From Oceanispirochaeta sp. (GTDB lineage: Bacteria > Spirochaetota > Spirochaetia > DSM-2461): 46,212 nt of DNA. The notes beneath the pieces were generated by a model. That model was not told the origin of the DNA. It was given only the letters and a program-made list of their open reading frames with translations, and made no database searches. Positions 1-46,212 of the stretch are shown piece by piece; the stretch's first letter is position 1; each line of letters starts with the position of its first letter. The DNA is taken from positions 1-46,212 of the forward strand of contig NZ_JAQIBL010000310.1 of the NCBI RefSeq assembly GCF_027859075.1, written 5' to 3'. The position numbers and the translations under genes were made by a program.

Positions 1-440
1 TGGTTATCCCTTCTGATATTGCCTGGGTTCCCCCAGTCCCTGCGGCAGCTGGTGACATTGCCTGGAGCAGCAAGGTGTATTACTATCAGAAGATCAATAA
101 CTGGATCAGCTGGTTTTACAAGGAAAACAAAGAGATTTTCGGAGTGAGATATTACACGGAATCCCTTGATACGGCCGGTAATGGAAAACCAAAAAGATCA
201 TCCCTGGCCTATGAACATACCCTCTCCAGAACAGTACCCGCATGGTCGGATGACAGCTGGTTTTCTGATTACCTGGACTGGATTTTCACTGATAATGATG
301 AAGAGAATCTGTCAGAAACAGTGATCCGTTATGAAATAGGAACCAATGGCCAAAAAACCGTTAAGTCTTCCACAAAAGTGGTTCCCACCTTTGGAGAAAC
401 GTTCACCATTGACAATCAGATGGATTATACCTTTGAATAA
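1..440 (+). CDS. Hypothetical protein, C-terminal part (cut by window start)
   Basis: The reading frame is open from base 3 and ends at a TAA at 438-440, so the first 145 or so visible codons are the C-terminal part of a longer gene whose start lies outside the window. A GTG at 75 could be read as a start, but the frame continues upstream in protein-like sequence (a Pro/Ala-rich stretch), so this is more likely internal. The visible part is rich in Trp, Tyr and acidic residues and has no transmembrane segment. I do not recognise the family. It ends 8 bp before the nitrilase-family gene on the same strand, so the two may be co-transcribed. Confidence 0.6.
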   Translation, partial: VIPSDIAWVPPVPAAAGDIAWSSKVYYYQKINNWISWFYKENKEIFGVRYYTESLDTAGNGKPKRSSLAYEHTLSRTVPAWSDDSWFSDYLDWIFTDNDEENLSETVIRYEIGTNGQKTVKSSTKVVPTFGETFTIDNQMDYTFE

Positions 441-448
441 GACCTGAT

Positions 449-1408
449 ATGAGAATTTCAATGAATAGACCTTCCCTCTTATGGGGGAAGGTGTTTCTTA
501 ATTTAATGATCATCCTCCTTCCAGTGATCAATCTGTCGGCGATGAGCGAATCAAATACACTGGTAACCGTCGTTGTTCAGTTTGAAATGAAGACTGACAT
601 GATCCGCTCTGAAGAATCCTATAGAATGGCCATGGAAGAGGCGATGGCAAAAGCCATGGCAGAGGGAGAGGCTGATCTTGTCATTTTTCCTGAATATCTG
701 GGTGTTTTTGCTTCTTTGATTCCCTGGTATTCCTACCTGAGTTCTGAAATGCCCATGGAAGACGTTTGGAAAACTCTGGTTCATGACCATCCCGGATTGA
801 CCATTAATGAGCTGTTTATAAGGGAATCTCAGGAATGCGATAGCTTTCTGAATGACTTGTGGGGGGATTTAGCGTCCCGATATGATGTCTTTATCCTCAG
901 CGGTACCCGCTTGAATTACAGCCGGGACAGAAAAGGTCTGGTGAATCAGGCTGTGGTGTATAACCCCCGGGGGGAAGTCGTCTACAGGCAGAATAAATAC
1001 TTCCTGACAGAGTTTGAAGAGGATATATTGAATCTCAGATCAGGGGATATTCGCAAAACTCCGGGATTTATGGTGAAAGATCATCATATCAGACTCACCA
1101 TCTGCCGTGATACCTTCCTCAAAGAGTGGGAAACACTCTACAAAAATGGTGATCTCTGGATCGATATCAAGGCCAATGGAGTAGAATACACCGAAGACCA
1201 GGTAACTCTTTTTACCAGGGCTTTACCCGCCCGATTGGGTCAAACAGCCATTCCATTTGGCATTACCGCCTGTCTGACAGGACATTTTCTTGATTTATTA
1301 TGGGAAGGTGAGTCAAATTTCCTTTATAATGAAAAAGGTAAGGTCAGTTATCTGGATGTAAGTGAAGCCGTAGACAGCTTTGAAATCTTGAGGAGACAAA
1401 TTCCCTGA
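449..1408 (+). CDS. Exported carbon-nitrogen hydrolase (nitrilase superfamily)
   Basis: This 319-residue protein has the Glu-Lys-Cys triad of the nitrilase/amidase superfamily: Glu82 in FPEYLG, Lys183 in RQNKYF and Cys219 in LTICRD. These enzymes hydrolyse or transfer C-N bonds in nitriles, amides or carbamoyl compounds. Residues 12-32 form a hydrophobic segment after a basic start (LNLMIILLPVINLSAM), so the domain is probably exported or membrane-anchored, whereas most nitrilase relatives are cytoplasmic. It is not an apolipoprotein N-acyltransferase, because the multi-span N-terminal membrane domain of Lnt is missing. The substrate cannot be told from sequence. A second ATG at 461 is an alternative start. 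The GGDEF gene begins 12 bp downstream, which suggests co-expression. Confidence 0.8.
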   Translation: MRISMNRPSLLWGKVFLNLMIILLPVINLSAMSESNTLVTVVVQFEMKTDMIRSEESYRMAMEEAMAKAMAEGEADLVIFPEYLGVFASLIPWYSYLSSEMPMEDVWKTLVHDHPGLTINELFIRESQECDSFLNDLWGDLASRYDVFILSGTRLNYSRDRKGLVNQAVVYNPRGEVVYRQNKYFLTEFEEDILNLRSGDIRKTPGFMVKDHHIRLTICRDTFLKEWETLYKNGDLWIDIKANGVEYTEDQVTLFTRALPARLGQTAIPFGITACLTGHFLDLLWEGESNFLYNEKGKVSYLDVSEAVDSFEILRRQIP

Positions 1409-1420
1409 CCCGGAGGATGA

Positions 1421-2488
1421 ATGCAAAGGCTCTCCAGGCGCACACAAAAAATATTATATCTGCTCCCTTTCCTTCCAGTCCTGAGTGTGTTTGCAGATGT
1501 TTCAACCACGAAGAAGATTCATCAACTTCCCTCAGAATTGAAATTTTCCCAGGATCTATTTCTGATTATATTGATGATTCTTGTGGTCCTGGTTTCCAGA
1601 ATACTGATCCGTATCACTGAAAGGAAACGCCTTACCCGCCTTTTGAAGAATTGCAATGAAACCATATTAATCTGCGATGTTTCGGGAAACCTGAAAGAGC
1701 GTATAACTGGTATTTTCTGGGAGGGCTCTCTTTTAGATTTTTTTGAGAAGGAAAACCACTGGGAGCTTGTCCAGAGTCTTCAGACTGTGGCCGCCATGGC
1801 TCCGGATCATCTGATGTGTTTGAATCTGACGTCCCTGGATCTGGAGCAGGAACGATACTATCAGATTGTTCTGCAGAATATGTTGAAGTACAGAAACATC
1901 CAGGGCATTTCAGTGACCATAACAGACATTTCTGAAGCAAAATGTCTAGAGAACCGCTTGTTCCGTTCCAGAGAAACAGCCAGCCATGAGGCCCGGCATG
2001 ACCCTCTCACAAGCATTCCCAACAGACTCTATTTCAATGAAGCCATCAAACGTCGTTTTGCAAGGTTGGAACGCCATAAAGAAGAAACGATTAGCCTTCT
2101 GATGATGGATCTGGATCACTTTAAACAAGTCAATGATTCCAAGGGGCATGATGTGGGAGATCTTGTTTTAATCCATTTGAGCAAGATGTGCAGCGAAATG
2201 ATTCGCGGAGCCGATGTTTTTGCCCGGTACGGAGGTGAAGAATTCATCTGCTATCTTGATGATCTAAATCCAAAAGATGCCCTGGAAGTTGCCGAAAGAA
2301 TGAGATTGAAGGTTGAAAAATCGGAAGACTGGCCCGAAGGAGTCAAGCTGACGGTCAGCATCGGCATTGTAGAATTCAAGGGAGAAACCCTGCCGGATGA
2401 TCTCATCAAGAAAGCTGATATAGCCCTTTATAAAGCGAAAGCTACCGGCAGAAACAGGGTCTGTGTTTTTGATGATGACTGCAGATAA
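1421..2488 (+). CDS. Membrane-anchored GGDEF diguanylate cyclase
   Basis: This 355-residue protein should make cyclic di-GMP from two GTP. It has a hydrophobic N-terminal segment (residues 10-25), a short loop, and a second membrane segment at about 45-64 (FLIILMILVVLVSRIL). A PAS-like region follows at about 75-175, ending in TITDISEAK, and then the GGDEF domain at about 190-350. The catalytic motif is GGEEF (about 272-276), an active variant. The metal-binding DLDHFKQVND is present. RGAD lies exactly five residues before the GGEEF motif and matches the RxxD inhibitory site, so product inhibition is expected. An SD (GGAGG, 1412-1416) fixes the ATG at 1421. It follows the nitrilase-family gene by 12 bp. 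Confidence 0.9.
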   Translation: MQRLSRRTQKILYLLPFLPVLSVFADVSTTKKIHQLPSELKFSQDLFLIILMILVVLVSRILIRITERKRLTRLLKNCNETILICDVSGNLKERITGIFWEGSLLDFFEKENHWELVQSLQTVAAMAPDHLMCLNLTSLDLEQERYYQIVLQNMLKYRNIQGISVTITDISEAKCLENRLFRSRETASHEARHDPLTSIPNRLYFNEAIKRRFARLERHKEETISLLMMDLDHFKQVNDSKGHDVGDLVLIHLSKMCSEMIRGADVFARYGGEEFICYLDDLNPKDALEVAERMRLKVEKSEDWPEGVKLTVSIGIVEFKGETLPDDLIKKADIALYKAKATGRNRVCVFDDDCR

Positions 2489-2516
2489 TTGAGAGTTCAA
2501 TTGAGAGTGTCTTTAC

Positions 2517-2545
2517 TTGCGGATAGAGCTTATTTCTGATATAAA
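2517..2545 (+). promoter_or_regulatory. Predicted sigma-70 promoter for the prfA operon
   Basis: TTGCGG at 2517-2522 and TATAAA at 2540-2545 are separated by 17 bp. The pair lies between the end of the GGDEF gene and prfA and would start a transcript near 2552. It is seen by eye only; no start site has been mapped. Confidence 0.5.
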
Positions 2546-2547
2546 AG

Positions 2548-2579
2548 GGGATTGCGCTGACATGAGTGATTACAATCCC
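2548..2579 (+). other. Leader hairpin upstream of prfA
   Basis: GGGATTG (2548-2554) pairs with CAATCCC (2573-2579) around an 18-nt loop, just after the predicted -10 box and about 22 nt before the prfA SD. There is no U-tract, so it is not a terminator. It could affect leader stability or prfA translation. It could also be chance. Confidence 0.3.
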
Positions 2580-2610
2580 TTAGGTTTCTCTTATGCAGCA
2601 GGGAGAATAG

Positions 2611-3681
2611 ATGCTTAAAAAACTCGATGGTCTGAAGGGCCGTTACAATGAACTGACTAAACTGATCTCTGATCCGGAACTGGTGAAAGATCAGAAAAAA
2701 TATAAAACTGTCATGCAGGATTACACTCATCTGTCGGAGATTATGGAGGCGGCCAACTCCTATCAGGAATTGATCTCCTCACTGGCTGATGCCAGGGAGA
2801 TGCTGTCTGCCGAAAAAGACCCGGAAATGAAAGAAATGGCTAAGGAAGAAATTGACAGCCTCGAAAAGGATGTTGAGGAGATGGAACAAAAAATCCGATT
2901 CCTCATGGTCCCTAAGGACCCTCTTGACGGAAAAAATATTATCATGGAAATCCGGGCCGGAACCGGTGGTGACGAAGCGGCTCTTTTTGCAGCCGATCTA
3001 TACCGGGCCTATTCCCGCTATGCAGAAACAAAAAACTGGAAAGTTGAAATCATGTCCTCCAATGAAATTGAACTGGGGGGATTCAAGGAAATTGTCTGTT
3101 CCATCAGCGGCAAGAGTGTCTATGCCGACCTCCGTTATGAATCGGGAGTTCACCGGGTCCAACGAGTTCCGGCCACTGAGTCAGGCGGCCGTATTCATAC
3201 TTCGGCCATCACCGTAGCCGTACTGCCCGAAGCCGAAGAGACGGATCTGAAAATCAGGACAGAGGACCTGAAGGTCGATGTGTTCCGCTCTTCAGGTCCC
3301 GGGGGACAGAGTGTAAACACAACCGACTCTGCCATCAGGATCACTCACCTTCCCACAGGAGTGGTAGTCATCTGTCAGGATGAGAAATCCCAGATTAAAA
3401 ATAAGGCCAAGGCCCTGAGAGTCCTGAGGTCCCGGCTTCTTGAAGCGGAAGAGGCAAAAAAGAATTCAGAAAGAGCCGAAGCCAGACGAAGCCAGGTCGG
3501 CTCGGGAGACCGGTCCGAGCGCATTAGAACATATAACTTTCCTCAAAACCGTGTCACCGATCATAGAATCAATCTGACACTGTACAAGCTGGATGCGGTC
3601 ATGCAGGGAGATCTTTCTGATTTTTTTAACGCCTTGAAGATGAGTGCACAGGAAGAGGCATTAAAAACCGAGAGAATATGA
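2611..3681 (+). CDS. prfA: Peptide chain release factor 1
   Basis: RF1 reads UAA and UAG stop codons and triggers peptide release on the ribosome. The 356-residue length is normal for the family. The stop-codon-recognition tripeptide PAT, the RF1 type and not the SPF of RF2, lies in [11 protein letters not shown]. The catalytic GGQ is at residues 231-233 in [13 protein letters not shown]; Gln233 is the expected methylation site of PrmC, the product of the next gene. A coiled-coil-rich N-terminal domain precedes these motifs. The start at 2611 has an SD (GGGAG, 2601-2605). The stop overlaps the prmC start in an ATGA at 3678-3681, implying translational coupling of RF1 and its modifying enzyme. 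Confidence 0.97.
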
Positions 3682-4526
3682 TAGACCTTCAGGAAAGAAT
3701 CATCCGTGAAGTTCTGAGAGAAGGGTCTCAGAAATTAAAAGATTCGGAAACACCCTGGCTCGATGCGACAGTGCTTCTGGCCAGTCTGCTGAAATGCAGC
3801 CGTGAAAAATTACTGGCCTCTTATCCTGAGAGACTGGAGGAAGAACTCTTCCACTCTTTTATGGACCTCATTGAAAAGAGACGATCAGGGCATCCTGTAG
3901 CCTATCTGACAGGGAGCAAAGAGTTTTTCGGGCGGTCCTTTTTTGTGGAACAGGGAATTCTCTGTCCCCGGCCCGACACTGAAGTACTCATTGAAGCCGC
4001 TTTGGATCAGATTGAAAGGCGGGGGTATCGCCGAATTCATGACCTTTGCGCGGGGAGCGGCTGCATTGCCCTGACCCTGGCTCTGGAGAACAGTGAGCTG
4101 CGGGTCAGCGCTTCTGACATTTCATCGACTTCCGAGTCTGTTTTTGAAAAAAACAGAAATAACCTGTGTGCCGGGAATGTCAAGTTCAGACTTGCTTCCC
4201 TGCTCAAAGGCCTGGAAGGTCCCCTGGATCTGATCGTCAGCAACCCCCCTTATCTAACAACAGTGGAAACTGAGGACAGAATGGATCAGAATTGGAGGGA
4301 GCCGGCACTGGCACTGGACGGCGGAGAAGATGGGCTTGATCTGATCAGAGAAATTATCCGGGATGCCCCCCTCCTTCTGAACAAAAAGGGAATGCTCATG
4401 ATGGAAGCCGATCCACGCCAGATGGATGAAATGGAGCGATTAATGGGAGCAGCAGGGTTTGATAAAATTAAGAGGGTCCAGGATCTGGCCTCTCATGAAA
4501 GAGTCATTCAGGGAGAGATTCCATGA
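3678..4526 (+). CDS. prmC: Release factor glutamine N5-methyltransferase
   Basis: PrmC (HemK) uses S-adenosylmethionine to methylate the GGQ glutamine of release factors. The 282-residue protein has the family layout: a helical N-terminal domain that binds the release factor, a SAM-binding motif in [14 protein letters not shown] (about residues 120-133), and the NPPY motif at 189-192 in IVSNPPYL, which holds the target glutamine amide. It is coupled on both sides, overlapping the prfA stop (3678-3681) and the rel start (4523-4526) by ATGA. The prfA-prmC order is common in bacteria. No odd features were seen. Confidence 0.95.
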
Positions 4527-6559
4527 TTGATGTTGCTCTGGTTACTCCGGATAAGGTGGAAGTTCTTATTCAGGAATTTCTAGAAAAGCTCGGCCATTTC
4601 AGCGAAGAGGATCAGCAGGAAATACTAAAAGCCTGCCGCTGGGCTCAGGAGCTGCATTCAAAGCAGAAACGGGCCAGTGGTGAACCTTATGTCATCCATC
4701 CCATTCATGTTGCAGAGATACTTCTGAGTTTGCAGCTGGATGCCACGGCGATCAAGGCAGGACTCCTTCATGATATTCTGGAAGACACGACTGTCACCAG
4801 GCAGGAAATCAAAGACCGCTTCGGTATGGAAGTTTTTCATCTGGTCAATGGTGTTACAAAAATCAACATCGTCAATGTTAAGAATAAACGTGTTCAGGAA
4901 AGAGAAACCATCCGCAAGATGATCCTGGCCATGGATAAGGATATCAGGGTTGTCCTGATCAAGCTGGCAGACAAGCGGCACAACATGAATACCCTTCAGT
5001 ACATGCCCGAGGATAAGCAGAAGCGAATTGCCCGGGAATGTCTGGATATTTATGCCCCTCTGGCAGGGAAGCTTGGTATCTACTCCCTGAAAACAGAGCT
5101 GGAAGACCTGTCTCTCAAATATCTAAAGCCTGAGGTTTATGATGAAATAAAATTCTTCCTCAGTCAAAAGAAAGAGGAGCGTGGAGAGTTTCTGAAACTG
5201 GTTCAGGAACAGATTATCAAAGCGGCAAGGGAAGAAGAGATAGAAATCAGCATAAAAACAAGGGCCAAACACTTCTATTCCATCTATCTGAAGATGAAAC
5301 ACAAGGGGAAAGAACTCAATGAAATCTATGATTTTCTGGGTATCCGAATCCTTTGTAAAACCCAACCCCAGTGTTATGCCCTTCTGGGTCTGGTGCATCA
5401 TCTTTACAAACCCCTGTCGGGACGTTTTAAAGACTACATTGCCATGCCCAAGGAAAATGGCTACAAGAGTCTGCATACGACGGTAATGACATCATCAGGA
5501 AAGCCCCTGGAAATTCAGATTAGAACCGATAAGATGAATAATACCGCCGAATACGGTGTTGCCGCCCACTGGGCCTACAAGGAAGGAAAGCAGACGGCCG
5601 ATTTGGATAGTTATAATTCAAACCTCCTGAAAAAGCTAAGGGATATCAACAGTGAAGATTATGGTACCAGCGATTTTTTCAACAGTCTGAAAGAAGATGT
5701 ACTCACGGATACCCTCTTTGTGTTCACCCCCAAGGGAGACACCATTGAGCTTCCCAGCGGCTCAACAGCCATTGATTTTGCCTACCACATCCATACGGAT
5801 ATTGGCGATCACTGTCTGAGCGCCAAGGCGGATGATATGATCATCCCTCTGAATAAATCCCTTAAAAACACTCAGACGATTTCTGTTCAGACCTCTGCCA
5901 ATGCCCATCCTCATCTGAACTGGCTGCGTTTTGTAAAAACAACCCGGGCCCGGTCAAAAATACGAAACTGGCTGAACAGACACGATAGTGATATTGTCAT
6001 TGACCGCCATATAGTTGCCAAAAAGGCCTTGAAACGCCAGTCAACTGCACCAGCACCAGTCAAGAATGCCCTGGAAGAAAAGCCTTTCCAAAACAAGATG
6101 ATGGACAGCAGCAAAATCGGGATCAGCATCGATAAAGAGCGGAATATCATGATTAAACTGGCTGGCTGCTGCAACCCTACAGCAGGAGACAAGATCATCG
6201 GTTTTATTTCACGGGGCCGGGGTATCATTGTGCATAAAGCCGACTGTTACAACCTGAAAGGCATCAATGATTTTGAAGAGCGGAAAATTGATGTGGAATG
6301 GGAAAATTACTCCGATAAGGCGACCCAGAGTTTCAAGGTGGGCGCGCGGAATGTGGCAGATCTCTTTTCAGAAATTGAAGGAGCCATCCGCAAGTACCAG
6401 GGTCACCTCATCTCCGGCAGTATCAATGAAACCGACAGGGGAGATCTGGAGGGATATTTTACGGTGGAAATGAACAAAATGGATGATTACAAGAAGATAG
6501 CGAAAAGCATAAGAACCATACCTTCCGTAATGAATATACAAAAAGTGAAACAATTTTAA
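4523..6559 (+). CDS. rel: Bifunctional (p)ppGpp synthetase/hydrolase (Rel/SpoT family)
   Basis: This 678-residue RelA/SpoT homologue controls the stringent response by making and degrading (p)ppGpp. The N-terminal hydrolase domain has the metal-binding HD at 83-84 in HDILEDT. The synthetase domain contains RFKD at 301-304, the RxKD form typical of bifunctional Rel/SpoT enzymes, not the ExDD of synthetase-only RelA. A TGS domain follows at about 395-455 (TLFVFTPKGDTIELPSG), then the conserved GCCNPTAGD region at about 547 and a C-terminal ACT domain from about 605. Both catalytic halves look intact, so one enzyme may serve both roles. It overlaps prmC by ATGA and precedes trmL by 14 bp. Confidence 0.95.
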   Translation: MIDVALVTPDKVEVLIQEFLEKLGHFSEEDQQEILKACRWAQELHSKQKRASGEPYVIHPIHVAEILLSLQLDATAIKAGLLHDILEDTTVTRQEIKDRFGMEVFHLVNGVTKINIVNVKNKRVQERETIRKMILAMDKDIRVVLIKLADKRHNMNTLQYMPEDKQKRIARECLDIYAPLAGKLGIYSLKTELEDLSLKYLKPEVYDEIKFFLSQKKEERGEFLKLVQEQIIKAAREEEIEISIKTRAKHFYSIYLKMKHKGKELNEIYDFLGIRILCKTQPQCYALLGLVHHLYKPLSGRFKDYIAMPKENGYKSLHTTVMTSSGKPLEIQIRTDKMNNTAEYGVAAHWAYKEGKQTADLDSYNSNLLKKLRDINSEDYGTSDFFNSLKEDVLTDTLFVFTPKGDTIELPSGSTAIDFAYHIHTDIGDHCLSAKADDMIIPLNKSLKNTQTISVQTSANAHPHLNWLRFVKTTRARSKIRNWLNRHDSDIVIDRHIVAKKALKRQSTAPAPVKNALEEKPFQNKMMDSSKIGISIDKERNIMIKLAGCCNPTAGDKIIGFISRGRGIIVHKADCYNLKGINDFEERKIDVEWENYSDKATQSFKVGARNVADLFSEIEGAIRKYQGHLISGSINETDRGDLEGYFTVEMNKMDDYKKIAKSIRTIPSVMNIQKVKQF

Positions 6560-6573
6560 GGAGGATAGGACCC

Positions 6574-7092
6574 ATGAGCCTAAACATTGTCTTGCATGAA
6601 CCGGAAATTCCCCAGAATACTGGAAATATTGCCAGAACCTGTGCTGCAACCGGCGCAGCTCTGCATCTGATCGAACCCCTCGGTTTTTCTATCGATGAAA
6701 AAGCAGTTCGCAGAGCCGGTCTTGACTACTGGTCAAAACTGTCCCTCTTCGTTTATGCCAGCATCGAAGATTTTTTTGAACAGAACAGCGACGGTCCCTA
6801 CTTTTTCTGCACGACCAAGGCTAAAAATACCTATGCCGATGTGTCCTACCCTTCTGGAGCCTATCTGATTTTTGGAAAGGAATCCAAAGGTATTCCAGAA
6901 GAGATCCTGGGTACACACCCGGGAAACTGTATCCGGATTCCCATGAAAGAGGAAATCCGGTCGTTGAACCTGTCCAATGCGGTGGCCATCATTACCTATG
7001 AAGCCCTGAAGCAGCAGAGTTTTCATGGGATGGAGCTGGAGGGAGAACTTCACAACCTTTCATGGGAAGAGAGCCTGAGCCAAACCAGTTGA
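6574..7092 (+). CDS. trmL: tRNA (cytidine/uridine-34 2'-O-)-methyltransferase
   Basis: A 172-residue SPOUT-class methyltransferase of the TrmL/CspR type, which 2'-O-methylates the wobble base of certain leucine tRNAs. Family hallmarks are the start (NIVLHEPEIPQNTGNIARTC), the central FGKESKGIPEEIL, and the C-terminal knot segment (RIPMKEEIRSLNLSNA), where SAM binds. Length matches the single-domain family. A strong SD (AAGGAGG) begins at the rel stop, and the ATG is at 6574. It is the last gene of the prfA block and converges on fhs with only 15 bp between, so no separate terminator fits there. Confidence 0.92.
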   Translation: MSLNIVLHEPEIPQNTGNIARTCAATGAALHLIEPLGFSIDEKAVRRAGLDYWSKLSLFVYASIEDFFEQNSDGPYFFCTTKAKNTYADVSYPSGAYLIFGKESKGIPEEILGTHPGNCIRIPMKEEIRSLNLSNAVAIITYEALKQQSFHGMELEGELHNLSWEESLSQTS

Positions 7093-7107
7093 ACCCGGAC
7101 TGCCTGA

Positions 7108-8871
7108 TTAAAACAACCCGATAATACGCCCGGTATCGGTATCAATATCGATACCCATAAAGGCCGGTTTGCATCCCAATCCGGGCATGGTCATGATATT
7201 CCCCGCCAGGGGATACAAAAAGCCTGCTCCCGCACTGAGGCGTATGTCCTCCACAGGAAAACTGTATCCTTTGGGCGGTACATTCTTCCAAAGGGGGTTA
7301 TGAGACAGGGAGTACTGGGTTTTCGCCATGCAGATAGGCAGCTCATCGTATCCCATATCGCTGTAGGTCTTTATTTTTTTCTCTGCAACAGACGAATATT
7401 CCACCTTAGCGGCCCCATAAACCTCTGTAGCCAGGATTTCAATCTTCTCCTTGACGCTTGTCTTCAGATCATAGAGATAACGGAATTCTGAGGGAGTGTT
7501 GCTTGCTTTGATGACAGCTGCCGCCAGATCGGCCGCCCCTTCTCCTCCCAGCTCCCAATGGCGTGAAATAACAGCATCCGCCGCACCCGCCGCCAGGGCT
7601 TCTTCCCTGATGATCTGCCACTCTTCGGGATCATCCGTCGGAAAGACATTGATGGCCACAACCACGGGTACCCCGAATTTCGCGACTGTCTGAATATGGG
7701 CGATCATATTGGCACAGCCCTTTTTAAGAAGCTCCGTATTTTTTTCTTTATAGATAGGATCAAGCTCCTTCCCCGGAGTGACCGCCGGTCCGCCTCCATG
7801 CATCTTTAGAGCCCTCACAGTGGCGACCAGCACCACCGCATCGGGGGTCATCCCGCTGGTACGGCATTTGATATGAAAGAATTTCTCCATCCCCACATCG
7901 GCCCCGAAACCGGATTCAGTCACCAGATAATCGGCCATCCGGATTCCCATTCTGTCGGCAATGACAGATGAATTCCCGTGGGCAATATTGGCAAAGGGGC
8001 CCGTATGAACCAGAGCAGCCTGCTCTTCCATGGTCTGCATCAGATTGGGCATCAGGGCATCTTTTAAAAGGACTGTCATGGCACCGGCCACTCCGAAATC
8101 TTCGGCAGTCAGGGGTTGTCCTTTTTTATCCAGAGACATAACCATCCGGCCGATCCTTTCCCGCATGTCTTTTAAATCCCGGGACAAGGCAAGGATCGCC
8201 ATCAGCTCACTGGCAACGGTGATATCAAAACCACTCTGTCTGAGGGGACCATCTCCCAACTCACCCATGCCGACCATGATATTCCTGAGGGCTCTGTCAT
8301 TCATATCCAGAACACGCCTCCAGAGGATGGCATAGGGATTTGGATTCAGCCGGGTCAGCCCCTGTTTGGCAAGGAAGGCGTCGCTCCAGCGGCTCTCATG
8401 ATAGATCCGGGCATCCAGACCCGCCGCACCCAGGTTGTGGGCGGCAGTGACCGCATGGAGGTCTCCAGTGAGGTGAAGATTGAACTCTTCCATGGGGACA
8501 ATCTGGCTGTACCCTCCTCCGGCAGCTCCGCCCTTGATTCCAAAGGTCGGACCCATGGAGGGTTGACGGATGGCACAGATCGCTTTATGACCCAGATAGG
8601 CCAGTCCTTCGGTCAAACCGATGGTCGTTGTCGTTTTGCCTTCGCCCAGGGGAGTCGGTGTGATAGCAGTAACATCGATATATTTTCCAGAGGGCTTTTT
8701 TTCCAGATCCTTCAGGGCATCCAGACGGATTTTCCCCTTCTCCGTCCCGTATGAAATCAACTGGTTCTCTGGAAGACCATACTTTGCGGCAATCTGAAGG
8801 ATGGGTTGGATAGAGGCAGATTGAGCGATGTCTAAATCTGAGGGGGGGGGTGATATGCGGGTAACGGCCAT
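7108..8871 (-). CDS. fhs: Formate-tetrahydrofolate ligase
   Basis: This enzyme joins formate to tetrahydrofolate using ATP and gives 10-formyl-THF for purine and one-carbon metabolism. In anaerobes it can also feed acetogenesis or run in reverse. The 587-residue sequence has the ATP-binding loop TPLGEGKT at 73-80, followed by TTTIGLTEGL, and the strongly conserved PSMGPTFGIKGGAAGGGYSQ region. It is slightly longer than the usual 555-560 residues. The ATG at 8871 has an SD (CAGGAG) on the minus strand. A run of nine C residues (complement of 8842-8850) lies in codons 8-10. No Wood-Ljungdahl neighbours are visible here. Confidence 0.96.
   Translation of the reverse strand: MAVTRISPPPSDLDIAQSASIQPILQIAAKYGLPENQLISYGTEKGKIRLDALKDLEKKPSGKYIDVTAITPTPLGEGKTTTTIGLTEGLAYLGHKAICAIRQPSMGPTFGIKGGAAGGGYSQIVPMEEFNLHLTGDLHAVTAAHNLGAAGLDARIYHESRWSDAFLAKQGLTRLNPNPYAILWRRVLDMNDRALRNIMVGMGELGDGPLRQSGFDITVASELMAILALSRDLKDMRERIGRMVMSLDKKGQPLTAEDFGVAGAMTVLLKDALMPNLMQTMEEQAALVHTGPFANIAHGNSSVIADRMGIRMADYLVTESGFGADVGMEKFFHIKCRTSGMTPDAVVLVATVRALKMHGGGPAVTPGKELDPIYKEKNTELLKKGCANMIAHIQTVAKFGVPVVVAINVFPTDDPEEWQIIREEALAAGAADAVISRHWELGGEGAADLAAAVIKASNTPSEFRYLYDLKTSVKEKIEILATEVYGAAKVEYSSVAEKKIKTYSDMGYDELPICMAKTQYSLSHNPLWKNVPPKGYSFPVEDIRLSAGAGFLYPLAGNIMTMPGLGCKPAFMGIDIDTDTGRIIGLF
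8842..8850 (-). repeat. C9 homopolymer in the 5' end of fhs
   Basis: Nine consecutive G on the + strand (C9 in the gene) encode three prolines at residues 8-10. A slip of one base would cause an early frameshift. The tract is just upstream of the conserved domain. Confidence 0.9.
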
Positions 8872-9108
8872 TTTATGCTCCTGGACAAAAATTTCTTATG
8901 CAATATCAGCCCCTCACCGGGAGCGGCTTTTTGCACAAATCTATAAGAAATGATAACCCGGTTAGGTAAAAATAGGTTAAGAAATTTTACAGGGTCTGAC
9001 CTTTATACATCTGAACCATATGATCTTTTTATTAACCTTTTTTCTCTTTTTTTGATTCACGGGACGAAATATTTCCGTTGTTTTATGTATCAATAAAAGG
9101 AGTCCACT

Positions 9109-9936
9109 ATGAAGATGATGATTCTATCAATTTTACTGGTTCTGTTCTGGGGTTGCCATAATATGGATGAACCTGAAGCGAGTCCAAGCGGATCTATTAG
9201 AATAAGCATCGGCAATAACAACAATAAAGCTATTGGGATGGAAGATTCAACTACAGCCTCGAGTAATACGGATTTGTACGAAGTTTTAATTTACAATGAA
9301 ACAACTGTCATATCTGCACTGCTGGATCTAAGCAACAGCACGACAACTCTATCTGTTGAGGTAGGGAATTACACGGTATTGATTCTTGCGGGGAACTGCT
9401 CCGGTTCGGAAGGAATATTATTAGGATCAGGATTTCAGGAGTCTGTAGCCGTTACAGAAGATTGCCTGACCGATGTCTCTGTTGCATTGACATCTATCAG
9501 CCATGAATTCACGGTACCTGAATCAGTTTCCTGCACAGAAACTTACACAATTTCCGTTGCCGGAAATACAAATAACCCGCTGCTGCAAGTCAGCAGCGGC
9601 GGGACTATCATGGAGAACAAACCCTATATAGAAATTGGCGATGATGCTACCAATCGTTATTTAAGCTGCTCCCACTCCGGTTCCTCCTGGTCCGGAACCA
9701 TCGATCTCAATGCGCCGATTCTTTCGGATCAGACAAATATCCAGCTTTACGGGAGTAACATAAAAATTGTTGATCCCCAGTTCGGCCTTGATAGTGATCT
9801 GAAAATATTCGGGTCGATAAATTGGAAATGGATAAACAGCTCCCTGATCCCTGAAGGGATCAGGATGGAATCAGACAAGAATATTGAGTTTACCAGTGCC
9901 AATACGGGACTGAATATCGAAATTATCTGGAGTTGA
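9109..9936 (+). CDS. Hypothetical lipoprotein
   Basis: A 275-residue protein of unknown function. The N-terminus has a short hydrophobic signal (ILSILLVLF) ending in a lipobox-like LFWGC with Cys16 as the lipidation site, consistent with the relaxed lipoboxes of spirochaetes. The rest is Ser/Thr/Asn-rich with short beta-type segments, has several Cys residues (for example in AGNCSGS, VTEDCL and SVSCTE), and has no other membrane segment. This suggests one or two extracellular beta-sandwich domains. An SD (AAAGGAG) precedes the ATG at 9109. It stands alone: fhs diverges upstream and a hairpin terminator follows. I could not assign a family. Confidence 0.75.
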   Translation: MKMMILSILLVLFWGCHNMDEPEASPSGSIRISIGNNNNKAIGMEDSTTASSNTDLYEVLIYNETTVISALLDLSNSTTTLSVEVGNYTVLILAGNCSGSEGILLGSGFQESVAVTEDCLTDVSVALTSISHEFTVPESVSCTETYTISVAGNTNNPLLQVSSGGTIMENKPYIEIGDDATNRYLSCSHSGSSWSGTIDLNAPILSDQTNIQLYGSNIKIVDPQFGLDSDLKIFGSINWKWINSSLIPEGIRMESDKNIEFTSANTGLNIEIIWS

Positions 9937-9948
9937 TATATAAAGGAG

Positions 9949-9977
9949 AAAAAGGCCGCCGATTTTGCTGCCTTTTT
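9949..9977. terminator. Bidirectional Rho-independent terminator
   Basis: AAAAAGGC (9949-9956) pairs with GCCTTTTT (9970-9977) around a 13-nt loop that can extend the stem by a further GC pair. A/T tracts on both sides let it serve the lipoprotein gene (+) and the metG-femAB unit (-), which converge here. Confidence 0.7.
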
Positions 9978-10018
9978 AAAATCCCAGAGCAATCATATAC
10001 CTGCAATAACACCTCAAG

Positions 10019-11053
10019 CTAGCGCTTCTTCCAGCTCTTGTAATAATACTTTCTGGCAGCTTCCAAAAGGCGGTAAAAAAGATAAATCAGACGGCTGTAG
10101 GGATAATCCCAGGCTCCTGGTCTATGACGGATTTCTCCACCAAATCCAGTTTTAAAACGATACAGTCCCGCCATGGGATGGTCCGGGTCCTCACTGGGAG
10201 GAATTCCGAACATGTCATAACTGGTGCAGCCCCGTCTGCAGGCCTCCTGCAGGGCCGCTGACTGCAGAGCATAAGCGGGCATGAGGTTTCTTTTTTCATT
10301 GGATGATGCCCCGTAGAGATAAACCGCTTCCTTCTGGTGAAAAAGAACGATAATTCCTGCCAGAAGTTCAGCTTCTGAATAAGCCAGAAACAGTTTTAAA
10401 CGAGCTTGCTTGTTGTCTGAAAGAAGAGAAAAGAGGTTTTCATAGTAGGAGAGAGGATGAATTCCAATTTTATCCCTCAGGGCAGTGATCCGGTAGAGTT
10501 CGTACCACTCCTTCAGCCTGTCGGCACCGGCGATCTCCACAGTGACTCCTTTTTTGGCGGCCAGGCGAATGTTGTAGCGTGTCTTTTTATGCATCCCCGG
10601 AAGCAGGGCATCGTATCCCTCCCGGAGGTCAAGAACCACCGTGTCGGGAGGCTGAATGTCGAGAGGAGCCTTTTTTAAAATGTCCGGAAATACGGGAGCC
10701 AGGGTATCAAAGGTAGAATATTCAGGTAGATCGTAACGGATAAAGAAACAACCCAGGGGCAGGATGCCCCTCAATTCCATGGACAACTCCACCAGAAAGC
10801 TGTCTCTGTCCTCCTGTCCTGCAGAGGCGGGAGGCCCTCCGGGGACATAGGCCAGAGACAGACCGGCAGGAAGGGAACGGATGAGGATCAAGAGAACACC
10901 TTCTTTCTCCCCCCGATTCCAGCGTATGGCCTCGGCTTTCCAGCCGAAAGAGGCTTTCTGTTTTGCCCAGAAGGCGGTCTGGAGAAAACCAGCCGTTTCT
11001 GCCCTGGAGCTCAGTTCTTCCAGGGAAATTCGTTCAGCAATCAGGACGGCCAA
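10019..11053 (-). CDS. FemAB/FemX-family peptidoglycan bridge-forming aminoacyltransferase
   Basis: A 344-residue member of the FemABX family (GNAT-like fold), whose members add amino acids from aminoacyl-tRNA to the side chain of the peptidoglycan precursor. Diagnostic segments are the lysine/arginine-rich MHKKTRYNIRLAAKKGV in the middle, and the C-terminal YDMFGIPPSEDPDHPMAGLY followed by RFKTGFGGE, typical of the family. The start is a TTG at 11053, only 3 bp after the metG stop, so it is co-transcribed with metG and probably translationally linked. The amino acid it transfers cannot be read from sequence. Other FemAB-like proteins act in exopolysaccharide or protein modification, so the peptidoglycan role is inferred. 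Confidence 0.82.
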   Translation of the reverse strand: MAVLIAERISLEELSSRAETAGFLQTAFWAKQKASFGWKAEAIRWNRGEKEGVLLILIRSLPAGLSLAYVPGGPPASAGQEDRDSFLVELSMELRGILPLGCFFIRYDLPEYSTFDTLAPVFPDILKKAPLDIQPPDTVVLDLREGYDALLPGMHKKTRYNIRLAAKKGVTVEIAGADRLKEWYELYRITALRDKIGIHPLSYYENLFSLLSDNKQARLKLFLAYSEAELLAGIIVLFHQKEAVYLYGASSNEKRNLMPAYALQSAALQEACRRGCTSYDMFGIPPSEDPDHPMAGLYRFKTGFGGEIRHRPGAWDYPYSRLIYLFYRLLEAARKYYYKSWKKR

Positions 11054-11056
11054 AGA

Positions 11057-13219
11057 TCAGCCTACTTCTCCATTGACGACTTTTTCGGTTCTCACAGGCT
11101 GTCCGGAGATGCATAAGGCCGTTTCTCCCACCATGACGGCATGGTCTTTCACAAGGATGGGACCCTCAAAAAAACGATCAACCTTGATCTTCTTGCCGGG
11201 GGCGGTCAGATCCGAGTTATCTCCTTCCAGAAGAACTCTGTCACCGGGCTGCCCGCTTGCAGAAAACAGAACTTCCATGTGTTCCTTGTTCTCGGCGGCG
11301 AGGAGCATTCCGTTGCTCTTTATCCCCCGCAGTTTGGCTGGTTTCAGGTTGAAGGCCAGAATAATATTCCTGCCTTCAAGCTCATCAATGCTGTAATGTC
11401 CCACCAGTCCGGAACAGATGGTTCTGCTCTCCGCCTCGCCCCCGTCCAAGGTGATAACATACAGTTTGTCGGCCTCGGGATGCTGGTCAACCTTGAGAAT
11501 CTTTGCGACCCTCAGGTCGATGACTGCTCTGAAATTGGACTCGGGATTGTCCTCAGCTCCAGCAGCGGTTCTATCGGCCTGAGAACCTGCAAAGCGGAGA
11601 ATCTGTTCTTCCACAAAGTCGTCTTCCAGCTTCTTAAACAGGATTTCAGGCTGTCCGATGGTGCCGACACCCTTCATTTCACAGAGATGTTCCCATTTCA
11701 GGTCTCTCAACCCCAGTTGGGAAGCGATGCGGTCGGATGTTCCCGGAAGATAGGGATGAACCAGAATAGCCAGGTCTCTCACCAGGTAGAGCAGGTTCAT
11801 AAGGAGGCTGGCTGCCGCCTCGGGATCGTCATTTCTGGTTCTCCAGGGTTCACCTTCCTGAAAAGCCTTATTCCCCAGGCTGGAGAGATAGAGCATTTCC
11901 TTAAAGGCATCCCGCAACTCGGCTCTATCCAGCTTAGAGGTAATGACCGCCTCTCTTTCACTGATATCTTTCCAGAGGGCTTCATCTACCTTTCCCTCTG
12001 GGATTTTACCGTCGTAAAAGCGGTTTGTGAAGGTCAGAGTTCTGTTGACCAGGTTTCCCAGATTCCCGATGAGTTCGGAGTTTACCTTTTCCTGAAAATC
12101 TTTCCAGGTGAACTGGGTGTCCGATTTTTCGGGTCTGTTATAGAAAATATAAAATCTCCAGACATCCGCCGGGATACCTGTGTCCTGACAATCGTTGCCG
12201 AAGACACCGATTCCCTTGCTTTTAGAGAATTTTGTGTTTTCATAGTTAAGGTATTCACTGGAGGACATATGATGAAGCATGGTCCAGTTTTCTCCCGATC
12301 CGAGCAGTGTAGAGGGAAAGATGACAGTATGAAAGGGAATATTATCTTTACCGATAAACTGAAAGAGTTTCACATTTTCAGGATTCTGCCACCAGGATTT
12401 CCACTCGGGAGTATAACAGGCTGAAATGGAGATGTACCCGATGGGAGCGTCAAACCAGACGTAGAAAACCTTGTCTTCAAAGCCCTCTTTAGGAACGGGA
12501 ATACCCCATTTCAGGTCTCTCGTGATGGCTCTCTCTTTCAGGCCGTCCCGAATCCAGCTCTTTGTCATTTGAATGGCATTTCGAGCCCAGAAACCGTCTA
12601 CTGAGGCTTCTTCCATCCAGGCTTCCAGCTTGGGAAGCACAGCGGGAAGGTCAATATAGAGGTGACTGGTGTTTTTTAATTCCGGGGTGGCCCCGCAGGT
12701 TCCGCAACGCGGCTCGATCAGTTCGATGGGCTCCAGAAGTTTGCCGCAGTCTTCACACTGGTCTCCCCGGGCATTGATAGATTCACAGTGAGGACAGGTC
12801 CCATGGACATAACGGTCTGCCAGGAAACGATCGCAGCTGTTGCAAAAAAGCTGTTCAATCGTTTTTTCATTGATTAGACCAGCGTCATCAATTTTTTTAA
12901 AAAGCCCCTGAACGATTTCGGTCTGCTCGGGTGTTGAGGTTCTTCCAAAATAGTCAAACTCAATATTGAACCATTTATAGATATCTGCATGGACCTTATG
13001 GAAGCGGTCACAGAGCTCCCGGGGAGTCACGCCTTCTTCCAGGGCCTTTGTTTCGGTGGCGGTTCCGTATTCGTCGGTGCCGCAGACATAAAGGGTTTCA
13101 TAGCCGTACTGGCGGCAAAACCTGGCAAAAACATCGGCTGAGAGAACCTGTATAAGATTTCCCAGGTGGGGAATATTATTTACGTAGGGTAGTGCTGAAG
13201 TCACAAGTCTTCGTTTCAC
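11057..13219 (-). CDS. metG: Methionyl-tRNA synthetase
   Basis: This class I synthetase charges tRNA-Met. From a GTG start at 13219 the protein is 720 residues. I chose this start because it gives the usual MKRRLVTSALPYVNN beginning and has an SD (CGAGG) 8 bp upstream; the open frame reaches 13297, but the extra 26 residues are not family-like. The HIGH-box equivalent is HLGN at 18-21 and the KMSKS-box equivalent is KFSKSKG. The insert has CxxC knuckles (CNSCD, CPHC, CEDC, CGTC), as in two-knuckle zinc-binding MetRS. A C-terminal Trbp111-type tRNA-binding domain starts near NFRAVIDLRVAKIL. The downstream femAB-like gene is 3 bp away. Confidence 0.97.
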   Translation of the reverse strand: MKRRLVTSALPYVNNIPHLGNLIQVLSADVFARFCRQYGYETLYVCGTDEYGTATETKALEEGVTPRELCDRFHKVHADIYKWFNIEFDYFGRTSTPEQTEIVQGLFKKIDDAGLINEKTIEQLFCNSCDRFLADRYVHGTCPHCESINARGDQCEDCGKLLEPIELIEPRCGTCGATPELKNTSHLYIDLPAVLPKLEAWMEEASVDGFWARNAIQMTKSWIRDGLKERAITRDLKWGIPVPKEGFEDKVFYVWFDAPIGYISISACYTPEWKSWWQNPENVKLFQFIGKDNIPFHTVIFPSTLLGSGENWTMLHHMSSSEYLNYENTKFSKSKGIGVFGNDCQDTGIPADVWRFYIFYNRPEKSDTQFTWKDFQEKVNSELIGNLGNLVNRTLTFTNRFYDGKIPEGKVDEALWKDISEREAVITSKLDRAELRDAFKEMLYLSSLGNKAFQEGEPWRTRNDDPEAAASLLMNLLYLVRDLAILVHPYLPGTSDRIASQLGLRDLKWEHLCEMKGVGTIGQPEILFKKLEDDFVEEQILRFAGSQADRTAAGAEDNPESNFRAVIDLRVAKILKVDQHPEADKLYVITLDGGEAESRTICSGLVGHYSIDELEGRNIILAFNLKPAKLRGIKSNGMLLAAENKEHMEVLFSASGQPGDRVLLEGDNSDLTAPGKKIKVDRFFEGPILVKDHAVMVGETALCISGQPVRTEKVVNGEVG

Positions 13220-13329
13220 GGCCAAACCTCGCTGAAATCTTGATTTATTGGATTGTTTCAATCGGATTATCATAAAAAGGGTGAAAGGAATTGTCAATGC
13301 CGCCTCTTAGGGAGAACAAACGATTATCC

Positions 13330-13356
13330 TTGACCTGAGAGGCCAGGTTATATACC
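13330..13356 (+). promoter_or_regulatory. Possible hflK promoter with overlapping inverted repeat
   Basis: TTGACC (13330-13335) is a good -35 box, but the best -10 candidate, TATACC at 13351-13356, gives a short 15-bp spacer. Between them lies the inverted repeat ACCTG-N6-CAGGT (13333-13348), which could be an operator. The call rests on these short matches only. Confidence 0.3.
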
Positions 13357-13422
13357 TTTTAAGACAGAGTTAAAGGATTACATGTCCAAAGACTCGATAA
13401 TTTGAAAATAAGGAGCCTATCC

Positions 13423-14412
13423 ATGCCTGAAAGAGATGTCTCTCCTGAAAAAGGAAAGATTAATTTGCCGATGAAGCCAAAGTACATTTGGATCATATTG
13501 ATTGTTGTCATCGCAGCATTCAGTATTATGAGCGGTGTTTATGTCGTAGACCAGACCGAAGAAGCGGTTGTACTGACACTGGGAAAATATAACCGGACAA
13601 CCGGAGCGGGACTACAGTATAAAATCCCTCTGGGAGTGGAAAGAGCCTACAAAGTTCCCACCAAGGTAATCCAGACCATGCAGTTCGGTTTCAGAACCGA
13701 CAGCGCCGGAATCAATACAGTCTATTCAAAGAATGACTATTCCAATGAATCCCTCATGCTTACCGGGGACCTGAACATTGTAGATGTTTCCTGGATCATT
13801 CAGTATAGAATTGTTGACCCCCAAGCCTGGCTGTTCAATGTGAACAACAAGGAAAAGACAATCCGGGATATCTCCCAGTCCGTCGTAAACCTGCTGGTAG
13901 GAGACCGGGCCATTCTGAATGTTATCGGATCTGAAAGAATAAGCATCGAAGACCAGAGCATCCAGATGCTCCAGGCCGTAATGGATGATTACGGAATGGG
14001 TATACAGGTAACGACCGTCAAGCTTCAGAACATAGTGCCCCCCGTGGGAGAAGTTCAGGATGCCTTTGAAGACGTGAATAAAGCCATTCAGGATATGAAC
14101 AGACTCATCAATGAAGGGAAAGAAGCCTATAACAAGGAAATCCCCAAGGCAACAGGTCAGGCTCAGCAGTTGATTCAGGTGGCAGAGGGATACGCAACAG
14201 AGCGTGTGAACAAAGCAAACGGTGATACGGCTCGATTCTCGGCTGTATTGACAGAATACAACAAGAATCCTTCCATTACCCGGGACCGGCTTTACTATGA
14301 AATGATAGACGAGGTCCTCAAGAAAGGAAACCCTGTTGATATTGTAGACAAGAATCTTAAAAACTTTGTCCCCTTCAAAGCCATTGGCGGACAGACAGGA
14401 GGTGTACAGTGA
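13423..14412 (+). CDS. hflK: HflK, SPFH-domain modulator of the FtsH protease
   Basis: HflK and HflC form a large membrane complex around FtsH and limit its access to substrates. This 329-residue protein has a short cytoplasmic N-terminus, one membrane segment at about 20-40 (YIWIILIVVIAAFSIMSGV), and an SPFH/band-7 domain that begins with DQTEEAVVLTLGKY. A helical region rich in Ala, Glu and Lys follows. The start is the ATG at 13423, with SD AGGAG at 13411-13415; an in-frame TTG at 13402 lies before that SD and is unlikely. The stop overlaps the hflC start as GTGA (14409-14412). ftsH itself lies 1.6 kb downstream on the other strand. Confidence 0.92.
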   Translation: MPERDVSPEKGKINLPMKPKYIWIILIVVIAAFSIMSGVYVVDQTEEAVVLTLGKYNRTTGAGLQYKIPLGVERAYKVPTKVIQTMQFGFRTDSAGINTVYSKNDYSNESLMLTGDLNIVDVSWIIQYRIVDPQAWLFNVNNKEKTIRDISQSVVNLLVGDRAILNVIGSERISIEDQSIQMLQAVMDDYGMGIQVTTVKLQNIVPPVGEVQDAFEDVNKAIQDMNRLINEGKEAYNKEIPKATGQAQQLIQVAEGYATERVNKANGDTARFSAVLTEYNKNPSITRDRLYYEMIDEVLKKGNPVDIVDKNLKNFVPFKAIGGQTGGVQ

Positions 14413-15392
14413 ACAGTTCAATAAAGATTTTACTTGTCGCAGTTGTTCTTTTCATATTGGTTGCATTTATGGGACCTTTTTATATTGTTCCCGAAGGTGA
14501 GCAGGCAATCGTTACCCGTTTTGGTAAGATTGTGAAGGCTGAAACCGATGCCGGATTGAAGTTTAGAGTTCCATTTGTGGATAATGTTTCCCGATATTCC
14601 AAGAGAATTCTCAGCTGGGATGGTGACCCCAAAAGACTTCCCACATCTGAAAACCAGTTTATCTGGGTCGATACAACCGCCCGTTGGATCATCAGTGATC
14701 CTGCCAAATTTTATGAATCTGTCACATCCATGAACCAGGCCTACGCCCGGCTTGATGATGTCATCGACTCGGCTGTGAGAACCATCATTGCCCAGAATCC
14801 TCTGGCCGAATCTGTGAGAAGCACAGACCAGATCAGAAAATCTTCTGTTAAAACCCAGGCAGCGCAGGTCATCACCGATGAAGAAGGGAACGGTCCAAAC
14901 TTCTCGATTACCACTGGAACAAACTTTTCCAAAATTAAGAAGGGACGTCAAATAATTTCTGATCAAATTCAGACCAGAGCCAAAATTTTAACACCCGAGT
15001 ATGGAATAAAGCTGATAGACGTTGTTATCCGTCAGATCCGTTATTCTGACGACCTGACACAGTCTGTCTATGCCAGAATGATCACAGAACGAAACCAGAT
15101 TGCCCAGGCCTATCGGTCTTATGGTGAAGGTCAGAAAGCAGAATGGATGGGAAAACTCGAAAGAGAACAGAAATCAATCCTTTCAGGAGCTTATGCCAAG
15201 TCTCAAGAGATCAAAGGTCGGGCCGATGCAATATCAACAAAAATCTATGGTGATGAATATGGACGTAATCCTGATTTCTATAACTTCTGGAAATCTATGG
15301 AGTCCTACAGTACCACCCTGCCCTCTTTGAATAAGACATTGACAACAGATATGGATTATTTCAAATATCTCTATAATTCCACAGGTAGATAA
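14409..15392 (+). CDS. hflC: HflC, SPFH-domain modulator of the FtsH protease
   Basis: This is the partner of HflK: 327 residues with an N-terminal membrane segment at about 5-25 (ILLVAVVLFILVAFMGPF) and an SPFH domain starting with IVPEGEQAIVTRFGK. The C-terminal helical part (AQAYRSYGEGQKAEWMGKL, then ILSGAYAKSQEIKGRADA) matches HflC, including the Ala-rich EIKGRADA segment. It starts with GTG at 14409, overlapping the hflK stop by 4 bp, so the two subunits are translationally coupled, as expected for an obligate hetero-oligomer. A strong hairpin terminator follows 15 bp after the stop. Confidence 0.92.
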   Translation: MNSSIKILLVAVVLFILVAFMGPFYIVPEGEQAIVTRFGKIVKAETDAGLKFRVPFVDNVSRYSKRILSWDGDPKRLPTSENQFIWVDTTARWIISDPAKFYESVTSMNQAYARLDDVIDSAVRTIIAQNPLAESVRSTDQIRKSSVKTQAAQVITDEEGNGPNFSITTGTNFSKIKKGRQIISDQIQTRAKILTPEYGIKLIDVVIRQIRYSDDLTQSVYARMITERNQIAQAYRSYGEGQKAEWMGKLEREQKSILSGAYAKSQEIKGRADAISTKIYGDEYGRNPDFYNFWKSMESYSTTLPSLNKTLTTDMDYFKYLYNSTGR

Positions 15393-15407
15393 ACTCTTCC
15401 TATATAA

Positions 15408-15444
15408 AAAACCGGGGCAGTTAAAACTGACCCCGGTTTTTTTT
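15408..15444. terminator. Bidirectional terminator between hflC and the symporter gene
   Basis: AAAACCGGGG (15408-15417) pairs with CCCCGGTTTT (15431-15440), with a further AGTT/AACT pairing inside the loop. T-tracts on both strands let it end hflKC (+) and the convergent symporter gene (-). Confidence 0.85.
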
Positions 15445-15464
15445 GATACTTTGAGTTAAACCCT

Positions 15465-16901
15465 TTACTTTTTCACCTTCAGATGCTTCTGGGCCAGCCA
15501 GAGATCGGCAGGTCGATTAAACCTGTTCTTACCGGACAGAATTAAATAAAGAACGAAACAGAGAAGCACATAGAAGGCATAGATACCCAGAACGATATAA
15601 GTCTGTACCAAAGAGCCTTTAAGGGCGCCATAAGCTGGCATATTAGCTGTAAGGATAATAGGAATCACCATGAGGAAGACCATCCCCGAGGCATACATGT
15701 AATCCTTGGATGCGGGTGTCTCGAACTCGGGATCGATGATTCTCAGAAGAGCAAGGCCCGTTGGCAGTGTTCCTGTAACACAGCCATAGATCAGAATGGC
15801 CCTGTAAAAACTATGATCTTCAAAGATCCGGCTGGACAGCCAGATATGAGTGACGATGGTAATAAAACCACTGATCCCGGCAACAACCAGAATGGGAATC
15901 CAATAATCCACCAATACGGCGATAGAAATGGCTCCCACCGAAGCGGCTACCATAAAATCGACGGAAAAACCGGCCACTCGCGTCAGCCTCTGATCATCTA
16001 CAATGTATTCCAGATTCAGGATGACCAGAATTTTTTTCACAACCATGGCCATGACGGCAGAAAAGATAAACATGATTCCCCAGAGGTTCACAGCCAGTTC
16101 AGATCCCAGAGGACCGGCAAAAGCCAGGAGCCAGGACAGAAGGCGTAGAAACAGGTAGCTGAGCAGATAGGTACCCAGAATCATGGCGGCATTGAAAGAC
16201 AAGGGGTCGATGGCTTCGGTGGAAGTCTTATTTGACACCATTTCGCCGGGTGCCTCCTCCCCTCTTTTCACAACACCTGCACGGACAGTCGCTTTATCCA
16301 GACCGGACATCTGTTCGGGATAGATCCATTTCTTTTTGAGACCGAAATTAATCAGAAAAATCCCCCCGAAACAGGCTAGCAGAAACCCGAGAGCACCAAA
16401 AGTGAGACCAACCGAAGCCAGTCCTTCAAAACCCAGATCTTCCCAACCGCTTCCGATGGCAAAGGCCTGGCCTGGTCCCAGTGAAAATCCGAGAGTAGCG
16501 AAGAGGCCGAAACCGGGAAAGAGATTCGGAAACACGGTGTGTATCATAATGAGGGTCAGGACTGTCCCGACAAAGCACTGCAACCCGTATTGGGCGACAA
16601 GAGATGTGGCCATTGAAAACACGGCTTTTCTGTCTGACTTAACCTTTTTTCCAACGCGAAGAATCATGGCGATAAATGAAATATTCAGAAAATGAAAAAC
16701 CATGTTTCCAAGAGAAAGGGTGGTCCAGCCCCAAAGGGGTCCTATCCAATTGTAAAATATCAGGAGAATAAATCCTGCAGTCAGAGAATTGGGTATCAGA
16801 TATTTCTGAAAAAAACTGATTTTTGACCGGATCAGTGTTCCCAATAATAAGGCGATGGAGATAATGCCGAGATCAATAATAAAAGTCCAATGAAAATTCA
16901 C
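15465..16901 (-). CDS. gltS: GltS-family sodium/glutamate symporter
   Basis: A 478-residue integral membrane protein with about ten or more hydrophobic spans. GltS-type signatures are IPNSLTAGFILLI near the N-terminus, the glycine-rich GFSLGPGQAFAIGSGW, and the C-terminal ILTANMPAYG. The family imports glutamate with sodium. This member is longer than E. coli GltS (about 400 residues), partly from a hydrophilic linker near residues 185-220, so another carboxylate substrate is possible. The start is the GTG at 16901, 5 bp after a perfect AGGAGG on the minus strand; an upstream ATG at 16928 lies before that SD. It sits alone between two terminators. Confidence 0.75.
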   Translation of the reverse strand: MNFHWTFIIDLGIISIALLLGTLIRSKISFFQKYLIPNSLTAGFILLIFYNWIGPLWGWTTLSLGNMVFHFLNISFIAMILRVGKKVKSDRKAVFSMATSLVAQYGLQCFVGTVLTLIMIHTVFPNLFPGFGLFATLGFSLGPGQAFAIGSGWEDLGFEGLASVGLTFGALGFLLACFGGIFLINFGLKKKWIYPEQMSGLDKATVRAGVVKRGEEAPGEMVSNKTSTEAIDPLSFNAAMILGTYLLSYLFLRLLSWLLAFAGPLGSELAVNLWGIMFIFSAVMAMVVKKILVILNLEYIVDDQRLTRVAGFSVDFMVAASVGAISIAVLVDYWIPILVVAGISGFITIVTHIWLSSRIFEDHSFYRAILIYGCVTGTLPTGLALLRIIDPEFETPASKDYMYASGMVFLMVIPIILTANMPAYGALKGSLVQTYIVLGIYAFYVLLCFVLYLILSGKNRFNRPADLWLAQKHLKVKK

Positions 16902-16965
16902 GAGTGCCTCCTGTAGCCATTGACACAATACACCTTTAATTTACAACAGAAAAGGCATTTTTGTC

Positions 16966-17008
16966 AAAAAAAAAGGTCCCAGTCTCCTTTTGGGAGACTG
17001 GGACCTTT
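16966..17008 (-). terminator. Strong Rho-independent terminator of ftsH
   Basis: A perfect 16-bp stem (16972-16987 with 16993-17008) has a 5-nt loop and is followed on the minus strand by a run of nine T (complement of 16966-16974). It lies 28 bp after the ftsH stop and isolates the symporter gene. Confidence 0.93.
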
Positions 17009-17035
17009 GCTCAGGATTTACACTGAGAGAATGAA

Positions 17036-19264
17036 TTAAACCTTATCGTCGGGGATCTCTTTTTCTTCATCCCCTTCCATGGTCAGAGGCACTTCCCTTG
17101 TGAAGGGAGACTCTGATTTATGATCCGAATTGACCTGGGGGGGTTCATTACTTTCAGCCAGCTCTCTCGCCTTATTCCGTGCGATGATGGCATCGTTCCG
17201 TTTCTGTCCTGTCATGGCGGCCCGTTCTGTGACCTTCATGTCCCGTTTCTTTCGGGTGACAAGTTCGTTGGCGCCGGTATCATTGGTTCTAATGATCTCC
17301 AGAAATTCCTCGTTGCTGATCACTTCTTCATCCATCAGATGATCGGTCACCTTCTGCAGGAGATCTCTGTGTTTTGTCAGCATATCTACAACCACCTTGT
17401 AACGCTCTTCCATAAGCCTGGATATTTCTTCATCGATGTACTGCTGGGTCTGTTCAGAATATTCTTTCTGCGGTCCACTGCCGTCAAGGTAACTGCCGCT
17501 CCGTCTTGTGAGAGCCATATTCTTGAAGCGTGCACTCATGCCGTATTCGGTAATCATGTTGCGGGCGATATCCGTACTCTTCATGATATCATTGGATGCA
17601 CCGGTTGAGATCATATTGAAGACAATTTCCTCCGCAGCCCGTCCTCCCAGAAGGATATCTATCCGCCCGATCAGTTCATCCTGAGTCATAAGAAAACGGT
17701 CTTCCGTCGGGGTCTGAAGGGTATACCCCAGGGCTCCCATACCTCGGGGAACAATGGATATCTTATGCACTGGATCGGCATCCGGTGTAAAAGCGGCCAC
17801 CAAGGCATGTCCTGTCTCATGATAGGCCACGATTTCCCGCTCCCTGGGATTGATCAGACGGTTCTTTTTCTCAAGACCGGCAATGGTTTTTTCAATGGCC
17901 TCATCCAGGTCCTTATGAGTCACTGCCTTCCGTCCTCCCCGCACAGCCAGAAGGGCGGCTTCATTGACGATATTGGCAAGGTCAGCACCAACAAAACCGG
18001 GTGTGGCCTTGGCGACATTTTTTAATTCAACCGAGGGGTCCAGTGTGACTCCGACGGTATGGATTTTCAATATGGCTTCCCGTCCCAGAAGGTCGGGCTT
18101 ATCCACCAGAACCTGTCTGTCAAATCGACCGGGTCTGAGGAGAGCCGGGTCCAGAACTTCCGGTCTGTTGGTGGCGGCCAGGATGATAACACCCGAGGTG
18201 GAATCGAATCCATCCATTTCCACCAGCAGCTGGTTCAGAGTCTGTTCACGCTCATCATTGGTACTCATGGCTCCGGCGCGGCTTTTTCCAATGGCATCAA
18301 GTTCATCGATGAAGATGATGCAGGGCGCTTTTTCACGAGCCTGCTTGAACAGGTCCCTCACACGGGCTGCTCCGACACCGACAAACATTTCAACAAAGTC
18401 GGCACCGCTCATCCGGAAGAATGTCACTGCCGCTTCGCCGGCTACAGCACGGGCCATCAGGGTTTTACCTGTTCCTGGAGGTCCTACCAGGAGAACACCT
18501 TTTGGAATTTTACCACCAATAGCGGTGTATTTATCCGGGGTCTTGAGAAAATCGACGACCTCAATTAATTCATCTTTTGACTCTTCACAACCCGCCACAT
18601 CCTTGAATCGTGTTTTCAAATCTTCTTCGGCGACAATCTTTGAATTATTCTGACCAAAACTCATGACGTTTGATCCGCCGCCCATGTTACCCATTTTTTT
18701 GAAGATCATCCGCCAGATGTAAAAGAGAATCAGAAGTGGGATGACCCAGCTCAGCAGGATCTCTACGAAATAATTCCTCTTTTCCTGTTCTGCATAGAAC
18801 TCAACTCCCTTACTTTCCAGAAGAGGAACGAAGGTTGGATCATTGATAGGTACTGTTTTAAAAACATTCCCCAGATCTTGGGAGGGTGCGTTCCCTGACA
18901 GGCGTTGGGAGATGGTATCAACCACCTGAGAGGCATACTCGTCGGATGTATAGGTCATGCCATAGTAAAAAGAAGGGGTTATCTTGACCCGTTTGATTTC
19001 ACCCGCAGTAACTTTTTCTTTGAAGTTGGAAAACTCGATGACCTCATCAGGGGTTTTCAGAAACATAAAATTGAGTATTGCCAGTACAACGATGACAAGG
19101 AGAAAGTACCAGAAAGAAAATTTATATTTTCCATTTTTGAATTTCTTGACTCTTTTTTCCATATTCTCTGGTTTCAACTCATTCCGGAGCTTCTGTTTCC
19201 AGTCATCATTGTTATCCTGTTTGCCATTGGCATTCAGTTTATAGTCATCAGTTTCTTTACTCAT
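17036..19264 (-). CDS. ftsH: ATP-dependent zinc metalloprotease FtsH
   Basis: FtsH is the membrane-bound AAA+ protease that degrades misfolded membrane proteins and some regulators. The 742-residue protein has two membrane segments (about 50-70 and 165-185) flanking a periplasmic loop. The AAA+ domain has Walker A GPPGTGKT near 261 and a Walker B region, [12 protein letters not shown]. The protease motif HETGH is near 480. The first membrane span comes after a charged tail of about 50 residues, longer than in E. coli FtsH, and the C-terminus has an acidic, low-complexity tail. An SD (AGGAG) precedes the ATG at 19264. A small hairpin (TCCCG/CGGGA, 19314-19328) lies in the leader. Confidence 0.97.
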
Positions 19265-19380
19265 CTGTTACTCCTGCCTGACCTGTCTTCAGATTAAGGC
19301 TCTTGGTCTGAATTCCCGAATTGCGGGACTTACAAAACCATTATTATTAAAATACGGAATCTCCTGGGGGAAGTAAAGTT

Positions 19381-19423
19381 AAAAAAGTCCTGTAAATCCC
19401 CCCCACTCTGGCGAACTACAGGA
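19381..19423 (-). terminator. Terminator of topA
   Basis: On the minus strand, TCCTGTA (19423-19417) pairs with TACAGGA (19394-19388) and is followed by a T6 run (complement of 19381-19386). The loop is long (22 nt), so efficiency may be modest and some topA transcripts may read into ftsH. Confidence 0.55.
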
Positions 19424-19455
19424 TTATCTTTAGACTATGGAACTGCCCTAATGTT

Positions 19456-21948
19456 TTACTCTTTTTCTGGTGATTCTTTTTTCTTAACGGGTGCCGCTTT
19501 TTTTACTGCTGCCGCTTTCTTTACCGGTGCCGCTTTCTTTCCTGCTGCCGCTTTCTTTACTGCTGCCGCTTTCTTTCCTGCTGCCGCTTTTTTTACTGCT
19601 GCCGCTTTCTTCTCCGGGACTTCTTCCCCGGGGAGAGGTTTTGCATTCCGGCATTTCGGGAATGCTGTACAGGCCAGGAATGGTCCCCGGCGACCCATTT
19701 TCACTTCCATGGGACTTCCACATTTCTCACAGACCTCACCTTCCACTTTGGGGAGAATGACAGCCTTGCCGTCTTTGTCTATGGGCATGGTATTTTTACA
19801 ATCAGGATATCCGGAACAGGCCAGAAAAGGTCCTCTGCGACCCATCTTCACTTCCATTGGCTTTCCGCATTCATCGCAGTCACGCACAATTTTGGGCAGT
19901 TCTACGGGTTTACCCTCTTTATCCAGAGACAATGTATTTTTACATTCAGGATAGCGGGAACAGGCCATGAATTCCTTGCCGTACCGGGATTTTTTCTTGA
20001 TCATATTGCTGCCGCATTCGGGGCAGGGGATGACTTCTGCAGGTTCTGCATTCTCATCTTCATCCAGTTCTCCGGGCATGGGGATAAGGCCCTTGCATTC
20101 GGGATAGGTAGAGCAGCCCAGGAAGGCCCCGTTTACGGAATAACGAACCAAAAGAGAACTGCTGCAGAGAGGACATTTTTCATCTCCGTCCCAGGGACGG
20201 CCTTTCAATGGTTCCGCCTCTTTCAAAGCTTTTTCAAGTTTCTCGTCAAAGGGTTTATAGAAATGATCAATCAGGGTGACCCAGTCTTTGTGTCCCTGTT
20301 CAACTTCATCCAGGCTGTCTTCCATACCGGCAGTAAATTTCAAATCCATGATGTCATCAAAATTTTCCACAAGAATATCATTGACCGCCATGCCCAGTTC
20401 GGTGGCATGAAAGGCCCTGCTTTCCAGGCGTACATAACCTCTGTCATTGATCGTTTTGATGATTGGTGCGTAGGTAGACGGACGGCCGATGCCCTCTTTT
20501 TCCAATGCCTTCACCAGACTCGCTTCAGAGTAACGGGAGGGCGGTTTTGTGAAATTCTGAGTAACATCCAGATTATCCAGATTCAGAGGATCATTCTCTT
20601 TTACGTCGGGCAGGTTCTGATATTTTGCATCTTCCTTCTTTTCACTATCGGGAATCAGAATGCTATGTCCCAGAAAGCGTACAATTCTTCCTTTGGCTTC
20701 CAACTCGGCTTCTCCCGATTCTATGGTAACCGTAGTGATATCATACCGGGCTGGAGGCATCTGTGAGGCAACAAAACGCCGCCAGATCAATTCATAGAGT
20801 CTGTATTGATCCCGTGTCAGATAGGGTTTAACCTTTTCAGGGGTTAACTCGACAGAACTGGGACGAATCGCCTCATGAGCATCCTGAGCATTCTTTTTGG
20901 TAGAATACTCCTGAGGTTTTTCAGGGAGATATTCAGGATCAAAGTTTTTTGAGATATAGTCCCGGACTTCTTCTATAGCTTCCGGTGCAATCCGGGAGGA
21001 GTCGGTTCTCATGTAGGTGATTAAACCCTCTGTGGAACCATCAATCTCCATTCCTTCGTAGAGTTTCTGGGCAACCGACATGGTCTTTGTTGTACCAAAG
21101 CTCAGATAGGTACTGGCTCCCTGCTGGAGGGTGGATGTGATATAGGGAGGACTAGGGCGGCCTTTAGCTTCCCTTGTCTCGATTTTTCGTATTTTAAGAT
21201 TGTTATTTCTCACATGTTCAGCAACCACGGCAGAGGCGTCTTCAGTGGAAGCGGCGGGACTGCCCAATTCGAATTTTTTCCCCTGCCAACGGACAAGGGC
21301 TGCTTCAAATTGTTCTTTTTGAACCTCAGGTGATGAAACCAGAGCTTTAATTCGCCAGAACTCTTCCGGTGTAAAAGCCTTGATTTCCCGTTCCCGGTCG
21401 ACAACGATACGAACTGCCACAGACTGAACCCGTCCGGCACTGAGGTTCTTGGCAACTTTCTTCCACAGGAAAGGGGAAAGGCTGAACCCTACCAGCCGGT
21501 CCAGGATTCTCCGGCCCTGCTGGGCATTGACCCGGTCCATGTCAATCCTGCCGGGATTTTCAAGGGCATGCAGAACGGCGCGTTTCGTAATGGCAGAATA
21601 GGTCACACGGTGAGCATTTTCATCACTGAGATTCAGGGCTTCCTTTAAATGCCAGGCAATAGCCTCACCCTCGCGGTCGGGGTCAGGAGCCAGGTAGATT
21701 TCATCGGCCTTGGCTGCGGCATCCTGCAGCTCTTTGACGGTTTTTTCTTTGCCTTTGATTATAATGTAGTCGGGTTTGTAGTCATGTTCGAGATCTATTC
21801 CCAGAGCTTTCTTGCCGCGACCACTGCTATTCAGGTCGCGGATATGTCCGACCGATGCTTTGACAGTAAAATCTTTACCGAGAATTTTTTTAATTGTTTT
21901 TGCTTTTGCGGGGCTTTCCACGATCAAAAGTTTCTTTATTGCTGCCAA
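19456..21948 (-). CDS. topA: DNA topoisomerase I with four zinc fingers and a basic tail
   Basis: This type IA topoisomerase relaxes negative supercoils. The 830-residue protein starts with the Toprim domain (LLIVESPAKAKTIKKIL), and the active-site tyrosine is in TYMRTDSSR. After the core come four Cys4 zinc-finger repeats (CPLC, CPEC, CDEC, CEKC, each closing with a CSxYPxC-like pair), the last two nearly identical in KMGRRGPFLAC. The C-terminus is a lysine/alanine repeat tail of about 45 residues resembling histone H1. The start is TTG at 21948 behind SD GGAGG, 5 bp away. ftsH follows 190 bp downstream on the same strand, separated by a hairpin. Confidence 0.97.
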   Translation of the reverse strand: MAAIKKLLIVESPAKAKTIKKILGKDFTVKASVGHIRDLNSSGRGKKALGIDLEHDYKPDYIIIKGKEKTVKELQDAAAKADEIYLAPDPDREGEAIAWHLKEALNLSDENAHRVTYSAITKRAVLHALENPGRIDMDRVNAQQGRRILDRLVGFSLSPFLWKKVAKNLSAGRVQSVAVRIVVDREREIKAFTPEEFWRIKALVSSPEVQKEQFEAALVRWQGKKFELGSPAASTEDASAVVAEHVRNNNLKIRKIETREAKGRPSPPYITSTLQQGASTYLSFGTTKTMSVAQKLYEGMEIDGSTEGLITYMRTDSSRIAPEAIEEVRDYISKNFDPEYLPEKPQEYSTKKNAQDAHEAIRPSSVELTPEKVKPYLTRDQYRLYELIWRRFVASQMPPARYDITTVTIESGEAELEAKGRIVRFLGHSILIPDSEKKEDAKYQNLPDVKENDPLNLDNLDVTQNFTKPPSRYSEASLVKALEKEGIGRPSTYAPIIKTINDRGYVRLESRAFHATELGMAVNDILVENFDDIMDLKFTAGMEDSLDEVEQGHKDWVTLIDHFYKPFDEKLEKALKEAEPLKGRPWDGDEKCPLCSSSLLVRYSVNGAFLGCSTYPECKGLIPMPGELDEDENAEPAEVIPCPECGSNMIKKKSRYGKEFMACSRYPECKNTLSLDKEGKPVELPKIVRDCDECGKPMEVKMGRRGPFLACSGYPDCKNTMPIDKDGKAVILPKVEGEVCEKCGSPMEVKMGRRGPFLACTAFPKCRNAKPLPGEEVPEKKAAAVKKAAAGKKAAAVKKAAAGKKAAPVKKAAAVKKAAPVKKKESPEKE
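19490..19611 (-). repeat. 18-bp tandem repeat encoding the Lys/Ala tail of TopA
   Basis: GCCGCTTT-type units recur at exactly 18-bp steps (starts 19493, 19511, 19529, 19547, 19565, 19583, 19601). Each codes for six residues of the form KKAAxx. The near-identical units could change copy number by slippage without breaking the frame. Confidence 0.9.
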
Positions 21949-22084
21949 GAGTTCCTCCAGGAAAATATGTAAAAAATCAGGACCTTGGATAAATAAATAG
22001 TCAAGGAATGCTTTATTGTCAAGTTGTTATAATATTCTATCCCCGCTGCTTGTTCACATATGCCGGGTAATTTATGATGTTTTA

Positions 22085-23635
22085 ATGGGCCGAACAGAAT
22101 TGGATATCAAGGTCTCCTGTAATTATAAAGGGACAGATCTTGAAACGCAAATCAGAAAGAATCTTCACATAAAGGTATTTGAATATACCATACTTAAGAA
22201 GAGCCTGGACAGCCGGCGCAAAGACCGGATTCACTGGCAGATTCGACTGAGGGTCCATTCAAATGAGATTAGAGAGACAAAAAGAAAGGGAAACTCCCCC
22301 AGTCCCGACAGGTTTATCATACCCCGTATCAACACAAAAAGCAGAGTCATCATTGCCGGCACAGGTCCGGCAGGAATCTTTTCTGCCCTGTATCTCCAGA
22401 AAGCCGGATTTATGGTTACCCTTCTGGAAAGAGGACGGGATGTCAGGCAAAGAGCAAAAGATATAGAAAAATTGGAAAACTCCTCAGAATTTACCGAAAA
22501 CAGCAATTACAGCTTCGGTGAAGGAGGTGCTGGAACATTTTCTGATGGAAAACTAACCTCCCGGAGTAAGCATATAAAGAAGGAAAGACAGTATATTCTG
22601 GAGGAGTTTGTCAAAAATGGTGCTCCCGAAGAAATCCTTTACCTGGCCCACCCTCACATCGGCAGCGACAGACTGGTCCCCATTGCCGAAAATATGCGCA
22701 TTGATTTTCAGAATCATGGGGGACAGATCCTGTTTGACTGTACCCTGGAGGATATTCCCGGAACAAGCCGGAAAATTGGAAGCATCCAGACCAGTCAGGG
22801 TGAAATTCAGGGGGACTACTTTATCCTGGCAACAGGGCATTCGGCTCTGGATACCTTCCGGATGCTGATCCACCGGGGTGTCTTTTACAAGGCTAAAAAC
22901 TTTGCACTGGGTTTCCGGATGGAGCACTCTCAGGAACAGATCAACAGGATTCAGTGGGGGAGCCCGTCCCTGGAGGGTGTGAAAGCCGCCGAATACAGAC
23001 TGACCTCCGCCGCCGGGACTCTTCCTGTCTACAGTTTCTGTATGTGTCCCGGAGGAAAAGTCGTCCCTGCCGCAGCTTTCAAAGGCAGCAATATTGTTAA
23101 CGGCATGAGTTTTTACAACAGGAACGGTCCCTTTGCCAATGCAGCTCTCGTGGCAGGCATTCCCCCCGGCCTGATTAAGGAGAACGAACCAAGCGCTCTG
23201 GAGAGCCTGGACTGGCTGGAATCTCTGGAACACAGTTTTTTTGAGGAAACCCGAGGCTACAGGGCTCCTGCCATGACCATCAAAGATTTTCTTTCCTCTT
23301 TTTCCACGGGAACACTCCTCCCTTCTTCCTATGAACCAGGACTGATGGCATCGGATCTGACCAGACTGCTCCCGGAAGGAGTGATTACATCCCTTCAGGA
23401 AGGACTGAGAGATATCTGCCGCCGCCTGCCTGGATGGGATGAAGGGCAGCTGATAGGTCTGGAGAGCAAAACATCCTCACCCATCCAGGTTTTAAGAGAC
23501 AGAGACAGCGGTCTGACAGAAGGTTTTGATAACCTGTTTGTCTGCGGAGAGGCCTCAGGATGGTCCGGAGGCATAATCAGCTCCGCATCAGACGGACTTA
23601 AAACCGCCCGGGCTCTGGCACAGAACTGTCAATAA
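22085..23635 (+). CDS. FAD-dependent dehydrogenase of unknown substrate (COG2509-like)
   Basis: A 516-residue flavoprotein with a dinucleotide-binding Rossmann motif in VIIAGTGPAGIFSALYLQKAG at about residues 90-110 and the FAD-family ending FVCGEASGWSGGI. An N-terminal domain of about 85 residues precedes the flavin fold. NYSFGEGGAGTFSDGKLTSR and the C-terminal SDGLKTARALA are typical of the large family of uncharacterised bacterial FAD-dependent dehydrogenases. I chose the ATG at 22085 because MGRTELDIKVSC begins the conserved domain; the open frame extends to a TTG at 22016 in non-conserved sequence, and a TATAAT at 22028-22033 would lie inside that extension. No clear SD is present. The reaction is unknown. 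Confidence 0.8.
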   Translation: MGRTELDIKVSCNYKGTDLETQIRKNLHIKVFEYTILKKSLDSRRKDRIHWQIRLRVHSNEIRETKRKGNSPSPDRFIIPRINTKSRVIIAGTGPAGIFSALYLQKAGFMVTLLERGRDVRQRAKDIEKLENSSEFTENSNYSFGEGGAGTFSDGKLTSRSKHIKKERQYILEEFVKNGAPEEILYLAHPHIGSDRLVPIAENMRIDFQNHGGQILFDCTLEDIPGTSRKIGSIQTSQGEIQGDYFILATGHSALDTFRMLIHRGVFYKAKNFALGFRMEHSQEQINRIQWGSPSLEGVKAAEYRLTSAAGTLPVYSFCMCPGGKVVPAAAFKGSNIVNGMSFYNRNGPFANAALVAGIPPGLIKENEPSALESLDWLESLEHSFFEETRGYRAPAMTIKDFLSSFSTGTLLPSSYEPGLMASDLTRLLPEGVITSLQEGLRDICRRLPGWDEGQLIGLESKTSSPIQVLRDRDSGLTEGFDNLFVCGEASGWSGGIISSASDGLKTARALAQNCQ

Positions 23636-23668
23636 GCTGAGGAGTAGAGAGGATAGATCGAATTTTAC

Positions 23669-23697
23669 TTGAAAAGCCTTTACTGTGCTGATACGAT
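23669..23697 (+). promoter_or_regulatory. Predicted promoter of murE, extended -10, start codon at +1
   Basis: TTGAAA (23669-23674), a 17-bp spacer, and TGATACGAT, whose TACGAT -10 is at 23692-23697 with a TGN extension. The expected transcription start falls at about 23703-23704, the first base of the murE ATG, and there is no SD in between. Confidence 0.5.
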
Positions 23698-23703
23698 GAA
23701 GCA

Positions 23704-25218
23704 ATGAAAACAATAAAAATTATATTTAAAGATATTAAGATTCTGGACAGCCGCGGTGAAATGGATCAACCCGTCAGCTCTCTGGAGTATGATTCAAGGA
23801 AAGTGTCGACTGGGGCTCTGTTTTTTGCCCTGGAAGGTGTCCATACGGACGGCCACCAATACATTGATCAGGTCATCCATCAGGGAGCAGCAGGAATCGT
23901 ATACTCCAATGATCTGGATATTTTTGTTGATGGCATCACTTACATCAAAGTAGAAAACACAAGACAGGCCCTATCACCGGCTTCTGCTTCTTTTTATGAC
24001 TTTCCCTCGAAAGAACTGAAAGTCATAGGAGTGACCGGAACAGACGGCAAGAGCACCACAGTCTCCTTTATCCACCAGCTCCTGGAGATGGAAGGCATGA
24101 AAGCCGGATTCCTGTCTACTGTGAACTACCAGACAGGAAACCTGGCGAAGCCCAATCCTTTCAGACAATCCACACCAGAAGCCCCTCATATCCACAAGAT
24201 ACTGAGGGAAATGGTGGACAATGGATTAGAATACGCCGTTTTAGAGGCCACTTCTCACGGACTGTCCCACAAGAACTCCCGTCTGGCCGATGTGGAGTTC
24301 AATGTGGCCGTCCTGACAAACGTATCGCATGAACACCTTGAATTTCATGGGACTGTAGAACAGTACAGGCTGGATAAGGCCAATTTATTCAAGATGATTG
24401 CCGACTCTCCCCTGGAAGAGACCTTTGGTGTTATCAATGATGATGATCAGTGGACTGAAATTTATATGGATGCCATTGGTGAAAAACCAGTCTTCCTCTA
24501 TAGCCTGAAAAACAAGAATGCCGACCTCTGGTGCAGTGACTATCAGAGTGATGAGGAAGGGATTGCCCTGACTTTTCATCTTCCCAACGGCAAAAAAGAG
24601 AGCCGCTTGAATATGCCCGGTCTCTTTAACGTTGAAAATGCGATGGCCGCCCTTTTGGTTGTTTCAGAAATTCTGGAAGAAGATACCCTGGAACTGCTGG
24701 ATCATGTTCCCAAGCTTGTAGGTGTAGAAGGCAGAATGTCTCCAATCAGCGGCAATATGCCCTTTTCCGTTCTGGTGGACTATGCCCACACACCCGGTTC
24801 TTACGAAAAGATCCTTCCCCTGGTCCGCAGCGATGTGCAGGGCAAACTGATTGTACTCTTTGGTTCAGCGGGAGAACGGGATATTGAAAAACGCTCTGAA
24901 CAGGGTGAAATTGCTGAAGAATACGCCGACATTATCATCCTCAGCGATGAGGATCCCCGGGGAGATGATCCCATGGATATCCTGAAGGACATCGCCGAAG
25001 GAATAACATCTAAAGATCTGGATAAAACCCTCTTCCTCATTCCCAACAGGAAGGAAGGAATGAAAAAAGCCATTGAACTGGCTTCAAAGGGAGACATGAT
25101 TCTGACTCTGGGTAAAGGCCACGAAAGCAGCATTATCTATGATGATGGTCCCCGTCCCTGGAAAGAAGCAGAGGTGCTGAAATCCCTCTTGATAGAGGCC
25201 GGGTTCACTGTCGAATAG
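23704..25218 (+). CDS. murE: UDP-MurNAc-tripeptide synthetase
   Basis: MurE adds the third amino acid to UDP-MurNAc-L-Ala-D-Glu in the cytoplasm. The 504-residue protein has the Mur ligase layout: an N-terminal UDP-binding domain, the ATP-binding GVTGTDGKST at 109-118, SHGLSHKNSRL and NVSHEHLEFHG in the central domain, and DYAHTPGSYEKIL at the start of the C-terminal domain. The specificity position that reads DNPR in diaminopimelate-adding E. coli MurE reads EDPR (416-419) here, in LSDEDPRGDDP. Many spirochaetes use L-ornithine at this position, so the third residue is uncertain. A hairpin terminator follows. ddl lies one gene downstream. Confidence 0.95.
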   Translation: MKTIKIIFKDIKILDSRGEMDQPVSSLEYDSRKVSTGALFFALEGVHTDGHQYIDQVIHQGAAGIVYSNDLDIFVDGITYIKVENTRQALSPASASFYDFPSKELKVIGVTGTDGKSTTVSFIHQLLEMEGMKAGFLSTVNYQTGNLAKPNPFRQSTPEAPHIHKILREMVDNGLEYAVLEATSHGLSHKNSRLADVEFNVAVLTNVSHEHLEFHGTVEQYRLDKANLFKMIADSPLEETFGVINDDDQWTEIYMDAIGEKPVFLYSLKNKNADLWCSDYQSDEEGIALTFHLPNGKKESRLNMPGLFNVENAMAALLVVSEILEEDTLELLDHVPKLVGVEGRMSPISGNMPFSVLVDYAHTPGSYEKILPLVRSDVQGKLIVLFGSAGERDIEKRSEQGEIAEEYADIIILSDEDPRGDDPMDILKDIAEGITSKDLDKTLFLIPNRKEGMKKAIELASKGDMILTLGKGHESSIIYDDGPRPWKEAEVLKSLLIEAGFTVE

Positions 25219-25238
25219 ACGAACAGAGTCGGGTTCAT

Positions 25239-25288
25239 AAAAATGGAATCCCCAATGCATTCCAATGCCTGGGGATTCCCATTTTTTT
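25239..25288. terminator. Hairpin terminator between murE and the DUF212 gene
   Basis: AAAATGG-AATCCCCA (from 25239) pairs with TGGGGATTCCCATTTT, with one bulge and an inner GCATT/AATGC stem, and then a T-run to about 25288. It separates two convergent genes. Confidence 0.85.
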
Positions 25289-25309
25289 CTCAATTTATAT
25301 CATTTAATT

Positions 25310-25771
25310 TCAGTGTTTAAGACTCAAAGTCCCTGTACAGAAAAATCCCACAATAATACCCAGAAGAGTTCCCATAAAGACCTGGGGATAGGTATGACCC
25401 AGGAGTGTTTTCAAGGCCTTGGGACTATTCCCTTCTTCGAAGAGATGTGATAATTCTACTATCAGACTGTTGAGGATCTCTGCATGCTGTCCTGCGGCCC
25501 GCCGCACTCCAGTAGCGTCATAAATCACAATGGAACCAAAAACAATAGCAATCGCAAAATAGGGGCTTTCCACACCGTACACCAGACCACAGGCAGTAGA
25601 AAGAGCCGCAACGGCTGCGGAATGGGACGAGGGCATACCACCGGTTTCTGTCAGTCTGTCCCAGGCCATACGTCTTTCCAAAAATAAGATGAGAATGACC
25701 TTGGCCAACTGAGCAACAAGCATTCCCATAAAAGCGGAATAAATGAGGGGATTGTAAGTGAAAAAATTCAT
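25310..25771 (-). CDS. Divergent PAP2 family membrane protein (DUF212/YuiD-like)
   Basis: A 153-residue protein with about four hydrophobic segments and the DUF212 hallmarks TGGMPSSHSAAVAAL and YDATGVRRAAGQHAEILN, ending in LGHTYPQVFMGTLLGIIVG. The family is related to PAP2 phosphatases and vanadium haloperoxidases. The conserved Ser/His segment suggests action on a lipid phosphate, but function is unproven. Length is normal. The ATG at 25771 has an SD (GGAGG). It lies between murE and ddl, on the opposite strand to both, which fits but does not prove a role in recycling the lipid carrier of wall synthesis. Confidence 0.88.
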   Translation of the reverse strand: MNFFTYNPLIYSAFMGMLVAQLAKVILILFLERRMAWDRLTETGGMPSSHSAAVAALSTACGLVYGVESPYFAIAIVFGSIVIYDATGVRRAAGQHAEILNSLIVELSHLFEEGNSPKALKTLLGHTYPQVFMGTLLGIIVGFFCTGTLSLKH

Positions 25772-25883
25772 TGTTCCTCCGGAAAACCCGACAAATGGAA
25801 TACTTTCAGTCCGGATTCCATTTTATATTCTTTTCTTTCGAAGAAGAATCAATAGTGTACAACATTAGCATGACAACCATGAC

Positions 25884-25912
25884 TTGAGAAGAGGTTTCAA
25901 TCATGTTAATCT
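25884..25912 (+). promoter_or_regulatory. Predicted promoter of ddl, extended -10, start codon at +1
   Basis: TTGAGA (25884-25889), a 17-bp spacer, and TGTTAATCT, whose TAATCT is at 25907-25912 with a TGN extension. The expected start is near 25919, the A of the ddl ATG. No SD lies between the -10 box and the ATG. Confidence 0.4.
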
Positions 25913-25918
25913 ATCTTC

Positions 25919-27007
25919 ATGAATAAAACATCGGTAGCCCTGCTTTATGGTGGACGCTCTGGAGAGCATGAAGTCTCCCTTCGTTCCGCAGCCTCAGTTT
26001 ACAAACATATAGACCGTGAAAAATACTATATTCACCTCATCGGCATCAACCGCCAGGGCGTCTGGTTTCTTCAGAATACCCCCGGGCCCGTGGAGGATGT
26101 TCTCTCCATAGAGGAAGACGTGCAGATGATGATTTCAGTCATCCCCGGCAAGGGATTGAGTTCTTCAAGGGGACCGATCTCTGTGGATGTGGTCCTTCCC
26201 ATCCTGCATGGGACCTTCGGTGAAGACGGGACCCTTCAGGGGCTGCTTGAAATTGCAGATCTGCCCTATGCCGGGGCTGATGCGGGGAGCAGCTACCTCA
26301 GCATGGACAAGGATATTGCCAAGATTATCTGGCAGCATCACAATCTTCCTGTCGTTCCCTTCAGGAGCATCAGGAAGAGTCAAACCGAGGCGAAAGATTT
26401 CGACTGGAAGGATCTTCTGGAAGATTTAAAAATGGAATTTTCACTTCCCTTATTCATTAAACCCTCCCAATGCGGTTCTTCAGTGGGAGTGTCCCGGGTG
26501 GAGAAGGAAGACCTTTTTCAGGAAGCCATGGAAAAGGCATTCCGGTATGATTTAAAGGTCCTGGTGGAACCGGCAGTCAATGCCCGTGAAGTGGAGTGTT
26601 CGGTGGTAGGGAACGAAAGCCCCAAAGCCTTTCCTCCGGGAGAACTGGTTCCCAGCCATGAATTTTACGATTACGATGCCAAATACATTGATCCCGATGG
26701 AGCAGCCCTGGTCATTCCTGCCGTTCTCTCTCAAAAAGAGGCTCAAAATGTCATGGATATCGCTGTAAGAGCCTATTCGGCTCTGGGATGCAGCGGGATG
26801 GCCCGGGTTGATTTTTTTATGGACAGACTCAGGGGTGAGCTGTATCTGAATGAAATAAATACCATCCCGGGATTCACCAGCATCAGTATGTTTCCATTGA
26901 TGTGCGAATCCGGCGGACTGGACTATGCGGATCTTCTGGATGAACTGATCAATCTGGCTCTGTCTAAATACGAATCCAGGCATTCCTTAAGGTTCAGTTT
27001 GATGTAA
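25919..27007 (+). CDS. ddl: D-alanine-D-alanine ligase
   Basis: Ddl joins two D-alanines with ATP for the peptidoglycan stem. The 362-residue ATP-grasp protein begins with the family signature LLYGGRSGEHEVSLRSA (EHEVS at 16-20) and has KPSQCGSSVGVSRV in the ATP-grasp core and NEINTIPGFTSISMFP at the metal site. FYDYDAKY carries Tyr at the position that is Phe in D-Ala-D-lactate ligases, so normal D-Ala-D-Ala activity is expected. There is no SD; the ATG falls about where transcription should start, so the mRNA may be leaderless. pfkA follows with its own promoter. Confidence 0.95.
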   Translation: MNKTSVALLYGGRSGEHEVSLRSAASVYKHIDREKYYIHLIGINRQGVWFLQNTPGPVEDVLSIEEDVQMMISVIPGKGLSSSRGPISVDVVLPILHGTFGEDGTLQGLLEIADLPYAGADAGSSYLSMDKDIAKIIWQHHNLPVVPFRSIRKSQTEAKDFDWKDLLEDLKMEFSLPLFIKPSQCGSSVGVSRVEKEDLFQEAMEKAFRYDLKVLVEPAVNAREVECSVVGNESPKAFPPGELVPSHEFYDYDAKYIDPDGAALVIPAVLSQKEAQNVMDIAVRAYSALGCSGMARVDFFMDRLRGELYLNEINTIPGFTSISMFPLMCESGGLDYADLLDELINLALSKYESRHSLRFSLM

Positions 27008-27008
27008 T

Positions 27009-27037
27009 TTGCTAATCATATTCTAACTTTCTATACT
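27009..27037 (+). promoter_or_regulatory. Predicted promoter of pfkA
   Basis: TTGCTA (27009-27014), a 17-bp spacer, and TATACT (27032-27037). The expected start is near 27044, just before the SD of pfkA at 27046-27049. Confidence 0.5.
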
Positions 27038-27054
27038 TATGATACGGAGAGATG

Positions 27055-28134
27055 ATGGCAGGAACAGTAAAAAAGATTGGTATTCTCACAGCAGGCGGCG
27101 ATTGTCCAGGTTTAAATGCGGCTATCAGAGGTGTTGGAAAAACAGCCATTCTTAAATACGGCATGAAAGTCTATGGTTTCTCTTCAGGCTATCTGGGTCT
27201 GATCAATGGAGAATACCGAAAGCTGAATGAGAAATCTCTGTCGGGAATCCTGACCCTGGGAGGGACCATTTTAGGTACATCAAGGGAAAAACCTTTTAAA
27301 CCCCAGGAATATGAAGAGTATATCGGGAGTAAGCCCGAACGCATTCTGGAAAACTATGACCGCCTGGGTCTTGATACCCTGATCTGCATCGGTGGTAACG
27401 GCACGATGAAGACGGCCGGAAAACTACAGGGGATGGGTCTGAATGTCATCGGTGTCCCCAAAACCATCGACAACGATGTCTGGGGTACGGATGTGACCTT
27501 CGGGTTTGATTCGGCAGTCAACATTGCCACTGAAGCCATAGACCGGATGCACACGACGGCCAACTCCCATAAAAGGATCATGGTGGTAGAAGTCATGGGC
27601 CATCACACGGGATGGCTGACCCTTTTTTCAGGCGTGGCCGGCGGAGGAGATGTCATCCTTGTGCCGGAAATTGAATGGAAGCCTGAAATTCTGAAAGACT
27701 ATCTCTTAGGCCGGCTGGATGCGGGGAAGCCCTACTCCATTGTCGTCGTTGCAGAAGGAATTAAAATTCCCAAAAAGGGGAGAAAGAGGAAACAGGAATC
27801 TGCCGGAACTGCCGTGGCTACGATGATTCAGGAACTCACAGGCATTGAGACCAGAGAAACCATTCTGGGATACATTCAAAGGGGAGGATCCCCCTCCCCC
27901 AGGGATAGAATGATCGCCACCGAGCTGGGAGCCTATACCGCAGGCATGGCATCCAATAAGGAGTTTGGCCGTATGGCTGCCTATAAGGGGTATGACCTGA
28001 TTTCGGTCGGCCTGGACGAAGTCGCCGGCAAAATAAAGTATGTCCCCCGGGAGCATCCCCTGATCCATCATGCCCGTTCTATCGACACCTGTTTCGGTGA
28101 TGGTATGCCTGATATTATTAGAAGGAAAGGATAA
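27055..28134 (+). CDS. pfkA: 6-phosphofructokinase (PFK-A family)
   Basis: This enzyme phosphorylates fructose 6-phosphate to the 1,6-bisphosphate, the committed step of glycolysis. The protein has 359 residues from the ATG at 27055 (5 bp after GGAG); an ATG at 27052 is only 2 bp from the SD. It starts with GILTAGGDCPGLNAAIRG and has the catalytic PKTIDND at 135-141 and VEVMGHHTGWL. At the donor site it has GGNGT (113-117): Gly116 matches the residue of ATP users, while Lys136 matches PPi-type and mixed-group enzymes. The donor is therefore not certain; ATP is somewhat more likely. ppk1 follows after 5 bp. Confidence 0.93.
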   Translation: MAGTVKKIGILTAGGDCPGLNAAIRGVGKTAILKYGMKVYGFSSGYLGLINGEYRKLNEKSLSGILTLGGTILGTSREKPFKPQEYEEYIGSKPERILENYDRLGLDTLICIGGNGTMKTAGKLQGMGLNVIGVPKTIDNDVWGTDVTFGFDSAVNIATEAIDRMHTTANSHKRIMVVEVMGHHTGWLTLFSGVAGGGDVILVPEIEWKPEILKDYLLGRLDAGKPYSIVVVAEGIKIPKKGRKRKQESAGTAVATMIQELTGIETRETILGYIQRGGSPSPRDRMIATELGAYTAGMASNKEFGRMAAYKGYDLISVGLDEVAGKIKYVPREHPLIHHARSIDTCFGDGMPDIIRRKG

Positions 28135-28139
28135 GGAAT

Positions 28140-30230
28140 ATGGCCGTTAGCACATCATCCCTTAAACGGGATTATCCTTTCTTTAATAAAGAAATGAGCT
28201 GGCTTTCCTTCAATGCCAGAGTCCTCCAGGAAGCCGAAGACCAGAGGAATCCCCTGGGAGAGCGGATGAAGTTTATGGGGATCTATTCCTCCAATCTGGA
28301 TGAATTCTTCAGGGTCCGTGTGGCCATGATCAGACGTCTGTGCCAGATGGGTCAGGAGGGAGTCCGAATTCTGAAAGAAGATCCTGCCGAAGCCATCCTT
28401 GAAATCCAGAAGGAGGTGGCACTCCAGAGAAAACGCTTTAATCTGACCTTGAAGTCTCTCTACAGTGAAATGGACGAGCAGGGCATACAGCTTCTGGATG
28501 ATGATAACCTGGATGAAGACCAGATTGCCTTCACCAAAGATTATTTTGAGAGGGAAGTCCGGCATAAAATCTTCCCCATCATGATTGATAAACGCTATAA
28601 GCTGCCTGAGATGAGGGATAAAACCCTCTACCTGGCTGTTGAGATGAAAAGAATGGTTCGTCAGGAAGAAAAAACGACCTACAGCATCATCGAAATTCCG
28701 ACGAAGGTCCTCCCCCGATTCATCAAACTACCCAACCAGGGGGATGATCAGAAAATCATACTCATAGACGAAATTGTCAGGGTGGGACTGCCCTCCATTT
28801 TCAGGGACAGCCACTACCACAGCTTCCGCGCCTGGAACTTCAAAGTGGTCCGTGATTCAGAGCTGGATATTGATGAAGATGATGATAGCCTCAGTTATAT
28901 GAGCAAGATCAATCAGAGCATCCAGAAGCGTAAACTGGGGGATATCATCTGGTTCCTCTACGATACCGACATGAATGAAGAGCTGCTGAACATGTTCCTC
29001 AAAAAGATGAAATTCCGAAAACACGATACAGTAACCCCGGGGGGACGCTATCATTATTTCAGTGATTTTATTCGTTTTCCCAAATTTGTAAACCTTCCCT
29101 GCAGCGAATCGGATCAAGCCTTGAAGCATCGTCACTTTCCCACGGGAACCAAGATATTTCCTGCCATCAAGGCCAAGGATACACTGCTCTACTTTCCCTA
29201 CCATTCCTTTGATACTGTAATAGACCTCCTGAGGGAAGCTTCTATTGATCCCCATGTGGAATGCATCAAGGTGACTCTCTACCGGGTGGCAAATTATTCC
29301 AGTGTTGTTAATGCTCTGATCAATGCCCGGAAGAACAGAAAGGAAGTTCTGGTCATTATGGAGCTGCAGGCCCGGTTCGATGAAGAAAATAATATTTTCT
29401 GGGCCAACATACTGAAAGAGAATGATGTACAAGTGGTTTTTGGTGTGGAAGGACTCAAGGTACACTCCAAACTGCTGCTCATTTCCCGGAGAGAAAAAGG
29501 AAAAACCGTCCGCTACGGCGGTATTGGAACGGGAAATCTGAATGAAGACACCGCCAGGATCTACACGGACTGCTTTCTTTTATCCGCCCATAAAGAGATT
29601 CTGGAAGAAGTGGATGCCCTCTTTGACTTTTTCGAAAACAACTACAGACATCGCCGGACCAAACACCTTCTGATCTCGCCCTATGGCCTGCGTTCCGGCA
29701 TCTGCGAACTTATCGATCAGGAAATAGAGTGGGCCCGGAAGGGAGAAAAAGCAACCATTCGTATCAAGCTGAACAACCTCAGCGACGAAGGCATCATTCA
29801 GAAGCTCTATGAAGCCTCCCAGGCGGGAGTCAAGGTGAAGATCATTGTCCGGGGACGTTTTTCCCTGGTACCCGGTGTGCCTGGATTCAGTGAGAATATT
29901 GAAGCCATCAGTATTCTGGACAGATACCTGGAACACGCCCGCTTCTTTATTTTCAGGAACGGGGGAGACAATAAATGCTACATCACTTCAGCCGACTGGC
30001 TGGTTCGAAACATAGACCGCCGGGTGGAAGTAACCTGTCCTATCTACAGAAAAAGCCTCAAACAGGAATTAAAAAGCATTTTCGACATCCAGTGGTCAGA
30101 TAACAGTAAGGCTCGTATACTGGATAAGGAACTTAAAAATATGTATGTCCCCCAGAATGAGGGAGAGGAAATGATCCGTTCCCAGGACGCCGTATATAAG
30201 TATCTGATACAAAAAACTGCCCGGAGTTAA
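28140..30230 (+). CDS. ppk1: Polyphosphate kinase 1
   Basis: PPK1 reversibly builds polyphosphate from the gamma phosphate of ATP. The 696-residue length is normal. The N-terminal NKEMSWLSFNARVLQEAED is diagnostic, and the autophosphorylated histidine is His442 in KVHSKLLL, followed by GTGNLNEDTARIYTD. A second conserved histidine lies in LEHARFFIF, before TSADWLVRNIDRRVEV. It is 5 bp after pfkA and 1 bp before the nucleotidase gene, so the three genes probably form one operon that joins glycolytic phosphate transfer, polyphosphate storage and nucleotide turnover. Confidence 0.96.
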   Translation: MAVSTSSLKRDYPFFNKEMSWLSFNARVLQEAEDQRNPLGERMKFMGIYSSNLDEFFRVRVAMIRRLCQMGQEGVRILKEDPAEAILEIQKEVALQRKRFNLTLKSLYSEMDEQGIQLLDDDNLDEDQIAFTKDYFEREVRHKIFPIMIDKRYKLPEMRDKTLYLAVEMKRMVRQEEKTTYSIIEIPTKVLPRFIKLPNQGDDQKIILIDEIVRVGLPSIFRDSHYHSFRAWNFKVVRDSELDIDEDDDSLSYMSKINQSIQKRKLGDIIWFLYDTDMNEELLNMFLKKMKFRKHDTVTPGGRYHYFSDFIRFPKFVNLPCSESDQALKHRHFPTGTKIFPAIKAKDTLLYFPYHSFDTVIDLLREASIDPHVECIKVTLYRVANYSSVVNALINARKNRKEVLVIMELQARFDEENNIFWANILKENDVQVVFGVEGLKVHSKLLLISRREKGKTVRYGGIGTGNLNEDTARIYTDCFLLSAHKEILEEVDALFDFFENNYRHRRTKHLLISPYGLRSGICELIDQEIEWARKGEKATIRIKLNNLSDEGIIQKLYEASQAGVKVKIIVRGRFSLVPGVPGFSENIEAISILDRYLEHARFFIFRNGGDNKCYITSADWLVRNIDRRVEVTCPIYRKSLKQELKSIFDIQWSDNSKARILDKELKNMYVPQNEGEEMIRSQDAVYKYLIQKTARS

Positions 30231-30231
30231 T

Positions 30232-31605
30232 ATGCCCGTTTTTATAAACCGCGTCCTGAATATGAAAAATATCAAAGTGATTGGTTTTGATATGGACTAT
30301 ACTCTGGTCCGTTACCATACCGAGGCTTTTGAAAAACTGACTCACTCACTGGCGGCCCATCGTCTTGCCGACAGGCCGGACTACCCCGAGGAGGTCAAAC
30401 ATCTTGATTTTGATTTCCAGAGAGCCAGCGTCGGCCTGGTCATCGATAAAAGGAATGGAAATCTTCTTCAGGTCAGCCGTCACGGAAAAGTCAAGATCGC
30501 CTTTCATGGCCTGGAAGTTCTGGACTACCACAAACAACAGATCATTTACCAGGAAATGGCTATTGACCTGAGAGATCCGGATTTTCAGAGTCTGGACACC
30601 AGCTTTGCCATTTCCTACGGCGTTCTCTTCAGCCAGCTGGTTCAAATGAAATCAGATGGATTCAGCTTGCCCGATTATCGCCATCTGGCAGAAGATGTGA
30701 ATCATGAGATAGACATCCTCCATCAGGATGACAGCATCAAATCCAGGCTCAGGACAGACTTTGACCGTTATGTCATAAAGGATCCCAAGGTGGCGGGCAT
30801 GCTGGAACGCTACAGGGATTACGGCAAAAAGTTGATGATCATCACCAATTCTGACTATGGCTATACGAGGCAGTTGCTGGACTATGCCCTGAACCCCTAC
30901 CTGAAGAAGCACAAAACCTGGCAGGATCTTTTTGATATTGTCATCACTTTTGCAGAAAAACCCCGTTTTTTTGAGCAGAAGGGGCGCTTCCTCCGCATCG
31001 ATCCGAAAACTGAATTGATGAGCAACCATACGGAAGCTGTGGATTCCGGAATCTATCAGGGAGGAAATTTCCACAAGCTTCAACAGGATCTGGGGTTTTC
31101 TGGTAGTGAGATTCTCTACCTGGGTGACCACATTTACGGGGATGTTGTTTCCATCAAGAAAACCTGCAATTGGAGAACAGCACTGGTTTTGGGTGATCTG
31201 GAAGATGAAATTCAAGGGCTGAAAAAATCACAGAGCGTTCAGGAAGAGATCAATCGTCTGATGGGAGAAAAGCTCATCCTCGAAAAGGAAATAAATATCC
31301 TGGACTCCAAGCGCTTTGAAGGAGAGAATATCCCCCGGAGCAGGCTCACACCACTCTTTGACAAGATGGATGGCCTCAATACTAGGATTTCCGATCTGCT
31401 AGGGCAGTATAAAGCCTTCTTCAATCCCTACTGGGGAGAAATTCTTCGGGCGGGTTTTGATGAAAGCCGTTATGCCGAACAGGTCGAAAAATACGCCTGC
31501 ATCTATATGACCAAGGTTTCAGACTTATATGAATATTCGCCTAAGACCTACTTCAGGCCTTTTAGACGGGTCATGCCCCATGAAGACATGACCCTGCTGA
31601 GCTGA
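30232..31605 (+). CDS. HAD-family purine 5'-nucleotidase (IMP/GMP-specific type)
   Basis: A 457-residue member of the HAD-IG 5'-nucleotidase family, related to cytosolic 5'-nucleotidase II, which dephosphorylates purine mononucleotides. HAD motif I is DMDYTL at 20-25, motif II is in IITNSDYGYT, and motif IV is LYLGDHIYGDV. A coiled-coil-prone stretch lies at about 330-385. GGAG at 30223-30226, inside the end of ppk1, serves as SD for the ATG at 30232; an in-frame ATG at 30262 just before the motif is an alternative. It is the last gene of the pfkA-ppk1 unit and converges on the GH20 gene, leaving 5 bp. Confidence 0.88.
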   Translation: MPVFINRVLNMKNIKVIGFDMDYTLVRYHTEAFEKLTHSLAAHRLADRPDYPEEVKHLDFDFQRASVGLVIDKRNGNLLQVSRHGKVKIAFHGLEVLDYHKQQIIYQEMAIDLRDPDFQSLDTSFAISYGVLFSQLVQMKSDGFSLPDYRHLAEDVNHEIDILHQDDSIKSRLRTDFDRYVIKDPKVAGMLERYRDYGKKLMIITNSDYGYTRQLLDYALNPYLKKHKTWQDLFDIVITFAEKPRFFEQKGRFLRIDPKTELMSNHTEAVDSGIYQGGNFHKLQQDLGFSGSEILYLGDHIYGDVVSIKKTCNWRTALVLGDLEDEIQGLKKSQSVQEEINRLMGEKLILEKEINILDSKRFEGENIPRSRLTPLFDKMDGLNTRISDLLGQYKAFFNPYWGEILRAGFDESRYAEQVEKYACIYMTKVSDLYEYSPKTYFRPFRRVMPHEDMTLLS

Positions 31606-31610
31606 AATTC

Positions 31611-33398
31611 CTAAGAGGACAGGCGCTCTTTCCAGGAGAGTAACTTAATCAGACTGTCATCCAGCCCTCCCGGCCGGCTGCTTAAGGCCCAGGATCGGCT
31701 GAATTGATGCCCCAGGGCAGTCAGCTGTTTATTCAGACTCATTCTCTCTTCGGCGGGAATCTTCTCCCAGTCGACTCCTCCCGTATCAAAGAGTATTGTC
31801 GATAGTCTTACTCCCATTCTGCATAAGGAGAGAGTCATTTCCAGTTCTTCCCGGAATATGACGGAACCTGTGCTCTCCACATCTGACAGAAGCCGGGAGC
31901 ACTCATCCAGAATCTCTCCGGCTCTGCCCAGTCCGGCACAGCGGCATTTTTCATATTGATCCCGGACAAAGGGATAAAATGGATCCATCAGGAGATAGTT
32001 GAAGAGGGATCCGTTATGGAGAGAGACTGGATTTTCCAGATAAAGGGACGCCAGTTTCCGCAGAACCCGGGCTGACCGGCCGGAAGAGTCCCGAAACAGG
32101 AAGGTCGACAGGGCTGAAGTCCAGGTTGATTCCTCCATCTCCTCCATGGAGGAGGCACCGCCCCAGGCGGCCTGGGAAGCCATCAAAAATCCGGGCCAAC
32201 TGACAAGGGGCTGCTGCCAATGTCCGTTATCACCCCAGTCTGTAACCATGTACCCCAGGGCGCCATTTTCCTCGGCCCAATAGGCGCCATTCCTGATATT
32301 TTCAAGGGCGTTTTCCCAGCGCCCTGCGAGAGAATGCCAGGAAGACGTTCCGGTACAGACGTAAAAATCAAGGCCGGCATCCTTAAGCACACCCGTTTCT
32401 TTCTCGAAGGGATGATCCCTTTCATAGCCCCAGTTGACCGCGATGAGATCTTCGGGAATTTCCGGAACCAATTCGGGATAGTTTAAAACAATATCCGCCC
32501 AGAACTGGACGGTAAATCCCCTACTGGTGGCTTCGTTTGTCAGTTTAATGAGAAAATCAAGATACACCCGGCCTTCCCCCTTCTCTTTTACGAGGTCTTG
32601 ACTCCTTCCCAGACCCAGGTCAAAGGTCTCATCACAGCCGATATTGAACTGTCTGCTGGAAAAACAGGGGAGAAGCTGATCATAGAGGTCCTTCACAAGT
32701 TCCAGAGATTCATCGCATCCGGGATAGAGGGTGGTGGAAACGGGATGGAAAACACCCCAGGAATCTGTAAACCCCTGAGCCGTCTCGGCCAGTGAATGAT
32801 ATTTTGAATGCTTCAGCCATCGCTCCATATGGCCGAATGAATTCTGATTGGGAACAAGTTCCATCCCGCGGTCCAGACAGTACAGATCCAACTCACGGAT
32901 TTCGGAGGGGGTAAAGGGTGAGGCATCCCTCCAGACCTCTTCGTGCCCTTTGTAGGCAAAAGTATGCTCTGTATAAAGCTGTATCTGATTGTACTTTAAA
33001 AGGACGAATCGCCGAATCATCTGTTTTAGATAATCCATCTTATAGACCCTGTCCCGACTCACATCCAGCATGACAGCCCGGTTGAGAAAAAGGGGTTCAT
33101 CCTCGATGGTACAACAGTGTATTTTCCCCTCCTCCTGAGAACTCAAGACCAACTGGGTCAGGGTCAGTAAGGCATTATAACGTCCTCTCTGTGAGGACGA
33201 ACGGATTGTCACGGTCTTTTGTTCAATTGTGAGAACATAAGCCTCGAGACTCAGCTCTCCGTCGGGCTGAACGATAAGATCTTCAGGAATCACCTTCAGC
33301 AGCGGATCTTTTAAAGCATCCATCAAACCGGCAGGTACTGTGTAAGACCCCTCAATTTCTGTTATTTTCGAGGGACGGGGTATAATATTTTTGTCCAA
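31611..33398 (-). CDS. Glycoside hydrolase family 20 beta-N-acetylhexosaminidase
   Basis: A 595-residue GH20-type enzyme, expected to release terminal beta-linked GlcNAc or GalNAc. The N-terminal alpha/beta domain is followed by the barrel starting near NRAVMLDVSRDRVYKMDYL; NSFGHMERWLKH and the catalytic Asp256-Glu257 pair in FNIGCDET fit the substrate-assisted mechanism of the family. No signal peptide is seen, so it probably acts on imported oligosaccharides in the cytoplasm. The start is TTG at 33398 behind AAGGAG. It diverges from the ROK repressor gene across a region with two operator-like repeats, which suggests induction with the downstream transport genes. The exact linkage preference is unknown. 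Confidence 0.85.
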   Translation of the reverse strand: MDKNIIPRPSKITEIEGSYTVPAGLMDALKDPLLKVIPEDLIVQPDGELSLEAYVLTIEQKTVTIRSSSQRGRYNALLTLTQLVLSSQEEGKIHCCTIEDEPLFLNRAVMLDVSRDRVYKMDYLKQMIRRFVLLKYNQIQLYTEHTFAYKGHEEVWRDASPFTPSEIRELDLYCLDRGMELVPNQNSFGHMERWLKHSKYHSLAETAQGFTDSWGVFHPVSTTLYPGCDESLELVKDLYDQLLPCFSSRQFNIGCDETFDLGLGRSQDLVKEKGEGRVYLDFLIKLTNEATSRGFTVQFWADIVLNYPELVPEIPEDLIAVNWGYERDHPFEKETGVLKDAGLDFYVCTGTSSWHSLAGRWENALENIRNGAYWAEENGALGYMVTDWGDNGHWQQPLVSWPGFLMASQAAWGGASSMEEMEESTWTSALSTFLFRDSSGRSARVLRKLASLYLENPVSLHNGSLFNYLLMDPFYPFVRDQYEKCRCAGLGRAGEILDECSRLLSDVESTGSVIFREELEMTLSLCRMGVRLSTILFDTGGVDWEKIPAEERMSLNKQLTALGHQFSRSWALSSRPGGLDDSLIKLLSWKERLSS

Positions 33399-33477
33399 AA
33401 TCTGCTCCTTTTGATCCGAATCGATACAGTCATTGTATTCATATATTCCTACGTTAACACTTTACATAAACCATCCC

Positions 33478-33500
33478 GTTTGTTCAACCAGGCAACAAAC
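33478..33500. promoter_or_regulatory. Operator-like inverted repeat 1 (ROK type)
   Basis: GTTTGTT (33478-33484) and AACAAAC (33494-33500) are perfect inverted arms with a 9-bp spacer, in the region between the divergent GH20 and ROK genes. The half-site resembles the TTAGTTTGTT half-site known for XylR, a ROK repressor. Confidence 0.65.
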
Positions 33501-33573
33501 ACATCTATAAAGGCACTGAAGCATATTTTAGAATAATTATGTTGACGGAATAAATGTATCATGTAAGAATAAC

Positions 33574-33603
33574 ATTAGTTGGTTTATGTCGCAACCAACT
33601 AAT
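33574..33603. promoter_or_regulatory. Operator-like inverted repeat 2 (ROK type)
   Basis: ATTAGTTGGTT (33574-33584) and AACCAACTAAT (33593-33603) are perfect 11-bp inverted arms with an 8-bp spacer. The site lies just before the SD of the ROK gene, so binding there would block its own promoter or transcript. Confidence 0.75.
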
Positions 33604-33622
33604 TCATCATTTTGAGGTTCCG

Positions 33623-34798
33623 TTGAAACTAAATGCAATCAGAAGAAACAGAATAGTCAACACCTCCAGAATCATCCGTGAAATATGGACAGCCCGGTCC
33701 ATATCCAGGGTCGATCTCTCCCGGAGGCTGGACCTCAATAAATCAACTGTGACTAATATTGTCGGCGGGATGCTGGAAAGCAAACTGGTTCTGGAAACAA
33801 CCGAAGGTCCCTCCTCTCCTCAGGGAGGCAGAAAACCTGTCAGCCTGGAGATCAACAGAAATTATGGATATATTCTTGGTTTTGAAATCCGCCCCGAATC
33901 CTATACCGTAGTGGCCGTGGATATCCTGGGAGACATTCTCTTTTCGAGAACAGAATCCATCAATATCGACTCAAAAAATTTTAGATCTCTGTTTTTTGAA
34001 CTACAAGCCGGTCTTGAAGAGGAATTAAACTGGATTGGCCGTCCACTCATCGGCATCGGAATCGGTGTTTCGGGAATCATTGATGCTCCCAACAGGATTA
34101 TCAAAGCCTCCATTCCTCTAAAATTTACCGAGCCATTTGATTTCTACAATGAAATTGCCATCCACTCAAAAGTGCCGATTTATATAGACAATGATGCCAA
34201 TACCTGTGCCTGGGGAGAGCTTACATTCCATAGAACACAGAACCTAAAAAACTTCCTCTTCTGCCTTATTGAATTCAGAGACATCTCCAGATCCAAGGCT
34301 CCAGAACAGACGGCCATAGGAATTGGCATCGCCCTCAACGGCAATGTGTATTATGGAAGGAATTGTTCTGCCGGTGAGTTCAGAAGCATCTACTGCAATG
34401 ATAAGAAAAACACGGGACAAGTCTCTCTGGACTATCCCAGGGACAACCCTATCCGGGAAGAACCAGAAATCATAGAAAGTTTTATCAGAGAAATTTCTCA
34501 GCACCTGGCCCTCTTTGTGAATACCTTCAATCTGAGTCAGGTATTTCTGGGTGGTGACCTGGGACCTCATATGACGGAACGTTTCAGAACCATACTGAAT
34601 GAAGACATAAGCAAGAACTGGCCTTATCAGGAGAGGGTCGACTGTGAGGTCCGTTTCTCAACATTGGGTGATAAATCCGTGGCCTATGGCGCCGCAGGAT
34701 TGGTGATGAACAGGATCTTTATTGATCTGGAAGTTTTGGAAGCCGAAGATGTACAGCGATTCGGCTCCCTCGAACTAATCGGGAATAGCGCGCTCTGA
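33623..34798 (+). CDS. ROK-family transcriptional repressor of the glycan locus
   Basis: A 391-residue ROK protein with an N-terminal winged helix-turn-helix (SISRVDLSRRLDLNKSTVTN, about 22-41) and a sugar-kinase-like sensor domain (GIGIGVSGIIDAPN, then PIYIDNDANTCAWGE). The cysteine cluster CxCGxxGCxE of canonical ROK proteins is absent; the corresponding region reads CSAGEFRSIYCNDKK, so zinc binding is doubtful. I place the start at the TTG at 33623, with GAGG 5 bp upstream; this gives the normal N-terminus, whereas the ATG at 33554 would translate through the inverted repeat at 33574-33603. It probably senses a sugar released by the GH20 or GH2 enzyme and controls the divergent and downstream genes. 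Confidence 0.88.
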   Translation: MKLNAIRRNRIVNTSRIIREIWTARSISRVDLSRRLDLNKSTVTNIVGGMLESKLVLETTEGPSSPQGGRKPVSLEINRNYGYILGFEIRPESYTVVAVDILGDILFSRTESINIDSKNFRSLFFELQAGLEEELNWIGRPLIGIGIGVSGIIDAPNRIIKASIPLKFTEPFDFYNEIAIHSKVPIYIDNDANTCAWGELTFHRTQNLKNFLFCLIEFRDISRSKAPEQTAIGIGIALNGNVYYGRNCSAGEFRSIYCNDKKNTGQVSLDYPRDNPIREEPEIIESFIREISQHLALFVNTFNLSQVFLGGDLGPHMTERFRTILNEDISKNWPYQERVDCEVRFSTLGDKSVAYGAAGLVMNRIFIDLEVLEAEDVQRFGSLELIGNSAL

Positions 34799-34853
34799 TC
34801 CGGATGTCTCCCTTCAGAGCAGCGATGATCCATATTTATTATTTCAGGAATCC

Positions 34854-34868
34854 CGGCCGGAACGGCCG
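34854..34868 (+). other. GC-rich stem-loop before the binding-protein SD
   Basis: CGGCCG (34854-34859), GAA, CGGCCG (34863-34868) forms a 6-bp stem with a 3-nt loop, about 9 bp before the TAGGAGG at 34877-34883. There is no U-tract, so it may stabilise the mRNA 5' end or be a regulator site. Confidence 0.45.
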
Positions 34869-34889
34869 AAATATTTTAGGAGGCTTTTT

Positions 34890-36182
34890 ATGAAAAAATT
34901 TCTTGGACTTCTTTTAATGACAGTCCTACTTGCAGGTTCTTTGTTTGCAGCAGGTGGTAAAGACAACGCCGCAACTGAAGAAAACAAAGTGGTTGTAGTG
35001 AAAACCATGGCATATGGTGACAACTCCAATCAAGAAGGTGTGAACTGGAAAAGAATCGTAGATACTTTTCACGATAACAACCCAAACATCAAAATTGATT
35101 TTGAAATGCTCTACGATGAGGCTTACCACCAGAAAGTAGTGGCAAGACTGGCTTCCGGCGATATTCCTCACATGGCTTACATGGGTGCCGATGCACGTTG
35201 GGGAGCCGCCTGGAAAGAAGCCGGACAGCAGTTCGATCATAGAGACATTATTGATAAAACTCTTTATGACTTAAAACTGATTCCCCCCATGGGACCCAAT
35301 GGAGAAATTTATGAGATTCCTCTAGGGACCTCCAACATCACAACAGTTCTCTACATGAACAAAGCACTGGTTGAGGAACTTGGTTTTTCCCAGCCCAAAA
35401 CCTATGAAGACATCAAAGCTATGGTTCCCGCCGCACAGGCAGCCGGTCTGGATGTTATATCCATTGACGGTGCTGATGGCTGGGCCTGGGGTTCCTGTCT
35501 GATGTCTGCCATGATTGCCAGAACTTCCGGAGATCCACAGTGGGTTTCCAAGGCTGTGGCAGGAAAATACAAATTCACAGACAAAGAGTTTATTGATGCT
35601 CTGAGCTACATCGATATGATGTTGGCCGATGGTGTAATCAGCTCTAAGGCAGTACTGGTAGACTATGGAACAAACATCTCCAACTTCAGCAACGAAAAAG
35701 CACTGTTTATGGTACAGGGACAGTGGGCTGCCGGTGGAATCGAAAATCCCGAAGTATCTGAAAACACAGTTATGATGGCATGGCCCAAAATGCCCGGTGA
35801 AAAATCCAAGACAAACGGTTCTGTAGCTGCGGCTATCCAGGTTGGTTACGGTCTTACAAAAGCCGGTGCTGCCGATGCAGAAGTCAAAGAAGCAGCTTTA
35901 AAATTCCTGAGTGTCTTTTACAGCGAACCTGAAACAACTCAGAGACTGAGAGACGGTGCAATCGTCGCTCCTATCCTGAAAGGATACAAAATACCTGCGG
36001 ATCTTCCCGCTATTATGAAACAGAAAGTCGGTCTGGCTCAGACAGCACTGAACACCGATGTAATTGATGCATTCCTCAGCGGAGCTCCCAACGATGCTCT
36101 GAATGCGGGAATGCAGAAAATGGCATCAGGTCAGGCTTCAGCCGCCGAAGTTGCAGCCGAAGTTGAAAGACTTCTCCGCTAA
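34890..36182 (+). CDS. ABC sugar transporter, extracytoplasmic solute-binding protein
   Basis: A 430-residue binding protein of the carbohydrate uptake (CUT1, MalE/UgpB-like) class. A signal peptide is clear (FLGLLLMTVLLAGSLFA), with cleavage likely after Ala20-Ala21; there is no lipobox cysteine. Family features are IVDTFHDNNPNIKIDFE near the start, GAWGS-like ligand segments (DGADGWAWGSCL), and FMVQGQWAAGGI in the second lobe. The very strong SD TAGGAGG points to high expression. A hairpin after the gene would lower expression of the permeases. The ligand is unknown; the flanking GH20 and beta-mannosidase genes suggest a mannose/HexNAc oligosaccharide. Confidence 0.92.
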   Translation: MKKFLGLLLMTVLLAGSLFAAGGKDNAATEENKVVVVKTMAYGDNSNQEGVNWKRIVDTFHDNNPNIKIDFEMLYDEAYHQKVVARLASGDIPHMAYMGADARWGAAWKEAGQQFDHRDIIDKTLYDLKLIPPMGPNGEIYEIPLGTSNITTVLYMNKALVEELGFSQPKTYEDIKAMVPAAQAAGLDVISIDGADGWAWGSCLMSAMIARTSGDPQWVSKAVAGKYKFTDKEFIDALSYIDMMLADGVISSKAVLVDYGTNISNFSNEKALFMVQGQWAAGGIENPEVSENTVMMAWPKMPGEKSKTNGSVAAAIQVGYGLTKAGAADAEVKEAALKFLSVFYSEPETTQRLRDGAIVAPILKGYKIPADLPAIMKQKVGLAQTALNTDVIDAFLSGAPNDALNAGMQKMASGQASAAEVAAEVERLLR

Positions 36183-36199
36183 TCCTATAATTTATTAAC

Positions 36200-36235
36200 A
36201 ACAGGGGGGTATGAAAATATCCCCCTGTTTTTGAA
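36200..36235 (+). terminator. Intra-operon hairpin (partial terminator) after the binding protein
   Basis: AACAGGGGG (36200-36208) pairs with CCCCCTGTT (36221-36229) and is followed by a short T-rich tract. It probably protects the binding-protein mRNA 3' end and limits read-through to the permease genes, as in many sugar ABC operons. Confidence 0.7.
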
Positions 36236-36275
36236 GAAAGATCCCTCTTTCAAAGCATTTTTCAGGAGTTATTCA

Positions 36276-37190
36276 TTGAACCGACGAGATCGAAAAGCAC
36301 TTTTGGTGTACATAGGAATGGTGGCCCCGGGACTTTTGGTTTACCTCTTTATCGTAGCTTACCCTGTTTTCTACTCGGTTTGGCTCAGCATCACCGATTT
36401 TAACCCCAACAGGGGGGGGGAATGGTCTTTTGTCGGGTTATTACAGTATAAAACCATGGTAGAAGACCCCTATTTCTGGCATTCCCTTAAAAACAATATG
36501 ATCGTCGTGGCTGTTTCCGTATTCGGCCAGATCCCTGTGGCCTTTGTTTTAGCCTATATCCTTTTCAGAAATAAAGTTAAGGGCGGACCTTTTTTTCAAT
36601 CCATGGTCTTCCTGCCCCAGTTCCTTTCCACAATCGTGATCGGGATTCTCTGGAAACGCATGTTTTCCGCAGACGGACCCGTATCAAAACTGATCCAGAT
36701 CGTGTCACGCGACCCCATGGCTCAGTTTGACTTAATGTTGAGAGAAAATACGGTGATGTATCCTATTGGCTTTGCCTTGATCTGGATGTACACCGGTTTC
36801 TATATGATTATTTTTCTGGCCAACCTTCAAAAAATGAATGTGAGCATGATCGAAGCCGCTAAAATCGATGGAGCCACAGAGCCTCAGATTTTCGGCCGCG
36901 TCATCCTTCCTCTCATGGTAGGAACCATTGTGGTCTCCACCATCCTGGCCATTGCGGGTTCACTGAGAGGTTTTGACCTGATTTTTGCCATGACCACTCA
37001 GGGACTTCAGAGGAATAATGCCATGGTACTGCCTATATTCATGTACCAGACAGCCTTCCAGGACTACAGGAATGAGATGCGTTTTGCCTACGGTTCGGCT
37101 ATATCCAATGCCATCGTATTTATATCCATAGGCTTAATCCTGTTCAGTAATTTTATAGGACGCAAGTTCAACGCCCAGGAGGAGTATTAA
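36276..37190 (+). CDS. ABC sugar transporter permease (MalF/UgpA type)
   Basis: A 304-residue membrane subunit with six predicted spans, starting at about VYIGMVAPGLLVYLFIVAYP. The EAA loop that contacts the ATPase is IEAAKIDGATEPQIFGRVILP. I place the start at TTG 36276, 7 bp after AGGAG (36264-36268). The open frame reaches TTG 36231, but that codon sits inside the terminator-like hairpin and has no SD. A run of nine G (36412-36420) lies in the coding region at the N-R-G-G-E stretch. The second permease starts 2 bp after the stop. No ATP-binding subunit gene is in the locus, so a shared ATPase is expected elsewhere. Confidence 0.9.
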   Translation: MNRRDRKALLVYIGMVAPGLLVYLFIVAYPVFYSVWLSITDFNPNRGGEWSFVGLLQYKTMVEDPYFWHSLKNNMIVVAVSVFGQIPVAFVLAYILFRNKVKGGPFFQSMVFLPQFLSTIVIGILWKRMFSADGPVSKLIQIVSRDPMAQFDLMLRENTVMYPIGFALIWMYTGFYMIIFLANLQKMNVSMIEAAKIDGATEPQIFGRVILPLMVGTIVVSTILAIAGSLRGFDLIFAMTTQGLQRNNAMVLPIFMYQTAFQDYRNEMRFAYGSAISNAIVFISIGLILFSNFIGRKFNAQEEY

Positions 37191-37192
37191 TT

Positions 37193-38299
37193 ATGACGAA
37201 AAAAATCAGTCCTAAATCCACCGGCGAAACTGTCGGAACCATACTGTCCTATTCTATTTTTGTCTTATGGATGCTGATCACCATTATTCCTCTGGTCTGG
37301 ATGCTCTATTCATCCTTTAAATCCAATGAAGAATTGACCAGAGACATCTATGCCCTACCCTATGATCTTCTGCACAATAGTGATGACACCTATATAGTCA
37401 TCGCCCCTTCTCTGAATGTTATCCCCGATTATGATATTAAAAATGATAACCGGGAAAGGCTCATCATTGAATCCACCACCATATCACCCACAAGAAGGCT
37501 GATGGTTCATTTTCTGCTGAAGGAAGACCTTCCGGCGGACCTGGCATCCAGACTTCCCGGAGATCCTCTGATCATCAATGAACTTCCTAAATCGATGCAG
37601 CGGAAGATTCACTGGAAAACGATATGGTTCAACTACCGTTCTGCCTGGGAAAGGGGCGAATTGGCGGGGAAATTTGTCAACAGTATTATTTATGCCGGTA
37701 TTTCCACATTTATGATTGTCATATTAGGCAGTATGATCGCGTTTGCCATCAGTAAGATGCAATTCAAGAAGATTTCAATGGCTGTGATGGGCATCATTGG
37801 ATTGGGATACCTGATCAGTATCAATTCGGTGATCATTCCACTCTTTCTGATGCTCTCTTCCGTCGGACTGACCGACACACATCTGGGAATTATACTTGTG
37901 TATGCAGCCTTCGGAATGCCTCTATCGGTTCTGCTCAGCACTCAGTTTATGAGAGGCCTTCCCAGCAGTCTTATCGAGTCAGCCTATATTGATGGAGCCT
38001 CTGTTTTGCGTACCTTTATCAGCATTATAATACCCATGACCGTTCCTGTTATCATTACGATCAGTATAATCTCTGCACTTGGAATCTGGAATGAGTTTCT
38101 CCTCGTACTGGTATTGGCGAGTTCTGACTTTACCAAATCCCTCCCGGTGGGAGTCTTTTCCTTCTCCAGCCTGACCAGTACACAACTGGGATGGCAGCTT
38201 GCAGCCCTCGTAATAGCCACAATACCCGTTATGGCCCTGTATTTTGCCTTCAACCAGCAGCTCACCAAGGGTGTAGTTGCGGGAGCCATCAAAGGCTGA
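37193..38299 (+). CDS. ABC sugar transporter permease (MalG/UgpE type) with a large insertion
   Basis: A 368-residue membrane subunit whose second half is ordinary CUT1 permease, with the EAA loop ESAYIDGASVLRTFISIIIP. The usual length is 270-300 residues. The excess is one hydrophilic segment of about 85 residues (about 62-146), between the first membrane span (about 18-40) and the conserved NYRSAWERGELAGKFVNS before span 2. This places it outside the cytoplasmic membrane, where it could contact the binding protein as the P2 loop of MalF does in the other subunit. The ATG at 37193 follows GGAGGAG. A hairpin follows the gene, before the beta-mannosidase gene. Confidence 0.9.
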   Translation: MTKKISPKSTGETVGTILSYSIFVLWMLITIIPLVWMLYSSFKSNEELTRDIYALPYDLLHNSDDTYIVIAPSLNVIPDYDIKNDNRERLIIESTTISPTRRLMVHFLLKEDLPADLASRLPGDPLIINELPKSMQRKIHWKTIWFNYRSAWERGELAGKFVNSIIYAGISTFMIVILGSMIAFAISKMQFKKISMAVMGIIGLGYLISINSVIIPLFLMLSSVGLTDTHLGIILVYAAFGMPLSVLLSTQFMRGLPSSLIESAYIDGASVLRTFISIIIPMTVPVIITISIISALGIWNEFLLVLVLASSDFTKSLPVGVFSFSSLTSTQLGWQLAALVIATIPVMALYFAFNQQLTKGVVAGAIKG

Positions 38300-38319
38300 T
38301 AATACAGATTTGAAAGAAG

Positions 38320-38351
38320 AAGGGTACCGGTATTAATTCGGTGCCTTTTTT
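38320..38351 (+). terminator. Intra-operon terminator-like hairpin before the beta-mannosidase gene
   Basis: AAGGGTACCG (38320-38329) pairs with CGGTGCCTTT (38339-38348), with two G-T wobbles, followed by T6. It ends 18 bp before the mannosidase ATG, so it may attenuate transcription between transporter and enzyme genes. Confidence 0.6.
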
Positions 38352-38369
38352 CGTCTAAAAGGAATTAAA

Positions 38370-40799
38370 ATGACAAAAATTAACTTATCAGGTACATGGT
38401 CTCTCCGTTCCTCTGATGGTCAGGTCAATACGACCATGGAACTTCCAGGAGACATTATCACGGCTCTTATAGATTCAAAAATCATCCCCCACCCCTACAA
38501 AGACAGGAATGAACTCGAGCTGCAGTGGGTCAATCAACTGGACTGGATTCTGGAAAAAAACCTGGAGATTCCAGATATCAGCGGAAGCCTCAAGGTATTC
38601 CATGCAGAAGTACTCGATACAGTAGCCCGTGTGGAGCTGAACGGCCGGGAGATCGGCCGCAGCGATACGATGTTCGTACCCGCCCGGTTTCCTCTGGAGG
38701 AGTCACTGAAAGAAGGAACCAACAACTTTAAAATCTACCTGGACTCTGCCGAGAGAACAGCCTGTGACCGGGCTGAGGAGTACCCCTATGCGGTGCCCAC
38801 CCAGACTGCCCCGGTCCAATCCCCCCACAGGAATTTTTTAAGGAAAGTTCAGTGTCATTCCGGATGGGACTGGGGTCCCTGCCTGATGACAGCAGGAGTC
38901 TACAACGCAATTGAACTTAATTTTTCGGATATTTTTCTGGATAAATTCCATTTTGACCTGGATTCCACAGGCAATTCCTGGACAGTCAGAATCCAGGGGG
39001 ATATATTGTCCGGAAAAAATCAGAATGCAGAGCTCAGGATGACATTGGCAGGGACAGAACTTGTGGAAGACATGCCCTTAACAAAAGGAAGACAAGCCCT
39101 GGAGAGAACCCTGCGTGTTGAATCCCCCGATCTGTGGTGGCCCAATGGTGAGGGAAAACAGGCTCTCTACCCTCTGAAGATTACCCTGGGTAGGGAAGAA
39201 AAAACCCTGAATATCGGTTTCAGGACCATAGTGGTCATCAATCATGATTATGAGACCGGGGTTTCGCTGTTTTTCCGGGTGAACGGCAGAGATATTTTTG
39301 CCAAGGGAGCCAACTGGATACCCACAGATGCTCTTCCCTCCGGGCAGGATGATTCTAAATTGAAGAACCTTCTGGAATCCTCAGTCAAAGTCCACATGAA
39401 TATGCTCAGAGTCTGGGGCGGCGGTCAGTACGAATCAGAAGACTTTTATAATCTCTGTGATGAACTGGGACTGCTTATCTGGCAGGATTTTATGTTTGCC
39501 TGCTCTTTGTACCCGACTGATAAGGGTTTTCTGCAAAGCGTTGATCAGGAAGTACGGACTCAGATTCTCCGCCTTAAAAACCATGCCTGTCTTGCCCTGT
39601 TCTGCGGAAACAACGAAGATGTGGGAGCCCTGACATGGTATGAAGAATCCAGAAAAAACAGAGACCTTTACCTGATAGATTATGACCGTCTGAATGAAGG
39701 AGTCATAGCCAAAGCCGTAAGTGAGCTGGCTCCCGGGCATAAATGGTGGCCCAGCTCTCCCAGTGCGGGAGAGGGGGACTATTCTGACTGCTGGCACGAT
39801 GACAGCCGGGGAGATATGCATTACTGGTCGGTCTGGCATGAGGGGAAACCCTTCGAGAGTTACTATGACATTCTTCCCCGATTCTGCAGTGAATTTGGAT
39901 TTCAGTCCTTCCCCTCTTTTAACATGGTCAGGGATTATGCCGGGGAAGAGGAGTGGAATGTGACCTCCCCTGTGATGATGCACCATCAGAAAAACGAAAA
40001 GGGAAATGAAATCATTATCTCCACCCTAAGCCGGTATTTCCGTTTTCCCCAGAGCTTTAAGGATTTCCTCTATCTGAGCCAGGTACAGCAAGCCTGGGCC
40101 ATACAGACAGCTGTGGAGTACTGGCGGGGCAACCGTCCTACCTGTATGGGAGCCCTGTACTGGCAGCTCAATGACAACTGGCCGGTAGCCTCCTGGGCAT
40201 CCATTGACTACTCGGGGGCCTGGAAACTGCTTCACTACTCTGCAGCCCGATTTTTTGCCCCTCTCCATATTGCCGGATGGATGAAAGACGGAAAAATCAC
40301 AGCGGTGGCAATGAACGACAAGAGTCAGCCTGTAAACGCCAGGGCCATCCTGAATTTCCGTAATTTTCAGGGAGAGATCGTCAGAACTCTGGAAAGAGAG
40401 CTGATTCTGGAAGCTGCCACGTCACAGCAATTCTATTGTGAGGATCTACCGGGAGATTCGGAGAGACAGAAAGAATTCCTGGAGCTGATTCTGGAATCCG
40501 AGGGGGGGACCTCCCGGAACATACTGCTTTTGCAGCTTCCCCGCATGTGCTCTCTGGAGAAGGCGGAAGTGAAAATGAGTTTACCAGTTTCAAAAATCGG
40601 AGGGAATCAGCAGATTGAATTGACGACGGATAAACCGGCCTTTTATATCTATATCAGAGGAGAAAAAGGAGATATCTTCTCTGACAATGGTTTCCATATG
40701 ATCCCCGGCGAGAAGAAAATCATCGAATTCACCCCCTCTGATGCCGAAAGGAAAAGTCTGGAGGACCTGGAACTGACTCATCTCAGACAGACCTATTAA
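38370..40799 (+). CDS. Beta-mannosidase (glycoside hydrolase family 2)
   Basis: An 809-residue GH2 enzyme of the beta-mannosidase type, which removes terminal beta-mannose. The start LSGTWSLRSSDG, the jelly-roll domain, the WGPCLMTAGVYNAIEL segment, and the barrel region RVWGGGQYESEDFYNLCDELG all fit. The acid/base is Glu416 in FCGNNED and the nucleophile is Glu508 in CSEFGFQS. The protein has no signal peptide and is expected in the cytoplasm, acting on oligosaccharides brought in by the neighbouring transporter. Together with the GH20 enzyme it could split Man-beta-GlcNAc chains; plant mannan oligosaccharides are another possible substrate. Confidence 0.92.
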   Translation: MTKINLSGTWSLRSSDGQVNTTMELPGDIITALIDSKIIPHPYKDRNELELQWVNQLDWILEKNLEIPDISGSLKVFHAEVLDTVARVELNGREIGRSDTMFVPARFPLEESLKEGTNNFKIYLDSAERTACDRAEEYPYAVPTQTAPVQSPHRNFLRKVQCHSGWDWGPCLMTAGVYNAIELNFSDIFLDKFHFDLDSTGNSWTVRIQGDILSGKNQNAELRMTLAGTELVEDMPLTKGRQALERTLRVESPDLWWPNGEGKQALYPLKITLGREEKTLNIGFRTIVVINHDYETGVSLFFRVNGRDIFAKGANWIPTDALPSGQDDSKLKNLLESSVKVHMNMLRVWGGGQYESEDFYNLCDELGLLIWQDFMFACSLYPTDKGFLQSVDQEVRTQILRLKNHACLALFCGNNEDVGALTWYEESRKNRDLYLIDYDRLNEGVIAKAVSELAPGHKWWPSSPSAGEGDYSDCWHDDSRGDMHYWSVWHEGKPFESYYDILPRFCSEFGFQSFPSFNMVRDYAGEEEWNVTSPVMMHHQKNEKGNEIIISTLSRYFRFPQSFKDFLYLSQVQQAWAIQTAVEYWRGNRPTCMGALYWQLNDNWPVASWASIDYSGAWKLLHYSAARFFAPLHIAGWMKDGKITAVAMNDKSQPVNARAILNFRNFQGEIVRTLERELILEAATSQQFYCEDLPGDSERQKEFLELILESEGGTSRNILLLQLPRMCSLEKAEVKMSLPVSKIGGNQQIELTTDKPAFYIYIRGEKGDIFSDNGFHMIPGEKKIIEFTPSDAERKSLEDLELTHLRQTY

Positions 40800-40918
40800 A
40801 TTATCCCAAAAGAGTATTTCAGGGGAGTCATCCCGAAAGAGTGATGTTTTCATTTCTTTCGCTGCCCATTTAGATTATTATTAATGAGTATACATCTGAT
40901 AAAATCCGGGAGAAACCC

Positions 40919-41875
40919 ATGGAAGAAAACACTCGAATCAGAAGCAAAGTGCTGACCTTTGATACGGACATAGTTATACTGCCTCAATTGAGAAAAATAT
41001 TTGATGCTAATCATCTGACCGGATTGCGCTCGATTGGTGATCCTTCCATTGTGGATATCATACTGGACAAAAACATCCACCTGGGAGCCCTTTTTGTGAA
41101 CAATGATGGAGACTGGCTCAATTTATCTGCCCGCCTGAAGGAGATCAGGCCGGAACTCCCCCTCTTCCTCCGGGTTGAAGAACTATCTGATATAAAGGAT
41201 ATCCCCAAGGAGAAGTCCTGGCTCTTTGATGGAGTTTTTCATATCAGCGAGGAAGAAAAAATAAGTAATCTCTTGAAAAACCATATTTTTATACGGGATT
41301 ATCCCATTGAAATGATCCGTCATATTATTGATTTTTCAGTAAAGGCCATAAAATCCATGATTCCCGAGGGGATTGTGCACTGTCAATCTCCCCTGATGAT
41401 TCATGACAAGGTCATATACGGTGAAATGACATCCCTGATCCCGATCAACACCGACTGGTGCCGGGGTTATATGATGCTTCAGTGTGATACGACTGAACTC
41501 CATCAAATTCTCTCAGGCATGAGTAATCCTGCCTTCAGAGGTACCGTGGAGGAAGTTGTACCATCTGTCATCAGTGAATTGACGAACCTGATGTGGGGTG
41601 GTTTTAAGACAGTATTCCTCAAGGAAGGATTTCTGGATGAGAACGGACCGGATATTCAGGTACCCATCCTGGTCAACCACAAGCTTAAAAATATTTCCTT
41701 TGGCGGAGACATCCCCCAGCTTTGTTTCGAATATATACTGAAAGATACCATCGGTCTGAAAAGACAGACCAGGATCGTTCAGAAATTTATTTTCAACCTG
41801 AACTGGAACCCCGACAGGGTGGCAGAGTACGATTTTCAGAGTCTTGTGGATGAGGGAGCAATCATACTATTCTGA
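40919..41875 (+). CDS. REC-like/CheX-like two-domain protein
   Basis: A 318-residue protein. Residues about 10-120 look like a response-regulator receiver fold (VLTFDTDIVILPQLRKIFD, then LGALFVNNDG), but the phospho-acceptor Asp is not where expected, so it may be degenerate. The C-terminal half resembles CheX phosphatases, with the ExxN catalytic pattern at Glu220-Asn223 in VISELTNLMWGG. CheX removes phosphate from CheY~P in spirochaetes and Thermotoga. The fusion suggests a phosphatase whose action on CheY-type proteins is set by the N-terminal domain. No chemotaxis gene is near. An SD (GGGAG) precedes the ATG. The 3' end overlaps the convergent HAD gene by 9 bp. Confidence 0.7.
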   Translation: MEENTRIRSKVLTFDTDIVILPQLRKIFDANHLTGLRSIGDPSIVDIILDKNIHLGALFVNNDGDWLNLSARLKEIRPELPLFLRVEELSDIKDIPKEKSWLFDGVFHISEEEKISNLLKNHIFIRDYPIEMIRHIIDFSVKAIKSMIPEGIVHCQSPLMIHDKVIYGEMTSLIPINTDWCRGYMMLQCDTTELHQILSGMSNPAFRGTVEEVVPSVISELTNLMWGGFKTVFLKEGFLDENGPDIQVPILVNHKLKNISFGGDIPQLCFEYILKDTIGLKRQTRIVQKFIFNLNWNPDRVAEYDFQSLVDEGAIILF

Positions 41876-42556
41876 CAGACCGGGCTTGAGTATGGCCCAG
41901 GAACGCTGCCTGCACAGGGCTTCCAGCTCCGGTCCCGGATGAACCGCAACGGGACAGGCACAGCTTTCCATCAGTGGAAGATCATTCAGACTATCCGTAT
42001 AAAAAGCACATTGATCCCAGGAAAGAGAATTTTCCTTTAAGTACCGGGCCGCCCAGTATACCTTACCCTCTTTGAAGCAAAGAGGCTTTCGCATCTCTTT
42101 GAATCTTTTTTCTTCAATAATGTAATCACTGGCCAGACAGGTATCCAGGCCCAGGAGCCTCTGAAAGGCGGAACCGATCACTCCGTCCTGCGCCGTAATC
42201 AATACATTTTTGATTCCCTTCTGTTGATTCTCATGGATTATTTCTTTCATGGGGGCATAGATATGCCGTCTGGAGACCCACAGGGCAAAGTCAGCAGCCA
42301 TTTTTGCATATTTCAGGGGAGTCATGGAGCGGGCCCGAGAGAGCTGATAGGCCCCATATTCGTCTTCGGTCAGTGTGTGATTGTAATACAAGCGGTTGAT
42401 CCGTCTCAGTCTGAATAAATCAGGGAGGCCTTTCAGGCTTCTCCGGGAGCGCCAGAGGGCCCAGAGCAGATCGGTATCCCGGGAGGTCAGTGTTTCATCA
42501 AGATCAAAAAAGGCCAATTGAATCCCCTCAGGAGGGGTGTGAATGCATTCTTTCAT
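41867..42556 (-). CDS. HAD-IB family phosphatase
   Basis: A 229-residue haloacid dehalogenase-type hydrolase of subfamily IB (phosphoserine phosphatase-like). Motif I is FDLDETLTSRDTD, motif II is in LITAQDG, and motif IV is YTDSLNDLPLM. A helical cap lies between motifs I and II. The substrate is unknown. I chose the ATG at 42556 (MKECIHTPPEG), 13 codons before motif I; the open frame reaches 42634. No SD exists for either, and a -10-like TATACT (complement of 42565-42570) lies only 8 bp before the ATG at 42556. The gene diverges from the glycosyltransferase gene. Confidence 0.8.
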   Translation of the reverse strand: MKECIHTPPEGIQLAFFDLDETLTSRDTDLLWALWRSRRSLKGLPDLFRLRRINRLYYNHTLTEDEYGAYQLSRARSMTPLKYAKMAADFALWVSRRHIYAPMKEIIHENQQKGIKNVLITAQDGVIGSAFQRLLGLDTCLASDYIIEEKRFKEMRKPLCFKEGKVYWAARYLKENSLSWDQCAFYTDSLNDLPLMESCACPVAVHPGPELEALCRQRSWAILKPGLSE

Positions 42557-42651
42557 TGTTAGAGAGTATAGAAGCCGAGGGGAATCGGCAAGTCCCGTCC
42601 CTCTATTGAAGTATGAATAAACAATGTAAGGCATCCCGCAAAAGAAAAGGA

Positions 42652-42680
42652 GTGAACCCAGTCCTTTTATAATCTATAAT
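42652..42680 (+). promoter_or_regulatory. Predicted promoter of the glycosyltransferase gene
   Basis: GTGAAC (42652-42657), a 17-bp spacer, and a perfect TATAAT (42675-42680). A second TATAAT lies at 42668-42673. The start is expected near 42687, with the SD (AGGAG) at 42700-42704. Confidence 0.45.
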
Positions 42681-42711
42681 ATTTTATATGAAAAGTATCA
42701 GGAGTGTATGC

Positions 42712-44010
42712 ATGAATAAAAATATAGGATTTGTTTCCTTCCGGATTGCCGGAACTGACGGAGTCAGCCTCGAAATTGTCAAGTGGGCGGATGTACTGAA
42801 GAGTATGGGAAATAACAACTTCTACCTGGCTGGAGAACTCGACCGTCATCCTTCGGTGTCCATGGAATTCCCGGAACTGCATTTTCACCATCCTGTGACC
42901 AAGAAGATCTATGAACAGTGTTTCAGCCATAAGAACCGCCCTGAAGAGTTGACCGGCGATATTCATTACTGGCGGCAGGAATTCAAAAAAGTTCTGTATC
43001 AGTTTGTAGCGCGTTTCAAAATAGATGTCCTGATTCCTCAGAATGCCGTCACCATCCCCCTGAATGTTCCTTTAGGTCTGGCTATTACGGAGTTCGCCGC
43101 CGAAACAGGGATACCCGTGATTGCCCATCATCATGACTTCTTCTGGGAGAGGAAGCGATTTCTGACCAATTGCATCTGGGATTATATCAATTCCAGTTAC
43201 CCCCCCCACCTTGGTAATATCCAGCACGTTGTTATCAATTCATCAGGACAGAATCAACTGGCATTAAGAACAGGAATATCCTCCACCCTCATACCGAATG
43301 TCATGCATTTTGAGATGGAGCCTCCTGGAAAGGATGATTACAACAGTGATATACGCCAGGCTCTGGGTGTGGAAGAGGATGAACTGCTCATACTGCAGCC
43401 CACGAGGGTCGTCCAGAGAAAGGGAATTGAGCACGCACTGGAAATGGTCTCCCGGCTGGAAAGAAAAGCTGCTTTCGTAATCTCCCATGCCTCGGGAGAC
43501 GAGGGCTTCGAATATGAGAAGAGGGTCCGGGATTATGCCCGGCTGCTGAATGTCCGAGCCATCTTTGTGGATGACATCATCCTGGATCAGCGGGGTACTA
43601 CGGCGGATGGCCGCAAAATTTATACCCTCCAGGATATTTACCCTTATGCAGATTTTGTCACCTACCCCTCCCTGATTGAAGGTTTTGGCAATGCCTTCCT
43701 GGAAACCGTCTGGTTCAGGAAACCCATACTGGTGAACAACTACTCCATCTATGCCACAGATATCAAACCCAAGGGTTTTGAGGTGGTGGAAATCGACGAT
43801 TTTATTACCGACGAAACTATCAAAGAAGTACAATACCTCCTGGATCATCCGGAGGTTGTCAAAAGGATAACTGAAAAAAATTATCAGCTGGGCTTACAAT
43901 ACTATGGTTTTACCACTGTCCAGACAAAATTGACCAGCCTTATGGCCAATATCTTTGGGAGCAAATTTGTTCAGGAGTGTATTGAAAAGGAACAAAAGCC
44001 TCAATTGTGA
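42712..44010 (+). CDS. Family 4-like glycosyltransferase
   Basis: A 432-residue GT-B fold enzyme of the GT4 type. The N-terminal half has GTDGVSLEIVKWADVLKSMG and the H-H-H stretch VIAHHHDFFWERKR. The donor-binding C-terminal half has LQPTRVVQRKGIEHALEMVSRL and the E-x7-E-like YPSLIEGFGNAFLETVWF, typical of retaining transferases such as those that make mannosyl- or glucosylglycerate. The sugar and acceptor cannot be told. The start is ATG 42712 with SD AGGAG at 42700-42704; an in-frame ATG at 42688 lies before that SD. It stands alone, with its own promoter and a gene-free region downstream. Confidence 0.85.
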   Translation: MNKNIGFVSFRIAGTDGVSLEIVKWADVLKSMGNNNFYLAGELDRHPSVSMEFPELHFHHPVTKKIYEQCFSHKNRPEELTGDIHYWRQEFKKVLYQFVARFKIDVLIPQNAVTIPLNVPLGLAITEFAAETGIPVIAHHHDFFWERKRFLTNCIWDYINSSYPPHLGNIQHVVINSSGQNQLALRTGISSTLIPNVMHFEMEPPGKDDYNSDIRQALGVEEDELLILQPTRVVQRKGIEHALEMVSRLERKAAFVISHASGDEGFEYEKRVRDYARLLNVRAIFVDDIILDQRGTTADGRKIYTLQDIYPYADFVTYPSLIEGFGNAFLETVWFRKPILVNNYSIYATDIKPKGFEVVEIDDFITDETIKEVQYLLDHPEVVKRITEKNYQLGLQYYGFTTVQTKLTSLMANIFGSKFVQECIEKEQKPQL

Positions 44011-44039
44011 TGCTTTTTATATTATTTCTTATATTTCCC

Positions 44040-44068
44040 TTGCATCGTTAGGCATTACTAATTATATT
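44040..44068 (+). promoter_or_regulatory. Predicted promoter in the gap downstream of the glycosyltransferase
   Basis: TTGCAT (44040-44045), a 17-bp spacer and TATATT (44063-44068). No CDS follows before the terminator at 44171-44206, so it would make a short non-coding transcript beginning near 44076. Confidence 0.4.
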
Positions 44069-44075
44069 TAAAATA

Positions 44076-44206
44076 AATAAAGCATGCCTGTCAGGCTGTT
44101 TTAGGATTTAACGATCCTCTTGGGACGTCGGATCAAATGACATAGATTCCTTTATAAACAGTTTTTTAGGCCCCCTGTAATGGTGTAATACAGGGGGTTT
44201 TTTTTT
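44076..44206 (+). ncRNA. Candidate small RNA (unclassified)
   Basis: The span is bounded by the predicted promoter and a strong terminator, about 130 nt. Within it GCCTG/CAGGC abut, AGGAT (44103-44107) pairs with ATCCT (44114-44118), and CTGTTT (44096-44101) could pair with AAACAG (44156-44161) to enclose the middle. No known RNA family is recognised, and no ORF of useful length is present. It could also be just the long 3' end of the glycosyltransferase mRNA. Confidence 0.35.
44171..44206 (+). terminator. Strong Rho-independent terminator
   Basis: CCCCCTGTA (44171-44179) pairs perfectly with TACAGGGGG (44189-44197) around a 9-nt loop, followed by nine T. It ends either the glycosyltransferase transcript or the candidate small RNA. 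Confidence 0.93.
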
Positions 44207-44386
44207 GTTTATTTAATTATCCAGGTAACAATCGTTACAAAATTATCGAATAATCCCCTTTTAATGTTGACTCTTTCCCTCATATTAGAAAATACTGAAG
44301 ATCCTCTGAGGTCGCCCGCCTGTGCCGGTTGCCAAGGAATCAAAAATAAAACTGAACCCCAGGGAACTACCTGAAGGAGAGGAACT
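44207..44386 (+). promoter_or_regulatory. hydG leader and weak predicted promoter
   Basis: TTGACT (44267-44272) with AATACT (44291-44296) at an 18-bp spacing is a possible promoter, giving a leader of about 85 nt. CAGG/CCTG can pair just before the SD (GGAG). The leader has CCTCTGAGG and a GC-rich stretch to about 44330, but I recognise no known riboswitch. Upstream of the promoter the sequence is AT-rich and otherwise featureless. Confidence 0.35.
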
Positions 44387-45769
44387 ATGTCATACCCGGA
44401 ATTTCTCAATATTACTGAGCTGAAAGAACTCGCATCCCGCCCGGCACCAGCGGCGGTTGAGGTCGAGACTATTCTGAACAAGGCTCTCAAGCTGAAGGGA
44501 CTGAATACAAAAGAGGCTGCCGCCCTGCTGGCAGTGAGGGATGAAAAACAGATCCACAGGATCATGGAAGCCGCCGCAAAAGCCAAGGAAACCATTTATG
44601 GAAAGCGCATGGTGATGTTTGCCCCCCTGTATTCAGGGAATCACTGCAGCAACAACTGTCTGTACTGCGGTTTCAGAAAAGATAATAAAGACATCACCCG
44701 GCGTAAACTGGAACAGGATGAAATTGCCCTGCAGACCCGGATGCTGCTGAAGGAGGGACATAAGCGTCTTCTCCTCCTCTCCGGAGAATCCGGCCATTAC
44801 CCCCTTGAATATTTGAAAGAATCCCTTGAAACCATCTACAAGGTTGAAGAGAAGGGAACCTCCATCCGGAGAGTCAATGTGGAGATTGCCCCCCTCAGGG
44901 TTGACGAGTTCAAAGAACTGAAAGAATGCAATATCGGGACCTACATCTGTTTTCAGGAAACCTATGATCCTGATCTCTACAAGAAATATCATATAAGCGG
45001 ACCCAAGGCGAACTATGAAAACCGCCTGTATGTGATGCACAGGGCTATGGAAGCCGGCATAGACGATATAGGAATCGGAACCCTCTTCGGTCTGGCTGAT
45101 CACCGCTTTGAAGTGCTTGCCATGCTGCGCCATGCGGAAGAACTGGAGCGCCTCTACAACTGTGGACCCCATACAGTGAGCGTTCCAAGGATCGAGCCGG
45201 CTCCGGGATCTGCACTGACCGAGAATGTGCCCTTCCCGGTCGATGATGATGCCTTCAGAACCATCATTGCCGTCATACGTCTCTCTCTGCCCTACACGGG
45301 CATCATTCTGTCCACCCGGGAATCGGCGGAGCTGCGGCAGGAACTCTTCCGTTACGGTGTCAGTCAGATATCCGCCGGATCAAAGACTTCCATCGGGGGA
45401 TATACAGAGAAAGAAGCGGAGAATCAGCAGTTTGCTCTGGGCGACCACCGGAGTATGGAGGAGGTCATCAATGATATGGTGGGCATGGGTTTTATCCCCT
45501 CCTTCTGTACGGGCTGTTACCGGAAAGGCCGGGTGGGACAGGATTTTATGGATCTGGCCAAACCGGGACTGATCAAACACTACTGTCTTCCTAACGGGAT
45601 TGTCTCCTTTGCGGAGTATCTGATGGACTATGCCGGTGATAAGACCCGGAAATCCGGGTTTGCCCTGATTAAAAAGTTGACCGACGAAGAGAGTGATCCG
45701 GTCGTAAAAGGCAATATCACATCCTCTCTTGAAAAGATTAACGCCGGTGAGCGGGATATCTACCTATAG
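44387..45769 (+). CDS. hydG: [FeFe]-hydrogenase H-cluster radical SAM maturase HydG
   Basis: HydG lyses tyrosine to give the CO and CN ligands of the hydrogenase H-cluster. The 460-residue length is normal. The radical SAM motif CX3CX2C is at Cys87, Cys91 and Cys94 (CSNNCLYC). The HydG-specific C-terminal CX2CX22C is at Cys374, Cys377 and Cys400 (CTGC...C), which binds the auxiliary cluster and distinguishes HydG from the related thiamine enzyme ThiH. It starts at ATG 44387 behind AAGGAGAGG and is followed after 9 bp by hydE, so they are co-transcribed. A hydrogenase gene and hydF are not in the window. The presence of HydG points to hydrogen metabolism in an anaerobe. Confidence 0.95.
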   Translation: MSYPEFLNITELKELASRPAPAAVEVETILNKALKLKGLNTKEAAALLAVRDEKQIHRIMEAAAKAKETIYGKRMVMFAPLYSGNHCSNNCLYCGFRKDNKDITRRKLEQDEIALQTRMLLKEGHKRLLLLSGESGHYPLEYLKESLETIYKVEEKGTSIRRVNVEIAPLRVDEFKELKECNIGTYICFQETYDPDLYKKYHISGPKANYENRLYVMHRAMEAGIDDIGIGTLFGLADHRFEVLAMLRHAEELERLYNCGPHTVSVPRIEPAPGSALTENVPFPVDDDAFRTIIAVIRLSLPYTGIILSTRESAELRQELFRYGVSQISAGSKTSIGGYTEKEAENQQFALGDHRSMEEVINDMVGMGFIPSFCTGCYRKGRVGQDFMDLAKPGLIKHYCLPNGIVSFAEYLMDYAGDKTRKSGFALIKKLTDEESDPVVKGNITSSLEKINAGERDIYL

Positions 45770-45778
45770 GGGGGCACC

Positions 45779-46212
45779 ATGATCAAAAAGGAACTGAATC
45801 AGAAGGTAGAGGCCCTCAGCCCCGATGAGATAAGAGAACTCTTCTACAATGCATCCACCGAGGAGCTTGTCAGAAGGGGCGGTGAAACCTGCTGCCGGGT
45901 TCACGGCCCGGAGGTACTCCTCCGGGGACTCCTGGAGTATACCAATTACTGCGGCAGCAACTGTCTGTACTGCGGGATTCGCCACGATAACAGGGCGGTC
46001 CATCGCTATCGTATCGAGGAAGAAATGCTTCTTGAGGCGGTACAGGCCGGTTTTGACCGGGGCATCCGGACTTTTGTCCTCCAGGGAGGTGAAGATGCCG
46101 AGTATGGTCACGAAAGGATCTGCCGCCTGGTGGAGGCCATCAAAGACCAGACAGGCGGAAAGGCGGCCCTGACCCTCAGCTGCGGCATGAGAAGTCTCAG
46201 TCAGTACAGGGA
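45779..46212 (+). CDS. hydE: [FeFe]-hydrogenase H-cluster radical SAM maturase HydE (5' part)
   Basis: Only the first 144 codons are in the window; the frame is open to the last base. The radical SAM motif CX3CX2C is at Cys58, Cys62 and Cys65 (CGSNCLYC), followed by GIRHDN, and by RTFVLQGGEDAEY in the next strand, typical of HydE. Biotin synthase-like proteins share this fold, but the position next to hydG makes HydE by far the best reading. It lies 9 bp after hydG, and the ATG at 45779 has an SD-like GGGGGG run just before it. HydE helps build the dithiomethylamine and iron part of the H-cluster. Confidence 0.9.
   Translation, partial: MIKKELNQKVEALSPDEIRELFYNASTEELVRRGGETCCRVHGPEVLLRGLLEYTNYCGSNCLYCGIRHDNRAVHRYRIEEEMLLEAVQAGFDRGIRTFVLQGGEDAEYGHERICRLVEAIKDQTGGKAALTLSCGMRSLSQYR

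Follow-up and report, generated by a model that had tools for sequence, protein, structure and literature searches.

A conserved spirochaete cassette joins a ROK regulator and a CUT1 transporter to GH20 and GH2 exo-enzymes, with a proposed role in beta-linked oligosaccharide use

We analysed a window of 46,212 nucleotides from an Oceanispirochaeta genome and found that six genes at 31611-40799 belong to a real, conserved spirochaete unit with a common operator. All six are present and intact: a GH20, a ROK regulator, a solute-binding protein (SBP), two CUT1 permeases and a GH2. The sequence-only reading had placed two cytoplasmic enzymes, a HexNAc-ase and a beta-mannosidase, on either side of a single CUT1 transporter and its ROK regulator; this description is borne out, and the unit recurs across spirochaete families. 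We favour, with slightly better than even confidence, an import-and-trim reading in which this ROK-regulated cassette takes up and shortens small oligosaccharides with beta (probably beta-1,4) linkages; here we infer transport, specificity, linkage and the direction of regulation. A literature search found no published report of a locus of this type in spirochaetes.

The GH20 gene (31611-33398, minus strand; PF00728 1.3e-12, PF02838 4.6e-9) is the only one of the six on its strand. The ROK gene follows on the plus strand (33623-34798; PF00480 6.5e-18); its longest open reading frame begins at 33554, and alignment with relatives together with the operator position indicates that translation probably begins at the TTG codon at 33623, 3' of the operator. 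The transporter genes, all on the plus strand, encode an SBP with a Sec-type leader (34890-36182; PF01547), a first permease (36231-37190; PF00528) and a MalG-type second permease (37193-38299; PF00528). By alignment, the second permease has an additional segment between TM1 and TM2; its AlphaFold model is of low overall quality (pLDDT 61). The GH2 gene (38370-40799, plus strand; PF22666 3e-42) completes the locus, which contains no ABC ATPase gene. On reading the sequences, no signal peptide was seen at the start of the GH20 or the GH2, and both enzymes are predicted to be cytoplasmic.

The GH2 matches the Bacteroides beta-mannosidase 2vjx over its full length (E 6e-137, residues 10-809), whereas its match to the exo-glucosaminidase CsxA reaches only 4e-9. 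Subfamily GH2_13 is recognised by an NE acid/base motif and by a Trp that replaces a His conserved in other GH2 enzymes (PMC12243196). Here, N415-E416 and W349 are invariant in 12 relatives and line up with CGNNE and WGGG in 2vjx, where W349 was assigned as the diagnostic Trp by hand mapping; E508 is a further catalytic-signature residue. Similarity and motifs thus both predict a GH2_13 exo-beta-mannosidase. We rejected a GH2_16 exo-beta-glucosaminidase identity, as NE and Trp are present instead of SD and Glu.

The GH20 is predicted to be a GcnA/GH20C-like beta-N-acetylhexosaminidase. Its catalytic pair D256-E257 and R115 are invariant, and its structural model (pLDDT 91) has the GH20 fold, with GcnA of S. 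gordonii and GH20C of S. pneumoniae as the best Foldseek matches (full length, TM about 0.7). The catalytic pair is shared with these enzymes; however, the identity is just 17-18%, and the window GH20 belongs to a separate subfamily that occurs in spirochaetes, Chloroflexi, Thermotogae and PVC bacteria.

Across spirochaetes, the two enzymes are found together more often than expected by chance. The GH2 subfamily is present in 16 of the 17 genomes that have this GH20 subfamily compared to 33 of 148 overall (Fisher p about 2e-11, with genomes counted without phylogenetic correction). The cassette is conserved across 10 families and contiguous in 12 genomes, with differing gene orders. Many genera show linkage of GH20 to this transporter, and in several of them GH20 lies directly 3' of permease 2. 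The set of enzymes differs among relatives. In three of five congeners (G002, G003 and G004), the transporter and the GH2 are kept and this GH20 is absent from the locus; no GH20 was found anywhere in the G002 genome. Most cassettes of other families include a cytoplasmic GH9 resembling the glucosaminidase/glucosidase VC0615 of V. cholerae, which we did not find in the window or its genome, and a single cassette (L124) includes a cellobiose-phosphorylase-like GH94.

A consensus scan predicts a promoter for the ROK-transporter operon (TTGACG-N17-AAGAAT with an extended TG; 33542-33570, plus strand), and the upstream regions of G002 and G004 likewise show TTGACG and a similar -10 box. Four bases 3' of the -10 box lies the predicted ROK operator, the palindrome ATTAGTTGGTT-N8-AACCAACTAAT with perfect 11-bp arms (33574-33603). 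Its core, GTTGGTT-N8-AACCAAC, is conserved in this position directly downstream of the -10 box and before the regulator gene. The operator is kept before ROK in 14 other loci, being weakest in G128. When the window's genome was scanned, it fitted well at this locus only, and the next-best site had three mismatches, which is about chance level; a wider ROK regulon joining nagA or GH38 was thus not seen. On the GH20 side, the second-best operator-like match of the intergenic region (GTTTGTT-N9-AACAAAC, 33476-33498) is degenerate, with four mismatches to the consensus, and is not kept in G001; we regard it as a weak candidate for a second operator. Dual operators are carried by seven loci with a divergent GH2-ROK arrangement.

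Folding of the gap between permease 2 and GH2 revealed a terminator-like hairpin followed by a T run (approximate ends 38321-38350, plus strand), which is kept, with sequence changes, in the window's genome and in G001, G002 and G004. The conservation of this hairpin within the genus suggests that transcription of the transporter genes may continue only partly into GH2.

We compared the SBP to solved relatives by profile search. The best matches were the chitobiose-binding proteins NagB1 (1.3e-41) and NagB2 (3.2e-37) of Paenibacillus (PMC8233162), followed by binders of xylo-oligosaccharides; the mannan binder 6i5v reached only 2e-9, and NgtS was absent from the 60 best solved relatives. Hand mapping onto NagB1 (PMC8233162) showed that W213, Y272, W292 and D401 are kept in the window SBP whereas R95, F115, F165, E167, S330 and N331 differ. 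Since most of the GlcNAc-contacting residues are not kept, the ligand of the SBP is not transferable from NagB1 by homology.

In the import-and-trim reading, the SBP and the two permeases, together with an ATPase whose gene lies outside the locus, would take up small oligosaccharides. Once these are in the cytoplasm, the GH2 would release mannose from non-reducing beta-mannose ends, and the GH20 would release GlcNAc from non-reducing beta-GlcNAc ends. ROK would bind the palindrome in its own promoter region, 3' of the -10 box, and repress transcription of the ROK, SBP and permease genes until released by a sugar effector. A second operator lies on the divergent GH2 side in several other genera. 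Because the exo-enzymes vary among relatives (GH20 lost in some, GH9 or GH94 gained in others), the substrates of the transporter are probably a class of beta-linked sugars and not a single compound. More tentatively, one spirochaete CUT1 transporter type may serve beta-linked oligosaccharides that carry Man, GlcNAc, GlcN or Glc at the non-reducing end; a single conserved ROK operator code would govern it, and cytoplasmic exo-enzymes (GH2, GH20, GH9, GH94) would be exchanged as species adapt. The extra segment of the MalG-type permease would then aid docking of the matching type of binding protein. The cassette is conserved yet modular, with a probable role in amino-sugar and mannoside use, and its defined operator makes the regulon testable.

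The sequence-only reading had proposed use of the N-glycan core. According to this explanation, Man-beta1,4-GlcNAc or Man-beta1,4-GlcNAc-beta1,4-GlcNAc is imported, GH2 cuts off the mannose, GH20 splits the chitobiose and a GH38 elsewhere takes the alpha-mannoses. Part of it stands: one conserved cassette holds both the GH2_13 beta-mannosidase and the GH20C-like GH20, and GH20C is part of the pneumococcal N-glycan locus. There is also an analogue, as N-glycan locus 1 of Cutibacterium acnes, with GH38, GH5_18, GH20 and an ABC transporter, has been proposed to trim the Man3-GlcNAc2 core (PMC6160142). In both loci, a cytoplasmic beta-mannosidase and a GH20 adjoin an ABC sugar transporter; however, the beta-mannosidase is a GH2 in the window and a GH5_18 in C. 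acnes, and the window locus has a ROK regulator with a conserved operator. The rest of the genome, covered by family searches and by some individual stretches, encodes a GH38 with its own CUT1 genes and, on another contig, a 2-epimerase and GH130 pair to which mannobiose would go. As the specific substrate, the N-glycan core is nevertheless unlikely. It is not singled out because relatives lose GH20, as three congeners did, or add GH9 and GH94, which are superfluous for this glycan. Furthermore, the locus contains no alpha-mannosidase, neither GH85 nor GH125 was found (0 of 24 genomes each), and the SBP is not close to NgtS. The GH20 and GH2 pair alone is thus insufficient for inferring an N-glycan niche, although Man-beta1,4-GlcNAc(2) is a plausible member of the accepted sugar class. 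If experiments supported the N-glycan reading, spirochaetes would join the bacteria in which an N-glycan core pathway is known.

The other suggestion of that reading, two unrelated glycosides, fits poorly, since in many genera the genes are linked and under a shared operator. Another explanation is that the transporter and the GH2 serve beta-mannan or glucomannan oligosaccharides, and that GH20 is a passenger acting on unrelated GlcNAc oligosaccharides taken up by another transporter. The genome has no strong match to the GH2 subfamily other than this GH2, which is retained with the transporter in congeners without GH20. The hairpin and the divergent orientation of GH20 leave room for separate expression, and a paralogous ROK/SBP/permease set adjoins nagA in the same genome. 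We still find this explanation quite improbable, given the linkage of GH20 to the transporter in many genera and an SBP far nearer to chitobiose binders than to 6i5v. In addition, no mannanase, GH130 or 2-epimerase is found in the locus, which is thus not a typical beta-mannan utilisation locus, and the epimerase and GH130 pair sits apart.

The Vibrio chitin-utilisation operon includes the GH9 VC0615 (PMC6096475). Related spirochaete cassettes pair a GH9 of this type with GH20, and the window SBP resembles chitobiose-binding proteins; however, the window has an added GH2 beta-mannosidase and no GH9, and thus is not a Vibrio-type chito-oligosaccharide cassette (GH20 with a VC0615-like GH9), and one spirochaete cassette has the GH94. 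A chitin or chitosan oligosaccharide cassette in which GH2 is an exo-glucosaminidase would agree with the SBP matches and with the GH9 of relatives, but the mannosidase motifs and the far stronger beta-mannosidase match of the GH2 make it very improbable.

Among enzymes that might release the N-glycan core, the window's genome encodes one GH18 (350 aa), which has a DWE motif, begins with a leader-like segment and is present throughout the genus. A point against the import-and-trim reading concerns GlcNAc: in this assembly, nagA of the window's genome has an in-frame stop, and no convincing copy was found in G001 (assembly 85% complete) or G002.

The six genes lie where the sequence-only reading had placed them. 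GH20 comes first (31611–33398, reverse strand), followed on the forward strand by the ROK regulator, the solute-binding protein (SBP), two CUT1 permeases and GH2, which end at 40799; no ATPase gene lies within the locus. As read from the sequence, the SBP has a signal peptide whereas GH20 and GH2 have none. We favour, with moderate confidence, a conserved, modular, ROK-controlled cassette that would import short, presumably beta-linked oligosaccharides with a terminal Man or GlcNAc and trim them. Its mode of action would be that of known oligosaccharide cassettes, among which it is a new variant. The 5'-nucleotidase gene convergent with GH20 (gap of 5 bp) and the CheX-domain gene next after GH2 lie outside the cassette and are neighbours within the genus only.

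The pairing of GH20 and GH2 is real. This GH20 subfamily (E ≤ 1e-110) was found in 17 of 148 relatives, and 16 of these 17 contain this GH2 subfamily (E ≤ 1e-200) compared to 33 of the 148 overall, with cut-offs set post hoc from the match lists and kinship uncorrected. The set is on a single contig in the window, in genomes G001, G084, G124, G050, G070, G021, G098, G035, G128 and G065, and at locus L032; in G021, similarity to the window SBP did not reveal the SBP. In most families, GH2 is divergent from ROK-SBP-P1-P2-(GH9)-GH20 (P1 and P2 being the permeases); in the window's genus, GH20 is divergent and GH2 stands at the 3' end. Two transporter types, whose SBPs are only ~30% identical, are paired with the same regulator and enzymes. 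Permease 2 (37193–38299), which is of the MalG type, has an extra segment of ~70–85 aa between TM1 and TM2 (about aa 61–140), predicted to be a small beta-rich domain, with higher model scores than the rest of the protein, which is poorly modelled. Every type-1 cassette aligned has the segment and type-2 cassettes lack it; it thus co-varies with SBP type. A related ROK-SBP-permease set without GH20 and GH2 (L207, G008) is divergent from GH94 and a VC0615-like GH9.

Upstream of the ROK gene, nearly all cassettes contain the palindrome GTTGGTT-N8-AACCAAC, which is weak in G128. The candidate operator of the window (33574–33603) is a perfect palindrome with 11-bp arms that begins 4 bases past an extended -10 box, where repressor sites usually sit. 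TTG 33623 is the probable start codon of the ROK gene, as the longer upstream ORF overlaps promoter and operator. No further operator-like site with <3 mismatches was found in the window's genome, and thus the regulon looks local. Where GH2 and ROK are divergent, a second site on the GH2 side (G084, G124, G050, G070, G035, G065 and bin59) makes co-regulation of GH2 with the transporter probable in these genomes. The case for co-regulation is weaker in the window's genus. The second site on the GH20 side is degenerate in the window and not conserved in the congener G001; in addition, all four genomes of the genus checked have conserved a hairpin between permease 2 and GH2 that resembles a terminator and has a T run. 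Another strong hairpin, in the gap between SBP and permease 1 (36183–36230), has a similar counterpart of different sequence in the congeners and may stabilise the SBP message. The window ROK has an AGEFRS motif in which the usual His is Ser, a replacement shared by almost all of the aligned ROK proteins from cassettes; zinc binding is presumably lost in these proteins.

The sequence-only reading had proposed import and trimming of the N-glycan core. Its combination of genes has a direct functional analogue in Cutibacterium acnes, where beta-mannosidase, GH20 and an ABC transporter are likewise combined (PMC6160142), but the core specifically as substrate is rather unlikely. In its favour, the genome encodes, outside the locus, a GH38 alpha-mannosidase accompanied by CUT1 genes of its own, and a separate pair of 2-epimerase and GH130 would leave GH2 free for other beta-mannosides. 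Several observations argue against it. Three congeners (G002, G003, G004) retain the transporter and GH2 at the same position but lack the GH20; regulator and operator are present in G002 and G004, and the G003 contig begins within permease 1. In the single-contig genome G002, neither a convincing nagA nor any type of GH20 was found, yet its SBP is 87% identical to that of the window. Furthermore, cassettes of most other families include a GH9 without signal peptide and one includes a GH94 of the cellobiose-phosphorylase type, neither of which the core requires. The GH9 is very close to VC0615 of V. cholerae (E 3e-165), an exo-glucosaminidase/beta-glucosidase. Neither GH85 nor GH125 was found among 24 genomes. 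Lastly, by profile the SBP comes closest to the chitobiose binders NagB1 and NagB2, then to xylo-oligosaccharide binders, and the best 60 matches do not include NgtS. The window SBP retains the aromatic platform of NagB1 but, by hand mapping from the alignment, not R95, F115, F165, E167, S330 and N331; the ligand is thus not fixed by homology.

The 2-epimerase/GH130 pair lies outside the window and is conserved in G001, G003 and G004. A gene of the GlcNAc-2-epimerase family adjoins GH130 on contig C281 of the window's genome (L182) and at L211, L212 and L213, with a LacI-like regulator ahead in the congeners. The pair resembles the known mannobiose-phosphorolysis route, and is likely a separate mannobiose route. 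The nagA of the window's genome (contig C132, 17016–18158, L186) has a single in-frame TAG near the N-terminus, and G001, G002, G032, G057 and G075 yielded no convincing nagA; this may reflect assembly error, decay or loss of GlcNAc catabolism. In G057 and G032, where nagA was not found, a PIG-L deacetylase-family gene lies near permeases, GH20 and a VC0615-like GH9 (L122, L123), which suggests a deacetylate-then-glucosaminidase route for chitobiose.

A beta-mannan cassette with GH20 as a passenger is less probable still; the mannan binder 6i5v is far from the SBP profile.

In GH20, D256-E257 and R115 are invariant across 14 spirochaete, Chloroflexi and Thermotogae relatives. The AlphaFold model (pLDDT 91) best matches, over its entire length, the streptococcal exo-beta-hexosaminidases GcnA and GH20C, the latter being part of the pneumococcal N-glycan locus (PMC5215778). 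GH20 diverges faster than the adjoining cassette genes, with 56% identity to the G001 orthologue (L111) compared to 67–82%.

That GH2 acts as a glucosaminidase is very improbable: according to a recent subfamily division of GH2, exo-glucosaminidases have SD for the NE motif and Glu for His, and beta-mannosidases have Trp in place of the His of most other GH2 (PMC12243196), whereas the window GH2 has N415-E416, W349 and the nucleophile E508, all invariant across 12 relatives. It aligns over its full length (E 6e-137) with 2vjx, a Bacteroides beta-mannosidase, and is the sole strong match to its subfamily in the genome.
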